The notes beneath the pieces were generated by a model. It saw only the letters and a list, made by a program, of their open reading frames with translations, was not told the origin of the DNA and ran no database searches. The position numbers were made by a program, and so were the translations under genes. A DNA stretch of 64,000 nucleotides from Streptococcus troglodytae. GTDB taxonomy: Bacteria; Bacillota; Bacilli; Lactobacillales; Streptococcaceae. Shown one piece after another: positions 1 through 64,000 of this stretch; within the stretch, counting starts at the first letter, position 1, and every line of letters begins with the position of its first letter. The stretch lies in assembly GCF_002355215.1 (NCBI RefSeq), contig NZ_AP014612.1, positions 496,001-560,000 on the forward strand. The letters are read 5' to 3'.

Positions 1-377
1 ATATGCTCTTCAAACCAATTGATGAAAACCATCCTGTTCGTTTGCAAGGTTCCTTTATTTCAGATGATGACGTTGAACGTATTGTGTCCTTTATCAAGGA
101 ACAAGCAGAAGCTGATTATGATGAAAGTTTTGATCCTGGTGAAGTTTCTGAAGATGATAACTCTAATGGTAATGCTGGTAATTCTGAAGGAGATCCTCTC
201 TTTGAAGATGCCAAAGCCTTGGTTCTGGAAACACAAAAAGCCAGTGCTTCTATGTTGCAACGTCGACTTTCAGTTGGTTTTAACCGTGCAACGCGTTTAA
301 TGGAAGAATTAGAAGAAGCAGGTGTTATTGGACCTGCTGAGGGAACAAAGCCTCGAAAAGTTTTGCAAAGCAATTAA
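1..377 (+). CDS. ftsK: FtsK/SpoIIIE-type DNA translocase, C-terminal fragment
   Basis: The reading frame is already open at the window edge, so only the last ~125 residues are present. It begins in the last strands of the motor domain (MLFKP...[16 protein letters not shown]), continues through an acidic linker rich in D/E/N/G, and ends with the winged-helix gamma domain ([18 protein letters not shown], then [18 protein letters not shown]). In this family the gamma domain recognises KOPS/SRS polar sequences and directs chromosome pumping through the division septum. The protein acts at the septal membrane; its membrane and ATPase parts lie outside the window. A bidirectional terminator follows. 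Confidence 0.93.
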
Positions 378-416
378 GCAAAACAAGAACGATCAACTTA
401 TAGAATAAAAGAAAAA

Positions 417-449
417 CAGATAAGCCTTTTAGAACTTATCTGCTTTTTA
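417..449. terminator. Bidirectional terminator between ftsK and the DUF3397 gene
   Basis: CAGATAAG (417-424) pairs perfectly with CTTATCTG (435-442), with a T run after it and an A run before it. It can therefore stop transcription from both converging genes. Confidence 0.8.
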
Positions 450-464
450 ATTATGAAGTGATAA

Positions 465-818
465 TCAGCCGGCAAGAAAGGCAGCAATGACAGTCGCCAA
501 ATAAAAGAAGAAAGTCAAAATGAAGCCTGACCGCCAAAAGAATTTAAAGAACCGTCTGAAAGAAAAGGACTTTCTTTTTCTGAGCTGACGGATAGCCAAG
601 GTCAGAGAAAGAATGGACATGGCCAGTAAATAATGCGGCAGAAAGCTGTGAGTATAAAATTTTGCTGACACTAAGACAATTTCTACTGCAAAAAGCGGCA
701 GAGCAATGTCTGCTAAATTAATACCAAAGCGTCGCAAATGGAAAGTTGAAACGATAATGTAAGAAAAGATTAACGTTAAAAAAATGAAGGCTATTGCCAT
801 TAATTTATACATAGTCAT
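465..818 (-). CDS. DUF3397 family small membrane protein
   Basis: A 117-residue protein with four predicted membrane helices (about residues 5-25, 37-52, 63-78 and 96-115) and a basic K/R-rich stretch between the third and fourth (RQLRKRKSFSFRR), which should face the cytoplasm. Size and pattern match DUF3397, a family common in streptococci and lactobacilli with no assigned function. It faces ftsK tail to tail. ATGs lie at 818 and 812. The first sits only 6 nt behind a good promoter (-35 TTTACA, 17-bp spacer, -10 TAAAAT), and no Shine-Dalgarno sequence is visible, so the mRNA may be leaderless. Confidence 0.75.
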   Translation of the reverse strand: MTMYKLMAIAFIFLTLIFSYIIVSTFHLRRFGINLADIALPLFAVEIVLVSAKFYTHSFLPHYLLAMSILSLTLAIRQLRKRKSFSFRRFFKFFWRSGFILTFFFYLATVIAAFLAG

Positions 819-824
819 AATCTT

Positions 825-853
825 ATTTTATAACGATTTTATAAGAATGTAAA
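825..853 (-). promoter_or_regulatory. Promoter of the DUF3397 gene, possibly leaderless
   Basis: On the minus strand, TTTACA (853-848) and TAAAAT (830-825) are separated by exactly 17 bp. The hexamer ends 6 nt before the ATG at 818, which places the expected +1 on the start codon. Confidence 0.55.
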
Positions 854-895
854 CGCCTAAACAAAAATAAAAATAGAATAAATCAAGGAAAATTC

Positions 896-923
896 TTGTT
901 TTTTATAAAGAATAATGTATAAT
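896..923 (+). promoter_or_regulatory. Promoter of rplK-rplA
   Basis: TTGTTT (896-901) and TATAAT (918-923) are 16 bp apart. The expected start gives a leader of about 75 nt that contains the first L1-type site. Confidence 0.65.
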
Positions 924-950
924 AAATAGGTATACTGTAATGGTATATTT

Positions 951-988
951 GTGGGAGGTAAAAATCTGTTAATTACCGAAAGAACCAC
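951..988 (+). promoter_or_regulatory. Putative L1-binding mRNA site upstream of rplK
   Basis: GTGG (951-954) can pair with CCAC (985-988) and encloses GAGGTAAAAATC. The same layout recurs before rplA (1478-1504). It resembles the ribosomal protein L1 target in 23S rRNA and in L1 operon leaders, so L1 feedback control is inferred. The motif is seen; the binding is inferred. Confidence 0.5.
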
Positions 989-1005
989 AACAGGAGGATT
1001 TTATA

Positions 1006-1431
1006 ATGGCTAAAAAAGTCGAAAACATCGTAAAACTTCAAATTCCTGCTGGTAAAGCAACACCAGCGCCACCAGTTGGACCAGCACTTGGTCAAGCAGG
1101 AATTAATATCATGGGATTCACAAAAGAATTCAATGCTCGTACAGCTGATCAAGCTGGTATGATTATCCCAGTTGTTATCTCAGTTTATGAAGATAAATCA
1201 TTTGATTTCGTCACAAAAACACCGCCAGCTGCTGTTCTTTTGAAAAAAGCTGCAGGTGTTGACAAGGGTTCTGGTGAACCAAACAAAACTAAAGTTGCTT
1301 CAGTAACTCGTGCACAAGTACAAGAAATCGCTGAAACAAAAATGCCAGATTTGAACGCTGCAAACCTTGAGTCTGCAATGCGTATGATCGAAGGTACTGC
1401 TCGTTCTATGGGATTCACTGTTACTGACTAA
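1006..1431 (+). CDS. rplK: 50S ribosomal protein L11
   Basis: A 141-residue protein of normal family length. The N-terminal domain begins [20 protein letters not shown] and carries the conserved proline-rich [16 protein letters not shown] segment. The C-terminal domain, from about residue 73, binds the 1070 region of 23S rRNA. L11 forms the stalk base where elongation factors bind. A strong SD (caggagga) lies 7 nt before the ATG. It is cotranscribed with rplA, as in most Firmicutes, from the promoter at 896-923, with an L1-like site in the leader. Confidence 0.97.
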
Positions 1432-1477
1432 GAGTGTCCTATTTACCCGCAATACTTGATCATATGTGACGAGTGAC

Positions 1478-1504
1478 GTGGGAGATGAAAATCGATATGA
1501 CCAC
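1478..1504 (+). promoter_or_regulatory. Putative L1-binding mRNA site in the rplK-rplA gap
   Basis: GTGG (1478-1481) and CCAC (1501-1504) enclose GAGATGAAAATC. It is a shorter version of the site before rplK and lies just ahead of the rplA SD (aaggag), well placed for translational repression by L1. Regulation is inferred. Confidence 0.5.
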
Positions 1505-1523
1505 ATTACAAGGAGAAGATAAA

Positions 1524-2213
1524 ATGGCTAAAAAAAGCAAACAATTACGTGCTGCTCTTGAAAAAATCGACAGTACAAAAGCTTACAGTGTAGAAGAAGC
1601 TGTAGCGCTTGCAAAAGAAACTAATTTCGCAAAATTTGATGCAACTGTAGAAGTTGCTTACAACCTTAACATTGATGTTAAAAAAGCTGACCAACAAATC
1701 CGTGGTGCCATGGTATTGCCAAATGGTACTGGTAAAACACAACGTGTTCTTGTTTTTGCCCGCGGTGCTAAAGCTGAAGAAGCTAAAGAAGCTGGTGCAG
1801 ACTTCGTTGGTGAAGATGATCTTGTTCAAAAAATTAACGGCGGTTGGCTGGATTTTGATGTTGTTATTGCGACACCTGATATGATGGCAATCGTTGGTCG
1901 CCTTGGACGTGTTCTTGGTCCGCGTAACCTCATGCCAAATCCTAAAACGGGAACAGTAACTATGGATGTTGCCAAGGCAGTCGAAGAATCTAAAGGTGGT
2001 AAGATTACTTACCGTGCTGATAAAGCAGGTAACGTTCAAGCTATCATTGGCAAAGTATCATTTGATGCAGATAAGTTGGTTGAAAATTTCAAAGCTTTCA
2101 ATGACGTTATTGCTAAAGCAAAACCTGCTACTGCAAAAGGTACTTATATAACAAACCTTGCACTGACAACTACTCAAGGTCCTGGTATAAAGGTTGATGC
2201 AAATTCATTCTAA
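1524..2213 (+). CDS. rplA: 50S ribosomal protein L1
   Basis: A 229-residue protein starting [16 protein letters not shown], full length for L1. The signature region [19 protein letters not shown] and the segment [16 protein letters not shown], which belongs to the rRNA-binding face, are intact. L1 forms the mobile stalk that releases deacylated tRNA from the E site and is the usual autogenous repressor of this operon. The ATG at 1524 is chosen over an upstream in-frame GTG (1473) because aaggag lies 8 nt before it and because 1478-1504 looks like a regulatory site rather than coding sequence. Confidence 0.97.
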
Positions 2214-2224
2214 TTAAATAGTGA

Positions 2225-2255
2225 AAAAGAACGGCATTTAGCTGTTCTTTTATTT
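2225..2255 (+). terminator. Terminator of rplK-rplA
   Basis: A hairpin of AAAAGAACGGC and GCTGTTCTTTT around a 5-nt loop, followed by TATTTTA. Confidence 0.8.
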
Positions 2256-2345
2256 TAGGTATAGAAAAATTATTTTTAGCTTGAGTTGTTAGGAACTAAT
2301 ACATTTTTTTAAAAAGAAAAGAGACTATAAATTTTAATGGAAGTA

Positions 2346-2354
2346 TGGTAAAAT
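2346..2354 (+). promoter_or_regulatory. Extended -10 promoter of pyrH
   Basis: TGGTAAAAT is an extended -10. No good -35 is seen. The expected start is about 20 nt before pyrH's SD. Confidence 0.5.
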
Positions 2355-2382
2355 ATTAGGGATAAAGTAAGGAGTAGAGATA

Positions 2383-3120
2383 ATGGTAAAACCTAAATAT
2401 AGTCGTGTATTGATTAAGCTCTCTGGAGAGGCTTTAGCTGGCGAAAAAGGAGTTGGTATTGACATTCCAACTGTTCAAGCTATTGCTCAGGAGATCAAGG
2501 AAGTTCATGACTCAGGCATTGAAATTGCTCTTGTTATCGGTGGTGGAAATCTTTGGAGAGGTGAGCCTGCTTCTAAGGCAGGTATGGATCGTGTTCAGGC
2601 TGATTATACTGGGATGCTGGGGACAGTTATGAATGCTCTTGTTATGGCAGATGCTCTCCAGCATGCGGGGGTGGACACGCGTGTTCAGACAGCAATTGCT
2701 ATGCAACAAGTTGCAGAGCCTTATATTCGTGGTCGAGCGTTGCGTCATTTGCAAAAGGGCCGCATTGTTATCTTTGCTGCGGGTGTCGGTTCTCCTTACT
2801 TCTCAACTGATACGACATCTGCTCTTCGGGCCGCAGAAATTGAAGCAGATGCTATCCTTATGGCTAAAAATGGCGTTGATGGTGTCTATAATGATGATCC
2901 TCGTAAGAATGTTGATGCAATTAAATTTAACGAACTAACTCATATGGAAGTTCTCAAACGCGGACTTAAAATTATGGATTCAACCGCTAGCTCACTGTCG
3001 ATGGATAATGATATTGACTTGGTTGTTTTCAATTTGAATGAGAGCGGAAACATTAGACGTGTTATCTTAGGCGAACAAATTGGGACAACTGTAACCAGCA
3101 GAATTTCTGATTCAGAATAA
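2383..3120 (+). CDS. pyrH: UMP kinase
   Basis: A 245-residue hexameric amino-acid-kinase-fold enzyme that phosphorylates UMP to UDP in pyrimidine synthesis. It opens with the phosphate-binding [10 protein letters not shown] and has the glycine-rich [10 protein letters not shown] and the [20 protein letters not shown] segment of bacterial PyrH. The family is unrelated to eukaryotic UMP/CMP kinases and is usually feedback-inhibited by UTP and activated by GTP. SD aaggag precedes the ATG. It is paired with frr as in most Firmicutes, but here the two are separated by 363 nt holding three hairpin repeats. Confidence 0.97.
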
Positions 3121-3231
3121 TTGAACACGGCTACGACACTGTGCAAAAAAATAGTTTCTCCTAGAGTCCTGAGACTCTTCGTTGAACCTCCTATTTTGCT
3201 TTGTGTCGCTTCCGCCTTAGTATCTTAAAAA
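3121..3231 (+). repeat. Hairpin repeat copy 1, pyrH-frr gap
   Basis: A unit of 111 nt starting directly after the pyrH stop. CGACAC (3134-3139) pairs with GTGTCG (3203-3208); GCAAAAAAATAG (3143-3154) pairs with CTATTTTGC (3191-3199); GAGTC-CTGA-GACTC (3164-3177) forms the tip. Ends are ttgaacac and tatcttaa. Confidence 0.8.
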
Positions 3232-3342
3232 TTGAACACGGCTACGACACTGTGCAAAAAGATAGTTTCTCCTAGAGTCCTGAGACTCTTCGTCAAACCT
3301 CCTATTTTGCTTTGTGTCGCTTCCGCCTTAGTATCTTAAAAA
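3232..3342 (+). repeat. Hairpin repeat copy 2, tandem with copy 1
   Basis: Nearly identical to copy 1 at exactly 111-nt spacing. Differences are few (for example g for a in the A tract, cgtcaaa for cgttgaa), which suggests recent duplication. Confidence 0.8.
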
Positions 3343-3465
3343 TTGAACACGAAGCTAATCTCTTCGGAAAAAAGACCGACGTCCTTGTGTCCAAGGACAC
3401 GGCGTCTGTCGCCTATTTTTCAGTCAGAGATTTTCGCTAGGCGAAACGCTTCTTAGTATCTTAAT
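3343..3465 (+). repeat. Hairpin repeat copy 3, diverged, upstream of frr
   Basis: Same ends (ttgaacac and tatcttaa) and the same nested layout, with different stems: GAAGC/GCTTC outside, AATCTCT/AGAGATT and GAAAAA/TTTTTC in the middle, and GTGTCC-AA-GGACAC (3387-3400) at the tip. It ends about 20 nt before frr. Confidence 0.65.
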
Positions 3466-3483
3466 ATAAGGAGAATATTAAAA

Positions 3484-4041
3484 ATGGCAAATGCTATTGT
3501 AGAAAAAGCAAAAGAAAGATTTGAACAATCACATCAGTCCCTCGCGCGTGAATTCGGCAGCATTCGTGCTGGCCGTGCCAATGCAAGCCTTTTAGATCGG
3601 ATTGAAGTAGAATATTATGGCGTACCAACTCCTCTCAATCAACTAGCTTCAATCACTGTTCCAGAAGCACGCGTTCTTTTGGTTTCACCATTTGATAAAT
3701 CATCATTAAAAGATATTGAACATGCTATTAATGCTTCTGATATTGGGATTAATCCGGCTAATGACGGTTCTGTTATTCGTTTGGTTATTCCAGCCTTGAC
3801 TGAAGAAACACGTAAAGAGTTGGCTAAGGAAGTTAAAAAAGTTGGTGAAAATGCGAAGGTTGCTATTCGTAACATTCGTCGTGATGCCATGGATGAAGCT
3901 AAAAAGCAGGAAAAGATTAAAGAAATCACAGAAGATGAATTGAAATCTCTTGAAAAAGATATTCAAAAAGTTACAGATGAAGCTGTTAAGCATATTGATA
4001 GCATGACGGCAAATAAAGAAAAGGAACTTCTTGAAGTTTAA
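3484..4041 (+). CDS. frr: Ribosome recycling factor
   Basis: A 185-residue tRNA-shaped protein that, with EF-G, splits post-termination ribosomes. Conserved elements are the N-terminal helix with [15 protein letters not shown], the beta domain [20 protein letters not shown], and the C-terminal helical segment [20 protein letters not shown] followed by [18 protein letters not shown]. Length is normal. SD aaggag lies 9 nt before the ATG. It follows pyrH, but the gap is filled by hairpin repeats that any pyrH-frr transcript would carry. Confidence 0.97.
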
Positions 4042-4126
4042 GATTTAAGTTTAGAAGTTTTTACCGGTCGCATTATGATAAGATCTTTATAGATAGATCT
4101 TGTCGTCTCATTAAAATAAAAGGCAG

Positions 4127-4153
4127 AAGGGGGTGGCGGATTCACTCCCTTTT
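4127..4153 (+). terminator. Terminator after frr
   Basis: AAGGGGGTG (4127-4135) and CACTCCCTT (4143-4151) form a 9-bp stem with one G-U, followed by a short T run. Confidence 0.6.
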
Positions 4154-4192
4154 GTAAATATAAAGGAAAGGAATTAAACAGGGGTTAAAAAT

Positions 4193-4265
4193 TGAAAAAT
4201 GATTTGAAACAAGAAAGTCATATCTCCTTTTGCAGACATGCAAATCATCTCTTTTTCATTTTTTA
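4193..4265 (+). terminator. Hairpin plus T tract just upstream of cvfB, terminator or attenuator
   Basis: ATGATTTG (4199-4206) pairs perfectly with CAAATCAT (4241-4248), extended by TGAAAA and TTTTCA, then a TTTTTT run. It ends about 17 nt before the cvfB ATG. No SD or clear promoter is seen between the hairpin and the ATG, so it may control read-through into cvfB. Confidence 0.45.
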
Positions 4266-4281
4266 AAACTTGAATCTTATT

Positions 4282-5141
4282 ATGAATCCATTGCTTGCAA
4301 CAGTCATCACTGGGATGGTGACAGATGAAAATGATAACTTTTATTTTATCCAGAAAGATGGTCTAACTTTTGCTCTTGATAAGACAGAAGGTCAGCACAA
4401 GATTGGTGAGATGGTCAAGGGTTTTGTCTATACAGACATGCATCAAAAAGCACGCTTGACAACTGTTAATATAGAGACAACACGTACCACATATGGTTGG
4501 GGTACAGTAGCTGGGGTACGACGGGATCTGGGTGTTTTTCTTGATGTTGGCTTGCCAGATAAGCAGTTTGTTGTTTCTTTGGATGTTTTACCAGAATTAA
4601 AAGAATTGTGGCCTAAAAAAGGGGACAAACTTTATGTTTATCTAGAAATTGATAAAAAAGACCGAATTTGGGCGATTCCAGCTGGATCAGAGGTTTTCCA
4701 AAAATTAGCTGGACCAGCCTATGATAATATGCAAAACCAGACTTGGCCTGCTATTGTTTACCGTCTTAAGTTGACAGGAACCTTTGTTTACTTGCCGGAA
4801 AATAATATGCTTGGCTTTATTCATCCAAGTGAACGCTATACCGAACCACGTTTGGGACAAGTTGTTGATGCGCGTGTTATTGGTTTTCGTAAGGTAGATC
4901 GGACACTTAATTTATCCTTAAAACCGCGTTCCTTTGAAATGCTGGAAAATGATGCACAGATGATTTTGACCTATTTAGAAAACAATGGTGGGTTTATGAC
5001 ACTCAATGATAAGTCAACCCCTGCTGATATCAAAGCAACTTTTGGAATTTCTAAAGGTCAATTTAAAAAGCCTTGGGAGGCTTAATGAAAGCTAGGAAAG
5101 TGAAACAAGATATTAACGGAACAGAATTGATTGATAACTAA
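4282..5141 (+). CDS. cvfB: S1-domain RNA-binding protein CvfB, frameshifted near the C-terminus
   Basis: A CvfB/YitL-type protein: tandem S1-like OB domains (for example GWGTVAGVRRDLGVFLDVGL and GTFVYLPENNMLGFIHPSER), then a winged helix. In staphylococci the family affects virulence gene expression through RNA. The frame from ATG 4282 stops at 5085 after FKKPWEA. One extra A in the run 5065-5069 restores the expected ending (ALGGLMKARKVKQDINGTEL), which stops at 5141. As read, the protein loses its last ~23 winged-helix residues. This is one of many single-base homopolymer breaks in the window. No strong SD precedes the ATG; a TTG at 4270 is the alternative start. Confidence 0.82.
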
Positions 5142-5144
5142 GAT

Positions 5145-5171
5145 AAAATCTCAGATTTTCTGGGATTTTTT
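5145..5171 (+). terminator. Terminator of cvfB, fused to the msrA promoter
   Basis: AAATCTCAG and CTGGGATTT form the stem, followed by TTTTTT. The T run continues directly into the TGGTACAAT extended -10. Confidence 0.8.
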
Positions 5172-5179
5172 GGTACAAT
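5171..5179 (+). promoter_or_regulatory. Extended -10 promoter of msrA-yozE
   Basis: TGGTACAAT begins on the last T of the preceding terminator. The leader is about 25 nt. Confidence 0.6.
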
Positions 5180-5209
5180 AAAACTATTATTTCTAATGTG
5201 AGGTATCTT

Positions 5210-5719
5210 ATGGAACGTGCGATTTTTGCGGGAGGCTGTTTTTGGTGTATGGTACAGCCTTTTGAAGAACAAGATGGTATTTTGTCTGTCCGATCAGGCT
5301 ATACAGGAGGATATGTGGTTAATCCGACTTATGAGCAAGTCTGCTCAAAAATGACTGGACATACGGAAGCTGTCGAAATTATCTTTGATGAAAGCAAGAT
5401 TTCTTATGCAGACCTTGTCGAAATCTATTGGCGGCAGACCGATCCAACCGATGCTTTTGGACAATTTGAAGATCGTGGGGATAACTATCGTCCTGTTATC
5501 TTTTATTTTGATGAGCAACAGCGGAAAATAGCGGAGCAGTCCAAGGCTAATTTGCAGGCTTCAGGTCGTTTTAACAGACCGATCGTGACTACGATTGAAG
5601 CAGCGCAGCCATTTTACGAAGCAGAAAATGACCATCAGGCTTTCTATCGGAAAAATCCTAAACACTATGCGAGAAGCTCTGCTATTCGCCATCACTTTTT
5701 AAAGGAGAACTGGTCATGA
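5210..5719 (+). CDS. msrA: Peptide-methionine (S)-S-oxide reductase
   Basis: A 169-residue single-domain MsrA that reduces the S epimer of methionine sulfoxide in oxidised proteins. The signature GGCFWC is at residues 8-13, with catalytic Cys10. Family landmarks [17 protein letters not shown] and [12 protein letters not shown] follow. There is no fused MsrB domain, unlike the two-domain protein of some streptococci. The ATG at 5210 is chosen because GTGAGG (5198-5203), read as the SD, sits 6 nt before it. Its last codons overlap the YozE gene by 4 nt (ATGA), implying translational coupling. Confidence 0.95.
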
Positions 5720-5931
5720 GAAAATCATTTTATACTTGGCTGATGGCGCAGCGTAATCCTAAAAGTCATGAACCTGTAGCTATTTTGGCGGATTTGGTCT
5801 TTGAAGATACAACTTTTCCGAAACACACTGATAGTTTTGAAAGGGTCAGTCGCTATTTGGAAGATGAAGCTAGTTTTTCTTTTAATCTTAGCGAATTTGA
5901 TAGGATTTGGGAAGATTATTTGGCACATTAA
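5716..5931 (+). CDS. YozE family (UPF0346) protein
   Basis: A 71-residue acidic protein, [18 protein letters not shown]..., matching the YozE/UPF0346 family of small helical proteins in Firmicutes. The function is not established. The family pattern W.....R.P......LA.....D..FPK....F....YLE is complete. It starts inside the msrA stop (ATGA) behind the SD aaaggag, and a strong terminator ends the two-gene unit. Confidence 0.88.
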
Positions 5932-5933
5932 AG

Positions 5934-5956
5934 TCACGCGTTTAGCGTGATTTTTT
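5934..5956 (+). terminator. Terminator after yozE, fused to the phoH promoter
   Basis: TCACGC and GCGTGA form a perfect stem around GTTTA, followed by TTTTTT. The last T starts the TGGTATAAT promoter. Confidence 0.85.
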
Positions 5957-5964
5957 GGTATAAT
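5956..5964 (+). promoter_or_regulatory. Extended -10 promoter of phoH
   Basis: TGGTATAAT follows the terminator T tract with no gap. Confidence 0.65.
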
Positions 5965-5997
5965 GAAAAGCATACAAAGGTGAAAAAGGAGTAAAAT

Positions 5998-6963
5998 TTG
6001 CAAGAGTATTCTGTTGAAGTGACCTTGGTTCATCCAGATGATATGGTCAATTTATTTGGTTCTAATGAGCGGCATTTAAAATTAATTGAAGAGAATCTTG
6101 GCGTTGTCATTCATGCCAGGACAGAGCGTGTCCAAATTTTAGGTGAGACTGAGGAAGCCATTGAATTAGCTCGTCTGACTATCAAAGCGCTGTTAGTTCT
6201 GGTCGGACGGGGAATGATTGTCAATACTTCTGATGTTGTGACAGCACTTTCGATGGTGCAAAATGGCAACATTGATAAATTTGTGGCACTTTACGAAGAA
6301 GAAATTATCAAGGATTCTTATGGGAAACCTATTCGCATTAAAACTCTGGGACAAAAGGTCTATGTTGATAGCGTCAAAAGCCATGATATCGTTTTTGGTA
6401 TTGGTCCTGCAGGAACGGGGAAAACCTTTTTAGCAGTTACACTAGCTATCACTGCTCTTAAACGTGGACAAGTTAAACGCATTATTCTAACACGTCCTGC
6501 AGTGGAAGCGGGTGAAAGTCTTGGTTTCTTACCAGGAGATCTCAAGGAAAAAGTTGATCCCTATCTGCGCCCTGTCTATGATGCTCTCTATCAAATTCTT
6601 GGAAAAGAGCAAACCAGTCGTCTCATGGAGCGCGAGACTATTGAAATTGCACCTTTGGCGTATATGCGCGGTCGAACTTTGGACGATGCTTTTGTCATTC
6701 TGGATGAAGCGCAGAATACCACCATTATGCAGATGAAGATGTTTTTGACTCGTCTTGGCTTTAATTCCAAGATGATTGTCAATGGTGATATTAGTCAGAT
6801 TGATTTGCCTAAAAATGTCAAATCAGGCTTGGTTGATGCTTCAGAAAAACTAAAGGATATTAAACAGATCGATTTCGTCTATCTTTCTGCTAAAGACGTT
6901 GTCCGACATCCAGTGGTTGCTGAAATCATCAATGCTTATGAGGATTCAACTGATGCTCATTAG
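5998..6963 (+). CDS. phoH: PhoH family ATPase
   Basis: A 321-residue cytoplasmic PhoH/PhoL-type ATPase. An N-terminal KH-like region is followed by a P-loop domain with Walker A GPAGTGKT (136-143) and Walker B VILDEAQN (233-240). The family is linked to RNA metabolism and usually lies next to ybeY, as here; the substrate is unknown. The start is a TTG (5998) with AAGGAG 6 nt upstream; no ATG fits. The family N-terminus (QEYSVEV...HPDDMVNLFGSNERHL) begins exactly there. Confidence 0.93.
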   Translation: MQEYSVEVTLVHPDDMVNLFGSNERHLKLIEENLGVVIHARTERVQILGETEEAIELARLTIKALLVLVGRGMIVNTSDVVTALSMVQNGNIDKFVALYEEEIIKDSYGKPIRIKTLGQKVYVDSVKSHDIVFGIGPAGTGKTFLAVTLAITALKRGQVKRIILTRPAVEAGESLGFLPGDLKEKVDPYLRPVYDALYQILGKEQTSRLMERETIEIAPLAYMRGRTLDDAFVILDEAQNTTIMQMKMFLTRLGFNSKMIVNGDISQIDLPKNVKSGLVDASEKLKDIKQIDFVYLSAKDVVRHPVVAEIINAYEDSTDAH

Positions 6964-7184
6964 AAATCAAACTGTACATCGAATATATTCTTTGCTATCG
7001 GGACAAGATTGTCAGTGGTATCTATGATAGTTGTTTTCTCATTAACTTTGTATCAGAAGTAGTGGACGAAATAAGCAGTCTTGCTATTTCCCTTCCTTAT
7101 GAGGGAGCTAAAGAGATGATTTTAGTGGAGGAGCTGGAGGATAAAGATTTTCTGATAGTTCCAGTAATCGCTATGTCCGACTAA
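6953..7184 (+). CDS. Small unrecognised ORF after phoH, start unclear or frameshifted
   Basis: The frame is open from 6954 to the stop at 7184 and reads EIKLYIEYILCYRDKIVSG...LVEELEDKDFLIVPVIAMSD (about 74 residues). It lacks an in-frame start. Removing one A near 6962 would join it to the ATG at 6953, which overlaps the phoH stop, and give an intact ~76-residue acidic protein. I do not recognise the family. It could be a decayed gene or a gene hit by the same kind of single-base error seen elsewhere here. A terminator follows at 7236. Confidence 0.4.
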
Positions 7185-7235
7185 CTATCAACGTCAAAAC
7201 TGAGAAAGAAAAGTAGAGTGACTTCGAATGATGTT

Positions 7236-7264
7236 AAAGACAGGGAACATTTCCTTGTCTTTTT
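7236..7264 (+). terminator. Terminator upstream of ybeY
   Basis: AAAGACAGGGAA and TTCCTTGTCTTT form a 12-bp stem (one G-U) with a CAT loop and a following T run. Confidence 0.85.
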
Positions 7265-7329
7265 ATAATATCGCTGATATGAGAAGTGTGATTGTAACCT
7301 CTCTTTTCTTTAGAAAGTAACTGCTTTTA

Positions 7330-7338
7330 TGGTATAAT
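7330..7338 (+). promoter_or_regulatory. Extended -10 promoter of ybeY-dgkA-era
   Basis: TGGTATAAT, about 30 nt before the ybeY start. Confidence 0.6.
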
Positions 7339-7368
7339 TGAGTTACTAATAGTTGAAAGAAGATGACC

Positions 7369-7865
7369 ATGCATATTGAAATGATTGATGAGACGAATCA
7401 GGTTTCTGAGGAAATAAAAAACAAACTTTGGATATTTTGGCATTCGCAGCACAAAAAACAGGAAAAGAAGACAAAGAAATGGCGGTTACTTTTGTGACTA
7501 ATGAGCGCAGCCATGAACTGAATCTCAAGTATCGTGCTGCTGATCGTCCTACTGATGTCATCAGTCTAGAATACAAACCAGAAAGCTCCCTTTCTTTTGA
7601 TGAGGAAGATTTAGCAGACGATCCAGATTTAGCGGAGATGTTAACTGAATTTGATGCTTATATTGGTGAATTGTTTATTTCTGTTGATAAAGCTCGTGAG
7701 CAGGCGCAAGAATATGGTCACTCGTTTGAGCGTGAGATGGGCTTTTTAGCCGTACATGGCTTTTTACATATCAATGGCTATGACCACTATACCCCCCAAG
7801 AAGAAAAAGAGATGTTTAGCTTACAGGAAGAGATATTAGATGCCTATGGACTTAAGAGACAATAA
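7369..7865 (+). CDS. ybeY: rRNA maturation endoribonuclease YbeY, frameshifted near the N-terminus
   Basis: A 165-residue-class metal-dependent RNase needed for 16S rRNA 3' processing and ribosome quality control. The zinc motif is intact: [11 protein letters not shown] (H-x3-H-x5-H). The frame carrying it opens without the normal first residues. ATG 7369 reads [17 protein letters not shown], then leaves frame at the A run 7416-7421. One added A joins the two parts into a full-length protein ([11 protein letters not shown]...). As read, only an internal TTG could start the main frame. Because the gene is highly conserved, a sequence error is more likely than loss. Its 3' end overlaps dgkA by 26 nt. 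Confidence 0.85.
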
Positions 7866-8253
7866 ACAAAGCCAAAAAAAATGGAAAAATAGAACTTTAA
7901 CTTCCAGCCTTGAATTTGCCTTGACAGGAGTTTTGACGGCTTTCAAAGAAGAGCGTAATATGAAAAAACATGCTGTATCAGCTCTTCTGGCTGTTATTGC
8001 TGGTTTGGTTTTTAAGGTATCAGTCATTGAGTGGCTTTTTCTTTTATTGAGTATTTTTTTGGTTATTACCTTTGAAATTGTTAATTCGGCTATTGAAAAT
8101 GTGGTTGATTTGGCCAGTGACTATCACTTTTCCATGCTGGCTAAAAATGCGAAAGATATGGCTGCAGGAGCTGTTCTGGTCATTTCAGGATACGCTGCTT
8201 TGACAGGGTTGATTATTTTTGTACCAAAAATTTGGTTTCTGCTTTTTCATTAA
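7840..8253 (+). CDS. dgkA: Undecaprenol/diacylglycerol kinase DgkA
   Basis: A 137-residue integral membrane kinase, [20 protein letters not shown]..., recognisable as the S. mutans enzyme. A basic N-terminus precedes three membrane helices (about residues 45-62, 67-85 and 108-133). The conserved [12 protein letters not shown] supplies the catalytic glutamates and metal site. Gram-positive members phosphorylate undecaprenol, recycling the cell-wall lipid carrier; in S. mutans the gene has been linked to acid tolerance. It starts inside the end of ybeY in another frame, with era 21 nt downstream. Confidence 0.95.
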
Positions 8254-8274
8254 GAAATAGATAGAGGAGACATC

Positions 8275-9174
8275 ATGTCATTTAAATCAGGTTTTGTAGC
8301 TATTTTGGGCCGTCCCAATGTTGGGAAATCGACCTTTTTAAATCATGTCATGGGGCAAAAAATTGCCATCATGAGCGATAAGGCGCAAACTACTCGTAAC
8401 AAAATTATGGGTATTTATACCACAGATAAAGAGCAAATTGTTTTTATTGATACGCCGGGAATTCACAAACCCAAGACAGCTTTGGGAGATTTTATGGTTG
8501 AGTCAGCCTACAGCACTCTTCGTGAAGTGGACACAGTGCTCTTCATGGTTCCTGCTGATGAAAAACGCGGTAAGGGCGATAATATGATTATAGAACGTCT
8601 TAAGGCCGCAAAAGTACCAGTTATTCTGGTTATCAATAAAATTGATAAGGTCCATCCGGATCAATTACTAGAGCAAATTGATGACTTTAGGAATCAAATG
8701 GATTTTCAGGAAATTGTTCCTATTTCTGCCTTACAAGGCAATAATGTCAGTCACTTAGTAGATTTGTTGGTAGAACATTTGGAAGAAGGGTATCAATATT
8801 TTCCAGATGATATGATTACCGACCATCCAGAGCGTTTTTTAGTATCTGAAATGATTCGGGAAAAAGTTTTGTTGCTGACGCGTGAAGAAGTTCCTCATTC
8901 GGTAGCTGTTGTGATTGAGTCTATGCAACGCGATGAGGAAACGGATAAGATACACATTCGTGCGACCATTATGGTTGAGCGTGACAGTCAAAAGGGTATT
9001 ATCATCGGTAAAAAGGGTGCCATGCTTAAAAAGATAGGCCAATTGGCCCGCCGTGACATTGAACTCATGCTGGGTGACAAAGTCTACCTCGAAACTTGGG
9101 TCAAGGTTAAGAAAAATTGGCGCGACAAGAAGCTAGACTTGGCTGACTTTGGCTATAATAAGAAGGAATACTAG
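8275..9174 (+). CDS. era: GTPase Era
   Basis: A 299-residue 30S assembly GTPase. The G domain has G1 GRPNVGKS (12-19), G3 DTPG (59-62) and G4 NKID (121-124). The C-terminal KH domain carries the [18 protein letters not shown]-binding helix and binds the 3' end of 16S rRNA. SD gaggag lies 8 nt before the ATG. Its place downstream of ybeY and dgkA is the usual streptococcal order and fits joint roles in 16S maturation. Confidence 0.97.
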
Positions 9175-9288
9175 AGCCTAAAAACAAGAGGCTTTAATAA
9201 CCTGCTAATTTCAACAGGCAAGAAATAGAACACTATGAAAATTTAACACACAATACCGCACATATGGCTTGGAAGAAAGTGTGATAAA

Positions 9289-10068
9289 ATGGTAAGTCAA
9301 TTAGTTATTGAAGAAGCAGGTCAGCAAAATGCTAAAAGTATCATCTTTTTGCACGCCTCAGGTTCCAGCAGTAAGATGTGGCGACATCATATGTCTGCGC
9401 TTAAAAATGATTTTCACTGTATCGCAATAGACCTTCCGGGACATGGCAAGAGTCATGAGATAGAGTGGACAAATTTTGATGATGTTACGGAAATGATTGC
9501 TGATATTATCAAAAGAAAGGCGCACGGGAAGCCTCATCTAGTCGGGCTTTCACTGGGAGCCGGTCTTATTTTGAAACTATTAGAAAAACAAGCTGATCTA
9601 TTTGATAGGGCGATTGTTGATGGCATCAGCCATCAACCAATAAAAGGCTATCGCAAAGTTATTGCTATGGTGCATCTTATTTCCTTAATAAAAAATACCA
9701 AATTCACTGCAAATCTTATGACTAAGATGATGCAGGAAAACGGCACACCAAAGGAAGAAAGTCAATTATTTGTTGCAGACTTGCAAAGAGCTTCACGTCA
9801 GTCTTTTTGCCGTGCCATGTCTCAAGCTAATTTGTTAAGGGTTGACCTAAGATTTGACAACCCGATTTTCTTTGTTTCAGGAAGTAAGGAATCTGAGACC
9901 ATCCATCAGTCGCACCAATTATTAGCTCAGCAGAATGCCCAGAGTGGCTGTGCTTATTATCCTAATAAGGGTCATGCTTGGCTCTTTAGTGATGTGAAAA
10001 CGCATATTCAGCTATTGTGCTACTTTTTTCAAGACAGTACATTTCCAGATAAATTGAAAGGATTCTAA
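9289..10068 (+). CDS. Alpha/beta-fold hydrolase
   Basis: A 259-residue hydrolase of unknown substrate. Fold landmarks in order are the oxyanion region IIFLHASGSSSKMW (residues ~18-31), DLPGHGKS, and the nucleophile elbow GLSLG with Ser in the G-x-S-x-G motif (about residue 93). A late histidine (YPNKGHAW) is positioned as the catalytic base. No signal peptide is present, so it should be cytoplasmic. It appears monocistronic: era is ~115 nt upstream and a degraded fragment follows. Whether it is an esterase, lipase or peptidase cannot be told from sequence. Confidence 0.8.
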   Translation: MVSQLVIEEAGQQNAKSIIFLHASGSSSKMWRHHMSALKNDFHCIAIDLPGHGKSHEIEWTNFDDVTEMIADIIKRKAHGKPHLVGLSLGAGLILKLLEKQADLFDRAIVDGISHQPIKGYRKVIAMVHLISLIKNTKFTANLMTKMMQENGTPKEESQLFVADLQRASRQSFCRAMSQANLLRVDLRFDNPIFFVSGSKESETIHQSHQLLAQQNAQSGCAYYPNKGHAWLFSDVKTHIQLLCYFFQDSTFPDKLKGF

Positions 10069-10070
10069 TT

Positions 10071-10139
10071 ATGGACTACATTTCCTACATCCGCTCAAAA
10101 GTTGGTTACGACAAGGTTATCTTGACCTTTGTTAGATGA
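10071..10139 (+). pseudogene. NUDIX-like N-terminal remnant
   Basis: A 22-codon frame, MDYISYIRSKVGYDKVILTF..., followed by a stop. It resembles the first residues of NUDIX hydrolases of the family starting MDYI.YIRSKVG. Nothing downstream up to 10270 continues the domain, so it looks like the stub of a deleted gene. Family assignment rests on about 20 residues and is tentative. Confidence 0.4.
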
Positions 10140-10273
10140 GTATTTTGATGACAGCTTTGCATTGGGTCATTAGAGTAAAAGTGCAAAACTAGGTCACGCC
10201 ATTTCGAATCTTATTTTGAGTGTACTGGTACCAAATATAAATGAATAACGAAATGCTATAAGGAGGTCTTAAA

Positions 10274-10798
10274 ATGGATTATTTAGATATGTTAATTGAT
10301 AGTCTCAACCGGGCTAGAGAACGTTTTTGGCGTATGTTTAAAGGAGTGACAGTAGAGCAAGCTAATTGTTTCCCAGTTGCTGATACTGCACCGCAGATAA
10401 AATCACTGACTTGGCTAGCATGGCATACAGCGCGCGAATTGGATTTGCAGATTTCAGCTTTGGCAGGTCAGGAGTCCATCTGGGACAGTCAAGGTTTTAA
10501 GGAGTATTTTCCTTTTGAAGTAGCAGAATCAGAAGATGGTTGGGATCACAGCTTAGAGCAAGCCCGAAGAATTAAGGTCGATCACTTAGATGATGTTTTA
10601 GACTATCTCAATGATGCGACTGATTTTGCCATTCTTTATTTGAAATCACTTGATCCAGAGTGTCTAGATGATATTGTAGATGATTCTTGGACACCAGCTG
10701 TGACGCGTGGTGTACGCTTGGTTTCCATCATTGATGATGCTGCTATGCACTCAGGACAAGCTATTTATGCTCGTCGTTTGCTTGGTTTGAAGGATTAG
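10274..10798 (+). CDS. DinB-like four-helix-bundle protein
   Basis: A 174-residue acidic protein with the DinB/DUF664-type pattern: an early helix (LIDSLNRARERFWRMFKGV), a mid histidine in TWLAWHTARELD, and a final MHSGQAIYARRLLGL, where H-x2-Q-x3-R marks the third metal ligand region. Such proteins use a metal held by three histidines, and members include thiol-dependent transferases; the substrate here is unknown. SD aaggagg lies 7 nt before the ATG. It stands alone ahead of mutM. Confidence 0.75.
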   Translation: MDYLDMLIDSLNRARERFWRMFKGVTVEQANCFPVADTAPQIKSLTWLAWHTARELDLQISALAGQESIWDSQGFKEYFPFEVAESEDGWDHSLEQARRIKVDHLDDVLDYLNDATDFAILYLKSLDPECLDDIVDDSWTPAVTRGVRLVSIIDDAAMHSGQAIYARRLLGLKD

Positions 10799-10848
10799 AT
10801 TTTTGAAAAATAGCAGAGCGGTAAGAACGTTTAGAAAAAGGAGCAATC

Positions 10849-11667
10849 ATGCCAGAATTACCAGAGGTTGAAACGGTCAGGCGCGGCTTGGAGCATTTGA
10901 TTGTTGGCAAAAAAATTGTATCGGTAGAGGTTCGTGTGCCCAAAATGGTCAAAACGGGTGTAGAAGATTTTCAGCTGGACATTTTAGGACAAATTTTTGA
11001 AAGTATTGATCGCCGTGGTAAATATCTCCTTTTAAATCTCAATAAGCAGACCATTATTTCTCATCTGCGCATGGAAGGCAAGTATTTGCTTTTTGAAAAT
11101 GAGGTGCCTGACAATAAGCATTTTCATCTTTTCTTAGGTCTGGATGATGGGTCAACCATGGTCTATCAGGATGTCCGCAAATTTGGTACCTTTGAATTAT
11201 TGCCTAAGAGTCAGGTCGAGGCTTATTTTATTCAGAAAAAAATTGGTCCTGAACCCAAGGCCGAAGACTTTAAGCTCAAGCCTTTTGAAGAAGGACTGGC
11301 CAAATCGCACAAGGCCATCAAAACATTACTTTTGGATCAGCATTTGGTGGCTGGACTTGGCAATATCTATGTGGATGAGGTCTTGTGGGCAAGTCAGATT
11401 CATCCAGAACGTCCTGCTTCCGGTTTAACTGAGGAAGAAGCCGTGCTATTGCGTCAGCAAATTATTCGTATCATGCAGCTGGCCATTAAAAATGGCGGTT
11501 CGACCATTCGCACTTATCGCAATGCTCTTGGCGAAGATGGCAGTATGCAGGATTTCTTACAAGTTTATGGAAAGACAGATCAGCCTTGTGGGCGCTGTGC
11601 CACGCCTATTGAGAAAATTAAAGTAGGAGGGAGAGGGACGCATTTTTGCCCATCCTGCCAAAAATGA
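10849..11667 (+). CDS. mutM: Formamidopyrimidine-DNA glycosylase
   Basis: A 272-residue bifunctional glycosylase/AP lyase that removes 8-oxoguanine. It begins [14 protein letters not shown]: Pro2 is the Schiff-base nucleophile and Glu3 is catalytic. The helix-two-turn-helix region contains [16 protein letters not shown] with the DNA-contacting Lys/Asn. The C-terminal zinc finger is complete (CGRC...CPSC). Its TGA overlaps the coaE ATG (ATGA), a pairing common in streptococci. Confidence 0.96.
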
Positions 11668-12263
11668 TGACAAAGATTATTGGAATTACAGGCGGTATTG
11701 CTTCTGGCAAGTCAACGATTACAGCTTATCTCAGGCAAAAGGGTTATCAGGTTATTGATGCTGACCAAGTCGTGCATGATTTACAGACCAAGGGTGGTAA
11801 GCTTTATCAGGCCTTGGTCAACTGGTTGGGCACAGCTGTCCTCAATGAAACTGGTGAGCTCAACCGTCCAAAATTGTCTCAACTCATTTTTTCCAGTTCA
11901 GACAATTTAGCCAAATCTTCTCAGCTACAAAATACCATTATTCGACAAGAATTGGAGAATAGACGGAACCAGCTGGCTAAGACAGAAGAAATTTTCTTTA
12001 TGGATATTCCGCTTTTGATTGAGCAGGATTATATGGACTGGTTTGATGAGATATGGTTAATAGCGGTAAGCCCAGAGATACAAATAAAACGACTGAAGCA
12101 GCGAAATGGCTATTCGCAAGAAGAAGCGCAGCAGCGCCTTGCCAGTCAAATGTCCTTGCAGGCCAAAAAGGCTTATGCCAATCAAGTGATTGATAATAAT
12201 AAAACAGTTGAGGATATGAAAATGCAAGTGGATAGTCAACTGAGGAGATTGCAAAATGAATGA
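11664..12263 (+). CDS. coaE: Dephospho-CoA kinase
   Basis: A ~199-residue P-loop kinase for the last step of CoA synthesis. Walker [10 protein letters not shown] lies near the N-terminus, followed by DADQVVHDL and the lid region [20 protein letters not shown]. Two adjacent ATGs (11664 and 11667) are possible. The first overlaps the mutM stop as ATGA, so coupled translation is likely; no SD lies close by. Confidence 0.94.
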
Positions 12264-12417
12264 CATTTACTTTGATGACAATTGTCATAACTGGAATGAC
12301 GCGTCCGCCTGCATGAAGAAGCAGGTTATGGTATTGAAAACAATTTAAAAGTTACTTATGCCATTTTTTATTTTGTTTCGTTAAACAGAGGATTAAAACA
12401 TCAGGTTTCATAAATTA

Positions 12418-12426
12418 TGTTATAAT
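12418..12426 (+). promoter_or_regulatory. Extended -10 promoter of the PmrA-type MFS gene
   Basis: TGTTATAAT, followed about 16 nt later by the SD agaaggaag. Confidence 0.55.
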
Positions 12427-12458
12427 GACATGTGGTATTTTAGAAGGAAGATGATCGT

Positions 12459-13660
12459 ATTATAACAACAGTTAATTGGAAGAAAAACCTTTTGATAGCT
12501 TGGTTCGGTAGCTTTTTTACTGGAGCAAGCTTTTCACTTGTCATGCCTTTTATGGCTTTATTTGTTGAGGAATTAGGCGTAAAAGGTGATTTGGTCAAAC
12601 TCTATGCAGGCCTTGCAGTATCAATTTCAGCCTTGGCTTCTGCTCTTTTTGCACCTGTTTGGGGACGTTTGGCAGACCGTTATGGACGCAAGCCCATGAT
12701 GATTCGAGCTAGTCTTGTCATGACTTTTACCATGGGCGGTCTAGCTTTTGTGACGGATGTCTATGGGCTGCTTTTTTTACGTTTGCTTAATGGGATGTTT
12801 GCGGGTTATGTGCCAAATGCCAATACACTTATTGCTTCTCAGGCTCCTAAAAATGAATCAGGTTCTGCTCTTGGAACTTTAGCTACTGGTGTTATTGCCG
12901 GCAGTCTAATTGGTCCTCTTATGGGCGGCATGCTTGCTGAATTTTTAGGCATTCGCAATGTCTTTCTCTTGGTTGGCACTTTGCTTTTATTGGTAATGCT
13001 GCTGACAACCTTTTTTATTCAGGAAGATTTCCGACCTGTACCTAAGAAAGATATCTTATCTACTAAAGAACTTTTTGCTCAAATTAAAGATCGGCAAATA
13101 CTATTGGGGCTTTTTGTTACCAGTATGATTATTCAAATTTCAGCTCAGTCTGTTGCCCCTATTTTGGCACTTTATATTAGATATTTAGGGCAAAGGGACA
13201 ATCTGATGTTAATTGCGGGCTTAATTGTGTCTGCTATGGGCTTTTCCAGCATTATTTCCAGTTCAAGATTTGGGAAATTAGGTGATAAAATTGGCAATCA
13301 CCGTATGTTATTAGCAGGTCTTTTTTATTGTGGTATTATTTATTTGATTCTTGCACAGTCAAAAACACCTCTGCAATTAGGCATTTGGCGCTTTCTTTTG
13401 GTTTTGGTACTGGAGCCCTCATGCCAAGTGTTAATGCTCTATTAACAAAACTAACACCTAAGGAAGGTATCTCCAGAATCTTTAGCTACAATCAGATGTT
13501 TACCAACTTTGGTCAGGTATTGGGCCCTTTTGTAGGATCAACTGTAGCAGCAGGCTGGGGTTATCGCTGGGTCTTTTATGCTACAGGAGCTATTGTTCTT
13601 TTCAATTTTATATGGAGTCTTGTTAATTTTAGAAACTATTTGAAAGTTAGGGAAATTTAG
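12459..13660 (+). CDS. MFS multidrug exporter of the PmrA type, frameshifted
   Basis: A 12-helix MFS transporter resembling pneumococcal PmrA: NWKKNLLIAWFGSFFTGASF, then the loop motif GRLADRYGRKPMM between helices 2 and 3 and GSLIGPLMGG in helix 5. The frame breaks at a T run (13396-13399): as read it ends EPSCQVLMLY at 13445, whereas one added T gives RFLFGFGTGALMPSVNALL and continues to 13660. No ATG, GTG or TTG starts the conserved N-terminus. An ATT (12459), 8 nt behind the SD agaaggaag, fits best; a TTG at 12492 would cut into helix 1. The stop overlaps the GTG of rpmG. Confidence 0.82.
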
Positions 13661-13805
13661 TGCGTATCAAGATTAATCTGCAATGTTCACATTGTGGCAG
13701 TAAAATTATTTGACGAGTAAAAATAAGAAAAATCATCCAGAAAAAATTCAGGTTCCTAAATATTGTCCTAAGGAAAGAAAGGTGACCTTGCATATTGAAT
13801 CCTAA
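13660..13805 (+). CDS. rpmG: 50S ribosomal protein L33, frameshifted
   Basis: A GTG start overlaps the stop of the MFS gene. It reads [15 protein letters not shown], then leaves frame at the A run 13702-13705. One added A gives [20 protein letters not shown] and the normal end ([12 protein letters not shown]), 48 residues in all. The zinc ribbon cysteines (C-x2-C in the first half; the final C of KYCPK in the second) are split by the break. The rpmG-secG-rnr order is the standard streptococcal arrangement, so the gene is expected to be intact in the living strain. Confidence 0.8.
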
Positions 13806-13853
13806 GCTGAAATATGTTAAAATGACTAAGATTATAGTGGAGGAAGTAAGGAC

Positions 13854-14090
13854 ATGTACAACTTTTTAGTAACAGCATTGCTAGTGTTATCCTTTATCTT
13901 GGTAATTGCTATTTTTATGCAGCCTCAAAAGAATCCTAGCAGCAATGTTTTTGATAACAGTGGATCAGAAGCTTTATTTGAGCGTACAAAGGCTCGAGGT
14001 TTTGAAGCTTTTATGCAGCGTTTTACAGCTATTTTAGTCTTCTTTTGGCTTGCGATTGCCTTGGCAATTGTTGTTTTATCAAGTAAATAA
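13854..14090 (+). CDS. secG: Preprotein translocase subunit SecG
   Basis: A 78-residue membrane protein with two helices (residues ~3-22 and ~55-75) joined by a polar loop containing FDNSGSEALFERTKARGFE. It belongs to the SecYEG channel and aids SecA-driven export. SD ggagg lies ahead of the ATG. It lies between rpmG and rnr, a conserved order in streptococci. Confidence 0.94.
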   Translation: MYNFLVTALLVLSFILVIAIFMQPQKNPSSNVFDNSGSEALFERTKARGFEAFMQRFTAILVFFWLAIALAIVVLSSK

Positions 14091-14092
14091 AA

Positions 14093-14130
14093 AGGGGTTG
14101 GGAAAGTAGTCTCAACTCCTAAGTTTTTGT
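14093..14130 (+). terminator. Terminator of secG
   Basis: AGGGGTTG and CAACTCCT form an 8-bp stem (one G-U), followed by TTTTTG. Confidence 0.65.
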
Positions 14131-14325
14131 TAGAGTCATTTAGCTTATCTTTTATGACCTTCTTAGCTCGCTTTGCCATATTTTAAATACTGACTAGTAC
14201 TAAAAGGCAATTGAAAAACTATAATAGAAAAAGACTGGATACAGATGTTTGAGTAATTTGAAGTAGGCTGTTCCAATTATGCTTGTTTTTTAGTCCACTG
14301 AACATTAAAGCGAATAAATTTGCAG
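14131..14325 (+). other. secG-rnr intergenic DNA, no gene seen
   Basis: AT-rich sequence with stops in all frames. No convincing gene remnant or repeat is seen. The part nearest rnr holds an attenuator-like structure, listed separately. Confidence 0.6.
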
Positions 14326-14413
14326 AAGGTGGGAGTATACCAAGGTTACCACCTAAAATAAGAGAGTGATGGGAACCTTAATGATATTTTCAGGTTTTCT
14401 TCCTCTCTTTTTT
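14326..14413 (+). promoter_or_regulatory. Attenuator-like leader of rnr
   Basis: AAGAGAG (14360-14366) pairs with CTCTCTT (14403-14409) and runs into TTTT. Inside it, AACCT (14374-14378) pairs with AGGTT (14392-14396). AACCTT could instead pair with the upstream AAGGTT (14342-14347), which also lies in a rival hairpin, AGGTGG (~14326) with CCACCT (~14349). The alternatives are mutually exclusive. The terminator-like hairpin ends 24 nt before rnr. Confidence 0.45.
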
Positions 14414-14436
14414 AAAATACTAAAGAAAGAATTGAA

Positions 14437-16773
14437 ATGAAAGAAAAAATTATTACTTATTTAGAAGAGAAGGGGAAATCAAGTGTTGATGATTTAGCCA
14501 GCAGTTTAAATATGGCTGGTGCTCAAAAATTTCCTTCTCTTATCAAAGAGATTTCCAAGCTCGAAAGTAAAGGTAAATTGCGCTTTGAGCAAGATGGCAC
14601 AATCTCACTTAGAAAGACGAAAGAAAAGAAAGACCAAGTTACTGTCACAGGCATTTTTCGTGCTAATAAGGCGGGTTTTGGATTTGTCAGTATCGACGAA
14701 GCAGAAGAAGATCTTTTTATCGGCCGTAATGATGTTGGTCATGCAGTTGATGGTGATACGGTAGAGGTAGCGATTAAAAAAATTGCTGATCGCCTTAAAG
14801 GAACGGCAGCAGAGGCGCGTGTTGTTAAGATTGTTGAGCACAGTTTAAAAACAGTTGTCGGCCGTTTTGTTTTGGATGATGAAAAGCCTCCCTATATTGG
14901 CTATATTAAGAGTAAAAATCAAAAAATTACACAAAAGATTTATATCAAAAAAGAACCCATTGTTTTAGATGGGACTGAGATTATTAAGGTAGCAATTGAA
15001 AAGTATCCAACGCGGCGTTATGATTATTTTGTGGCTAGTGTTGAGGATGTGATTGGTCATCAGGACGATGTCGGAATAGATGTTTTGGAAGTTTTGGAAT
15101 CCATGGACATCGTGTCTGAATTTCCTGACGCTGTTTTAAAAGAAGCCCAGTCTGTTCCGGATGCTCCTAGTGAGAAAGATTTGATCGGTCGAGTAGATTT
15201 ACGCAAAGAGGTTACTTTTACCATTGATGGGGCGGATGCTAAAGATTTGGATGATGCGGTTCATGTCAAATTATTAGATAATGGCAATTTTGAGCTCGGT
15301 GTTCATATTGCCGATGTTTCTTATTATGTCAAGGAAGGCTCAGCTTTGGATGGTGAAGCCTTAGCTAGAGGAACCAGTGTTTATGTGACTGACCGTGTGG
15401 TTCCTATGCTACCTGAACGTTTGTCTAATGGCATTTGTTCCCTCAATCCTAATCTTGACCGTCTGACGCAGTCTGCTATTATGGAAATAGATAAGGACGG
15501 TCATGTGCTCCATTATCAGATTACTCAAACTGTTATCAATACTAGTTTTCGTATGACTTACAGTGATGTCAATGCTATTATTGCAGGGGACAAAGAACTG
15601 ACAGAGCGATACGACAAGATTGTGCCATCTATTCACTATATGGTGACCTTGCATAAGATTTTAGAAAAGATGCGTGAGAGACGCGGAGCCCTTAATTTTG
15701 ATACCTCAGAAGCCAAAATTTTGGTTAATGATAAAGGCTTTCCTATGGACATTGTGCTGCGTCAGCGTGGTTTAGCTGAGCGAATGATTGAGTCTTTCAT
15801 GCTGGCAGCCAATGAATGTGTGGCTGAGCATTTTGCTAAGAAAAATCTTCCTTTTATCTACCGAATCCATGAAGAACCTAAGGCTGAAAAGTTACAGAAA
15901 TTTATGGACTATGCGAGCATTTTTGGTGTCAGTATTCAGGGAACAGCCAGTAAAATCAGCCAGACAGCTCTGCAAGATTTTATGAAAAAAATCGAGGGGC
16001 GACCGGGCAGTGATGTTCTTTCCATGATGTTACTGCGTTCTATGCAGCAGGCGCGTTATGCTGAGCATAATCATGGCCATTATGGTTTGGCAGCGCAATA
16101 CTATACGCATTTTACCAGTCCAATTCGCCGTTATCCAGACCTTTTGGTGCATCGCTTGGTGCGTGAATACGATAAAGCGAATTCTGAGAAAGTGGAGCAT
16201 TTTGCACAAATTATCCCTGAAATTGCCAGTCAAACCAGCAGTTTGGAACGTCGTGCCATTGATGCTGAGCGTGTTGTTGAGGCCATGAAAAAAGCAGAAT
16301 ATATGGAAGAATATGTAGGGCAAGAATTCACTGGTGTCGTCTCCAGTGTTGTCAAATTCGGTCTTTTTGTAGAACTGTCTAATACCATTGAAGGTCTCAT
16401 TCATATGACGACCCTACCAGAATTTTATCAGTTTAATGAACGCACTTTAAGTTTGCACGGTGAGAAATCTGGTAAGGTTTTCCGAGTTGGTCAATCCATC
16501 AAAGTAAAAGTGCTTAAAGCAGATAAGGAAACAGGTGATATTGATTTTGCCTATCTTCCAAGTGATTTTGATGTCATTGAAAAATTCTCTCATTCCAAAA
16601 AGAATAAGCCGCGTCCTTCACGTCGCGGTGGCGACAGCAAAACGAAGGCTGATAAGCGTAGCAAACAATCAACTCTTTCACAAAAGAAGAAAAAGAAGCC
16701 TTTTTATAAGGAGGCAGTAAAGAAAGGAGGCAAGCATGGTAAAGGCTCAAGGAAACGTCGTCGCTCAAAATAA
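14437..16773 (+). CDS. rnr: Ribonuclease R
   Basis: A 778-residue processive 3'-5' exoribonuclease able to pass through structured RNA. Domains in order are an N-terminal winged helix (1-65), two cold-shock OB domains (about 70-225), the RNB catalytic domain (about 255-580) with the metal-binding motif [16 protein letters not shown], the S1 domain (about 625-705), and a very basic K/R-rich tail. RNase R works with tmRNA-SmpB to destroy faulty messages, and smpB starts inside its 3' end, which fits coupled expression. Confidence 0.96.
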
Positions 16774-17203
16774 AAAAGCCAGACATGACTATGAGATTCT
16801 AGAAACTTATGAAGCAGGCATCGTGCTGACAGGAACTGAGATTAAGAGTGTTCGTGCGGCAAGAATTACTCTCAAAGATGGTTTCGCTCAAGTTAAAAAT
16901 GGTGAGGTTTGGCTAAATAATGTCCATATTACACCTTATGAACAGGGTAATATCTGGAATCAGGATCCTGATCGTACCCGTAAGCTCCTTCTTAAAAAGA
17001 GAGAAATTGCAAAATTGGACAATGAACTCAAAGGGACAGGCATGACCTTAGTGCCCCTGAAAGTTTATCTCAAAGATGGCTTTGCCAAAGTTTTGCTTGG
17101 CCTTGCTAAAGGGAAGCACGATTATGACAAGCGCGAATCCATCAAACGCCGCGAGCAGGAGCGAGACATCAAACGGCAAATGAAGCAGTTTAATAGGAAA
17201 TAA
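16736..17203 (+). CDS. smpB: SsrA-binding protein SmpB
   Basis: A 155-residue tmRNA partner for ribosome rescue. The OB barrel contains [20 protein letters not shown] and [19 protein letters not shown]. The C-terminal basic tail ([19 protein letters not shown], then [11 protein letters not shown]) enters the mRNA channel. It overlaps rnr by 38 nt in a different frame, with its SD (aaaggagg) inside rnr coding sequence. No tmRNA gene lies in this window. Confidence 0.96.
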
Positions 17204-17236
17204 ATAGAGCTGGGTAAAAATATCCAGCTCTATTTA
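17204..17236. terminator. Terminator between smpB and the DHA2 pump
   Basis: ATAGAGCTGG and CCAGCTCTAT form a perfect 10-bp stem with short T runs on either side, suited to both converging genes. Confidence 0.8.
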
Positions 17237-18918
17237 CATTGGTATAATTGTATTTTTTCTGGGAAATAGTAGGCTTGAAAAAATAGCTAAAATAATGAAT
17301 ATAATTGAGTAACTGTAAAGTTTGGTGAAGGCTTTGGTGTATCTTTTCCTAGAATAATCTTTAATATGCCTGATCGCTTTGTTAATCTGTTTATTAATCG
17401 TTGCTAGTTTTTTCTCCACACTGGCTTTTACTTTTTGTAAATCTCCTGTTTTTGCTCTTGAGGCAGATTACTTGGGTATTTCTGAAGAGTTCTTTGATAA
17501 GCTTGATTAATGATTTCTTTACGATCAGTCTTGGAGAAGTGATTAGAAACTGTCCTACGACGTGTACTTTTTCCTAGTGAATTAATAGCTGTTTTTTGAA
17601 TAATTTTCTGTTTGTCTTTGGTAACATCAATGGTTTTGACTTCAGTTTTGATATAGTTAATCGCTTCTTTTTTAGCAGTGCCAAGGTTTGTATAAAGACC
17701 TGTGACATAGACGGCAACAGCCAAGACAATACCTACCTGCCTGAGAACTCCAGCGACACTTTGGGACGCCGTTAACAGATTCCCGGTGAAATCTGAGGCA
17801 GCTAACACGGTAATAGGACCAGCGATAATACCGTAACCAGTCCCGAGAATTAAACAGGTTAGAGTTGTTTGGGTGTTGTCAGCCATATCAATTTTTGTAA
17901 ACAGAATATAGGCAGCTGCCATTAAGGTGAAACCGCTGGCAATGACCAGACGGGGGCCCAATTTATCAATAATGAAAGCAGCAAGCGGAGAGAAAATAAA
18001 AATCATGGCTGTAATTGGAGTGACTAATAAAGCAGCTTCCAATTCCGTTTTACTTTGTACACGGGTAAAGTAGGTTGGCAATACAACTGTTACAGCTACT
18101 AAAAAGACATTGCTGAGAATAATTGCGATAGCAGAACCCGTAAATTCTTTGTTTTTAAAGAGATCTAAGGGAACCATAGGAGCTTGACAGCTTTTTTCCC
18201 AGAGAATGAAGATAATAAGTAAGAGGGCTGAGCTGATGAGCAAGGTGAGGATGCTGAAGCTAGTCCAGCCCCAATCTCGTCCCTGAACAAGGCCCAGTGT
18301 CAATGAAAAAAGCGTTGCCATACTGATAAGAGCACCAAGATAATCAATCTTGGCTTTTTCTTTTCTTTCCTGTAAATTGAGACATACAAGGCAAATTACA
18401 AAAGAAATTATCATTAAAGGCAGATTAATCAGGAAAATCCAACGCCAGCCAAAGAACTGTGTTAAGACTCCTCCTATGGTTGGACCTAAAGCAGCAGCAA
18501 GACCTTGAGTAACGCCTAAAGCTGCGATGACGCTTTTACGCGCATTAAGGCTGACGGTATTGATTCCAATTGTCATAGATAAAGGGAAGACAATAGCTGC
18601 TCCGATACTTTGAATCCCGCGACCAAAAATGAGAAAGTCAAGATTAGAACTCATTGCAGAAATCAAAGATCCTCCCATAAAAGTAAGCAATCCTAGAAGA
18701 TAAAATTTGTGTTTTCCAAACTTTTCAGCCAACTTACTTAAAGGAATCGTTAAGGAAGCAAAAATAATCGTATAGACATTTAAAGACCATTGAAGATCAT
18801 TAAGGTTCACTTTTAGACTGTCCTGGATAGCCGGCAGGGCAATATTCATGACGGTCGTATCCAGCATACATAGGAAGATGCCGATACACATAGCAATAAT
18901 AGCAAATAAACGTTTCAT
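17234..18918 (-). CDS. DHA2-family 14-helix MFS drug exporter, frameshifted near the C-terminus
   Basis: An EmrB/QacA-type proton antiporter. It starts MKRLFAIIAMCIGIFLCMLD at ATG 18918, with SD aaaggtg 6 nt upstream. Motif D1 (LDTTVMNIALPAIQ) and motif C (GLAAALGPTIGGVL) are present. As read it stops at 17428 after KQEIYKK. One more T in the plus-strand run 17432-17436 continues it as VKASVEKKLATINKQ, through SYSIIFIILAIFSSLLF, which supplies the expected fourteenth membrane helix. It is divergent from a PadR regulator, a common efflux pump-repressor layout. Confidence 0.85.
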
Positions 18919-18959
18919 TAAAAACACCTTTCTTTTCGTATTAACAATGATAATATAAA

Positions 18960-19035
18960 CTAAATTAATATAATTGTCAATGATTGAATAATAATAATAT
19001 TTATATTATGATTGATAATATAATAGATTGAGGTG
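18960..19035. promoter_or_regulatory. Divergent promoter/operator region, PadR and DHA2 pump
   Basis: Very AT-rich, with dyads such as TATTAT-gattg-ATAATA (near 19004-19020). Its position between divergent pump and PadR genes suggests the PadR operator. Exact -10 boxes are ambiguous. Confidence 0.45.
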
Positions 19036-19040
19036 GTAAT

Positions 19041-19552
19041 ATGCAAGGTAAAGATATTATTTTAGGGATATTGAGCAAGAAAGAACGTTCGGGTTATGAA
19101 ATCAATGATATACTGCAAAATCAGTTATCTTATTTTTATGATGGCACCTATGGTATGATCTATCCTACTTTGAGAAAGCTTGAAAAAGATGGGAAAATCA
19201 CAAAAGAAGTTGTCATTCAAAATGGTAGGCCAAATAAGAATATCTATGCGATCACAGAATCCGGCAAGAAGGAATTGGCTTCTTATTTACAGTCAGATGT
19301 AAATGATGAAATTTTCAAGTCTGATTTTCTCATGAGATTATTTTTTGGAAATTCTTTAAACGATGATGATTTAGAACAATTGATAAGAGAAGAAATTGAG
19401 AGAAAGGAAGAAAAATTAAACGTTTAAGTGAGAATCTTGAAATTTGGAAAAAGAAAGGAGAATTAACTCCAACTCAGGAAATTACTATTAAATATGGTTT
19501 AGCTCAATATAAGTCTACTAAAAAAGTCTTAGAAGAAGAATTGGCAAAATGA
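19041..19552 (+). CDS. PadR family transcriptional regulator, frameshifted
   Basis: An N-terminal winged helix (MQGKDIILGILSKKERSGYE..., with TYGMIYPTLRKLEKDGKIT as the recognition part) and a C-terminal helical dimer domain of the AphA type. As read the frame stops at 19427 (EEKLNV). One extra A in the run 19411-19415 restores KIKRLSENLEIWKKKGELTP and continues to 19552, for a normal 170 residues. PadR proteins repress adjacent efflux genes until a drug-like ligand binds, so it probably controls the divergent DHA2 pump. SD gaggtgg precedes the ATG. Confidence 0.85.
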
Positions 19553-19829
19553 GAGCGGGAAGTTTGCTTTTTAAAGGCACAATATTATAATCATTAATAA
19601 TAAATAACTATTGGTGAGCTAGTTTATTTTGTTTAATCATTATGTTAAACAGTTGTCTTTAAAAAATAGAACAAGAATTGGTATAGTTGATTAGGTATTG
19701 AGATGAACTGACGTTTATGGGATTAAATAAGCTCCAACAATTTGGGAAACTGTTAAAGGTTTGAGCCTAGAAATTCAGATGTGAAAATGCCACTTGAACA
19801 CTGTGGGAAATAAAAACCACGACACATTA
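19553..19829 (+). other. Intergenic DNA after padR, no gene seen
   Basis: AT-rich sequence with stops in all frames. No recognisable gene, repeat or RNA is seen. A bidirectional terminator follows. Confidence 0.6.
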
Positions 19830-19861
19830 AAAAGGTCGGAACACTTTCGTTTCGACCTTTT
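19830..19861. terminator. Bidirectional terminator, padR side and gloA
   Basis: AAAAGGTCG and CGACCTTTT form a perfect 9-bp stem flanked by A and T runs. Confidence 0.85.
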
Positions 19862-19874
19862 ATCTTTATATACT

Positions 19875-20267
19875 TTATTTTTCCTGAAATTGTTTGAGAC
19901 GGATAACTTCGATCTTATAGCCATCGGGGTCTGTGATGAAGTAGTACATCTTTGGCTTACCGGGCAGACCTGAAAGGTCTGTCACAGTGTAGCCGGCTTT
20001 TTGATGCGCTTGATGAGCCGCTTCAAGGTCATCAACACCGACAGCGATATGACCATAACCATTGCCGAGGTCATAAGCTTCGTGATCGTAATTATAGGTT
20101 AATTCTAACTCATAGTCGGGGTCGTCTTCTAGTTGCAGATAAACCAGAGTAAATTTGTATTCAGGAAAGTCGTTACGGCGAGCTTCTTTGAAGTCTAGTG
20201 CCTCTTGGTAGAATTTGAGCGAAGCGTCCAAGTCCTTAACACGGATACAGGTATGTAAAAATTTCAT
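19875..20267 (-). CDS. gloA: Lactoylglutathione lyase (glyoxalase I)
   Basis: A 130-residue VOC-fold metalloenzyme that isomerises the methylglyoxal-glutathione adduct. The two beta-alpha-beta-beta-beta halves are clear: MKFLHTCIRVKDLDASLKFY (metal ligand His5) with ELELTYNYD, and GYGHIAVGVDDLEAAHQ with TDPDGYKIEVI (ligand Glu). ATG 20267 is chosen because aaggga lies just upstream and family proteins begin here. The nitroreductase gene precedes it by 34 nt on the same strand, suggesting a small detoxification operon. Confidence 0.93.
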   Translation of the reverse strand: MKFLHTCIRVKDLDASLKFYQEALDFKEARRNDFPEYKFTLVYLQLEDDPDYELELTYNYDHEAYDLGNGYGHIAVGVDDLEAAHQAHQKAGYTVTDLSGLPGKPKMYYFITDPDGYKIEVIRLKQFQEK

Positions 20268-20301
20268 TGGAATTTCCCTTCTTTTTGTCAATAGCGGAGC
20301 T

Positions 20302-20965
20302 TTAATCTGACCAAGAGATAACTTCTTGGCGCGGTTTACGGCTGCGTGGGTGTTTGGGATCGTGCAAACGATAACCAAAAGAAATCATATTGGCGATGCC
20401 TTCCTTTTCAGGATTAATGAGCCCTGCCTGAGCTAAAATCTGATTGGCTTTGGCATAGTGAAAACCTTCAATGGGACAGGAATCAATGCCAATCATACTG
20501 GCAGCAGTCATCATATTGCCCATGGCAATGTAAGTTTGCTTGGCTGCCCAATCAAAAAGGGCGCGTTCATTGGTTAAGGCCAAATCGTTTTCTTGGAAAG
20601 CTTGATAGAGCTTGAGGCGGGCTTCCAAGGTTTCTTTGTCCTTTAAACCCCGACGGATTAAACTCTGGCGGATATTTTCAGAATCGTAGCGAACATCTCT
20701 TCTGGCAATGGCGAGTACAAAATGACTGGCAGTTTCCAGTTGATATTGAGCTCCCCAAGCAATTTCTTTCAGCTGCTTTTTATCGTTTCATTTTCTAAAA
20801 CGATAAAACGCCAAGGTTCAAGCCCGACAGAAGAAGGACTGAGCCAAGCACAGTCAAGAATAAAATCCATGTCTTCTTTGGGAATTTTTTGATCATTATA
20901 GACACGTACAGCCACACGATGATCAAAAGCTTGACGGATTTGTTTTTTATATCTTCTTTAGTCAT
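20302..20965 (-). CDS. NAD(P)H nitroreductase family protein, two frameshifts
   Basis: A flavin reductase. The N-terminus starts at ATG 20965 (MTKEDIK) and leaves frame at the plus-strand T run 20943-20948. With one base restored it reads KQIRQAFDHRVAVRVYNDQK and DFILDCAWLSPSSVGLEPW, the FMN-binding start of the family. A second break lies at the T run 20777-20781 (ENETIK then KQLKEIAWGAQY). The rest is intact: SHFVLAIARRD, then YIAMGNMMTAASMIGIDSCP and the end HPRSRKPRQEVISW. Each break is one missing base in an A/T run. It probably reduces nitro compounds or quinones and is likely cotranscribed with gloA. Confidence 0.82.
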
Positions 20966-21028
20966 GGTAAAATGCTCCTTATTTTGATACACTTATCATA
21001 ACACAATTTATTGAAAAAGAGGAATATG

Positions 21029-21922
21029 ATGACAATTTTAGCTATAGATTTTGGCGGAACGCAAGTTAAGTCTGCTTTGATTAGCAATGATTTAGCAAGC
21101 ATTACCTCTTTACCCACTCAGATGTCACCGCAAGACCTTAAAAGCTGCTTAACCTTGATAGACAGTATCGTGGAGCCGTATTTGGAGAAAATAGAAGGGA
21201 TTGCTATCAGTTCTCCGGGAACGGTTGACACTGAAAAAGGGATTATTTATTACGGCGGAGTTCTAAGATTTTTACATGACTTTCATGCCAAAAGTATTTT
21301 GGAAGAAACATATCAGAGGCCTGTTGCTGTTATTAATGATGGTAAAGCTGCTGTTCTGGCAGAATTAGTAAGGGGTAAACTTAAGGGCATTCAAAATGGT
21401 TTGGCGTTGATTTTAGGAACAGGTTTAGGCGGCGGTGTCATCATCAATGGTCAGCTTTATCAAGGTTCGCATTTTCAGGCTGGGGAATTGACCTTTTTAC
21501 TGCCGGAAAAAAGGGAGTATCAAACAGAGGATATGAAAGGCATTCAGGTGTCGGCTGTTGGCTTAATCAAAAAAATAGCAGAAGTTTTAAAGCTTGCCGA
21601 TAAACAGGATGGCAGAACTGTTTTTCATTATATTGAACAAAAGGATGTTCGTATCTATGCTCTTTTTGAAGAGTATTGTCGTCATGTGGCCCATCTTATA
21701 CTTAATTTACAAACTATTCTTGATGTGGAATGTTGTGTTATCGGCGGTGGTATCAGCGCACAACCTGTGCTGATTGAAGAAATTAACAGACAGTTTGACC
21801 TTTTGCATGCGCAAGTAGAGCCTATTAAACTTATTGTTGAGCGCCCTCAGATTTTAGCCTGTCAATTTCTCAATGATGCCAATCTTTTAGGAGCAGCTTA
21901 TTTGCTGATAAAATCTATTTAA
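21029..21922 (+). CDS. ROK family sugar kinase or regulator
   Basis: A 297-residue actin-fold ROK protein. The phosphate-1 motif AIDFGGTQVKSALI is at the start; AISSPGTVDTEKG, INDGKAAVLAELVRG and LGTGLGGGVIINGQL follow, and GGGISAQPVLIEEIN lies near the end. There is no N-terminal winged helix, so a kinase (glucose, N-acetylmannosamine or similar) is likelier than a repressor. The usual ROK zinc cysteine motif is not visible after GSHFQAGELTFLL. Of two ATGs (21026 and 21029) the second has better SD spacing. The sugar substrate cannot be told. Confidence 0.85.
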   Translation: MTILAIDFGGTQVKSALISNDLASITSLPTQMSPQDLKSCLTLIDSIVEPYLEKIEGIAISSPGTVDTEKGIIYYGGVLRFLHDFHAKSILEETYQRPVAVINDGKAAVLAELVRGKLKGIQNGLALILGTGLGGGVIINGQLYQGSHFQAGELTFLLPEKREYQTEDMKGIQVSAVGLIKKIAEVLKLADKQDGRTVFHYIEQKDVRIYALFEEYCRHVAHLILNLQTILDVECCVIGGGISAQPVLIEEINRQFDLLHAQVEPIKLIVERPQILACQFLNDANLLGAAYLLIKSI

Positions 21923-21940
21923 ATTAGGATGGCAGAAAAA

Positions 21941-22050
21941 TCTATTTTTCAGCGGAAAATTTTTTCAAGCGCTGCAAACTTTCATTTTTATTTCTTTTAT
22001 TGGCGAGCGAAACGAACTCTAACCGAGACTTTCCGCTGTGATAAAAGTGC
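21941..22050 (+). repeat. Second repeat type, copy 1
   Basis: It shares ctatttttca, a gctctgca-like core (here gcgctgca) and the block gagactttccgctgtgataa with 51289-51395. CAGCGGAAA (21950-21958) pairs with TTTCCGCTG (22030-22038). Confidence 0.6.
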
Positions 22051-22419
22051 CCGGAACAAAAGTCCTGCCTCTTTTGTTTTACCCTAGATTTGCCAGATTG
22101 ACGCAGTGATTGATTGGCGGTCCTTATCTCTTGCTACGCAAGTGATAGCTACCAAACTGTTTAAGCTATCTAATCCCATGAACATCAGTTCATGTCAATC
22201 CCTAATCAACTGTGCGGAGGTGGGACGACAAAATCGAAATTGCGATTTTATCACAATTTACCGATTTTTATCCCACTCTCTCATAAAATTTGAGACCTTA
22301 GGCTCAAATCTTAACGATTCTGTGTCCTACTTTTTATTTTGCCTTTAAGTTAAACATTCCTTATTCCTCAAGGAAAGTTTTTCTATTTTAATTTTGAAAT
22401 CGTTTGTTAAAATGAAACT

Positions 22420-22455
22420 AGAAAAAGAAGAAAAGATTTGTTAGCTTCTTTTTCT
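22420..22455 (+). terminator. Perfect hairpin, possible terminator
   Basis: AGAAAAAGAAG and CTTCTTTTTCT form a perfect 11-bp stem. No T tail follows, but the A/T-rich arms could terminate in either direction. Confidence 0.4.
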
Positions 22456-22620
22456 GGTTCTGACTGTATGTGCATAAACGTGTAAAAAACATTCGCAGCG
22501 TCACAAAGTTTATTGGTGGATACGGTAGTACTTCACCTGAGCATTAAAGACATGGGAAGTCCTTACACTGTTTTCTCTTATTTTATCAGCACTTCATCAT
22601 ATACTACTTCTAAAAGAATG

Positions 22621-22629
22621 TGCTATAAT
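22621..22629 (+). promoter_or_regulatory. Extended -10 promoter of the CDP-archaeol-synthase-like gene
   Basis: TGCTATAAT, about 29 nt before the TTG start. Confidence 0.6.
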
Positions 22630-22657
22630 AAGTTTATATTAAAAGAGGAGAAGCCTT

Positions 22658-23239
22658 TTGAAGACTATTGTGATGATGTATGTGACTGTCATGCCTGTTT
22701 TTTTGGCTGGGGTTGCCAATCGTTTTTTCTGCAAATCTGATATTTTAGCTTGGACTTATCAGCCTATTGATGGTGGTTTTACAATGTCTGATGGGAAGCG
22801 TATTTTGGGAGCCAATAAAACTTGGAAGGGTTTTTGGGGCATGATTACCTTGACGACTTTTTGTCAGGTCATTTGGGGATTCATCTTAGGAATCATTCCG
22901 CATTTGCTCAGTTTTTCATTAGTGGAAAGCTATCACAATGATATTTTTTTCAATCTGTTTATAGGATTTCTAATGGGAAGTGCTTATGTTTTATGTGAAT
23001 TACCCAATAGTTTCATTAAACGACGCTTTAACGTTTCGTCAGGACAATTAGCGAGTGGAAATGCTAGGTGGGCCTTTCTGCTGGCAGATCAGGTCGTTCC
23101 TTTCTTAGGCAGTATTGCTATTATCGCAATCTTTAGTCCCATGACTTTTTCTTATTATGTTGGCTACGTTCTTTTGGCTGCTATAACTCTTTTTGCGATT
23201 AACAGTCTGATTTTATTTATTGAAATGAAAAGAAAATAA
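22658..23239 (+). CDS. CDP-archaeol synthase family (DUF46) membrane protein
   Basis: A 193-residue CdsA-related membrane protein with about five helices. The DUF46/CarS hallmarks are DGKRILGANKTWKGFWG (residues ~46-62), ELPNSFIKRRFNVSSG and a late DQVVPFLGS. In archaea the enzyme activates unsaturated archaetidic acid with CTP. Bacterial members lack a known substrate but probably transfer CMP to a lipid phosphate. It starts with TTG (22658), 7 nt after the strong SD aagaggag. It is monocistronic, ending in a bidirectional terminator. Confidence 0.82.
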   Translation: MKTIVMMYVTVMPVFLAGVANRFFCKSDILAWTYQPIDGGFTMSDGKRILGANKTWKGFWGMITLTTFCQVIWGFILGIIPHLLSFSLVESYHNDIFFNLFIGFLMGSAYVLCELPNSFIKRRFNVSSGQLASGNARWAFLLADQVVPFLGSIAIIAIFSPMTFSYYVGYVLLAAITLFAINSLILFIEMKRK

Positions 23240-23257
23240 TGGCACTCAGTTCATAAT

Positions 23258-23308
23258 AAAAGCATATCTTCTTAGTACCAAATAAAGTGCTAAGAAGATA
23301 TGCTTTTT
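23258..23308. terminator. Bidirectional terminator before pepQ
   Basis: AAAAGCATATCTTCTTAG and CTAAGAAGATATGCTTTT form a perfect 18-bp stem. Confidence 0.92.
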
Positions 23309-23329
23309 ATCATGTTCTTTGAGTATAAC

Positions 23330-24409
23330 TTAGAAATAAAGTAGTTCTTTTGGCGTTTGGGTAAAGACTTCAAAACCATTTTTGGTGACATGGCCGCAAT
23401 CTTCAATACGAACACCAACTTTTTCAGGAATGTAAATGCCGGGCTCAACAGAAAAGCACATGCCTTCTTCTAGAATCATATCGTTTCCTGCCATGATAGA
23501 CGGGAATTCATGCAGTCCCATACCAATACCATGCCCGAGACGATGGTTGAAATAGTCACCATAGCCAGCCTTTTCGATAACAGAACGAGCTGCGGCATCC
23601 ACTTGAGCAGCGCTCACTCCCGGTTTGATGAAGTCAAGTGCTGTTAATTGGGCTTCTAAGCAAATATTGTAAATATCCTTTTTGAACTGGTCAGGTTGGC
23701 CAACAGCAACAGTTCGTGTCATATCACTGACATAGCCTGTACTTTCAACACCTAAATCAAAAAGCAGCAAATGGTTGTTTTCGATTTTGTGACTTGCTGG
23801 AATGCCGTGAGGATTGGCAGCATTACTGCCTGTTAATACCATTGTTTCAAAACTCATTTTGTCAACGCCCAGTCTTTTCATCTCAAATTCAATCTGAGCG
23901 ATAATGTCTGTTTCGGTAGCATCAAGGGATATACTATCAAAGCCAATTTGAACAGCCTTGTCCGCAAGTTCTCCAGCGATTAATAATTTTTGAATTTCGT
24001 CAGCTGATTTAATCAGGCGCATATGATTAATCAAAGGAGTTAAGTTGCTGAATTGACCTGAAAATATTGTTTCAAGTCCCTTAAATTTTGTTACATTTAA
24101 GTTGTCAAATTCCAAGGCAATTTTAGAATAATTCGTTTTAGGCAATAAGGTCTTAATTTTTTCCCAAGGATTTTCAAAATCAAGATAGCCAGTCACCGAA
24201 ATGTTTAATACACTTTTTGCTCTTAACGCATCAAGTTCAGGTAAAAAAAGCAGAGGTTCCTGATCTGCAAAGAGGAAGAGGAACATAAGCCGTTCATGCG
24301 GATCACTATAAAAACCTGTTAAATAATTAATGGAGACAGGATCTGAAAGGACAGCAGCTTCAATACCTTGCTTTTTGAGTTTTTGAACAATCTGTGCTAA
24401 TTTTGACAT
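23330..24409 (-). CDS. pepQ: Xaa-Pro dipeptidase
   Basis: A 359-residue M24 metallopeptidase that splits Xaa-Pro dipeptides. A creatinase-like N-domain (MSKLAQIVQKLKK...) is followed by the pita-bread catalytic domain with metal ligands in LLLFDLGVESTGYVSDMTRT (two Asp), HRLGHGIGMGLHEFPS (His), VEPGIYIPEKVGVRIED (Glu). ATG 24409 follows the SD gaagg. It is divergent from ccpA, a conserved lactic-acid-bacterial pair, and the cre-like site between them may act on both. Confidence 0.95.
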   Translation of the reverse strand: MSKLAQIVQKLKKQGIEAAVLSDPVSINYLTGFYSDPHERLMFLFLFADQEPLLFLPELDALRAKSVLNISVTGYLDFENPWEKIKTLLPKTNYSKIALEFDNLNVTKFKGLETIFSGQFSNLTPLINHMRLIKSADEIQKLLIAGELADKAVQIGFDSISLDATETDIIAQIEFEMKRLGVDKMSFETMVLTGSNAANPHGIPASHKIENNHLLLFDLGVESTGYVSDMTRTVAVGQPDQFKKDIYNICLEAQLTALDFIKPGVSAAQVDAAARSVIEKAGYGDYFNHRLGHGIGMGLHEFPSIMAGNDMILEEGMCFSVEPGIYIPEKVGVRIEDCGHVTKNGFEVFTQTPKELLYF

Positions 24410-24499
24410 ATTAAAACCTTCTTTCCTTTCTATTTTTCCAAAAAAAATCAAAAAAATCAAGCTCATTCTAAGTTTTTCATAAAACTTGCACTCTTTTAC

Positions 24500-24528
24500 T
24501 TGAAAGTGTTTTCAAATAGTGTTAGAAT
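24500..24528 (+). promoter_or_regulatory. ccpA promoter with overlapping cre-like operator
   Basis: TTGAAA (24500-24505) and TAGAAT (24523-24528) are 17 bp apart. TGAAAGTGTTTTCA (24501-24514) matches the cre pattern except for TG in place of the central CG, and covers the -35. This suggests CcpA autoregulation, and possibly control of pepQ. Confidence 0.65.
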
Positions 24529-24571
24529 ACCAATGGAAGCGTAATTTTCAAAATAGAAAGGATGATACAAG

Positions 24572-25573
24572 ATGAACACAGATGACACAATCACTATTTA
24601 TGATGTTGCCCGTGAAGCGGGAGTGTCCATGGCAACTGTCAGCCGTGTTGTGAATGGAAATAAAAATGTCAAAGAGAATACCCGCAAAAAAGTCCTAGAA
24701 GTCATTGACCGTCTTGATTATCGGCCAAATGCTGTGGCGCGTGGTTTAGCAAGTAAGAAAACGACTACGGTAGGTGTCGTTATCCCTAATATTGCTAATG
24801 CTTATTTTTCCATTTTAGCTAAGGGAATTGATGACATTGCAACCATGTATAAATATAATATTGTACTGGCTTCAAGTGATGAAGATGACGATAAGGAAAT
24901 CAATGTTATCAATACTTTATTTGCTAAACAGGTTGATGGTATCATTTTTATGGGGCATCATTTAACTGAAAAAGTTCGCGCTGAATTTTCACGAGCACGG
25001 ACACCGGTTGTTTTAGCAGGTACTGTAGATCTGGAGCATCAACTACCTAGTGTTAATATTGATCATAGTAAGGCGGCACAAGATGCCGTAGCCCTATTGG
25101 CCAAGCATCATGATAAGATTGCTTTTGTATCGGGCCCTCTTATTGATGATATCAATGGCAAGGTACGTCTGGCTGGCTATAAAGAAGGCCTGAAAAAGCA
25201 GGGATTGCCTTTCAAAGAAGGACTTGTTTTTGAAGCTCAATATAAGTATCAAGAAGGCTATCAGTTAGCGCAACGTGTCATTAATTCAGGCGCAACAGCT
25301 GCTTATGTTGCTGAGGATGAGTTGGCTGCTGGGCTGTTAAATGGTTTGTTTGCTGCTGGTAAGAAAGTCCCAGAGGACTTTGAAATTATCACGAGTAATG
25401 ATTCTACTATTGCGCTTTATACTCGTCCTAATATGACATCTATCAGCCAGCCGATTTATGATTTAGGAGCAGTCGCTATGCGTATGTTAACAAAGATTAT
25501 GAACAAGGAAGAATTGGAAGAAAAAGAAATTGTTCTTAATCACGGTATTAGAGAAAGAGGAACAACTGAATAG
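24572..25573 (+). CDS. ccpA: Catabolite control protein A
   Basis: A 333-residue LacI/GalR regulator: helix-turn-helix TIYDVAREAGVSMATVSRVV (residues 7-26), hinge helix (RPNAVARGLASKKT), and a periplasmic-binding-type core (TVGVVIPNIANAYFSILAKG) that binds HPr-Ser46-P. It mediates carbon catabolite control by binding cre sites. SD gaaagga lies 11 nt before the ATG. The promoter overlaps a cre-like site. It is followed by the amylase gene after a terminator. Confidence 0.97.
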   Translation: MNTDDTITIYDVAREAGVSMATVSRVVNGNKNVKENTRKKVLEVIDRLDYRPNAVARGLASKKTTTVGVVIPNIANAYFSILAKGIDDIATMYKYNIVLASSDEDDDKEINVINTLFAKQVDGIIFMGHHLTEKVRAEFSRARTPVVLAGTVDLEHQLPSVNIDHSKAAQDAVALLAKHHDKIAFVSGPLIDDINGKVRLAGYKEGLKKQGLPFKEGLVFEAQYKYQEGYQLAQRVINSGATAAYVAEDELAAGLLNGLFAAGKKVPEDFEIITSNDSTIALYTRPNMTSISQPIYDLGAVAMRMLTKIMNKEELEEKEIVLNHGIRERGTTE

Positions 25574-25673
25574 GTCAGAAGTTTCTTTAAAACCATTTTA
25601 CTGTTGGGCTAATCTAAGTGAGATGGTCATGTTATAAATTATCAGATATAGTCTGTTTTACAGCACAGTCAAG

Positions 25674-25704
25674 GAGTCTAGAAGTTTATATTCTGGACTC
25701 TTTT
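25674..25704 (+). terminator. Terminator of ccpA
   Basis: GAGTCTAGAA and TTCTGGACTC form a 10-bp stem (one G-U), then TTTT. It ends 17 nt before the amylase ATG, so amyA needs read-through or a promoter not clearly seen. Confidence 0.75.
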
Positions 25705-25721
25705 CATAAAAGGGAGCAATC

Positions 25722-27182
25722 ATGACAAATGAAACAATGATGCAGTATTTTGAATGGTATTTGCCAAACGATGGTAAGCATTGGCAGCATTTAGCTGAGG
25801 ATGCCAGTCATCTTAAGAATATTGGGATTAGCAAAGTCTGGATGCCGCCGGCTTTTAAAGGAACGGGTTCCAATGATGTTGGCTATGGCGTTTATGATCT
25901 TTATGATCTGGGTGAATTTAATCAAAATGGAACTGTCAGGACCAAATATGGCAGCAGGGAAGATTATCTCAATGCTGTGAATGCTTTGAAGGAGCAGGAA
26001 ATCATGCCTATTTCCGATATTGTCCTTAATCACAAGGCCAATGGTGATGCCAAAGAAAGATTTCAAGTGGTTAAGGTCAATCCCAGTAACCGTCAAGAAA
26101 AGATTTCTGAACCTTACGAAATTGAAGGATGGACCCAGTTTAACTTTCCGGGCCGGCAGAATAATTACAGCGATTTCAAATGGCATTGGTACCATTTCAC
26201 TGGCGTTGATTATGATGCTCTTCATAATGAAAATGGTATCTATATGATCCTAGGTGATAACAAGGGTTGGGCCAGTCAGGAAAATATTGATCAAGAAAAT
26301 GGTAATTATGATTACCTGATGTATGATGATATTGATTTTAAACATCCTGAAGTACAGGAGCACTTGCGAGACTGGGTTGCTTGGTTTTTGGAAACAAGCG
26401 GTGTCGGTGGTTTTCGTTTAGATGCTATCAAACATATTGATAAAACCTTTATGGCACAGTTTATTCGTTATATTCGCGAGCATCTTAAAGCAGACCTTTA
26501 TGTTTTTGGTGAATACTGGAAAGACAGTCATTTTGATATTACCGATTATCTCCATAGTGTTGACCTGCAATTTGACTTGATTGATGTTATGCTACATATG
26601 AATTTCTTTGAGGCTGGTCAAAAAGGTTCTGATTTTGATTTGTCAACGATTTTAGACGATAGTCTGATGAAAAGCCATCCTGATTTTGCTGTTACTTTTG
26701 TTGATAATCATGACTCACAAAGAGGTCAGGCTTTGGAGTCAACGATTGCAGAGTGGTTTAAACCTTTAGCTTATGGTTTGATTTTGCTGCGCCAAGAAGG
26801 GATTCCTTGCGTCTTTTACGGTGATTATTATGGTATTTCGGGTGAATTTGCTCAGGAATCTTTCCAGACTATTTTAGATAAACTGCTTTATATCAGGCAA
26901 TACCATGTTTATGGATCGCAAGAAGATTATTTTGACCATGCCAATTGTATTGGCTGGACTTGTCTGGGAGATGAAGAGCACCCTAATGGTGTGGCTGTTA
27001 TCATGTCTAATGGGGAAGCCAATTGCAAACGAATGAATATGGGAGAATTTAATCGGAATAAGGTTTTTGTTGATTATCTTAATAATTGTACAGAAGAAGT
27101 GATTTTAGATGATCAAGGCTGGGGTGATTTCCCAGTTCAAGCAACTTCCTTGTCAGCTTGGGTTAATAAAGATGCTCATTGA
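25722..27182 (+). CDS. amyA: Cytoplasmic alpha-amylase, GH13
   Basis: A 486-residue GH13 enzyme without a signal peptide. It opens MTNETMMQYFEWYLPNDGKH. Catalytic residues are the nucleophile Asp234 in GGFRLDAIKHI, acid/base Glu264 in FGEYW, and Asp331 in VDNHDSQ, with domain B between strands 3 and helix 3. Such intracellular enzymes act on maltodextrins or glycogen-like polymer inside the cell, linking it to malQ/glgP elsewhere in the window. SD gggag precedes the ATG. It lies just downstream of ccpA. Confidence 0.93.
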   Translation: MTNETMMQYFEWYLPNDGKHWQHLAEDASHLKNIGISKVWMPPAFKGTGSNDVGYGVYDLYDLGEFNQNGTVRTKYGSREDYLNAVNALKEQEIMPISDIVLNHKANGDAKERFQVVKVNPSNRQEKISEPYEIEGWTQFNFPGRQNNYSDFKWHWYHFTGVDYDALHNENGIYMILGDNKGWASQENIDQENGNYDYLMYDDIDFKHPEVQEHLRDWVAWFLETSGVGGFRLDAIKHIDKTFMAQFIRYIREHLKADLYVFGEYWKDSHFDITDYLHSVDLQFDLIDVMLHMNFFEAGQKGSDFDLSTILDDSLMKSHPDFAVTFVDNHDSQRGQALESTIAEWFKPLAYGLILLRQEGIPCVFYGDYYGISGEFAQESFQTILDKLLYIRQYHVYGSQEDYFDHANCIGWTCLGDEEHPNGVAVIMSNGEANCKRMNMGEFNRNKVFVDYLNNCTEEVILDDQGWGDFPVQATSLSAWVNKDAH

Positions 27183-27276
27183 TAGGAATCTTGCTAAAGA
27201 GCTTTAAGATTATTTATGGTATTGTTTGAGCCTATTCTGCTCTTGACAGTACTAGGTGGCATCTCAGATGATTTAG

Positions 27277-27285
27277 TGATATAAT
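27277..27285 (+). promoter_or_regulatory. Extended -10 promoter of the glycosyltransferase pair
   Basis: TGATATAAT ends 7 nt before the ATG at 27293, which puts the expected +1 at or next to the start codon. No SD lies upstream of the ATG. Confidence 0.5.
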
Positions 27286-27292
27286 TAAAAGC

Positions 27293-28291
27293 ATGAAAGT
27301 TTTATTGTATTTGGAGGCGGAGCATTACTTGAGAAAATCAGGTATTGGTCGTGCCATCAAACATCAAGAACGCGCCTTGACCTTGGCAGGGATTGATTAC
27401 ACAACCAATCCTGAAGATGAGTACGATTTGGTTCATATTAATACTTATGGTCTAAAGAGCTGGCGCTTAATGAAACGTGCTAAAAAAGCTGGAAAAAAAG
27501 TTATTATGCACGGACATTCAACCGAAGAAGATTTTAGGGATTCTTTTGTTGGTTCTAATTGGATTGCTCCATTTTTTAAAAAATACCTTTGCCGCTTTTA
27601 TAAAGAAGCTGATGCTATTATTACACCAACACCTTATTCAAAACAGCTCATTGCAGGATATGGGATTACCAACCCTATCTATGCTGTCTCAAATGGCATT
27701 GACTTAGTGCGCTACATTCCTGATCAGGCTAAGGAAGCTGCTTTTCGTCAGCATTTCCAGTTAACTGGTGACGAGCAGGTTGTTGTATGTGCGGGTCTTT
27801 ACTTTAAACGCAAGGGAATTGAAGATTTTATCAAAGTCGCCCAAAGAATGCCTCATGTGCGTTTTATTTGGTTTGGCGAAACGAATAAATGGGTTATTCC
27901 CCATGATGTCAGAGCTATTGTTGCTAAGAAACATCCTGATAATGTTACTTTTGCAGGTTATATAAAAGGCGATGTTTTCGAAGGAGCAATGAGCGGTGCT
28001 GATGCTTTCTTCTTTCCAAGTCTTGAAGAAACTGAAGGCATTGTTGTTTTAGAAGCCTTAGCTAGTCATCAGCATGTTATTTTAAGAGACATTCCTGTTT
28101 ATAAAGGCTGGATAACAGATGAAGCAGTTGAGTTTGCAACAACGATTGAGGGATTTGAAGAAGCTATTCAAAAGGTTCTTGATGGTCACAGTCAAAAGAC
28201 AGAGGCAGGTTATTTAGTGGCCCAAAGTCGTAATATTGATAAGGTAGCTCATGATTTGGCTCAAGTCTACCAAAAAGTTATGGAGGGGTAG
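27293..28291 (+). CDS. cpoA: CpoA-like glycolipid glycosyltransferase, GT4
   Basis: A 332-residue GT-B enzyme starting MKVLLYLEAEHYLRKSGIGR, closely resembling pneumococcal CpoA, which adds the second sugar to the glycolipid anchor (galactosyl-glucosyl-diacylglycerol). The C-terminal nucleotide-sugar motif is present: FFFPSLEETEGIVVLEALA (E-x7-E). It should act at the inner membrane face. The next transferase starts 1 nt after its stop, so the two work in series to make membrane glycolipids and the lipoteichoic-acid anchor. No SD is seen and the promoter abuts the ATG. Confidence 0.88.
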   Translation: MKVLLYLEAEHYLRKSGIGRAIKHQERALTLAGIDYTTNPEDEYDLVHINTYGLKSWRLMKRAKKAGKKVIMHGHSTEEDFRDSFVGSNWIAPFFKKYLCRFYKEADAIITPTPYSKQLIAGYGITNPIYAVSNGIDLVRYIPDQAKEAAFRQHFQLTGDEQVVVCAGLYFKRKGIEDFIKVAQRMPHVRFIWFGETNKWVIPHDVRAIVAKKHPDNVTFAGYIKGDVFEGAMSGADAFFFPSLEETEGIVVLEALASHQHVILRDIPVYKGWITDEAVEFATTIEGFEEAIQKVLDGHSQKTEAGYLVAQSRNIDKVAHDLAQVYQKVMEG

Positions 28292-28292
28292 G

Positions 28293-29626
28293 ATGCGTGT
28301 AGGTCTTTTTACAGACACCTATTTACCACAGATTTCAGGTGTTGCAACGAGTATTAAAACTCTAAAAGAAGAATTAGAAAAACAAGGACACGAGGTTTAT
28401 ATCTTTACAACGACTGATAAGCATGTTAAACGTTATGAAGATCCAACTATTATTCGCTTACCCAGTGTTCCTTTTATTTCTTTTACCGATCGTCGAATTG
28501 TTTATCGGGGACTCTTTGCATCTTATAAAATTGCTAAAACTTATAAATTAGATATCATTCATACGCAGACAGAATTTAGTCTGGGAATATTGGGCAAAAT
28601 GGTTGGCAAGGCCTTACGGATTCCTGTTATTCATACTTACCATACCCAGTATGAAGATTACGTTCGCTATATTGCTAATGGCAAGCTTATTCGTCCAAGT
28701 ATGGTAAAATATATCGTTCGTGGTTTTCTCAATGATTTAGATGGGGTTATTTGTCCCAGCCGTATTGCTTTAAATTTATTAGATGGATATTCTGTCAAGA
28801 TTCCCAAGCGAATTATTCCAACAGGCATTGATTTGAGAGAATACGAGCGACCAGACATTAGTCAAGAAGATATTGCCGAGCTTAGAGAAAAATGGGCTAT
28901 TGCTAATGATGAAACTGTTTTATTGAGTCTGTCAAGAGTTTCATATGAAAAAAATATTCAAGCTCTGCTTGCTAATATGCCAAAAATCTTATCCAACAAT
29001 CCTAAAGTGAAGTTGTTTATTGTCGGAGATGGCCCCTATCTTGAAGAGTTGAAAGAACAGGCTCAAGATTTAGCCATCATGGACAATGTCATTTTTACAG
29101 GAATGGTGAGCCATAATGAAACAGCTCTTTATTACAAGGCAGCTGACTTCTTTATCAGTGCGTCAACCAGTGAGACGCAAGGGTTGACCTATGCAGAAAG
29201 CTTAGCCAGTGGTAAGCCGATTATCGCTCAGTCCAATCCTTATTTGGTTGATCTTATCACAGATAAGATGTTTGGAACACTTTACCAAACAGAGTCAGAT
29301 TTAGCCGATGCTGTTTTAAATGCTATCGTTTCAACTCCAGCCAAACAGGAAAAGGTCTGGCAGAAAAAACTATATGAAATTTCAGCAGAAGCCTTTGGCA
29401 AATCAGTTTTTGCATTCTATCTGGATATGATTATTTCCAAAAAGGCTAAGAAAAAGGAAAAATGGTCCTTGGCGGTCGAAGGAAATCGAACAGATACTTC
29501 AATTAGAATTGTCAAATCAACCATAAAACTGCCTGCAACTGCTCTAAAAAGACCGCGAAAACTTCTGTTAAAGTGATTAAAGCACCTGTGCGTATGGTTA
29601 ATGCGATTAGAGATTTCCTTGACTAA
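28293..29626 (+). CDS. Monoglucosyl-diacylglycerol synthase-like glycosyltransferase, probable C-terminal frameshift
   Basis: A ~444-residue GT4 enzyme, MRVGLFTDTYLPQISGVATS..., matching the alpha-monoglucosyl-diacylglycerol synthase that partners CpoA. Key parts are HTHTQ-type acceptor loop residues (IIHTQTEFSLG), HTYHTQYEDYVRY, and the E-x7-E motif STSETQGLTYAESLASGKP. As read it stops at 29576 after KRPRKLLLK. Adding one A in the run 29546-29550 gives KKTAKTSVKVIKAPVRMVNA and IRDFLD with a stop at 29626, a basic amphipathic tail likely to sit on the membrane. SD ggagggg overlaps the end of cpoA. Confidence 0.88.
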
Positions 29627-29650
29627 CAGACTTGAAAAATTTCCAAATCC

Positions 29651-29659
29651 TGCTATAAT
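29651..29659 (+). promoter_or_regulatory. Extended -10 promoter of the thrS T-box leader
   Basis: TGCTATAAT, directly before the structured leader. Confidence 0.6.
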
Positions 29660-29665
29660 AATTTT

Positions 29666-29881
29666 TGGAGACAAGTTAGGTGTGTTCGGTCTTGAAGAGA
29701 GCACTTGGCAGCTGAGAAAGTGCAGGCCTATCATTTAATACTACTCCTTAACTTTTTATGCAAACATAAAACGGTGGCTACGATATAGCCAATCCAAGGT
29801 GTCAGCAAACTTATCTTTGTTGTACACGAATGAAGGTGGAACCACGTTGCGACGTCCTTTTAAGGATGTCGTGTTTTTGTT
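29666..29881 (+). promoter_or_regulatory. T-box riboswitch leader, presumed for thrS
   Basis: Stem I landmarks (gagagcacttggcagctgag, gaaagtgcagg) precede the T-box sequence AAGGTGGAACCACG (29833-29846). The competing terminator CGACGTCCTT/AAGGATGTCG (29850-29871) ends in TTTTTG. Uncharged tRNA pairs with the specifier codon and the T-box bulge to prevent termination. The next gene is thrS, so tRNA-Thr is expected; an ACT at 29743-29745 is a possible specifier, but the loop was not modelled. The gene starts 560 nt after the terminator, unusually far. Confidence 0.88.
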
Positions 29882-29989
29882 TTGTATTTATTTTTGAGTC
29901 CCCTGTCGAACATTTTATCTGAAAAAGAAAGGAATGATACCTGATGAATGGATTATGAGAAGTGCTGCAATTCATAGGACTCAAACATC

Positions 29990-30214
29990 ATGGGAGGAAA
30001 ATTGTCTGTTCAAGAAGACTTGCTGGCACTGTCCAATGATATCGGCAATCTCAATTGACCAGTCATGACTAAACAAGGCCGTTAGGATGATAAGACACTC
30101 TAACAGTTAGAACAAAAATTAACTGAAAATATCTAGTGGCTGACAACACTTTCTCAGCGATTAGATGTGGCTGTTCAAAAAAGAGCGAGAACTTTTCTTT
30201 CTGAGAAAAAGTAA
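29990..30214 (+). pseudogene. Decayed small helical genes, possibly type VII secretion LXG-associated
   Basis: Two short frames with stops remain. The first reads MGGKLSVQEDLLALSNDIGN then a stop. The second starts at ATG 30065 and reads through three in-frame stops (TAG, TAA, TAG) to 30214: MTKQGR, DDKTL, QLEQKLTENI, WLTTLSQRLDVAVQKRARTF. All three stops are one C-to-T change from a Gln codon. The helical, Q/E-rich pattern resembles the small partner proteins (TIGR04197 and DUF3958 types) of LXG toxins. This assignment is tentative. Confidence 0.35.
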
Positions 30215-30317
30215 TTAAACATTTGTGACTGAAAGTTCAACAAATACAAACAGTTTTAACACCTCAAAAAACATAAAAAGCAAAAAATAGTTATAGAAAG
30301 GAACTGAGGGTTAGTTC

Positions 30318-30441
30318 GTATTTATGAAACTAAATACGGGCTACGGACGGCTGCAAAAAGATAAGTATCCCCTAGACGCAAGCGTCGTCGGATAGTTTTC
30401 TATTTTGCTATTGTCCGCTTAACGCCCTTTATATCTTAATT
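30318..30441 (+). repeat. Hairpin repeat copy 4, abutting thrS
   Basis: GGGC (30338-30341) pairs with GCCC (30424-30427), CGGAC (30344-30348) with GTCCG (30413-30417), GCAAAA (30353-30358) with TTTTGC (30403-30408), with GACGC-AA-GCGTC (30375-30386) at the tip. It ends tatcttaa next to the thrS ATG. Confidence 0.8.
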
Positions 30442-32391
30442 ATGATTAAAATCACTTTCCCAGATGGTGCTGTGCGCGAATTTGAAGCTGGTACAACAAC
30501 TTTTGAAATTGCTGAGTCTATCAGCAAGTCTCTAGCAAAGAAAGCTTTGGCTGGTAAATTCAACGGCAAACTGATTGATACTACTCGTGCCATTACCGAA
30601 GATGGCAGTATTGAAATCGTGACACCTGATCACGAGGATGCGCTTGCTATTTTACGCCACTCGGCAGCTCACCTCTTTGCCCAAGCTGCACGCCGCCTTT
30701 TCCCAGATATTCACTTGGGTGTCGGTCCAGCTATTCAAGATGGTTTCTACTACGATACAGACAATGAAGCAGGGCAAATTTCCAACGAAGATCTTCCTCG
30801 CATTGAAGAGGAAATGAAGAAAATCGTCAAAGAAAACTTTCCATCAATCCGTGAAGAAGTCACTAAGGCTGAGGCACGCGAAATTTTCAAAAATGACCCT
30901 TACAAACTCGAATTGATCGAAGAACATTCAGAAGATGCTGGTGGTTTAACAATTTACCGTCAAGGCGAATACGTTGACCTCTGCCGCGGACCGCACGTGC
31001 CGTCAACCGGCCGTATCCAAGTCTTTCATCTGCTTAACGTGGCTGGTGCTTACTGGCGCGGTGACAGTAATAATGCTATGATGCAGCGTATCTACGGTAC
31101 CGCTTGGTTTGATAAAAAAGATCTCAAAACTTACCTCAAACGCCTTGAAGAAGCCAAAGAACGCGATCATCGTACATTAGGTAAAGAATTAGATCTTTTC
31201 ATGATAAAGCCAGAAGTTGGGCAAGGGCTGCCATTCTGGCTGCCAAATGGAGCGACTATTCGCCGCATTTTAGAGCGTTATATTGTAGATAAGGAAGTGG
31301 CTGATGGTTATCAGCATGTTTATACCCCCATCATGGCTAGTGTTGATTTCTATAAGACCTCAGGACATTGGGATCATTACCGCGATGATATGTTTCCGCC
31401 TATGGATATGGGTGATGGTGAACAGCTGGTTCTGCGCCCTATGAATTGTCCGCACCATATTGAAGTCTATAAAAACCATGTGCATTCTTATCGTGAGCTG
31501 CCTATTCGTATTGCTGAGCTTGGCATGATGCATCGTTATGAAAAATCAGGAGCTTTATCGGGACTTCAGCGTGTGCGTGAGATGACTCTGAATGATGCTC
31601 ATATTTTTGTGACTCCGGATCAAATTCAAAGTGAGTTTTTAAAAGCTTTAAACTTGATTACCAGCATTTACAAAGATTTCAATATTACAGACTTTAGTTT
31701 CCGCTTGTCTTATCGTGATCCTAATGATAAGGAAAAATATTTTGACAATGATGAAATGTGGGAGAATGCCCAAACCATGCTGAAAGCAGCCATGGATGAT
31801 TTCGGATTGGATTATTATGAAGCAGAAGGTGAAGCAGCTTTTTACGGACCAAAATTGGATATCCAAGTCAAGACTGCTCTCGGCAATGATGAAACCTTGT
31901 CAACAATTCAGCTGGATTTCCTTTTACCAGAGCGTTTTGACTTGCATTATATCGGACCGGATGGTGAAGAACATCGTCCTGTTATGATTCACCGCGGCGG
32001 TATTTCAACCTTTGAACGGTTTGTGGCTTATCTCATTGAAACTTATAAAGGCGCCTTTCCAACTTGGTTAGCTCCGCATCAAGTAACTGTCATTCCAATC
32101 TCAAACGAAGCTCACATTGACTATGCCTGGAAAGTTGCTAAAGAACTGCGTGATCATGGCATCCGTGTGGATGTAGATGACCGCAATGAGAAAATGCAGT
32201 ATAAGATTCGGCAAAGTCAAACTAAGAAAGTACCTTATCAGCTCATCGTTGGCGATAAGGAAGTGGAAAGCGGTACCGTCAATGTCCGCCGTTATGGCAG
32301 CAAACAAACGCATACGGAAAGTATCGCAGAGTTTAGAGAGAACATTTTAGCTGATATCAAGCGTAAATCGCGCCCAGACGACGCTAAATAA
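30442..32391 (+). CDS. thrS: Threonyl-tRNA synthetase
   Basis: A 649-residue class II synthetase. Domains are TGS (1-62), editing domain with HSAAH (73-77) and CRGPH, catalytic core with zinc ligand Cys336 in RPMNCPHH, motif 2 ([11 protein letters not shown] region), motif 3 (GGISTFERF), and the anticodon-binding domain. The start fixes on [17 protein letters not shown], the conserved first strand. No SD lies within 15 nt of the ATG: the space is occupied by the 3' arm of a hairpin repeat, and the nearest SD-like run (gaaaggaactgaggg, 30296-30310) lies before that repeat. It is presumed T-box controlled. Confidence 0.96.
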
Positions 32392-32539
32392 GATGGCTGA
32401 AGTTGTGACGGAATTTCCTGAATTTCTAATAAGTTCTTTAGCTAAGTTCCATAGAGGGAGAACCTCGGTGTTCTGCACATATGGATTAGGGAGTTGCAAA
32501 GAAGTCAGGAAGTTAAAATCAGCTGATGCTAAATAAGAG

Positions 32540-32573
32540 AGACTGAAGTTCTATTGGGCTTTCAGTCTTTTTT
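32540..32573 (+). terminator. Terminator of thrS
   Basis: AGACTGAA and TTCAGTCT form the stem, followed by TTTTTT. Confidence 0.85.
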
Positions 32574-32663
32574 GTCTAGGAATTTGATATTTTGGTGCTT
32601 TTTGGTGAAACCAGAATAATCCGCTTGTCTGCAATAAAATAACAATCAGGTTTCAAGTGATTA

Positions 32664-32672
32664 TGATACAAT
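32664..32672 (+). promoter_or_regulatory. Extended -10 promoter of the TetR gene
   Basis: TGATACAAT, about 22 nt before the ATG, followed by the SD ggagg. Confidence 0.55.
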
Positions 32673-32693
32673 AAATGAAGAACTGGAGGTCTT

Positions 32694-33218
32694 ATGAACA
32701 ATTTGACAGAACAAGCTTTTGCTAGAGCTTTGAAAGAAATCATGGCAAAAAAATCTTTTGATAAGGTGACCGTAACCGAGCTCGTTCGATTTTTAAATGT
32801 TAACCGACAAACTTTCTATTATCACTTTAAAGATTTATATGATTTATTGGAATGGATCTATATCACAGATGGCGAAAAAATGATTGGTGATAAACGAACG
32901 ACTGTTTCTTGGCAGGAGGGTCTATTAGCAATATTTCAGTATATTCAAGATAACGAAGCCTTTGTCCGTAACACTTATCATTCCATTAATCGCAATTATT
33001 TGGAACATTTTTTATATGATAGAGCCTACAGCCTTATTAGACCAGTTATTGAAGAAAATGAAGTTCAAACACAGCTTAGTGAAGCCGATATTGATTTGCG
33101 AGCACATTTTTATAAATACGGTCTGGTTGGTTTTATCTTAGATTGGATCGATTCAGGACTGCGGGAAAAGCCAGAAGATTTAACTCAGCGTATTTATCAT
33201 TTACTGGAAAGTTTATAG
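32694..33218 (+). CDS. TetR/AcrR family regulator
   Basis: A 174-residue regulator with an N-terminal helix-turn-helix (KVTVTELVRFLNVNRQTFYY, residues ~23-42) and a C-terminal ligand domain of the type found in DhaS-like TetR proteins (TetR_C with YGLVGFILDWIDSG). It lies just upstream of the oleate hydratase gene in the same direction, separated by a terminator, so it may regulate fatty acid hydration or report lipid stress. The ligand is unknown. Confidence 0.88.
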   Translation: MNNLTEQAFARALKEIMAKKSFDKVTVTELVRFLNVNRQTFYYHFKDLYDLLEWIYITDGEKMIGDKRTTVSWQEGLLAIFQYIQDNEAFVRNTYHSINRNYLEHFLYDRAYSLIRPVIEENEVQTQLSEADIDLRAHFYKYGLVGFILDWIDSGLREKPEDLTQRIYHLLESL

Positions 33219-33220
33219 TT

Positions 33221-33279
33221 AGACAATTAAAAAGTTCTGTCATATTTTTAGGCAGCCCTTTTTTATTGTCTATTTTTTT
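33221..33279 (+). terminator. Terminator of the TetR gene
   Basis: AGACAATTAAAAAG and CTTTTTTATTGTCT form a long stem with a T run after it. Confidence 0.75.
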
Positions 33280-33337
33280 GGATCTGCAAAAAGTGTTAAA
33301 TAAGATTATAAAATAAATAGATGAGGAGTTAACAAGT

Positions 33338-35106
33338 ATGTATTATTCAAATGGTAACTATGAAGCCTTTGCTCATCCACAAAAACCTGAAAATGTTGAT
33401 GGGAAATCAGCTTATATTGTTGGAAGCGGCTTAGCGGCTCTTTCTACAGCAGTTTTTCTTATTCGTGACGGACAAATGGCTGGAGAACGCATTCATATTC
33501 TTGAAGAATTATCTCTTCCTGGTGGCAGTATGGATGGTATTCGTAATGAACGTTTAGGTTACATCATTCGCGGCGGTCGGGAAATGGAGCCTCACTTTGA
33601 AGTCCTATGGGATTTATTTCGTTCTATCCCTTCTCTGGAAAATCCCAAACACTCTATTTTAGATGAATTCTACTGGCTTAATAAAAAGGATCCAAGTTTT
33701 GCTAAAACACGTGCCATATATGAGCGTGGAAAGGCAATACCAGATGACGGTCAGTTGACCTTATCTCAAAAAGCAGTTAAGGAAATTTTTGATCTTGTTC
33801 TAACACCGGAAAGTCATCTGCAGGACGTTCAGATTGATCAAGTCTTTAGTGAAGATTTCTTCAACTCTAACTTCTGGCTTTATTGGAGTACCATGTTTGC
33901 TTTTGAACCATGGGCCAGTGCTATGGAAATGCGCCGTTACCTCATGCGGTTCATTCAGCATGTTGGGACTTTGAAAAATCTCTCATCCTTAAAATTCACA
34001 CAATACAATCAATATGAATCATTGATCTTACCGCTAGTAGCTTTTCTCAAAGACCATAATGTCAATTTTAGCTATCAGACTGTTGTCACTAATATTTTAG
34101 TCAATCGCTCTGGCAGTGATAAGCTTGCTACTAAAATTGAAATGACTGTTGATGGTCAAGAAAAAGTATTGCTTTAAGTAGAGATGATCTTGTTTTTGTC
34201 ACCAATGGCTCCATTACAGAAAGCAGTACTTACGGTGATAATAACCATCCGGCTCCATTAACGCACGACCTTGGTGCTAGCTGGCAGCTGTGGAAGAACT
34301 TAGCTGCACAAGATAGTGACTTTGGATGTCCCGAAAAATTCTGTGAAAATATCCCTGATGCTAATTGGACCATGTCTGCTACAATAACTTTTACAGATCA
34401 ACGCATTGCTAAATACATTGAACAGATTAACCAAAAGGATCCTTATAGTGGATCTATTGTAACCAGCGGACCTACCAGTATTAAAGATTCTAGTTGGCTG
34501 CTTGGCTATTCTATCAGCCGACAACCACATTTTAAAGAGCAAAAGAAAAATGAGCTTGTTATCTGGCTCTATGCTCTCTATACTGATCGCAAAGGAGACT
34601 ATGTTGCTAAACGGCCTGATGAATGTACAGGGATTGAAATGTGTGAAGAATGGCTTTATCATATAGGAGTTCCTGAAAATACTATTCATGAACTAGCCTG
34701 TTCGGCCTCGACGATCCCTTGTCATATGCCTTATATAACAACGTATTTCATGCCGCGAACAACTAACGATCGCCCACTTGTTGTGCCAAAACATAGTAAG
34801 AATTTAGCTTTTATAGGAAATTATGCTGAAACACCGCGAGATACGGTTTTTACAACAGAATATTCTGTCAGAACTGCTATGGAGGCTGTTTACACTTTGC
34901 TTGAAGTTGATCGAGGTGTCCCTGAAGTGTTTGCTTCAACTTTTGATATTCGCATGCTACTTAATGCGCTCTACTATCTCAATGGTCAAAAATCTTTAAT
35001 GGATATTGATTTTCCTTGGGTGGAAAAAGCAGCCCTTAAAGAAGCTCTCAAAAAGGCTAAAGGAACATACATAGAAGAATTATTGAAAGATTATCATCTG
35101 ATTTAG
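33338..35106 (+). CDS. ohyA: Oleate hydratase, frameshifted
   Basis: A flavoenzyme that adds water to the cis-9 double bond of unsaturated fatty acids, which detoxifies them. The N-terminal half holds the FAD motif [20 protein letters not shown] and the [20 protein letters not shown] loop. It stops at 34177 (GQEKVLL). One extra A in the run 34161-34165 joins [20 protein letters not shown] and the rest to 35106, giving 589 residues, normal for the family. The C-terminal half includes [20 protein letters not shown] and [20 protein letters not shown]. It is myosin-cross-reactive-antigen-like. Confidence 0.88.
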
Positions 35107-35418
35107 AAAATTTTCTATCTGAAGATTCTAAAGGCTGGTAACTATGATTGCTGCGCAATCGCTTATAAAGGTAAGAAAACAAGCAGCAGCTCTCATTAGA
35201 AGATAAGTCTAATGAAGGCTTTCTAGCTAGAGCTTTTCAAAATTGAATTTGTTTGTAAGATAACGTTTTTTTGACTAAGATTGTATCTAGGAATGATTAA
35301 TGAACAAGTGGTCATAATGGCAACGTTCAATCTTTTATCAAAGTTATCAAGCAATGATGTTAAAAACAATAAGGAAGTCATTAAAGACTTTTTAATAGTC
35401 GCTCCTAAAGCTGTTTTT
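35107..35418 (+). other. Intergenic DNA after oleate hydratase
   Basis: No gene is seen. Hairpins CATTAGA-agataag-TCTAATG (near 35198-35218) and a following imperfect GCTTTCTAGCTAGAGC with TTTT (near 35219-35240) may end the ohyA transcript. The open frame upstream of the fRMsr ATG lacks family similarity and crosses the promoter, so it is not counted as coding. Confidence 0.5.
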
Positions 35419-35427
35419 TGTTATAAT
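35419..35427 (+). promoter_or_regulatory. Extended -10 promoter of fRMsr-dnaX, possibly leaderless
   Basis: TGTTATAAT ends 6 nt before the ATG at 35434, placing +1 at the start codon. No SD is seen in the 30 nt before the ATG. Confidence 0.55.
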
Positions 35428-35433
35428 AGTCTT

Positions 35434-35931
35434 ATGAAAAATCAAGAAAAAATTTCGGCTTATCAAATTTTACTGGCTCAGGCACAATCGATGTTTGCCA
35501 ATGAAACAAATGCTTTGGCCAATTTAGCCAATGCTACAGCCATGCTGAATAAGACCCTTCCTAATGCTATCTTTACAGGATTTTATCTTTTTGACGGTGA
35601 AAAACTTGTCTTAGGTCCTTTCCAAGGCGGTGTCTCTTGTGTGCGTATTGCTCTTGGAAAGGGTGTCTGTGGTCAGGCTGCTGCCAAAAAACAAACACTT
35701 ATCGTAGGAGATGTCACCAAGCATGATAATTATATTTCCTGCGATTCAGCCGCTATGAGTGAAATTGTTATTCCTATGGTAAAAGACGGTCAGCTTATTG
35801 GTGTGCTGGATTTAGATTCACACTTAGTTGGTGATTATGATGTTATAGATCAAGGCTATTTAGAACAATTTGTGACAATTCTTCTGGAAAAAACAAATTG
35901 GCATTTTGACATGTTTGGAGTGAAAAACTGA
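35434..35931 (+). CDS. Free methionine-(R)-sulfoxide reductase, GAF domain
   Basis: A 165-residue GAF-fold enzyme that reduces free methionine-R-sulfoxide. The fRMsr cysteines are present: [19 protein letters not shown] (two Cys) and the resolving/catalytic Cys in [16 protein letters not shown]; the DLDS end of the GAF fold follows. The family start is MxxxEKxxxYQ, matching ATG 35434. This ATG lies 6 nt after an extended -10, so the transcript may be leaderless. Its TGA overlaps the dnaX ATG (TGATG), a conserved streptococcal pairing. Confidence 0.92.
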
Positions 35932-37604
35932 TGTACCAAGCGCTTTATCGAAAATATCGAAGTCAGACTTTTGATGAAATGGTAGGGCAGGAAGTTGCGG
36001 CAAAAACTTTGAAACAGGCTGTCGCTTCAGAGAAGATTAGTCATGCCTATCTTTTTTCTGGACCAAGAGGAACAGGAAAAACCAGTGCTGCTAAGATTTT
36101 CGCCAAAGCCATGAACTGTCCTCATCAAACAGATGGAGAACCTTGCAATAACTGTGATATTTGCCATGACATTACCAACGGAAGTCTGGAAGATGTGATT
36201 GAAATTGATGCTGCTTCTAACAATGGTGTTGATGAGATCCGTGAAATTCGTGATAAGTCAACCTATGCTCCTAGCCGTGCCACTTATAAGGTTTATATCA
36301 TTGACGAAGTACACATGCTCTCAACAGGGGCTTTCAATGCCCTTTTGAAAACTTTGGAAGAACCGACAGAAAATGTTGTCTTTATTTTGGCAACAACTGA
36401 ATTACATAAGATTCCAGCTACTATCCTTTCACGCGTCCAGCGTTTTGAATTTAAGGCTATCAAAACCAAGGCCATCAAAGAGCATTTGGCAGACATTCTT
36501 AAAAAAGAAGGCCTCAGCTTTGATGAAGAAGCATTGAGTTTGATTGCCAGACGTGCTGAAGGGGGCATGCGTGATGCCCTGTCTATTTTGGATCAGGCTC
36601 TTAGCTTAACGAATGATAATGATGTTTCGCTAGAAATAGCTGAAGAAATCACTGGCAGTATCAGCTTAAGAGCACTGGATCAGTATGTGGCTGACCTTTT
36701 GGTACATGAAACTCAGCAGGCACTCAGTGATTTGGATACTATTTTTGACAATGGAAAGAGCATGAGCCGTTTTGCGACAGATCTTTTAAATTATCTGCGT
36801 GACCTTCTGGTTGTCCAAGCGGGTGGAGAAAACACACATCAAGGAGAAGCATTTGACAGAAATCTCGCCTTGTCACAAGACACTATTTTTCAAATGATTG
36901 ACATTGTGACCAAAAGTCTACCAGAAATCAAAAACGGAACACATCCCAAGATTTATGCGGAAATGATGACCATTCGTCTATCCAAAAATGACCAGAAACT
37001 GCATTCAGTTCAAGATTTACCGGATAATATTGCTCAAGAAATTGAAACGCTCAAATCAGAGATTAAAGAACTCAAAAAAAGCTTGCAATCTCTGGAAAAA
37101 GGCAAGCCTTTCAAAGTGACCAAGGTTCAAAAGACTTCTTTTCGCTATAAAGTGGATAAGGACAAGGTCATGACCATTATGCGAGAAACTGTGGCAGATA
37201 GTCAAAAATCGCGTGAGTATTTAGAAGCCCTCAAAAGTTCTTGGAATGAAATTTTAGACAGTATTTCACCTCAAGATCGAGCCCTTTTAATGGGATCCGA
37301 ACCTGTTCTGGCTAATAGTGAAAATGCTATTCTGGCCTTTGATGCTGCCTTTAATGCCGAACAGGCTATGAAACGCTCAGATCTCAATGCTATGTTTGGC
37401 AATATCATGAGCCAGGCTTCTGGCTTTTCCCCAAAAATTATGGCTGTGCCAAGAGCTGAGTTTGATGCTATCCGCAGCGAATTTGCTCATAGCCTAAAGG
37501 CAGACAAAGATGATTCTCAGGAAGAAAAAACAGAAGCAACAAAAGCGTTTATCCCAGAAGGTTTTGATTTCTTAGCGGATAAAATTGTTCTTGAAGAAGA
37601 CTAA
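35931..37604 (+). CDS. dnaX: DNA polymerase III subunit gamma/tau
   Basis: A 557-residue clamp-loader subunit. AAA+ domain: Walker A GPRGTGKT (44-51), zinc module Cys63-Cys72-Cys75-Cys78, Walker B VYIIDEVHMLS, and the SRC-like region ILSRVQRFEFK. The lid, collar domain and a charged C-terminal tau region that binds the polymerase follow. No internal frameshift to a short gamma form is evident. It overlaps the fRMsr stop by 1 nt and ends at a strong terminator. Confidence 0.96.
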   Translation: MYQALYRKYRSQTFDEMVGQEVAAKTLKQAVASEKISHAYLFSGPRGTGKTSAAKIFAKAMNCPHQTDGEPCNNCDICHDITNGSLEDVIEIDAASNNGVDEIREIRDKSTYAPSRATYKVYIIDEVHMLSTGAFNALLKTLEEPTENVVFILATTELHKIPATILSRVQRFEFKAIKTKAIKEHLADILKKEGLSFDEEALSLIARRAEGGMRDALSILDQALSLTNDNDVSLEIAEEITGSISLRALDQYVADLLVHETQQALSDLDTIFDNGKSMSRFATDLLNYLRDLLVVQAGGENTHQGEAFDRNLALSQDTIFQMIDIVTKSLPEIKNGTHPKIYAEMMTIRLSKNDQKLHSVQDLPDNIAQEIETLKSEIKELKKSLQSLEKGKPFKVTKVQKTSFRYKVDKDKVMTIMRETVADSQKSREYLEALKSSWNEILDSISPQDRALLMGSEPVLANSENAILAFDAAFNAEQAMKRSDLNAMFGNIMSQASGFSPKIMAVPRAEFDAIRSEFAHSLKADKDDSQEEKTEATKAFIPEGFDFLADKIVLEED

Positions 37605-37633
37605 AAAAGAAATTCCGAGAGGAATTTTCTTTT
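37605..37633 (+). terminator. Terminator of dnaX
   Basis: AAAAGAAATTCC and GGAATTTTCTTTT form the stem around GAGA. Confidence 0.85.
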
Positions 37634-37643
37634 AGAATGAGGA

Positions 37644-37700
37644 CAAACCTAATTTTCAACGTAAAATTTTTTAACTCTGCAAATTTCAATTTCCTTTTTA
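37644..37700 (+). repeat. Second repeat type, truncated copy
   Basis: gacaaac, ttttcaacgtaaaa and the ctctgca core match 51289-51330. The 3' block gagactttccgctg is absent. Confidence 0.5.
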
Positions 37701-37710
37701 ACAAACATGA

Positions 37711-37747
37711 AAGAAAATTCTGACATGAATTTTCTTTTTGGTACAAT
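37711..37747 (+). promoter_or_regulatory. Terminator fused to an extended -10 promoter, DUF3272 gene
   Basis: AAGAAAATTC (37711-37720) and GAATTTTCTT (37727-37736) form a stem followed by TTT. TGGTACAAT (37739-37747) starts on the last T. The -10 ends 6 nt before ATG 37754. Confidence 0.6.
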
Positions 37748-37753
37748 AATAAT

Positions 37754-37948
37754 ATGTTAAAACAAGACTTCATTATCATGCTGATAACGACTGTGACTGA
37801 AACCATCTTTTTTAATAATGCGATTTTTGAAGGTCAATTCTTTTGGGCTGGTTTTTGGGGGCTTCTGCTCCTTCGCAGTCTGCGCAAGACTTATGTTATC
37901 AGCAAGTTTACCAAGGCCATCTTATCAGCTACCAAGAAGAAAGACTGA
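37754..37948 (+). CDS. DUF3272 family small membrane protein
   Basis: A 64-residue protein with one hydrophobic segment (about residues 5-15) and a second, aromatic-rich one (FFWAGFWGLLLL, 29-40), then a basic tail. It matches DUF3272, a streptococcal family of unknown function found next to dnaX. No SD precedes the ATG; the promoter ends 6 nt before it, so leaderless translation is likely. Its last 20 nt overlap the end of birA on the other strand. Confidence 0.7.
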   Translation: MLKQDFIIMLITTVTETIFFNNAIFEGQFFWAGFWGLLLLRSLRKTYVISKFTKAILSATKKKD

Positions 37949-38864
37949 CTTCACCGCTGTTAAGGATTTTTTTCTGCCCATTTTCTAATTGTACGATGAG
38001 CTGTCCCGTATCTGTAATATCTGTCGCAATCCCTTTATAAACCCTGTTATTTTCAATGAAAGTCACTTGTCTGTCTAAGACGAGTGATTTTTCTTTATAG
38101 ACCCTTATCAGATCAGCCTTGGGAATATTAAAGAAAATGTTCCAGATTTCAGAGATAAGCTGGTTGCGCGTGATCGTAGGCTTTTCAGAAAAAACACTGG
38201 CTGCCTTGCTCTGCAATTCCTCAGGAAAATCAGTCACATGAAAATTAATGCCCATACCAATGATAACATCGGTAATCAAGCCTGTCTCAATAGAAGAAAC
38301 AGCCTCGGTCAAAATACCAGCCACCTTTTTACCATGCAAATAAATATCATTGACCCACTTGATGTCTGTTTCAATCTCAGTCAAGCGAGAAATGGCCTTA
38401 ACCACACTGGTAGCAGCCATAAGTGTATAGGAAGGTAATTGCTTAAAAGGCAATTCAGGGTGCAGATGCATAGACATATAAATGCCTCCAGTTTCAGGAG
38501 TAAAAAACTGCCGACTAAAACGCCCCTTAGCAGCTGTCTGACTAGGCGCAAGATAAAGAGCAGGAGCAGGGTCCCCTTTTTCAATACCTGCCTTAGCATC
38601 CAGCTGTGTCGAAGAACTCTTCTCATTGAAAAAGACCTTGATACCAGTCATTTGCTCAATCTCATCCGGCAAAAAAAGATCCCCCGAAAGCAAGCGATAC
38701 CCACGATTCTTAACCGATTCAATGACCAGCCCCTTACTTTCTAAAGTCTGAATCGCCTTCCAAACAGCCGTCCGAGAAATACCCAAATCTTTTCCCAGAA
38801 CCTCACCTGTCACAAAATTATCCGCCTGCGAAAGCACCTGATAAATTTTCTCATACGTTTTCAT
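37929..38864 (-). CDS. birA: Biotin-[acetyl-CoA-carboxylase] ligase / repressor
   Basis: A 311-residue bifunctional BirA. An N-terminal winged helix (KTYEKIYQVLSQADNFVTGE..., recognition part ISRTAVWKAIQTLESKG) is followed by the ligase core with the biotinyl-AMP loop AAKGRFSRQFFTPETGGIYM (the GRGRxxRxW-type segment) and the catalytic Lys in DIKWVNDIYLHGKKVAGIL, then an SH3-like end. It activates biotin and attaches it to carboxylase carrier protein. It borders the accessory cassette at 39.1 kb; metK lies on the other side. Confidence 0.95.
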   Translation of the reverse strand: MKTYEKIYQVLSQADNFVTGEVLGKDLGISRTAVWKAIQTLESKGLVIESVKNRGYRLLSGDLFLPDEIEQMTGIKVFFNEKSSSTQLDAKAGIEKGDPAPALYLAPSQTAAKGRFSRQFFTPETGGIYMSMHLHPELPFKQLPSYTLMAATSVVKAISRLTEIETDIKWVNDIYLHGKKVAGILTEAVSSIETGLITDVIIGMGINFHVTDFPEELQSKAASVFSEKPTITRNQLISEIWNIFFNIPKADLIRVYKEKSLVLDRQVTFIENNRVYKGIATDITDTGQLIVQLENGQKKILNSGEVSLSSW

Positions 38865-39081
38865 AACCCAACCTCAACCACAAATGAATTTCTTATTGCT
38901 ATTGTAGCATAAAAAAGCAAGAAAAAATGGAAAGAGAAACACCAGAAGACAAATGAGAAGTTTTAGTGGAGAAAGTATCAAGGACGATGGAAGAAGAAGG
39001 AGGTGAAAATTAAAAGAAGAATGCCTTGAGCGAAGATGTAAAAATAGCTGAACCGTAATATTTCTGTAACTTTTTAAATAG
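38865..39081 (+). other. Left flank of the accessory cassette
   Basis: An A/G-rich stretch after the birA start, without a gene. No direct repeat or integrase site is recognised. The cassette promoter follows. Confidence 0.45.
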
Positions 39082-39090
39082 TGGTATAAT
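39082..39090 (+). promoter_or_regulatory. Extended -10 promoter of the accessory cassette
   Basis: TGGTATAAT with no clear -35. The expected +1 is near a GTG at 39098. Confidence 0.55.
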
Positions 39091-39151
39091 AATAAGTGTG
39101 AATAAATATTTAGTAAAAATATATTTAAAGAAAAAGAGTTACGAGGGATTT

Positions 39152-39531
39152 ATGGATAAGCATATTTCCGTATATGAAATTAATGAAACCATTAATGAAG
39201 TAAAACTTAATAAAGAAAAAATTGCCAACATAGCAAATATCTTTGATACAATCATTGGTGTTCTGGATGGGAAAACAAATCACAAAGCAATTATTGCGGA
39301 AATCAAGGACAATGAAAGTCTTTTGAAAGAATATTATACTAATAAAGATAATTACCAAATTAAAAGTTTTGTGGAAAAACTTTTATTAGCAGAAAAAGGA
39401 AATAAAGCTAAACGTAAAAAAGTATCAGAGAAGGTTTCTTATTTGTAAGAGAATCTAAATATGATTTAACACTACTAAAAAGGTTTATAAAGAAAATTCT
39501 TAGTAATTGGATTGATAAAAATAAAAGATAG
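39152..39531 (+). CDS. Unrecognised small protein of the accessory cassette, frameshifted
   Basis: MDKHISVYEINETINEVKLN... is a charged, helical protein I do not recognise. As read it stops at 39448 (KKVSEKVSYL). One extra A in the run 39416-39421 continues it as SIREGFLFVRESKYDLTLLK and RFIKKILSNWIDKNKR to 39531, giving 126 residues with a basic C-terminus. ATG 39152 has GAGGG 4-5 nt upstream; an in-frame GTG at 39098 lies about where the promoter at 39082 would start transcription. It is AT-rich like the next three genes and unlike birA and metK. It could be an adaptor or an unrelated passenger. Confidence 0.5.
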
Positions 39532-39698
39532 TGATAAATCTTATTATGCTAGCCTAAACAAGCTGTAAATTTAGTTTTTCTTATCGTGATATTTACAATG
39601 GAACCAACAAATTGATAAGATATACTCAAAAAAATCAATAAAGGCTCTATTACAAAAGCCGTCTATTTAAACTTAACTTTATTAACATGGAGGTATAA

Positions 39699-40470
39699 AT
39701 GACTAAGAAAAAGAATAGTAAAAAGGAAATGATTAAGATAGTTTATTTTGATGAACCCTCTGCAAGTGATTATAATGTTATCAAAGGTGGAGGACAAATT
39801 GATTGGACTTTGGAACAAATAAAGAAAATTAGCAAAAATTATTGGTGAAATTGAGGCTCAAGCTAAGGCAGGATTTAACTTATTTTCTTATCTTAAAGCT
39901 GCAGTATCAGGTAAGGTAAGTACTGGTGTTGATATTGGGACTTCAAGTCTTGTTAATAGTACAGTAACTAATACAATTTTAACTGATTATATTTTAAACG
40001 CTGATAAAGATAAGAATATTAAAAAGTTTGAGAACTGCTCTGTTTATGCTCCAAAAGATTCTGTGACCATATATAGAATGTATAGTTCATATTTGAACAT
40101 TGTTCCTAAAGAGGAAATCCCTATTAATTTAGAAGGTCTCAATAATGCTATTTTAGGGGAGCGAGGATATTATCAAATGCTAGCTTATGAAGAATCCGCG
40201 AATAAGTCAGTTCTTAGATTTAATATAAATGCTTTTAAGAATAATTATACACTTGCTGATTTGACTAAAATGGACTTATGTTATTATGCAGTAAAAGTTG
40301 GGCAAACCACTTTAGGACAGTTATCATTAGAAAAAGAATTTGATATTCAAGAACCAGAGATTAAAATTGATATTCAAAAAATTGTTACAGGTCAGAAAAA
40401 AATACTCAATAATGATGATTTTTTAGATGTTTATGATGTTGTTTTAGCGGGAGTAATGAGCAATGAATAA
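39699..40470 (+). CDS. DUF6414-like protein of the accessory cassette, frameshifted
   Basis: A 256-residue protein after correction. It begins MTKKKNSKKEMIKIVYFDEP (SD ggagg, 5-6 nt upstream) with SASDYNVIKGGGQIDW, typical of DUF6414 as I know it. As read, the first frame stops soon after IKKISKNYW; removing one A from 39825-39828 gives IKKLAKIIGEIEAQAKAGFN and the open frame to 40470. Middle parts are SLVNSTVTNTILTDYILNAD and VLRFNINAFKNNYTLADLTK. No catalytic motif is seen. It overlaps the AAA+ gene by 8 nt, so the two products probably act together. The family name comes from memory. Confidence 0.6.
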
Positions 40471-41569
40471 AGTAAATATATTTTATGGATCAAAAAGTAA
40501 ATTTAACGACTTAATTCCTAGCGAGTATAGGAGTTTAAGTGATTTAGCTTATCAATTTGACAATGATTCTAAAAACTTAAAACTTATAGTCCCTAATAAT
40601 GAAAGAAGATATCCGAAAGAAGAACCAAAAGAGAAAATAAACGTAAAGAACTTTGTTATTGGTTCGTCAGAATATGCAGGAGTAAATGAACATGTAATTA
40701 CTAATTTTATAAATTTTTTATCTAAATTTGAAGTTCAAAATTTATATGTACAAAATCCTCCGCAACAAATGTATGATCAAATTATTAGATTGTTCTCAAA
40801 ACCTAAAATTCAGTATCAAGAATACAAAAAATTAGAATTAAGACATTTAAAAGATATTAATTCCAAATATAATGATGTTATAATTGGTCAGGAATCAGTC
40901 AAATCCCATTTATTACAGGCTTTATTCCCACTTACTTTGAAGAATCGTCAGAAACCAATTGTTCTGTTATTTTATGGAAAATCAGAAGTGGGTAAAACAG
41001 AGACAGCTAAATATATTTCACAAATACTTAAGGAACCTATTTTTAGAAAGCAGTTTTCTATGTATCAAAATACTCAATTTGCAACGTATCTTTTTGGAGG
41101 TACTTATCAAGAAACTAGTTTTGCTAAAGATTTATTAGATCGAGAGTCTAATGTTTTATTACTTGATGAGTTTGATAAAGCGAATCCTATCTTTCATAGT
41201 GCTTTTTACCAATTATTTGATGAAGGTATTTATGAAGATAGAAACTATTCTTTGAAATTAAACAAATCAATCATTATTTGTACTTCTAACTATACTGATT
41301 TAAAGGACATTGAAGAGAATTTAGGGAGCGCTATTTACAATCGTTTTGATAAAATAATTAAGTTCAGTGACTTAAACAAAGAAGCTAAAAAACAAATTGG
41401 TGCAAAAGAGTATTCTAGACTTTCTCAGGAATTCAATTATGATTTACCTGAAGATATAAAAATTAGACTTGAAGAAGCTTATTTAAAGTGTGATAATGTA
41501 AGACAAATTCATCATACAATAGAAAATACTTTTTCTTTGTGTATTATAGATAACGAAATGAATAATTGA
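40463..41569 (+). CDS. Clp/torsin-like AAA+ ATPase of the accessory cassette
   Basis: A 368-residue protein with a ~130-residue N-terminal region of unknown fold and one AAA+ domain of the Clp/HslU/torsin class. Landmarks: IIGQESVKSHLLQALFPL at 140-157, Walker A GKSEVGKT (172-179), Walker B VLLLDEFDKANP (231-242), sensor-1 region IIICTSNY (270-277), and arginine-finger-like AIYNRFDKII. The LDEFDKA motif and the absence of a protease domain point to a remodelling ATPase that works on or with a partner. It overlaps the DUF6414-like gene by 8 nt; a PIN_8 gene follows 139 nt later. Codon use is very AT-rich. Confidence 0.8.
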   Translation: MNKVNIFYGSKSKFNDLIPSEYRSLSDLAYQFDNDSKNLKLIVPNNERRYPKEEPKEKINVKNFVIGSSEYAGVNEHVITNFINFLSKFEVQNLYVQNPPQQMYDQIIRLFSKPKIQYQEYKKLELRHLKDINSKYNDVIIGQESVKSHLLQALFPLTLKNRQKPIVLLFYGKSEVGKTETAKYISQILKEPIFRKQFSMYQNTQFATYLFGGTYQETSFAKDLLDRESNVLLLDEFDKANPIFHSAFYQLFDEGIYEDRNYSLKLNKSIIICTSNYTDLKDIEENLGSAIYNRFDKIIKFSDLNKEAKKQIGAKEYSRLSQEFNYDLPEDIKIRLEEAYLKCDNVRQIHHTIENTFSLCIIDNEMNN

Positions 41570-41708
41570 ATATTAGTGTACAATGTTTATATTCTTTTAT
41601 TTAAAGAATAGATTTGGCAAGGTTCAATAATTAATAGTTTTCCTTTTATGTAAAAATAAAACAGTCGAAACAGAAAATTTTAGAGAATTTAAAATATAGG
41701 AAAATAAT

Positions 41709-43036
41709 ATGAATAAATTAGAATTACTTAGATATGAATATCAAAAAGAAAATCGTTCACAAACTTTGTTTATATTTGACACAAATTTTTTGTTGTTACC
41801 TTTTAGATTATGGTCAAAAGGTGATGAAATTATAAATTTAATAAAAGATAATATTAGTACTGAACAAATATTTATTCCTTATATAATATTACTTGAATTT
41901 CATCGTAATATTGATTATGTTATTGAAAAAGTATCAAATTCATTACAAGGCATAAAAAAGTTAGATGGGAAGGCTTATGAACTAAATGTTGATGATTTTA
42001 CTAATGATTTAAAAATAAAATTATAAAAAATATATTTAAAGGTGATAGGTCAAATATTGAACAGTTGAAAAAGGAAATTGAGGAAACTATTTCGAATAAA
42101 TTACCAGAAATCCAAAGAGAAGTCGAAAATAACATAACTTCTATTAATAATGTTGTTAGTAAATATATTAAGCAACTTAATAAAGAAATAATAGAACCCT
42201 TAATTTCAAGAGATTATATTAAGAAATCTGAAATGAATATTAAATATTATAGCGAAGTTTTATTTGAAAAATGTTTAGGAGAAAAATATTCTGCCCAAAA
42301 GATTAAAAATATCGGAATAGAAGGTGAAAAAAGATTTAAAAATAATATTCCACCTGGTTTTCAAGATGATGAAAAATTTAAAAATATCGTAATTGATGGT
42401 GAAATTTTTCAAAATAAATTTGGAGACTATGCGATTTGGAAAGATATTATTGAATACTGTAAAAACAAAATCTCTATTAATGATAAGTTTACTAATGTGG
42501 TTATAGTATCAGATGATAAAAAAGAAGATTGGCGCAGTAATAAACAAAGTATGCGTTCTGAACTAAAACAAGAATTTTATTTTGAAACAGGTCTACCAAT
42601 TTCAATGTTATCTTCTGCAGAATTCATAGAAAAAGTATCAAATAATAGAGAACTTGCAAACGTTGCTAGAAAAACCGTTCAAGCTCTTGATCAGGAACTA
42701 ACAAAGCAAAAGGATCTAGATATTGAAGCGATTAATAATGGAAACTATGAATCATTAGTTGGGATTTGGAAAAATAGTCGTGGTGATATTTTAGATATAA
42801 AGTTTGATGGTCAAGTAAATGATGATATGAAACTGGTTAAGATCAAAAATTTAAATAGTACAAACAAAGTTCCATGTATTGGTATTGGTAATGGTTATAC
42901 TGGTGCTGCACTAGTTCTATTTAAAATAGGGTTTAAGAATCCATATGGTGATCAATCTGATATAAGTAAAGCTAGACTTATTCTAACTCAAAATGAAGGG
43001 GATTATCCAGCGGAAATGTATTATTATCGTCAATAA
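41709..43036 (+). CDS. PIN_8-type (DUF4935) nuclease-like protein of the accessory cassette, frameshifted
   Basis: A 442-residue protein after correction. The PIN start is FIFDTNFLLLPFR with Asp24, followed by a Glu at ~63 (ILLEFHRN). The second half has PPGFQDDEK (215-223), GDYAIWKDIIEY (239-250) and VSDDKKEDW (267-275), the acidic signature of PIN_8. The two halves are joined by adding one A at 42011-42015; as read the first frame stops at 42026. A helical insert (110-200) separates them. The last ~120 residues (SLVGIWKNSRGDILDIKFDG...) form a separate domain I cannot name. RNase activity is inferred from the fold. Confidence 0.75.
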
Positions 43037-43132
43037 TTTCCCTTCTTAAGTTTCTTTTAAGAATCCTATCTTATACTATAGTCATCCTAGCAATAGGAAT
43101 CCTAAAACTTTTCTTTTCATAAATCTCCTAAG

Positions 43133-43163
43133 AATCTCAGTCCATTCGGACTGGGATTTTTTT
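43133..43163 (+). terminator. Terminator of the accessory cassette
   Basis: AATCTCAGTCC and GGACTGGGATT form an 11-bp stem (one G-U) around ATTC, followed by TTTTTT. Confidence 0.9.
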
Positions 43164-43350
43164 GTGGTTAAATTCGCTGCTAAAACTTCTATTAAAAATA
43201 GTTATAACCAGCTGGTTGGAAAAAATATAGTGATTTATAGTTGATGGTAATTAAGCTATAAAATAGCAAGATATAAGCTATATTAGCTCTGAAAAATTAA
43301 GTTAAACCACTTATAAAAGACAAATTTAATGACTCTATTTAGTAAAAACG

Positions 43351-43359
43351 TGGTACAAT
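43351..43359 (+). promoter_or_regulatory. Extended -10 promoter of metK
   Basis: TGGTACAAT, about 12 nt before the riboswitch core starts. The 43164-43350 stretch before it shows no gene. Confidence 0.6.
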
Positions 43360-43370
43360 GGTAATATTAA

Positions 43371-43726
43371 TGAGTCCCGAAAAGGCGGCTTTTGTGTTTG
43401 AAATACTTTTATTCTTTGGTAACTTGTTGTGATAACCTTAAGTGCTAGCTGCAACATGGTTTCCTAGACTAAAAACATTTGCTCAACACAAGGGGCATTT
43501 TCTTAACTGTGGATTGCTCGGAAAGTTTTCAACTTTCAGCCGGTTCTTTGTAACTCGCTTCAAATGACTGCATCTAAAGTTGCTAGTCATTTGACGGTAG
43601 CCGCTATTGGCGGTCTGCCTCAGCGCCTTACTAACTTAACACGCGAAATTTGTGTTTGACAGGTTAGTAGGTCGCAAATTTCTCTTTTTTAGAGAAACAT
43701 CTATTTTTAAGGGGGGACATTTTATG
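43371..43726 (+). promoter_or_regulatory. SMK box (SAM-III) riboswitch of metK with a large insertion
   Basis: The 5' core gagtcccgaaaaggcgg lies at 43372-43388 and the 3' core, including the SD, ggggggac, at 43711-43718. GTCCC (43374-43378) can pair with GGGAC (43714-43718), the defining anti-SD/SD pairing that SAM stabilises to block metK translation. The two halves are usually separated by a short hairpin region; here about 270 nt intervene, including a hairpin of cttactaac and gttagtag (near 43629-43670). No transcription terminator is present. Confidence 0.82.
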
Positions 43727-44917
43727 TCAGAACGTAAACTTTTCACATCTGAATCGGTATCAGAAGGCCATCCTGATAAGATTGCCGATCAGATTTCAGA
43801 TGCTATTTTAGATGCTGTTTTAGCACAGGATCCCAAAGCCCATGTAGCTGCTGAAACAGCTGTTTATACAGGTTCAGTTCATGTTTTTGGGGAAATCTCT
43901 ACGACGGCCTATGTAGATATTAACCGTATCGTTCGTAATACCATTGCTGAGATTGGCTATACAGATACTGCTTATGGTTTTTCGGCAGAAACAGTTGGAG
44001 TGCATCCGTCATTGGTAGAGCAATCGCCTGATATCGCTCAAGGTGTTAATGAAGCTCTTGAGGTTCGTGGCCATCATGAGCAAGATGATCTGGATGTGAT
44101 CGGTGCAGGAGACCAAGGCCTCATGTTTGGCTTTGCCGTTGATGAGACGCCTGAACTCATGCCTTTGCCAATTTCTTTAGCTCATCGTTTGGTTAGAAAA
44201 TTGGCAGAGCTGAGAAAGTCGGGAGAAATTGCCTATCTTCGCCCTGATGCTAAGAGTCAGGTAACGGTTGAGTATGATGAAAATGACAAGCCCGTTCGTG
44301 TGGATACGGTTGTTATTTCAACACAGCATGATCCCGAAGCAACGAATGAGCAAATTCATCGGGATGTGATTGAAAAAGTCATTAAAGCTGTTATTCCAGC
44401 TGAATATCTTGATGCTAAGACCAAGTATCTCATCAATCCGACAGGCCGTTTTGTTATCGGCGGTCCTCAGGGAGATTCTGGCTTAACAGGGCGTAAGATT
44501 ATTGTTGATACTTATGGTGGCTATGCTCGTCATGGCGGCGGTGCTTTTTCTGGTAAGGATGCGACTAAGGTTGACCGTTCAGCTTCTTATGCGGCGCGTT
44601 ATATTGCTAAAAACATTGTAGCTGCAGGTTTGGCTAAGAAAGCAGAAGTGCAGCTGGCCTATGCCATTGGGGTTGCTCAGCCTGTTTCTGTTCGTGTGGA
44701 TACCTTTGGAACAGCGCTTGTTGCAGAAAGTAAACTGGAACAAGCAGTGCGTCAGATTTTTGATTTGCGTCCGGCCGGTATTATTAAGATGCTTGATCTG
44801 AAACGTCCTATCTATCGTCAAACAGCGGCTTACGGCCATGTTGGACGTACGGATATTGACTTACCTTGGGAAAAATTAGATAAAACTGAGGACTTGAAAA
44901 AGGCTGTCCAAGCATAA
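43724..44917 (+). CDS. metK: S-adenosylmethionine synthetase
   Basis: A 397-residue enzyme making SAM from methionine and ATP. N-terminus [20 protein letters not shown] (ATP-binding His16), [19 protein letters not shown], the P-loop-like [19 protein letters not shown] (active-site loop with Lys), and [19 protein letters not shown] are all intact. The ATG at 43724 directly follows the riboswitch SD ggggggac; an upstream in-frame TTG is ignored because it lies inside the riboswitch. Product feedback through the SMK box is expected. Confidence 0.97.
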
Positions 44918-44940
44918 AAGGCGGATTTTCCGCTTTTTTT
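44918..44940 (+). terminator. Terminator of metK
   Basis: AAGGCGG and CCGCTT form the stem around ATTTT, followed by a run of Ts. Confidence 0.85.
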
Positions 44941-45003
44941 GTGTTTATAAATTTCATTATTTTATAATAATTCAGTTAGTTTGAAATGTTGTGTAATATA
45001 TGA

Positions 45004-45009
45004 TAAAAT
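45004..45009 (+). promoter_or_regulatory. Probable promoter of murA
   Basis: TAAAAT preceded by TGA (extended -10), about 50 nt before the ATG. No good -35 is seen. Confidence 0.4.
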
Positions 45010-45060
45010 AACTTGGTTAAGATTCTATCGTTTAAGAAAAGTTAAGAAAGTTTTGTTTGC

Positions 45061-46320
45061 ATGAGAAAAATTGTCATTAATGGTGGTAAGCCCTTAAAAG
45101 GGGAGGTTGCGGTCTCAGGAGCTAAAAACAGTGTTGTTGCTCTGATTCCAGCTATTATTTTAGCAGATGATATGGTCACACTTGATGGTGTGCCGGCTAT
45201 CAGTGATGTTGATAGTTTAATTGACATTATGACTTTAATGGGAGCAAGTGTTGAGCGTGATGGTGACAGTCTTAAAATTGATCCGCGCGGTGTAAAAGAT
45301 ATTCCCATGCCTTATGGCAAGATTAATAGTTTAAGAGCTTCATATTATTTTTACAGTAGTTTGCTGGGGCGTTTTGGTCAGGCGGTCGTTGGTTTGCCAG
45401 GCGGCTGCGATTTGGGTCCTCGCCCGATTGATTTGCATCTCAAGGCCTTTAAGGCAATGGGAGCAACGGTTTCCTATGAGGGAGAGGCTATGCGTCTTTC
45501 AACCGAAGGCAAGCCGCTTAAGGGAGCTCATATTTATATGGATACTGTCAGTGTTGGAGCAACGATTAATACGATGATAGCTGCTAGTAAGGCACAAGGC
45601 CGCACTGTTATTGAGAATGCTGCGCGTGAGCCGGAAATTATTGATATTGCAACGCTTTTAAATAATATGGGAGCCCATATCCGCGGGGCAGGAACAGATA
45701 TGATTATCATAGAAGGTGTTGAAAAACTTCATGGAACGCGTCATCAAGTTATTCCTGACCGCATCGAAGCAGGTTCTTACATTGCTTTGGCAGCTGCTGT
45801 TGGTGAAGGAATCAAGGTTACCAATGTGCTTTATGAACATTTGGAGAGTTTCATTTCAAAGCTGGAGGAAATGGGCGTGCGTATGACTATTGAAGAAGAC
45901 AGTGTTTTTGTTGAAAAGCAGGATCAATTAAAGGCGGTTTCCATTAAGACTTCGCCTTATCCCGGTTTTGCGACTGATCTGCAGCAGCCCATAACACCTC
46001 TATTATTAACAGCTGTAGGTCGCGGAAAGATTCGTGATACTATCTATGAAAAACGGGTTAATCATGTGGCTGAATTGGCACGTATGGGAGCTAAGATTTC
46101 TGTCTTAGGCGGCCAAATTATCTATGAAGGACCCAATGAATTAAGCGGAGCTCCTGTTAAAGCAACCGATTTACGTGCGGGAGCAGCACTTGTCACGGCA
46201 GGATTGATGGCAAAAGGTCAAACGGTTATTACGAATATTGAATTTATCTTGCGCGGTTATTCTGATATTATTCAAAAATTGAATCGTCTAGGTGCGGATA
46301 TCGAAATTGTTGAAGAATAA
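45061..46320 (+). CDS. murA: UDP-N-acetylglucosamine 1-carboxyvinyltransferase
   Basis: A 419-residue EPSP-synthase-fold enzyme for the first committed step of peptidoglycan precursor synthesis (enolpyruvyl transfer from PEP). The catalytic loop has Cys116 in [16 protein letters not shown], the residue fosfomycin alkylates. Lys23 ([11 protein letters not shown]) and the closing [14 protein letters not shown] segment are intact. Low-GC Gram-positives carry two copies (murA and murZ); which paralogue this is cannot be settled without the other. The SD is weak (aagaaag), about 10 nt before the ATG. Confidence 0.93.
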
Positions 46321-46345
46321 GATCAACGGAGTCGATTAAAACGAT

Positions 46346-46396
46346 AAAACAGCCTATCAAACTGATTAAAAATATTCAGCTTGATAGGCTGTTTTT
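46346..46396. terminator. Bidirectional terminator between murA and malK
   Basis: AAAACAGCCTATCAA and TTGATAGGCTGTTTT form a perfect 15-bp stem. Confidence 0.93.
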
Positions 46397-46449
46397 TAGT
46401 CCGTCTCAAAACGAGACAGCATTTGGAATAGACAGATATAATTGTTTGA

Positions 46450-47583
46450 TTAATTGATTCGTTTTTCAGTCTCTAAATCAAAGAAGTGTCCCTTAGCAAT
46501 ATTAAAGGTTAATTGTACTTTTTCTCCGGGACTGTGAGAGTCACGGGCATTGACGCGAGCTGTAAATTCAGTACTGCCAAATTTGACATATAGCATGCTT
46601 TCGCTGCCTAAAAGTTCTGATACTAGTATGTCAGCTGTAACACTAGCATTTGGAAAAGTCTCGTGGACAATTTGATCACTTGAGATGTCTTCTGGTCGAA
46701 TACCTAAAGTGACTTTTTTGCCAAGATAACCTTTCTCCTCAAGAATTTTTTCCTGTCCTTGAGGAAGCGCAAAGCTTAGACCATCTTGGTTAACCAAACG
46801 CTCTTTTTCAACGGTCACTTCAAAGAAGTTCATAGCGGGACTTCCGATGAAGCCAGCAACAAATTTATTAGCAGGTTCATTGTAGAGTTCCTGTGGTGTT
46901 CCAATCTGCTCGATACGACCGATAGAGCCGGTTTTATCTGGGTTTGGAGTAGCACTCATGATAACAATACGATCTGCTAAGGTCATGGCTTCTGTTTGGT
47001 CATGGGTAACATAGATAGTCGTTGCCCCAATACGGCGGTGAATTTTAGCGATTTCGGCTCGCATGGCAACTCGAAGTTTGGCATCTAAATTTGACAAAGG
47101 TTCGTCCATTAAGAAGACCTTAGCATCTCGGACAATAGCACGTCCCATAGCAACCCGCTGCCGCTGTCCGCCAGAGAGATCCGCAGGCTTTCTTTCAAGA
47201 AATTCTGTTAGTCCAAGAATTTCGGCAGCTTCGTATACGCGTTTATTAATATCGTCTTTTTTGTATTTACGAAGTTTTAGGCCAAAAGCCATGTTTTCAT
47301 AAACGCTCATATGAGGATAAAGAGCATAATTTTGAAAAACCATAGCAATATCGCGATCTTTAGGAGAGGCATCATTCATAATTTTGTCATCAATATAAAG
47401 GTTGCCTTCTGTAATATCTTCCAGACCAGCAATCATGCGAAGAGTGGTTGACTTTCCGCATCCTGAAGGACCGACAAAGACAATGAATTCTTTATCATGA
47501 ATGTCAAGATTAAAGTCTTCAACGGAATAATGCTTTGCATTGGGATATCTTTTGTAGATGTTATCAAGTTTTAAAGTTGTCAT
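46450..47583 (-). CDS. malK: Maltodextrin ABC transporter ATPase MalK/MsmK type
   Basis: A 377-residue ATPase of the CUT1 sugar ABC family. Walker A GPSGCGKST (38-46), signature LSGGQRQR (135-142), Walker B VFLMDEP, H-loop TIYVTHDQTEAMTLADRIV. A C-terminal regulatory OB domain follows (TLGIRPEDIS...). It energises MalFG import and closes the minus-strand malX-malF-malG-malK unit. In S. mutans MalK and MsmK can serve more than one permease. Confidence 0.94.
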   Translation of the reverse strand: MTTLKLDNIYKRYPNAKHYSVEDFNLDIHDKEFIVFVGPSGCGKSTTLRMIAGLEDITEGNLYIDDKIMNDASPKDRDIAMVFQNYALYPHMSVYENMAFGLKLRKYKKDDINKRVYEAAEILGLTEFLERKPADLSGGQRQRVAMGRAIVRDAKVFLMDEPLSNLDAKLRVAMRAEIAKIHRRIGATTIYVTHDQTEAMTLADRIVIMSATPNPDKTGSIGRIEQIGTPQELYNEPANKFVAGFIGSPAMNFFEVTVEKERLVNQDGLSFALPQGQEKILEEKGYLGKKVTLGIRPEDISSDQIVHETFPNASVTADILVSELLGSESMLYVKFGSTEFTARVNARDSHSPGEKVQLTFNIAKGHFFDLETEKRIN

Positions 47584-47606
47584 AATATCGTTTCCTTACT
47601 TTCTTT

Positions 47607-48442
47607 TTATTTAACAGATCCGCCAGTAATGCCTTCGACGTAATACTTTTGCATGAAAATGAAAAGTATGGTAATTGGAATGGCGATCAGTACAGAACCT
47701 GCTGCAAAGGCCATGAACCAATTATTAATGGTATCAGCTTGAAGCATAGAGAAGAGTCCAATCGCTACGGTATATTTGCTGGTGGCATCTCCAAGAATAA
47801 CCTGAGCAAAAATAAAGTCAATCCAAGGGCCGATAAATGCTAACAGGGCCGTATAAACGATGATGGGCTTAGACAGCGGCAGAGTGATTTTTAAGAAAAT
47901 ATCTTTACGTGTGGCCCCATCAATCATAGCTGATTCATCCAATGAATAAGGAATCGTATCAAAAAAGCCTTTAGCGATATAGAAAGTTAAGGCAGCTCCT
48001 GAAGAATAGACCAAAACAAGAGAAGTTAATGTTTGGGTGAGATTGAGTGCTTTTAGAATATAGTAAACTGCAATCATACTCATAAATCCCGGAAACATAT
48101 TCAGAACAAGAGCTAATTTTAAAAAGCCATTACGGTGTTTAAATTTAATACGGCTAAGCGAATAAGCCATTGCCACTGTGATAGAAGTTGACAGAATACA
48201 AGTGGCTGTTGAAACGATCAAGGTATTTAAAAACCAGCGCCCAAACGGGAAAGAAGAATTGGTAAATAATTTGATATAATTATCTAAAGTCCACGTTTTT
48301 GGAATAATATAAGGAACATAAGCTGTGCCTTCACCGCGAAAACTCGTCAGGATAACCCAAATGATCGGAAATAGCCAAATGAAGGATAAGAGAATCAGTA
48401 AAGCATAGATAGAGCCGATCTGAAGTTGTTTTTTCTTTTCAT
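47607..48442 (-). CDS. malG: Maltodextrin ABC transporter permease MalG, frameshifted at codon 5
   Basis: A six-helix CUT1 permease, 278 residues after correction. The ATG (48442) overlaps the malF stop as TAATG. The frame reads MKRK, then breaks at the plus-strand T run 48429-48434. One added base gives KQLQIGSIYALLILLSFIWL, then PIIWVILTSFRGEG and the intact rest. The EAA loop that docks with the ATPase is present (YSLDESAMIDGATRKDIFLK). As read, translation could begin only at internal codons, losing two helices, so a sequence error is likely. Confidence 0.88.
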
Positions 48443-49803
48443 TATTTAACAGCTCCTTCCTTGTATGATGCTGTATGCGTATAAGCTAAAAGACTGAAGA
48501 TAGCTGAAATGGCAAAGATAAAGATACCAATAACAGAAGCTAAATTATAGTCTGCAGCATTCATTGTTAGTTTATAAAGCCAAGTGACCAATAAGTCTGT
48601 GCTGCCTGCTTGATAGAATTGTGAATTAGTTGGTCCGCCGCCGGTTAAAAGGTAGATGACATTGAAATTATTGATATTTCCAATAAATTGCTGGATTAAA
48701 GATGGCATCATAATTAAAAGAATCTGCGGGAAAGTGATGGACTTAAAAATTTGGAACTTACTGGCGCCGTCAATTTCTGCAGCCTCAATTTGCTCACTTG
48801 GAAGATTCATGATAATTCCTGTTGCGACTAACATGGTAAAAGGAATACCAACCCACATATTAACGAAGATAATTGAAAATTTTGCCCAAGTAGGATCTGA
48901 TAGAAATGGCAGAGAATGGGAAATCAGTCCCATTTTTTCTAGGAAAGCATTGAGCGGACCTTGATCATTAAGGAAATTTCTCATCAGCAAAAGTGAAATG
49001 AACTGTGGCACAGCGATAGTAATAACAAAAATAGTCCGCCACATTTTTTTCAATTTTAATCCTTTGGCATTGATGATAAGAGCTAGAATGACGCCAAAGA
49101 GAAAATTCGTTACGGTTGCGAAAACAGCCCAGATAAGTGTCCAAGAAAGAACAGGGAAGAAGGTTCCAGCCATGCGGCCATTTAAAACATTACCAAAGTT
49201 AGCCAATCCTACCCAATCAAAAAGGGATTTAGGCGGAAGATGATTGTGATCATAATTGGTAAAGGCCAGACAAATCATATAAACGAGTGGCAAAATAGTA
49301 AAAAGAAGGACACCAATCAACGGAATAAACATCAATGTCATATGGAATCGGCCATTTGCCAAAGTCATAAAATCTTCTTTGAAAGATGGAATGTGACGTC
49401 CCTCTTTTTTTAACATATAGAGATTTCTGGCACTTTTAAGATTACACCAATAAATGTAGGCAAAAACCAAACAAAAGATTAGTGAGGCCAATCCAAAAAT
49501 GAGCATCAGCATCGAATTATCGCCTTCAACTGCCACCTGTAATTTAACGCCATCCACAATTTTTTCTTGCATCCCTTGTGTTTTCGTACCGAGAGTGAGT
49601 AAGCCTGAAAAAGCTGGAATAATCTGTGTGACAAAAGCAATTAGAAAAGCTATCTCACTTAATAGAAAGAGGAAGCCCTTTATGAATTGCTTATTCATCA
49701 AATTGGCAAATCCCATGATGACAAACGATAATTTGATATCTATTCCGCCCTTTTTAAAGGATTCAAGTACAGATACCTGATCATGAGAAGATGATTGAAT
49801 CAT
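48442..49803 (-). CDS. malF: Maltodextrin ABC transporter permease MalF
   Basis: A 453-residue CUT1 permease, longer than MalG because of an N-terminal extension with two or three extra helices (FIKGFLFLLSEIAFLIAFVT...), as in other streptococcal MalF/MalC proteins. The EAA loop reads LPSEQIEAAEIDGASKFQIF, followed by KSITFPQ. SD aaaggag lies 8 nt before the ATG. It pairs with MalG to form the membrane channel that receives maltodextrin from MalX. Confidence 0.94.
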   Translation of the reverse strand: MIQSSSHDQVSVLESFKKGGIDIKLSFVIMGFANLMNKQFIKGFLFLLSEIAFLIAFVTQIIPAFSGLLTLGTKTQGMQEKIVDGVKLQVAVEGDNSMLMLIFGLASLIFCLVFAYIYWCNLKSARNLYMLKKEGRHIPSFKEDFMTLANGRFHMTLMFIPLIGVLLFTILPLVYMICLAFTNYDHNHLPPKSLFDWVGLANFGNVLNGRMAGTFFPVLSWTLIWAVFATVTNFLFGVILALIINAKGLKLKKMWRTIFVITIAVPQFISLLLMRNFLNDQGPLNAFLEKMGLISHSLPFLSDPTWAKFSIIFVNMWVGIPFTMLVATGIIMNLPSEQIEAAEIDGASKFQIFKSITFPQILLIMMPSLIQQFIGNINNFNVIYLLTGGGPTNSQFYQAGSTDLLVTWLYKLTMNAADYNLASVIGIFIFAISAIFSLLAYTHTASYKEGAVK

Positions 49804-49879
49804 ATTTATCTCCTTTACTTTGTTATTAATTCAGTTAAAAGAATAAGTGAGAAGATTTAATCCCCTCACTTATGATGTT

Positions 49880-51127
49880 TTATTTAGCAGCTGCTAAATC
49901 TTTATCAAATTGTTTTAATTTAGCAAGGTAATCACTTTCTTTAATTTTACCATTGTAAGTATCACTAAGAATAGCTGCGCTTTCCGTCCAGAATGTTGAC
50001 ATTTGGTTGAGTTTAGGCATAACAACAGTATAATCTGAAGAAGATCCCATTTGGATAACAGCCTGTGCGAGTTCATGATTTTTGACTGTATCAGAGCTTT
50101 GGACGGTCTTATTAGATGGGATGATGTTGCGTCCTTTTGTCTTAAATTGATTTTCTTGGCTTTCAGCACTTGTTAAGTAAGAAGCTAATTTATAACTAGC
50201 AGCAATACGTTTGGTATTTCCTTTAGAAGGAGCCTGATTAACAGCATAGAGTTTAACACCTAAGAAAGCTTTCTGTTGAACTTCTTGACCATTAATAGTC
50301 ATTTTTGGATAAACCGCAACACCGAGGTTGTTTTTGCCAACTGCCTTTTGTGCGGCTTCATAATCCCAAGGACCTGATTCAAAAGAAGCTACAGAACCAT
50401 CACCAAATTTAGACATGACATTGTTATCATCAAGATTGACAAAGCCAGCGTTATCTTTTTGACTGGCAATCCATTTCAGAACTGATACACCAGCATCATT
50501 TCCCCAGTTAGTTCCTTTGGGATCTTCGCCATTTTTACCAAAGAGTGTATCACCTACTGAATAGAAAAGCGGTGCAGTCGCATAGGCGTTAACTTGTTTG
50601 AATTTTGCACCGAAAGTTGCCTTGCTGGTAATAGTCTCATATGATGTGATATCATCAGCTGAGAGTTTTGATTTATTATAGTAAAGCACTTGAGACTCGA
50701 TTCCAAAAGGAAAAGCATAAGTCTTACCTTTGTACATGGCTCCTGTTGCAGCCTGCTGTGTTTCATTTTTACTGATTTCTTTTGAATATTTTTCAGGAAT
50801 CTCTTGGATAACACCAGAGTCAACTAACTGACCCAGCTGATCATGCGGCAGCGAGAAAACATCTGCAGCAGTACTAGGATCTTTTTTAATCTTTTCCTGA
50901 GCTTTTGGATCTTCAGATTCAATCATCTTTACTTTATAGTTAGAATCTTTTTCAAATTTGTGAACAATGCCTTGGTAAGATTTCTTAGCTCCTGTTGGGA
51001 CCCAAAGCTTAATGGTTTTGGGATCAGATGCACTTGATTTTGAATCCTTTGATCCACAGGCAACAAGAATGCTGCTTGCAAGCACACGGCCTGCACCGCT
51101 AACGACGATTTTTTGCCATGTTTTCAT
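49880..51127 (-). CDS. malX: Maltodextrin-binding lipoprotein MalX
   Basis: A 415-residue extracellular solute-binding protein. The N-terminus (MKTWQKIVVSGAGRVLASSI) leads to lipobox LVAC with lipidated Cys24, so it is membrane-anchored outside the cell. The mature part is a type I sugar-binding fold (KTIKLWVPTGAKKSYQGIVH...). ATG 51127 is used because aggagg sits 9 nt before it; an upstream in-frame start would cover the promoter. It is the first gene of malXFGK, transcribed from a promoter with a MalR-type operator in the spacer. Confidence 0.95.
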   Translation of the reverse strand: MKTWQKIVVSGAGRVLASSILVACGSKDSKSSASDPKTIKLWVPTGAKKSYQGIVHKFEKDSNYKVKMIESEDPKAQEKIKKDPSTAADVFSLPHDQLGQLVDSGVIQEIPEKYSKEISKNETQQAATGAMYKGKTYAFPFGIESQVLYYNKSKLSADDITSYETITSKATFGAKFKQVNAYATAPLFYSVGDTLFGKNGEDPKGTNWGNDAGVSVLKWIASQKDNAGFVNLDDNNVMSKFGDGSVASFESGPWDYEAAQKAVGKNNLGVAVYPKMTINGQEVQQKAFLGVKLYAVNQAPSKGNTKRIAASYKLASYLTSAESQENQFKTKGRNIIPSNKTVQSSDTVKNHELAQAVIQMGSSSDYTVVMPKLNQMSTFWTESAAILSDTYNGKIKESDYLAKLKQFDKDLAAAK

Positions 51128-51172
51128 AGCGATTTCCTCCTGAAATGTCTTTGTAATTTTTGTTACAACAAT

Positions 51173-51201
51173 ATTATGCAATCGTTTGCAAAAATTGTCA
51201 A
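51173..51201 (-). promoter_or_regulatory. malX promoter with MalR operator in the spacer
   Basis: On the minus strand TTGACA (51201-51196), a 17-bp spacer, then CATAAT (51178-51173). The spacer is largely filled by TGCAAACGATTGCA (51190-51177), a LacI-type palindrome shared with the malQ promoter. Confidence 0.8.
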
Positions 51202-51288
51202 GCTTTTTTTAAAATTTCATCAAGATATTAAATTATTTTATAGAGAGGAAAACTGGGTGAAGTTAATATTTAAAATGTAGACAAACGT

Positions 51289-51395
51289 ACTATTTTTCAA
51301 CGTAAAAATTTTTAAGCTCTGCAGATTTCGTGATTATTTCTTTTTATTGGTAAGCAAAGCGATCACCAAACGAGACTTTCCGCTGTGATAAAAGT
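51289..51395 (+). repeat. Second repeat type, copy 2
   Basis: Shares ctatttttca, the gctctgca core and gagactttccgctgtgataa with 21941-22050. It is followed by a TTTGAG...ATCAAA hairpin (51430-51450) as in the other region. Confidence 0.6.
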
Positions 51396-51453
51396 AGCAG
51401 AAACAGTGATGCTTTTGATATTCGGAAGATTTGAGACCTTGGGATCAAATTCT

Positions 51454-51569
51454 AACTGAACACCGGGCTACGGACGGCTGCAAAAAGATAAACATACCCT
51501 AGACGCATGCGTCGTCGGTTAGTTTCCTATTTTGCTCTTGTCCGCTTAACGCCCTTTGTATCTTGGTTT
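51454..51569 (+). repeat. Hairpin repeat copy 5
   Basis: GGGC (51464-51467)/GCCC (51551-51554), CGGAC (51471-51475)/GTCCG (51540-51544), GCAAAA (51480-51485)/TTTTGC (51530-51535), tip GACGC-AT-GCGTC (51502-51513). Very similar to copy 4 before thrS. Confidence 0.8.
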
Positions 51570-51685
51570 AACTGAACATGGGCTGCGGATTGTGGCAAAA
51601 AGAAGAGCTCTCCTAGAATCTTAATGATTCCGCGTCGTACGCCCTATTTTGCCTTTATCCGCTTAACGCCCTTTGTATCTTGGTT
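51570..51685 (+). repeat. Hairpin repeat copy 6, tandem with copy 5
   Basis: Offset 116 nt from copy 5. The same nested arms (gggctgcgga with tccgcttaacgccc, GGCAAAA with TTTTGCC), but the tip is GAATC-ttaat-GATTC (51616-51630). Confidence 0.75.
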
Positions 51686-51915
51686 TAGGTATGGAATCTC
51701 AAAGGCTGAAATAGTCATAAAGCTATTTCAGGTTGAGACATAAGGAAACGAAAGTTTCCTTATTGATACCGTCCGTATCCCCTAAGGAAAGTCTCAAAAA
51801 AACTTTTTCTTCAATCTGGTTAATATTTGATTCTTCAAAAATATAAAAGGTTAACCATCTTGCAAGCAGAGCAGAACTGTTGTAAAATAGATTCATTAAA
51901 ATAAAGGAAAAGTAT

Positions 51916-52941
51916 ATGGTTACTATTAAGGATGTTGCAAAAGAGGCAGGTGTGAATCCTTCTACTGTCAGTCGGGTTTTAAAAAACAGTTCCTCCATTT
52001 CGCAAAAAACGAAAGATCGGGTTCAACAGGCCATGACAGATTTAGGTTATGTACCTAATTTAGCTGCTCAAATGCTGGCTAGTGGCTTGACTTATTGTGT
52101 CGGTGTTGTTTTCCCGCCTTTAACAAGTCCAGATCGTTTAAGCGAACCCTTTTTCATGGAAATATTGGCAGCTATTAATAATGAAGCAAGCCGTAATAAA
52201 TTCACGGTTTCAATTGCGACCAGTGATACTTTGATGGATCTGAAGGATCAGGTACAACTGATGTATCGGCAAAGACGAGTGGACGGTTTTATCGTGCTTT
52301 ACTCAGAAAGAAAGGATCCTGTACGTCAATACCTGATCAAAAATAAAATTCCTTTTGTCATTATCGGTGCTCCAGTTGATTATAAAGATGAAACAACCTA
52401 TATTGATAATGATAACCAATTAATGGCTGAGACTGCTGTGACTTATCTCAATCAAAAAGGACATAAGCAAATCTTGTTTGTCACAAATGATCAAGAAAGT
52501 GATGTTTATATTGAGCGTTTTATCGGCTATCAAAAGGGAATGCAAGTATTAGGATTAAAATCATATGACAGTGCTCTTTTTGATTCTAAACAAGCTAGCA
52601 CGCTAGAGGCCTTTGTTAAAACTGTTCAGAAAGAAAAGATAACGGCTCTCCTTATCATTGGAGATGTTGTTTCTCTTCGGATTATTCAATTTTTGTCTTA
52701 TTATGGTATAGCTGTACCAGAAGATATGTCTATTGTTTCTTTTAATAATTCCAGTTATGCCACTATTTTGCATCCTTATTTAACAACATTTGATATTAAT
52801 GTTAATCGTTTAGGAAGAGCGAGTCTGCATTGTTTGGTGGAAAAAGTGCAAAAGCGTCAGTCAAAAGATCAGAAAGTGATCGTTCCTTTTACTTTGAAAA
52901 AACGTGAGAGTGTCCGTAATCTTAAAAAAGCTAGAGATTAG
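51916..52941 (+). CDS. malR: Maltose operon repressor MalR, LacI family
   Basis: A 341-residue LacI/GalR regulator. The helix-turn-helix TIKDVAKEAGVNPSTVSRVL starts at residue 3 and is followed by the hinge helix YVPNLAAQMLASG and a sugar-binding core. It lies between the two maltodextrin units and should bind the TGCAAACGATTGC sites in the malX and malQ promoters, releasing on maltose or maltotriose. SD aaagga lies 8 nt before the ATG. Confidence 0.95.
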   Translation: MVTIKDVAKEAGVNPSTVSRVLKNSSSISQKTKDRVQQAMTDLGYVPNLAAQMLASGLTYCVGVVFPPLTSPDRLSEPFFMEILAAINNEASRNKFTVSIATSDTLMDLKDQVQLMYRQRRVDGFIVLYSERKDPVRQYLIKNKIPFVIIGAPVDYKDETTYIDNDNQLMAETAVTYLNQKGHKQILFVTNDQESDVYIERFIGYQKGMQVLGLKSYDSALFDSKQASTLEAFVKTVQKEKITALLIIGDVVSLRIIQFLSYYGIAVPEDMSIVSFNNSSYATILHPYLTTFDINVNRLGRASLHCLVEKVQKRQSKDQKVIVPFTLKKRESVRNLKKARD

Positions 52942-52968
52942 AGGTTTAATTTCTAAGCTTTTTTTATT
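52926..52968 (+). terminator. Terminator of malR, overlapping its stop codon
   Basis: AAAGCTAGAGATTA and TAATTTCTAAGCTTT form an imperfect stem that spans the stop, followed by TTTTT. Confidence 0.55.
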
Positions 52969-52982
52969 TTTTGAAAAAATTC

Positions 52983-53011
52983 TTGACTTATGCAAACGAT
53001 TGCGTTATACT
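52983..53011 (+). promoter_or_regulatory. malQ promoter with MalR operator in the spacer
   Basis: TTGACT (52983-52988) and TATACT (53006-53011) are 17 bp apart. TGCAAACGATTGCG (52991-53004) fills the spacer. Confidence 0.82.
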
Positions 53012-53048
53012 TTTTCTAAGAATGATAATAAAAAAGCGAGGAGACTAT

Positions 53049-54578
53049 ATGGAAAAACGCGCAAGTGGTATCCTGATGCATATCAGTTCTCTACCGGGAA
53101 AATTTGGAATTGGTACTTTTGGGCAGGAAGCTTATGATTTTGTTGATTTCCTAAAAAAAACAGGTCAAACATATTGGCAGCTCTTACCCTTAACGACAAC
53201 GAGTTATGGTGATTCTCCTTACCAATCTTTTTCTGCCGTTGCTGGTAATGTGAATTTTATTGATTTTAAGAAATTACAAGAAGCTGGCTTATTGGACGAG
53301 GATGACTATAATTCTGTTTCTTTTGGAGAAGACGAAGAAATTGTTGATTATGCTCTATTGTTTAAAATACGTCGGCCAATTTTGGAAAAGGCTGTTATCA
53401 ATTTTCTGGCAGACAAGGCTAATCTGAAAAAATTGGCTCTGTTTGAAGAAAAAAATGAAACCTGGCTTGATGACTATGCTGAATTTATGGCCATCAAGGA
53501 GCACTTTGGCAATAAGTCTTTGCAAGAGTGGGGCGATAAAAAGGCTATTCGCCGTGATGAGGAGCGTTTGGTACGTTATCGTCATTTGTTGGCCGATGAA
53601 ATTAGCTACCATAAGGTTACACAGTATTTCTTCTTCGAACAATGGCTGGCGCTGAAAGCTTACGCTAATAAAAATAAGATCAAAATTATTGGTGATATGC
53701 CTATCTATGTAGCTAAAGACAGTGTTGAAGTCTGGACTATGCCTGAACTCTTTAAGATGGATGATGACTTGCAGCCTTTGTCGGTTGCCGGCTGTCCGCC
53801 CGATGAATTTAGTGATGAGGGTCAGTTGTGGGGAAATCCTATTTATGATTGGAAAAAGCATCGAGAAACAGGCTTTGCTTGGTGGATTTATCGTATTCAA
53901 GAAAGTTTTAAGATTTATGATATCTTACGGATAGACCACTTTAAAGGTTTCTCAGATTATTGGGAAATTAAAGGCAATTCCAAAACTGCAAAAAATGGCA
54001 GCTGGCATCCAGGACCTGGTATCGCTCTCTTTAGGGCTGTTCAAAATGCTTTGGGAGATTTGCCAATTATTGCAGAGGATTTGGGGTATGTAGATGATAG
54101 AGCCAGACAGCTTCTAAAGGAAACTGGTTTTCCCGGCATGAAGATTTTAGAGTTTGGTTTCTATGATTTAAGCGGCCGCAGTATTGATATCCCTCACCAC
54201 TATGTTCAAAATAGTGTTGCTTATATTGGGACGCATGATAATGATGTTGTTAATGGTTGGTATGACAGTCTCAGTATTGAACAAGAAGAATTTGTGGATG
54301 CTTATACCAATCGTAAGCCGATTGAACCGGTCAATCAGGCTATGCTTAGACTGCTCTTTTCAACTGTCAGCAATACAGCTATTTTAACCATGCAGGATTT
54401 GCTCAATAAGCCAGCCAGCTCTAGGATGAATACCCCATCAACAATCGGAGGTAACTGGCAATGGCGGATGAGAGCAAAAGATTTAACACAAGATAAAATA
54501 GACTTTTTAAGTAAATTAACAAAACTATATCAAAGAGGAAATGAAGAAAATGACACAAAAAGCAAAACAATTCAGTAA
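53049..54578 (+). CDS. malQ: 4-alpha-glucanotransferase
   Basis: A 509-residue GH77 amylomaltase that disproportionates maltodextrins, releasing glucose and longer chains for the phosphorylase. Start [20 protein letters not shown] with SD gaggag. Catalytic elements are [14 protein letters not shown] (nucleophile Asp), [12 protein letters not shown] (acid/base Glu) and [13 protein letters not shown] (Asp). The ATG 53049 is chosen because earlier in-frame codons lie in the promoter. Its 3' end overlaps glgP. Confidence 0.96.
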
Positions 54579-56826
54579 GTATGTCCAAGAAAAAACAGGT
54601 CAAAATCTAGCACAATTAAGCAATGAAGCTATTTATGTTCAGCTTTTGCACTTTGTTAAAGAGGCTGCCAAAGATATGCCTAAAAATACGTCTAAACGTA
54701 AGGTTTATTATATCTCTGCTGAGTTCTTAATCGGGAAGTTATTATCAAATAATTTGATTAACTTAGGTCTTTATAAGATTGTTAAGGATGAATTAGCTGC
54801 TGCTGGTAAATCCATCAGTCAAGTGGAAGATGTAGAATTAGAACCATCGCTTGGTAATGGTGGTTTGGGCCGTTTGGCTTCTTGTTTCATTGACTCAATG
54901 GCAACGCTGGGGATTAATGGCGAAGGTGTTGGACTTAACTACCACTGCGGGCTTTTTAAGCAAGTCTTTCGTGATAATCAGCAGGAAGCTGAACCCAATT
55001 ATTGGATTGAAGATAATTCTTGGTTAGTGCCAACGACCATTTCATATGATGTGCCTTTCCGCGATTTTACGCTTAAGTCAAAATTAGACCGTATTGATAT
55101 TTTGGGCTATCACAAGGATAGCAAGAATTATCTAAATCTCTTTGATATTGATGGACTTGATTATGGCTTGATTAAGGATGGTATTACTTTTGATAAGACT
55201 GAAATTAAGAAGAATCTGACTCTTTTCCTTTATCCTGATGATTCTGATAAAAATGGGGAATTGCTGCGTATTTACCAACAATATTTCATGGTTTCAAATG
55301 CAGCTCAGCTCTTGATTGACGAAGCGCTTGAGCGCGGTTCAAATCTGCATGATTTAGCTGATTATGCCTATGTGCAAATCAACGATACCCATCCATCAAT
55401 GGTTATTCCAGAGCTTATCCGTCTTTTGAATGAAAAACATGGTTTAGATTTCTATGAAGCTGTAGATATTGTGAAAAATATGATTGGTTATACCAACCAT
55501 ACGATTTTAGCAGAAGCTCTTGAAAAATGGCCTTTGGAATATTTAAATGAAGTTGTCCCGCATTTGGTAACCATTATTGAACATCTAGACCGTATCGTTC
55601 GCAGTCAGTATAAGGATGATGCTGTTCAAATCATTGATAGGGATGATCGGGTTCACATGGCTCACATGGATATTCATTTTTCAACCAGTGTTAATGGAGT
55701 TGCTGCTCTCCATACTGATATTTTGAAAAACAGTGAATTGAAACCTTTTTATGATATCTATCCAGAAAAATTCAACAACAAGACCAATGGAATCACCTTC
55801 CGTCGGTGGTTAGAATTTGCCAATCAAGACTTGGCAGCCTATATTAAAGAATTAATTGGTGAAGGTTATCTTGAAGATGCGACTGAGCTTGAAAAATTAT
55901 TGGCTTTTGCGGATGACAAGACTGTTCATGAGCAGCTGGCAAAAATCAAGTTTAACAACAAATTGGCTCTCAAACGCTATCTCAAGGAAAATAAAGGAAT
56001 CGACCTTGATGAAAATTCTATCATTGATACGCAAATCAAGCGTTTCCATGAATATAAACGTCAGCAAATGAATGCTCTTTATGTTATTCATAAGTATCTT
56101 GAAATCAAAAAGGGCAATCTTCCAAAACGTAAAATTACTGTCATCTTTGGTGGTAAAGCAGCACCGGCCTATACCATTGCCCAAGACATTATTCATTTGA
56201 TTCTTTGCTTATCAGAGCTTATCAATAATGATCCGGCTGTTAGTCCTTATCTCAATGTCTTTCTCGTTGAAAATTACAATGTTACGGTGGCTGAAAAATT
56301 AATCCCTGCTACTGATATTTCAGAACAAATTTCTTTGGCTTCAAAAGAAGCTTCTGGTACTGGTAACATGAAATTCATGCTTAATGGTGCTTTGACATTG
56401 GGTACGATGGACGGTGCTAACGTGGAAATTGCTGAACTTGTCGGTTCAGATAATATCTACATTTTTGGTAAGGATTCAGATACCATTATTGATTTATATG
56501 ACAAGGGAACTTATGTTTCTAAAGATTATTATGCCAATAATGCAGTCATTAAAGAAGCCGTTGATTTCATCGTTAGTGAGGATATCCTTGCTTTAGGTAA
56601 AAAAGAACGTTTAGAACGTCTTTACCATGAGCTTATCAATAAAGATTGGTTCATGACACTAATTGACTTGAAAGAATACATTGCTAAGAAAGAAGAAATG
56701 TTAGCTGATTATGAGGATCAAGATGTATGGAATAAAAAGGTTATTCAAAACATCGCTAAAGCTGGTTTCTTCTCATCAGACAGAACAATTCAACAGTACG
56801 ATAAGGATATTTGGCACAGTTTGTAA
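54541..56826 (+). CDS. glgP: Glycogen/maltodextrin phosphorylase
   Basis: A ~760-residue GT35 phosphorylase that splits maltodextrins with phosphate to glucose-1-phosphate. The pyridoxal phosphate lysine lies in [20 protein letters not shown], with [10 protein letters not shown] after it. The N-terminal core [19 protein letters not shown] and [20 protein letters not shown] are standard. Two ATGs are possible: 54541, too close to the SD agagga, and 54550, about 11 nt away and perhaps better. It overlaps malQ by up to 38 nt and shares its MalR-type promoter. Confidence 0.95.
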
Positions 56827-56885
56827 AAAGAAATTTACAAAAAGCTAAATATTAGCCTCATCTCAGTTAAATCTAAAAGGAAAAG

Positions 56886-56937
56886 CGATTGAATCTATTT
56901 CAGTTAAAAATCTGAAATAAGGATTCAATTGTTTTTT
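56886..56937 (+). terminator. Terminator of malQ-glgP
   Basis: TTGAATCTATTTCAG and CTGAAATAAGGATTCAA form a long stem with a small bulge, then TTTTTTT. Confidence 0.9.
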
Positions 56938-57047
56938 TATAGAGAGACTGTAGATTTATAAGAATTAGAATAAAACCATTGTTATCCATTTTATGAAAAG
57001 GATGAAAAATTTTTAGCTTTTTGTGTTACAACTTTTATAAAAAAGCT

Positions 57048-57053
57048 TATAAT
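57048..57053 (+). promoter_or_regulatory. Promoter of the P-type ATPase operon
   Basis: TATAAT with GTTACA 17 bp upstream (57025-57030). Confidence 0.5.
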
Positions 57054-57104
57054 ATAGGCAAGAAAGACTTGATCTTATATGCGAGGTCAAATGAGGTATA
57101 TGTT

Positions 57105-59897
57105 ATGAGTAGCACAGAACAAGAAACGATGCAGGGAATAGAAAAACTTGTATCTGATGATGTTTACGAAGCTGCACAAACCAGTTCAAATGGGCTTGAT
57201 GTTTCTCAAGTTCAAAGGCGGCAAGAGTTATATGGTCTCAATCGGTTGAATGAAGTTAAAGGGGAGCCTGTTTGGCTAAAATTTATTAAAAATTTTACCA
57301 GTATGATGGCACTCTTGCTCTGGGCAGGCGGTGCAGTTGCCTTCTTTAGCGGGACAATTGAATTGGGGATTGCCATTTGGCTTGTTAATGTTATTAATGG
57401 TCTTTTTTCATTTTTCCAAGAGTATCGGGCCAGTCAGGCTACTGAAGCCTTGAAAAAAATGCTCCCTTCATATGCCAGAGTCATCCGTGATGGCAAGGAG
57501 AGTAAGATTTTAGCAGAAGAACTGGTTCCCGGAGATGTCATGCTGATTGAGGAAGGAGATGCCATTTCGGCAGATGGTCGTATTATCTTTTCTACTGATT
57601 TGCAGGTCAATCAGTCTGCTTTGACGGGTGAGTCCAATCCTGTTCGGAAAAATAATTATCCTGTTCTTGATTCAGACACGGAAAGTTTGGCATTTAAAAA
57701 TATGGTTTTTGCCGGAACTAGTGTATCAAATGGCAGCGCCAAAGTTGTGGTAACGAAAATCGCAATGGCAACTGAATTTGGTAAAATTGCTGATTTGACC
57801 CAATCGATGGAAGATGAAAAAAGTCCATTGCAAAAGGAATTGGATCTATTAACCAAGCAAATTTCTTTGATTGCGGTAACTATTGGTATCTTTTTCTTGC
57901 TGGCTTCTGTTTTCTTTGTTAAACAACCCTTAGCTCAAGCCTTTATCTTTTCTCTGGGAATGATTGTTGCTTTTATCCCAGAAGGACTTTTGCCAACAGT
58001 TACTTTGTCCCTTGCTATGGCCGTTCAGAGAATGGCTAAGGAGCATGCTTTAGTTAAGAAATTATCTTCAGTAGAAACCTTGGGTGCGACCTCAGTCATT
58101 TGTTCTGATAAGACGGGAACCTTGACCCAAAATGAAATGACAGTCAATCACATTTGGACTCTGGAACATGAATATGAAGTGACAGGCCAAGGATATGCTT
58201 GTGATGGCCATTTGGAAAAAAATAATCAGAAAGTAAAGGTTACCGATGAAGATGGTTTAGAGTTTTTACTGAGGGCTGCGGCACTTTGTTCCAATGCGCG
58301 TGTCTTAGCACCTAATGATGATAATCCTCGCTATACGGTTCTAGGAGATCCAACAGAAGCCTGTTTAAATGTTGTAGCTGAAAAGGCAGGGATTGATTTG
58401 ACAGAAAATGAAGCTTGGGCGCAAAGAGTGAGAGAATTGCCGTTTGATTCTAGCCGCAAACGAATGACGACTGTGCATCGACTTAAACGTCCTATAAATG
58501 AGACATCCTTCATTTCTATTACCAAGGGGGCTCCAAAAGAGACCACTGAGCTTTGTAACAAGGTTTATGAGAATGGTCAATTGAGAGATTTGACTCAGGC
58601 AGATCGAGAGGCTATTTTGGCTGCTAATGATGACTATGCGCGTCAAGGCTTGCGCGTTTTAGCAGTTGCCTATCGTAATCTAGAAGAAGTAGCTGACCTT
58701 CCTAAAGCTTTGTCTGACTATAGTCCAGAAGTCATTGAAGAGGATATGGTTTTCCAAGGTTTGGTGGTTATGGCAGATCCTCCGCGTGAAGAAGTGGCAG
58801 CAGCTGTTGATTTATGCCGCAAGGCAAGCATTCGTATTGTAATGGTTACAGGAGATTATGGTTTAACAGCTGTCAGCATTGCTAAGCGGATTGGTATTGT
58901 CCAAGGAGAAAATCCTCGTGTGGTTACTGGTCTAGAATTGAAGGCTATGTCAGATGACGACTTGAAACAGGCTTTATCAGATGAAGTGGTCTTTGCCCGT
59001 GTAGCGCCCGAACAAAAATATCGTGTTGTTACTAATCTGCAAGCCTTAGGACACGTTGTTGCAGTAACAGGTGACGGTGTTAATGATGCCCCAGCCTTGA
59101 AAAAAGCTGATATTGGAGTGGCAATGGGGATTACGGGCACAGATGTTGCCAAAGAATCTGCGGATATGATTTTGACAGATGATAATTTTGCTTCTATTGT
59201 ACGTGCTGTTGAAGAGGGACGTGCTGTCTATACCAACATTCGGAAATTCCTGACTTATATCTTTAATAGTAATACCTCGGAGGCCGTTCCTTCTGCAGCC
59301 TTTCTTTTTTCAAAAGGAGGGATTCCCTTACCTTTAACCGTTATGCAGATTTTAGCAATTGACCTAGGAACGGACATGATTCCTGCACTTGGTTTAGGCG
59401 TCGAAGAAGCTGAAGATGGGCTCATGGAACGTCCCCCTCGACGTCCAACAGATCGTCTGCTCAACAAAGGATTGTTGATAAAGGCCTTTATTTGGTATGG
59501 CTTTTTGGAAGCAGCTCTTGCTATGGGAGCTTTCTTCTTTGCTTATGCTATTGGCGGCGGCTTAAGCGGGCATTTGGCGTCATCAGGTCAACTTTATCAG
59601 CAGGCAACAACAATGACCCTTGGTGCTATTATCTTTTGCCAATTGGGAATGGTGATGAACACGCGTACTGAGAGGGCTTCCATCTTTAAAGTGAAACTCT
59701 TTTCAAATAAAGTCATTAATTTTGGTATGTTGTTTGAAATTTTCTTATTCTGTCTCTTAGCTTACCTACCATTTTTACATGGTCTCTTTAACACGGCAGC
59801 CATTGGTATTTGGCATTGGCTCTATTTGATTCTCTGTCCTATTCCAGTCCTGCTTATTGAAGAAGCTCGTAAAGCTTATATGAGAAGAAAGCACTAA
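57105..59897 (+). CDS. pacL: Cation-transporting P-type ATPase, PacL type
   Basis: A 930-residue P2-type ATPase. Actuator TGES (174-177), helix-4 ion site IPEGLLP (291-297), phosphorylated Asp335 in SDKTGTLT, the nucleotide-binding domain, and hinge GDGVNDAPALKKADIGVAMG. About ten membrane helices. IPEG plus the NTSEA and IDLGTDMIPA segments fit the Na/K- or Ca-pump group, but the ion cannot be fixed. ATG 57105 follows GAGG by 8 nt; earlier in-frame codons overlap the promoter. Two TrkA-like genes follow 36 nt later, so a link to potassium or sodium homeostasis is inferred. Confidence 0.92.
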   Translation: MSSTEQETMQGIEKLVSDDVYEAAQTSSNGLDVSQVQRRQELYGLNRLNEVKGEPVWLKFIKNFTSMMALLLWAGGAVAFFSGTIELGIAIWLVNVINGLFSFFQEYRASQATEALKKMLPSYARVIRDGKESKILAEELVPGDVMLIEEGDAISADGRIIFSTDLQVNQSALTGESNPVRKNNYPVLDSDTESLAFKNMVFAGTSVSNGSAKVVVTKIAMATEFGKIADLTQSMEDEKSPLQKELDLLTKQISLIAVTIGIFFLLASVFFVKQPLAQAFIFSLGMIVAFIPEGLLPTVTLSLAMAVQRMAKEHALVKKLSSVETLGATSVICSDKTGTLTQNEMTVNHIWTLEHEYEVTGQGYACDGHLEKNNQKVKVTDEDGLEFLLRAAALCSNARVLAPNDDNPRYTVLGDPTEACLNVVAEKAGIDLTENEAWAQRVRELPFDSSRKRMTTVHRLKRPINETSFISITKGAPKETTELCNKVYENGQLRDLTQADREAILAANDDYARQGLRVLAVAYRNLEEVADLPKALSDYSPEVIEEDMVFQGLVVMADPPREEVAAAVDLCRKASIRIVMVTGDYGLTAVSIAKRIGIVQGENPRVVTGLELKAMSDDDLKQALSDEVVFARVAPEQKYRVVTNLQALGHVVAVTGDGVNDAPALKKADIGVAMGITGTDVAKESADMILTDDNFASIVRAVEEGRAVYTNIRKFLTYIFNSNTSEAVPSAAFLFSKGGIPLPLTVMQILAIDLGTDMIPALGLGVEEAEDGLMERPPRRPTDRLLNKGLLIKAFIWYGFLEAALAMGAFFFAYAIGGGLSGHLASSGQLYQQATTMTLGAIIFCQLGMVMNTRTERASIFKVKLFSNKVINFGMLFEIFLFCLLAYLPFLHGLFNTAAIGIWHWLYLILCPIPVLLIEEARKAYMRRKH

Positions 59898-59933
59898 TTC
59901 ATTTGTCTCATTGTTATCAAAAGGAGGATAGCT

Positions 59934-60587
59934 ATGAAAATTATTATTGTTGGATGTGGTCGATTAGGTTCTGGTTTAGCCAATCAGCTGAGCCAAGAAG
60001 GAAATGATGTCACAGTTGTAACGGCTAATAAGGAACGCTTAGCAGCACTAGATGACCGTTTTACGGGTCAGTCTTTGGTAGGGGTTGAGTTCGATAGAGA
60101 GCTTCTGTTAAAAACAGGCGTTGAACAGGCAGATAGTTTGATAGCTTGTACTGGAAGTGATGATACCAATGCTCTGGTAGCTCGCATTGCTAAAAAAATC
60201 TATAAAGTCCCTAGAGTTATTGCTAGATTGTATGATTCTAGTAAGGTTGATTTATATAATGCATTGGGAATTCAAGTCATTGCAACAACACAATGGGGAA
60301 TTGAACGAACCAAGGATCTATTGACTTTTAAGCATTTTGATTCCGTTTTGAGTCTAGGCAATGGGCATCCTACTGTAGAGATTGTGCGTTTTAATGTTCC
60401 GCCTTTGTTGGACAAGAAAAAAATAGAAGAGGTGCTTCCTATTCATGAAGTGCGGCTTGTAGCTTTGAGCCGAAACAATGAAACGTTTATTCCCAATAAA
60501 GAAACAGTGCTTCATTCTCAGGATGTCATCTATTTAGCAGCATTTTCAGATGCTGTTAATCAGCTGAAAGAACGCTTTGTTTTTTGA
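59934..60587 (+). CDS. TrkA/KtrA-like potassium channel regulator, first copy
   Basis: A 217-residue RCK protein. Rossmann TrkA-N domain starts MKIIIVGCGRLGSGLANQLS (GxGxxG nucleotide site), with conserved IACTGSDDTNALVARIAKK. A TrkA-C domain follows (about 135-215). It should bind NAD(H) or ATP/ADP and gate a cation channel or transporter. It lies 36 nt after the P-type ATPase and 13 nt before a second, similar gene. No Trk/Ktr membrane subunit is in the cluster. Confidence 0.9.
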   Translation: MKIIIVGCGRLGSGLANQLSQEGNDVTVVTANKERLAALDDRFTGQSLVGVEFDRELLLKTGVEQADSLIACTGSDDTNALVARIAKKIYKVPRVIARLYDSSKVDLYNALGIQVIATTQWGIERTKDLLTFKHFDSVLSLGNGHPTVEIVRFNVPPLLDKKKIEEVLPIHEVRLVALSRNNETFIPNKETVLHSQDVIYLAAFSDAVNQLKERFVF

Positions 60588-60600
60588 GGAGGAAGAAGCT

Positions 60601-61260
60601 ATGAAAATTATTATTATTGGTTGTGGTAAAGTTGGCACTCATGTAGCAAGGCAACTACTGGATTCGCATCATCAAGTAACCATTATTGAGCGAGACCAAA
60701 AACGTTTTGAACAAGTCCTTCAAATATTTTCTCAAGCTGAGGTCTTGCATGGAGATGGGACAAGCCCTATTTTACTTGAAAAGTGTTCTGTTGAAACGGC
60801 GAATGCCGTTGCTTATTTGACGGGAAAAGATGAAATCAATCTTGTAGGGTCAACCGTTGCTAAATTTAACTATGCAGTAGATCGAGTTGTTGCCCGTGTC
60901 AATAATCCTAAAAATGAATGGCTTTTTAATGCAGATATGGGGGTGGACAGTCGTGTTAGTCAGGCCAGCTTACTAGCTAGTGTGATTATCAATGAAGTTA
61001 ATATTGAAAGTACAGCAACACTGCTTAAGTTAAATGACGATGAGAATGCGATTGTTGAATTCGTTCTATCAAAAGGCGCTTCTGTTCATGGTAAAACGAT
61101 TAAAGAAATTAATTTTCCAAATGATGCCGTTTTAATATCTATTCATCGTCAAGGACAAAATATTATCCCTAAAGGAGAGACTGTATTATTAGAAGGGGAT
61201 TACATTCTAGCTTATACGAACAGTCAAAATCAGGAAAAGCTAGCGCAGCTGTTCCGTTAA
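60601..61260 (+). CDS. TrkA/KtrA-like potassium channel regulator, second copy
   Basis: A 219-residue RCK protein, MKIIIIGCGKVGTHVARQLL, with LHGDGTSPILLEKCSVETAN and a C-terminal TrkA-C domain. The two copies are clearly diverged and may form a hetero-complex. ATG 60601 follows the SD gaggaggaag, which overlaps the end of the first copy. From memory, this cluster was studied in S. mutans as part of a Trk2 potassium uptake system; that link is not derived from the sequence. Confidence 0.9.
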   Translation: MKIIIIGCGKVGTHVARQLLDSHHQVTIIERDQKRFEQVLQIFSQAEVLHGDGTSPILLEKCSVETANAVAYLTGKDEINLVGSTVAKFNYAVDRVVARVNNPKNEWLFNADMGVDSRVSQASLLASVIINEVNIESTATLLKLNDDENAIVEFVLSKGASVHGKTIKEINFPNDAVLISIHRQGQNIIPKGETVLLEGDYILAYTNSQNQEKLAQLFR

Positions 61261-61299
61261 TTTTGCTCTTTATAAATGTTATTATAAAGAAACAAAGAC

Positions 61300-61337
61300 G
61301 AAAAATTCCATTCAAGTTGATATTGAATGGAATTTTC
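61300..61337. terminator. Bidirectional terminator, TrkA copy 2 and EamA gene
   Basis: GAAAAATTCCATTCAA and TTGAATGGAATTTTC form a 15-bp stem. Confidence 0.9.
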
Positions 61338-61348
61338 AATAGTATAAC

Positions 61349-61762
61349 TTAACGAATCATCATCAAAGTTCCGCCGCCAATCAGTATACAGCCAATCAAA
61401 GCTTTTATGCTAAAGTCTTCATGCAGAAAAAGAAAAGCAAGAATAAGTGTCATGACAACGCTGAGTTTGTCAATAGGAACAACCTCTGATGCTTTACCAA
61501 GTTGTAGAGCACGATAATAGCACAGCCATGAGGCGCCTGTTGCTAAACCAGAAAGAATTAGAAAAGTCCAGCTTTTCTTGCTAATGTTAGCTAAACCCGT
61601 CTGACCTTTTGTTAAAAAGACCATGCCCCAAGCCAAGAAGACAACTACAAGAGTCCGAATGGCGGTTGCCAAGTTTGAATTAACGCCCTCAATCCCAATT
61701 TTAGCAAGAATTGAGGTTAATGCTGCAAACAAGGCGGAAAGAAATGCAAATAATGCCCACAT
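61349..61762 (-). CDS. EamA/DMT-type small transporter
   Basis: A 137-residue protein with four or five helices, the size of one EamA repeat (half of a full DMT transporter), so it probably dimerises. MWALFAFLSALFAALTSILA begins the family pattern (helix 1 with AKIGIEGVNSNLATAIRT after it), and the last helix ends GGGTLMMIR. ATG 61762 lies 7 nt after the SD ggagg. Substrate unknown. Confidence 0.83.
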   Translation of the reverse strand: MWALFAFLSALFAALTSILAKIGIEGVNSNLATAIRTLVVVFLAWGMVFLTKGQTGLANISKKSWTFLILSGLATGASWLCYYRALQLGKASEVVPIDKLSVVMTLILAFLFLHEDFSIKALIGCILIGGGTLMMIR

Positions 61763-61967
61763 AAGCAAGCCTCCTTACTGAATCTATAAAAGGAACCTTC
61801 CTATATCATCTAGGAAAGTCAACGATTAAAAGTTTACGATAAGTCTATTATAAATCTTTCTATAGCAAATAAAAAGATAGGCTAAGGAAGATTTAATCTC
61901 TGTTCTTACTTGACTTAGAGTGAACTTTAAGGTTTATACTAAAAGTATATAAAAAGGAGGGGAGCTT

Positions 61968-62441
61968 ATGGCAAATACACTGGTTCTTTATTTTTCACAA
62001 ACGGGAACAACTAAAAGAATAGCTGAGAAAATAGCTAAAAAACTGCAGGCAGATTTGTATCGTATTGAAGAAGCTGATTCCTACAGTACAAAAGATTTAG
62101 ACTGGACTCTGCCCGATAGCCGGGCTAATTTGGAACAAAATGATGCAGCCAGCCGTCCTGCATACAAAGGCCAGCTGCCAGATGTGAAAGCTTATGATAA
62201 GATAATCATTGGCAGTCCCACTTGGTGGGGAATTCCGCCGCGGATTATCTATACGGTTATTGACCATTTGGATTTGGCAGATAAGACGGTAGCAACTTTT
62301 GCGACATCAGGCGGTTCAGCCTACTCACAAACACAAACTGAAATGAATCGCCTTATTGGCAGCTCGAACTTGCTCAAAGGCCGTATGCTTTCCAGATCGG
62401 CCAGCGTTGATCAATGGCTCAAAGATACGAAATTACTGTAA
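61968..62441 (+). CDS. Flavodoxin-like protein
   Basis: A 157-residue FMN-binding protein, MANTLVLYFSQTGTTKRIAE, with the T/S-x-T-G-x-T phosphate loop, then IIIGSPTWWGIPPRIIYTVI (isoalloxazine loop with Trp) and FATSGGSAYSQTQTEM. It is a flavodoxin_4-type protein, likely an electron carrier or quinone/azo reductase partner rather than a classical flavodoxin. SD aaggaggg. It is followed 33 nt later by the DXS-like gene. Confidence 0.9.
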   Translation: MANTLVLYFSQTGTTKRIAEKIAKKLQADLYRIEEADSYSTKDLDWTLPDSRANLEQNDAASRPAYKGQLPDVKAYDKIIIGSPTWWGIPPRIIYTVIDHLDLADKTVATFATSGGSAYSQTQTEMNRLIGSSNLLKGRMLSRSASVDQWLKDTKLL

Positions 62442-62474
62442 AAATGAAAACAATAAATGGAAAAAGGAGTAAAT

Positions 62475-64000
62475 ATGGTATTAGAGACTATTCATTCCCC
62501 TAAAGACTTAAAATCATTAACTAAAGAGGGCTTACAGCAGGTTGTTGATGAGGCTCGCCAAGCCTTGCTGGAAAAGACTAGTCGTCATGGTGGTCACAAT
62601 GGCCCTAATTTTGGCATTGTTGAAATGACGGTAGCACTCCATTATGTTTTCAATTCACCAATTGATAAGTTTATTTTTGATGTGTCGCATCAGTCCTATG
62701 TCCATAAAATGCTGACAGGCCGTGTGCAGGCCTTTCTTGATCCAGCTCATTATGATGATGTGTCTGGCTATACGAATCCTAAGGAAAGTGAGCATGATTT
62801 ATTTACTGTAGGCCATACGTCTACCTCCTTAGCCTTAGCTTCAGGGGTTGCCAAAGCGCGTGATTTGAAGAAAGAAAGCTACAATGTCATTGCCATCATT
62901 GGCGATGGTTCCTTATCAGGCGGTCAGGCATATGAAGGTCTCAATCAGATTGCTACGACAGGCAGCAATACACTTATTATCGTTAATGACAATGACCAAT
63001 CTATCGCTGCCAATCCAAGAGGAGGTATTTACACAGCTCTGCGCAATCTACGTGAAAGTAAAGGTCAGGCAGCAGATAATCTCTTTAAAGCTCTTGGTTA
63101 TGACTATCATTATCTTGATGAAGGCAATGACTTAAATCGTTTGATCCAGCTTTTCCAAGAGGTTAAAGATGCTGATCATCCCGTTTTGCTTCATATTCAT
63201 ACTGTCAAAGGAAAGGGCTACAAGCCTGCTGAAGAAAATCGTGAAGCTTTCCATGCTGGCGGTCCCTTTAATCTTGAAACAGGGGAGTATCTTTCAGATG
63301 GCAATGGCGGAGCGTCATACAATAGTGTGACAGCAGATCTTATTATGGATAAGATGAAGCAAGATCCAACTGTTGTTGCTATTAATGCTGGGACACCTAT
63401 GCTTTTATTTAATCAAGAAGAGCGTAAGAAAGTTGGTGATCAGTTTGTTGATGTCGGAATTGCTGAGCAGGAAGCCGCAACCATGACAACTGGTCTGGCT
63501 AAAAATGGCGCCAAACCTATTTGGGCAGTTTTCTCAACCTTTATGCAACGCACTTATGATCAGCTCTCCCATGATATGGCTTTGAATAATCAAGCAGGAA
63601 CCATCCTTGTTTACGGGGCTTCCGTTAGCAGCATGAATGATGAGAGCCACCTTGGCTTCTTTGATATCCCATTTTTAGCTCATATTCCAAACTTTGTTTA
63701 TTTAGCTCCAACCAATAAGGAAGAACATTTGGCTATGTTAGATTGGGCTATTGAGCAAGAAGAACATCCTGTTGCTATCCGTATCCCAGTTGGTCCTCTC
63801 AAAGAAACGGGTATTGCTGATAAGACGGATTATTCCATTCTCAATAAAAATCAAGTGATTCAAAAGGGAAGTCAAGTTGCTCTCTTTGGTTTAGGCAATT
63901 TTTATGGTCTTGCTGAAGATGTTGCTAAAGAATTAGCAGCTAAGCATAATATTAAAGCAACTATTGTCAATCCAAAATTTATCACAGGTTTGGATAAGGA
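62475..64000 (+). CDS. Thiamine-diphosphate enzyme, DXS/transketolase-like, 3' end outside the window
   Basis: 508 residues are visible, open to the window end. Start MVLETIHSPKDLKSLTKEGL with SD aaaggag. Thiamine motif GDGSLSGGQAYEGLN with a downstream Asn (VNDND); substrate loop DVSHQSYVHKMLTGR and GHTSTSLALASGVAKARD; the pyrimidine-binding domain begins with VAINAGTPM and carries GIAEQEAATMTTGLAKNG. It resembles 1-deoxyxylulose-5-phosphate synthase, yet NDNDQSIAANPRGGIY differs from the usual DXS loop. Streptococci make isoprenoids by the mevalonate route, so another keto-transfer role is likely. Confidence 0.85.
   Translation, partial: MVLETIHSPKDLKSLTKEGLQQVVDEARQALLEKTSRHGGHNGPNFGIVEMTVALHYVFNSPIDKFIFDVSHQSYVHKMLTGRVQAFLDPAHYDDVSGYTNPKESEHDLFTVGHTSTSLALASGVAKARDLKKESYNVIAIIGDGSLSGGQAYEGLNQIATTGSNTLIIVNDNDQSIAANPRGGIYTALRNLRESKGQAADNLFKALGYDYHYLDEGNDLNRLIQLFQEVKDADHPVLLHIHTVKGKGYKPAEENREAFHAGGPFNLETGEYLSDGNGGASYNSVTADLIMDKMKQDPTVVAINAGTPMLLFNQEERKKVGDQFVDVGIAEQEAATMTTGLAKNGAKPIWAVFSTFMQRTYDQLSHDMALNNQAGTILVYGASVSSMNDESHLGFFDIPFLAHIPNFVYLAPTNKEEHLAMLDWAIEQEEHPVAIRIPVGPLKETGIADKTDYSILNKNQVIQKGSQVALFGLGNFYGLAEDVAKELAAKHNIKATIVNPKFITGLDK

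Follow-up and report, generated by a model that had tools for sequence, protein, structure and literature searches.

A probably decaying Dodola locus with unrelated accessory neighbours between birA and metK in Streptococcus troglodytae

The stretch of Streptococcus troglodytae DNA analysed here (the window) comprises 64,000 nucleotides, positions 496,001 to 560,000 of contig NZ_AP014612.1, and belongs to a genome of 2.10 Mb in a single contig. The gap between birA and metK holds four coding places, all on the forward strand (Table 1), which had been described from the letters alone (hereafter the sequence-only reading) as a compact, AT-rich four-gene cassette with its own promoter and terminator. 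Four coding places are indeed present, but three of them are not intact: dolA and the PIN_8 gene are split, and the first ORF is truncated. The splits had been noticed in the sequence-only reading too, which referred to corrected proteins. The AT richness was borne out across the ~4 kb between birA and metK, where the GC content is 0.21-0.31 in 500-base windows from 39000 on, versus 0.32-0.46 in windows outside this stretch over the range 34000-48000. The terminator also stands, as a hairpin followed by a T run, in a region with 4 terminator-like sites versus 1.1 ± 1.1 in shuffled sequences. The promoter did not fare as well, since a consensus scan returned 35 sites versus 29.6 ± 5.1 in shuffles, no excess over chance, and an extended -10-like TGGTATAAT at 39082-39090 was picked out by eye only. 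No Rfam family matched positions 38800-43800 at gathering thresholds.

Table 1. Genes and signals of the birA-metK interval, in window coordinates
Feature	Position	Strand	Remarks
birA	37929-38864	-	left flank of the cassette
First ORF, remnant	39152-39448	+	N-terminal ~98 residues of a ~322-aa protein, by alignment; weakly NA37-like
dolA (DUF6414)	39699-40470	+	split by a frameshift: one frame 39699-39848, another 39823-40470
dolB, single Clp-D2-like AAA+ ATPase	40463-41569	+	frame open; Glu at P-loop position 175; 8-nt overlap with dolA at 40463-40470
PIN_8-type nuclease-like gene	41709-43036	+	split by a frameshift: one frame 41709-42026, another 42008-43036; C-terminal DUF6287
Terminator-like hairpin	43130-43161	+	14-pair stem with T run, right end of the cassette
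metK	43652-44917	+	right flank of the cassette

Among 98 genomes, the birA of the window is closest to those of G184 (87% identity) and G269 (86% identity). In 15 chosen relatives the birA-metK gap proved variable, holding other genes or nearly nothing, and dolA, dolB, the PIN_8 gene and the first ORF had no match there; among the streptococci examined it is a variable spot. By eye, its contents in streptococcal relatives (loci L245-L259) include an oxidoreductase, a lipoprotein, a deaminase and other genes, or amount to nearly nothing. Comparison of the cassette DNA with plasmids and phages returned short pieces only (12 plasmid and 3 phage records).

By profile match, the DUF6414 gene is dolA and the AAA+ gene dolB, the two components of the previously described anti-phage system Dodola. 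The PADLOC DolA profile matched the smaller and larger pieces of the split gene at 1.9e-9 and 6.8e-59, respectively, and the DolB profile matched the AAA+ protein at 1.2e-126 (residues 1-367 on profile positions 1-373 of 375), with the second-best PADLOC family at 9.3e-25. The domain assignments of the sequence-only reading held in Pfam searches, with DUF6414 at 1.9e-20 on the larger dolA piece (0.00081, below the cut-off, on the smaller), AAA_2 at 2.1e-11 on DolB, and PIN_8 (PF18476) at 1.4e-22 on the larger piece of the last gene. The 8-nt overlap that it had noted is likewise present, with dolA immediately preceding dolB in the same orientation. Its statement that no described system has this build is wrong for the core, and its proposal of phage defence carries over to the DUF6414 and AAA+ pair and not to the four-gene set. 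The core is now correctly named, and a false lead towards a new defence system is removed.

Dodola is already known, also in S. mutans, and was reportedly discovered by Millman and colleagues in 2022. A literature search with the locus tags SMU.1575c-1577c found no paper. In excerpts of PMC12964521, Dodola is listed with three other systems that each occur in 3 to 8 of 44 S. mutans isolates, and across 478 S. mutans genomes none of the defence systems is universal. Passages of PMC11514479 place Dodola in 1 of 27 S. thermophilus strains and report minimal impact of standalone systems, Dodola included, on the phages assayed there; one other study, in the part available, describes broad protection of S. 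thermophilus by Dodola. The structural descriptions of DolA and DolB in those passages of PMC11514479 look swapped relative to the protein families.

Of 335 Streptococcaceae genomes, 15, the present one included, have a DolB relative at E <= 3.1e-94, and the best DolB matches of other genomes, among the matches listed, begin at 1.5e-32 and lie in longer, Clp-sized frames. Gene neighbourhoods were compared in 98 DolB loci, which include the best 80 of 128 confirmed places from a scan with one genome per species and the strongest 3 of 6 from viral contigs; five are the same place fetched twice, leaving 93 non-redundant loci. In 80 of these 93, the gene immediately upstream of DolB is DolA, while the remaining 13 have a DolA match elsewhere in the locus (four) or none (nine). 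The two genes overlap in 72 of the 80 adjacent pairs, by exactly 8 nt in 21 and exactly 4 nt in 22, so the 8-nt overlap of the window is a habit of the family. Except for DolA, every gene family found within 5 kb of dolB is limited to at most 14 of the 93 loci, and Dodola is without a conserved third partner in this set. Judged by eye, the recurrent neighbours of dolB look like regulators, conjugation, restriction and integrase genes. At one locus (L036, 9935-12008), a zeta-toxin-like ORF (Pfam 4.3e-56) and an HTH protein lie directly upstream of dolA and overlap it, and Dodola may there stand behind a toxin-antitoxin pair; ORFs of locus L038 appear by eye to be placed similarly. A 176-aa ORF lies close behind dolB at three loci of streptococci (L042, L046 and L048), and its L042 copy had no PADLOC or Pfam match.

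Upstream of the pair, the first ORF corresponds, by alignment, to the N-terminal third of a protein of ~322 aa. Matches to it occur in 9 of 280 genomes of the genus, the present one included. At seven loci examined (L262-L268), it aligns with only the first ~100 residues of ORFs of 319-334 aa, and these longer relatives adjoin or overlap a second ORF of about 266-276 aa. An HsdR-like ORF was seen by eye upstream of the two genes at three of the seven loci, which come from scattered streptococci. Of three relatives scanned, two reached 18.5 and 20.4 bits against Pfam NA37, below its cut-off of 24.6 bits, and the 98-aa ORF itself had no match in plasmids or phages. KwaB of the Kiwa system was considered as an identity for the family and set aside, PADLOC giving no match to the intact relatives.

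Damage to the cassette extends to the Dodola pair. A working Dodola would have dolA in an open frame and a working PIN_8 nuclease would likewise be open, but in the present assembly dolA is broken and the PIN_8 frame is split. At position 175, in the P-loop of DolB, 81 of 85 sequences have Gly, three have Ser, and one, that of the window, has Glu. Together, the split dolA, the split PIN_8 gene, the truncated first gene and Glu175 suggest decay; the dolAB locus is probably decaying in this genome and would have lost its function. Overall, we consider it likely that this is a Dodola locus at the variable birA-metK spot, probably in decay and accompanied by unrelated accessory genes. One of these neighbours would be a truncated copy of the gene that opens an NA37-like two-gene module, and the other a PIN_8 gene of an otherwise stand-alone kind that carries a DUF6287 tail.

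The strongest competing explanation, which we nonetheless regard as unlikely, is that Dodola is working and that the dolA and PIN_8 frameshifts are assembly indel errors at A runs. Both breaks do lie in A-rich stretches, and a nitroreductase-like gene on the reverse strand (about 20300-20990) also looks split by eye. There are relatives in which both genes are open (DolB 74% identical), and among the positions at least 90% conserved in the 85 DolB sequences the window protein deviates at 175 only. However, comparison with 340 kb of G269 gave orthologues (at least 55% identity) for 14 genes of the window, and none of these 14 is split, which argues against a generally poor assembly. Furthermore, indel errors leave unexplained both the truncated gene and the P-loop substitution in the same cassette.

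The second split gene begins 139 bp past dolB. Its larger piece scored 81.2 bits against PIN_8 versus a cut-off of 26.1, with the smaller piece just below it (24.4 bits, 3.2e-5), and DTN, E and DD motifs were seen by eye in its PIN_8 body. PIN_8 is found in 18 of the 335 family genomes (E <= 1e-8). Of 11 streptococcal PIN_8 proteins examined, ten correspond to a single ORF of 447-505 aa and the eleventh has 284 aa, and several of their genes sit, by eye, between ordinary chromosomal genes. The last ~110-140 residues of the window gene (42600-43036) include DUF6287 (Pfam 1.3e-7) and make up a tail whose homologues lie at or near the C-terminus in 29 other loci (44-61% identical); in 26 of these 29 a lipobox or membrane anchor was seen by eye at the ORF start. 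The GC content is 0.21-0.22 over the PIN_8 body and climbs to 0.30 in the tail, consistent with two parts of different origin having been joined. A DUF6287 lipoprotein of the birA-metK gap was considered as the source of the tail and was not found in the gaps of the 15 relatives.

A real, selected chimera would join a cytoplasmic nuclease to a surface-lipoprotein domain, perhaps a sensor or regulatory lid, and would work alongside Dodola in some strains; we judge this quite improbable. A clear PIN_8-DUF6287 fusion was not seen in the 335 family genomes (among the matches listed), in 385 genomes of the order (partly overlapping the 335) or in 72,556 plasmid records (23 matches). Nor was it seen in 50,697 phage records (2 matches, both to the tail only), and the PIN_8 body of the window had no relative in viral_contigs. 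Against uniqueness of the fusion, the alignment of the phage family phrog_9788 covers residues 9-276 of the larger piece and thereby reaches into the DUF6287 region, and five plasmid rows weakly span the border, ending at residues 237-271. Weak border-spanning rows also come from family genomes such as G233 and G234 (residues 123/124-341, 25-28% identity), neither of which has a PIN_8 match in the survey of these genomes. No literature on bacterial PIN_8 or DUF6287 was present among the matches listed.

The sequence-only reading had singled out the cassette as the best candidate for a new four-gene system, a proposal that turned on co-occurrence of the AAA+, DUF6414-like and PIN_8 genes elsewhere. 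Such co-occurrence did not emerge: with tblastn (E <= 0.01), neither the PIN_8 pieces nor the tail nor the first ORF gave a match in any of the 98 DolB loci. A profile made from the 11 streptococcal PIN_8 proteins, which finds the window pieces at 2.7e-34 and 4.2e-15, picked up a single gene across the 93 non-redundant loci, in L038 at a distance of 6,353 bp from dolB, and PIN_8 is therefore not found as a regular third component beside dolAB. DolB and PIN_8 are present together in two of the 335 genomes, the present one (G000) and that of L038 (G155), versus a chance expectation of about 0.8 (15 x 18 / 335, by hand). Because the core is the described Dodola and its neighbours are broken and unrelated, this is apparently not a new four-gene system, and the set looks like a known system stacked with unrelated, damaged genes. 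Joint action of a DolA/DolB-like remodeller, a PIN_8 effector and a small partner would accord with the shared strand, the AT richness, the one terminator at the end and the two genomes with both DolB and PIN_8; it is scarcely credible given the empty DolB loci, the lone profile match at 6.4 kb and a first ORF that is a fragment.

Clp ATPases with solved structures are among the matches of DolB (best 1.4e-18), as would be expected if dolAB were a Clp-like housekeeping unit of protein quality control and not a defence system, but its patchy presence in 15 of 335 family genomes, the conjugation-, restriction- and integrase-like genes seen by eye beside it elsewhere, and the anti-phage activity reported in published excerpts make this the least credible reading of all. 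With dolAB read as Dodola, the proteins themselves offer clues to how an intact pair may work. A G-aromatic-aliphatic-G (GYVG-like) motif is absent from all 85 DolB sequences, and a conserved Y-x-F-G occurs near the place of the Clp motif; the missing Clp-type pore-loop motif bears on the possible mode of working. For DolA, a Foldseek search of the PDB and viral models gave no match at E <= 0.001, and a sequence search found no solved relative (one match at E 0.1). Many OB-fold proteins are among its VIA-align rows, but with Z <= 5.5, and no fold is assigned to DolA on this basis. In an intact Dodola, DolB would act as a single Clp-D2-like AAA+ module coupled to DolA, whose small C-terminal beta domain is perhaps OB-like. 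ATP use by DolB would then remodel a phage or phage-altered target, and phage growth would be stopped.

Each part of the cassette can be set beside a known counterpart. The NA37-like module (~322 aa plus ~271 aa), possibly an undescribed defence module, shares with the window the first ~100 residues of its first gene, whereas the window is without the rest of that gene and without the second. Streptococcal PIN_8 genes have the PIN_8 body, with its DTN, E and DD motifs (by eye), in common with the window gene, but the DUF6287 tail is absent from 11 of 11 by blastp, and the window gene is split and tailed. Similarly, lipoprotein-like DUF6287 proteins, such as one of 329 aa in locus L050, share the C-terminal ~110-140 residues, which in them mostly follow a lipobox or a membrane anchor, as judged by eye, and in the window follow a PIN_8 body. 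The second AAA domain of the Clp proteins encoded by the window's own genome aligns with DolB over the Walker A, Walker B and sensor 1 regions; in contrast to these ATPases, DolB is a single AAA module. Dodola itself matches the locus in both protein families, gene order, short overlap and patchy distribution, and the present copy differs in its frameshifted dolA and in the Glu of the DolB P-loop.
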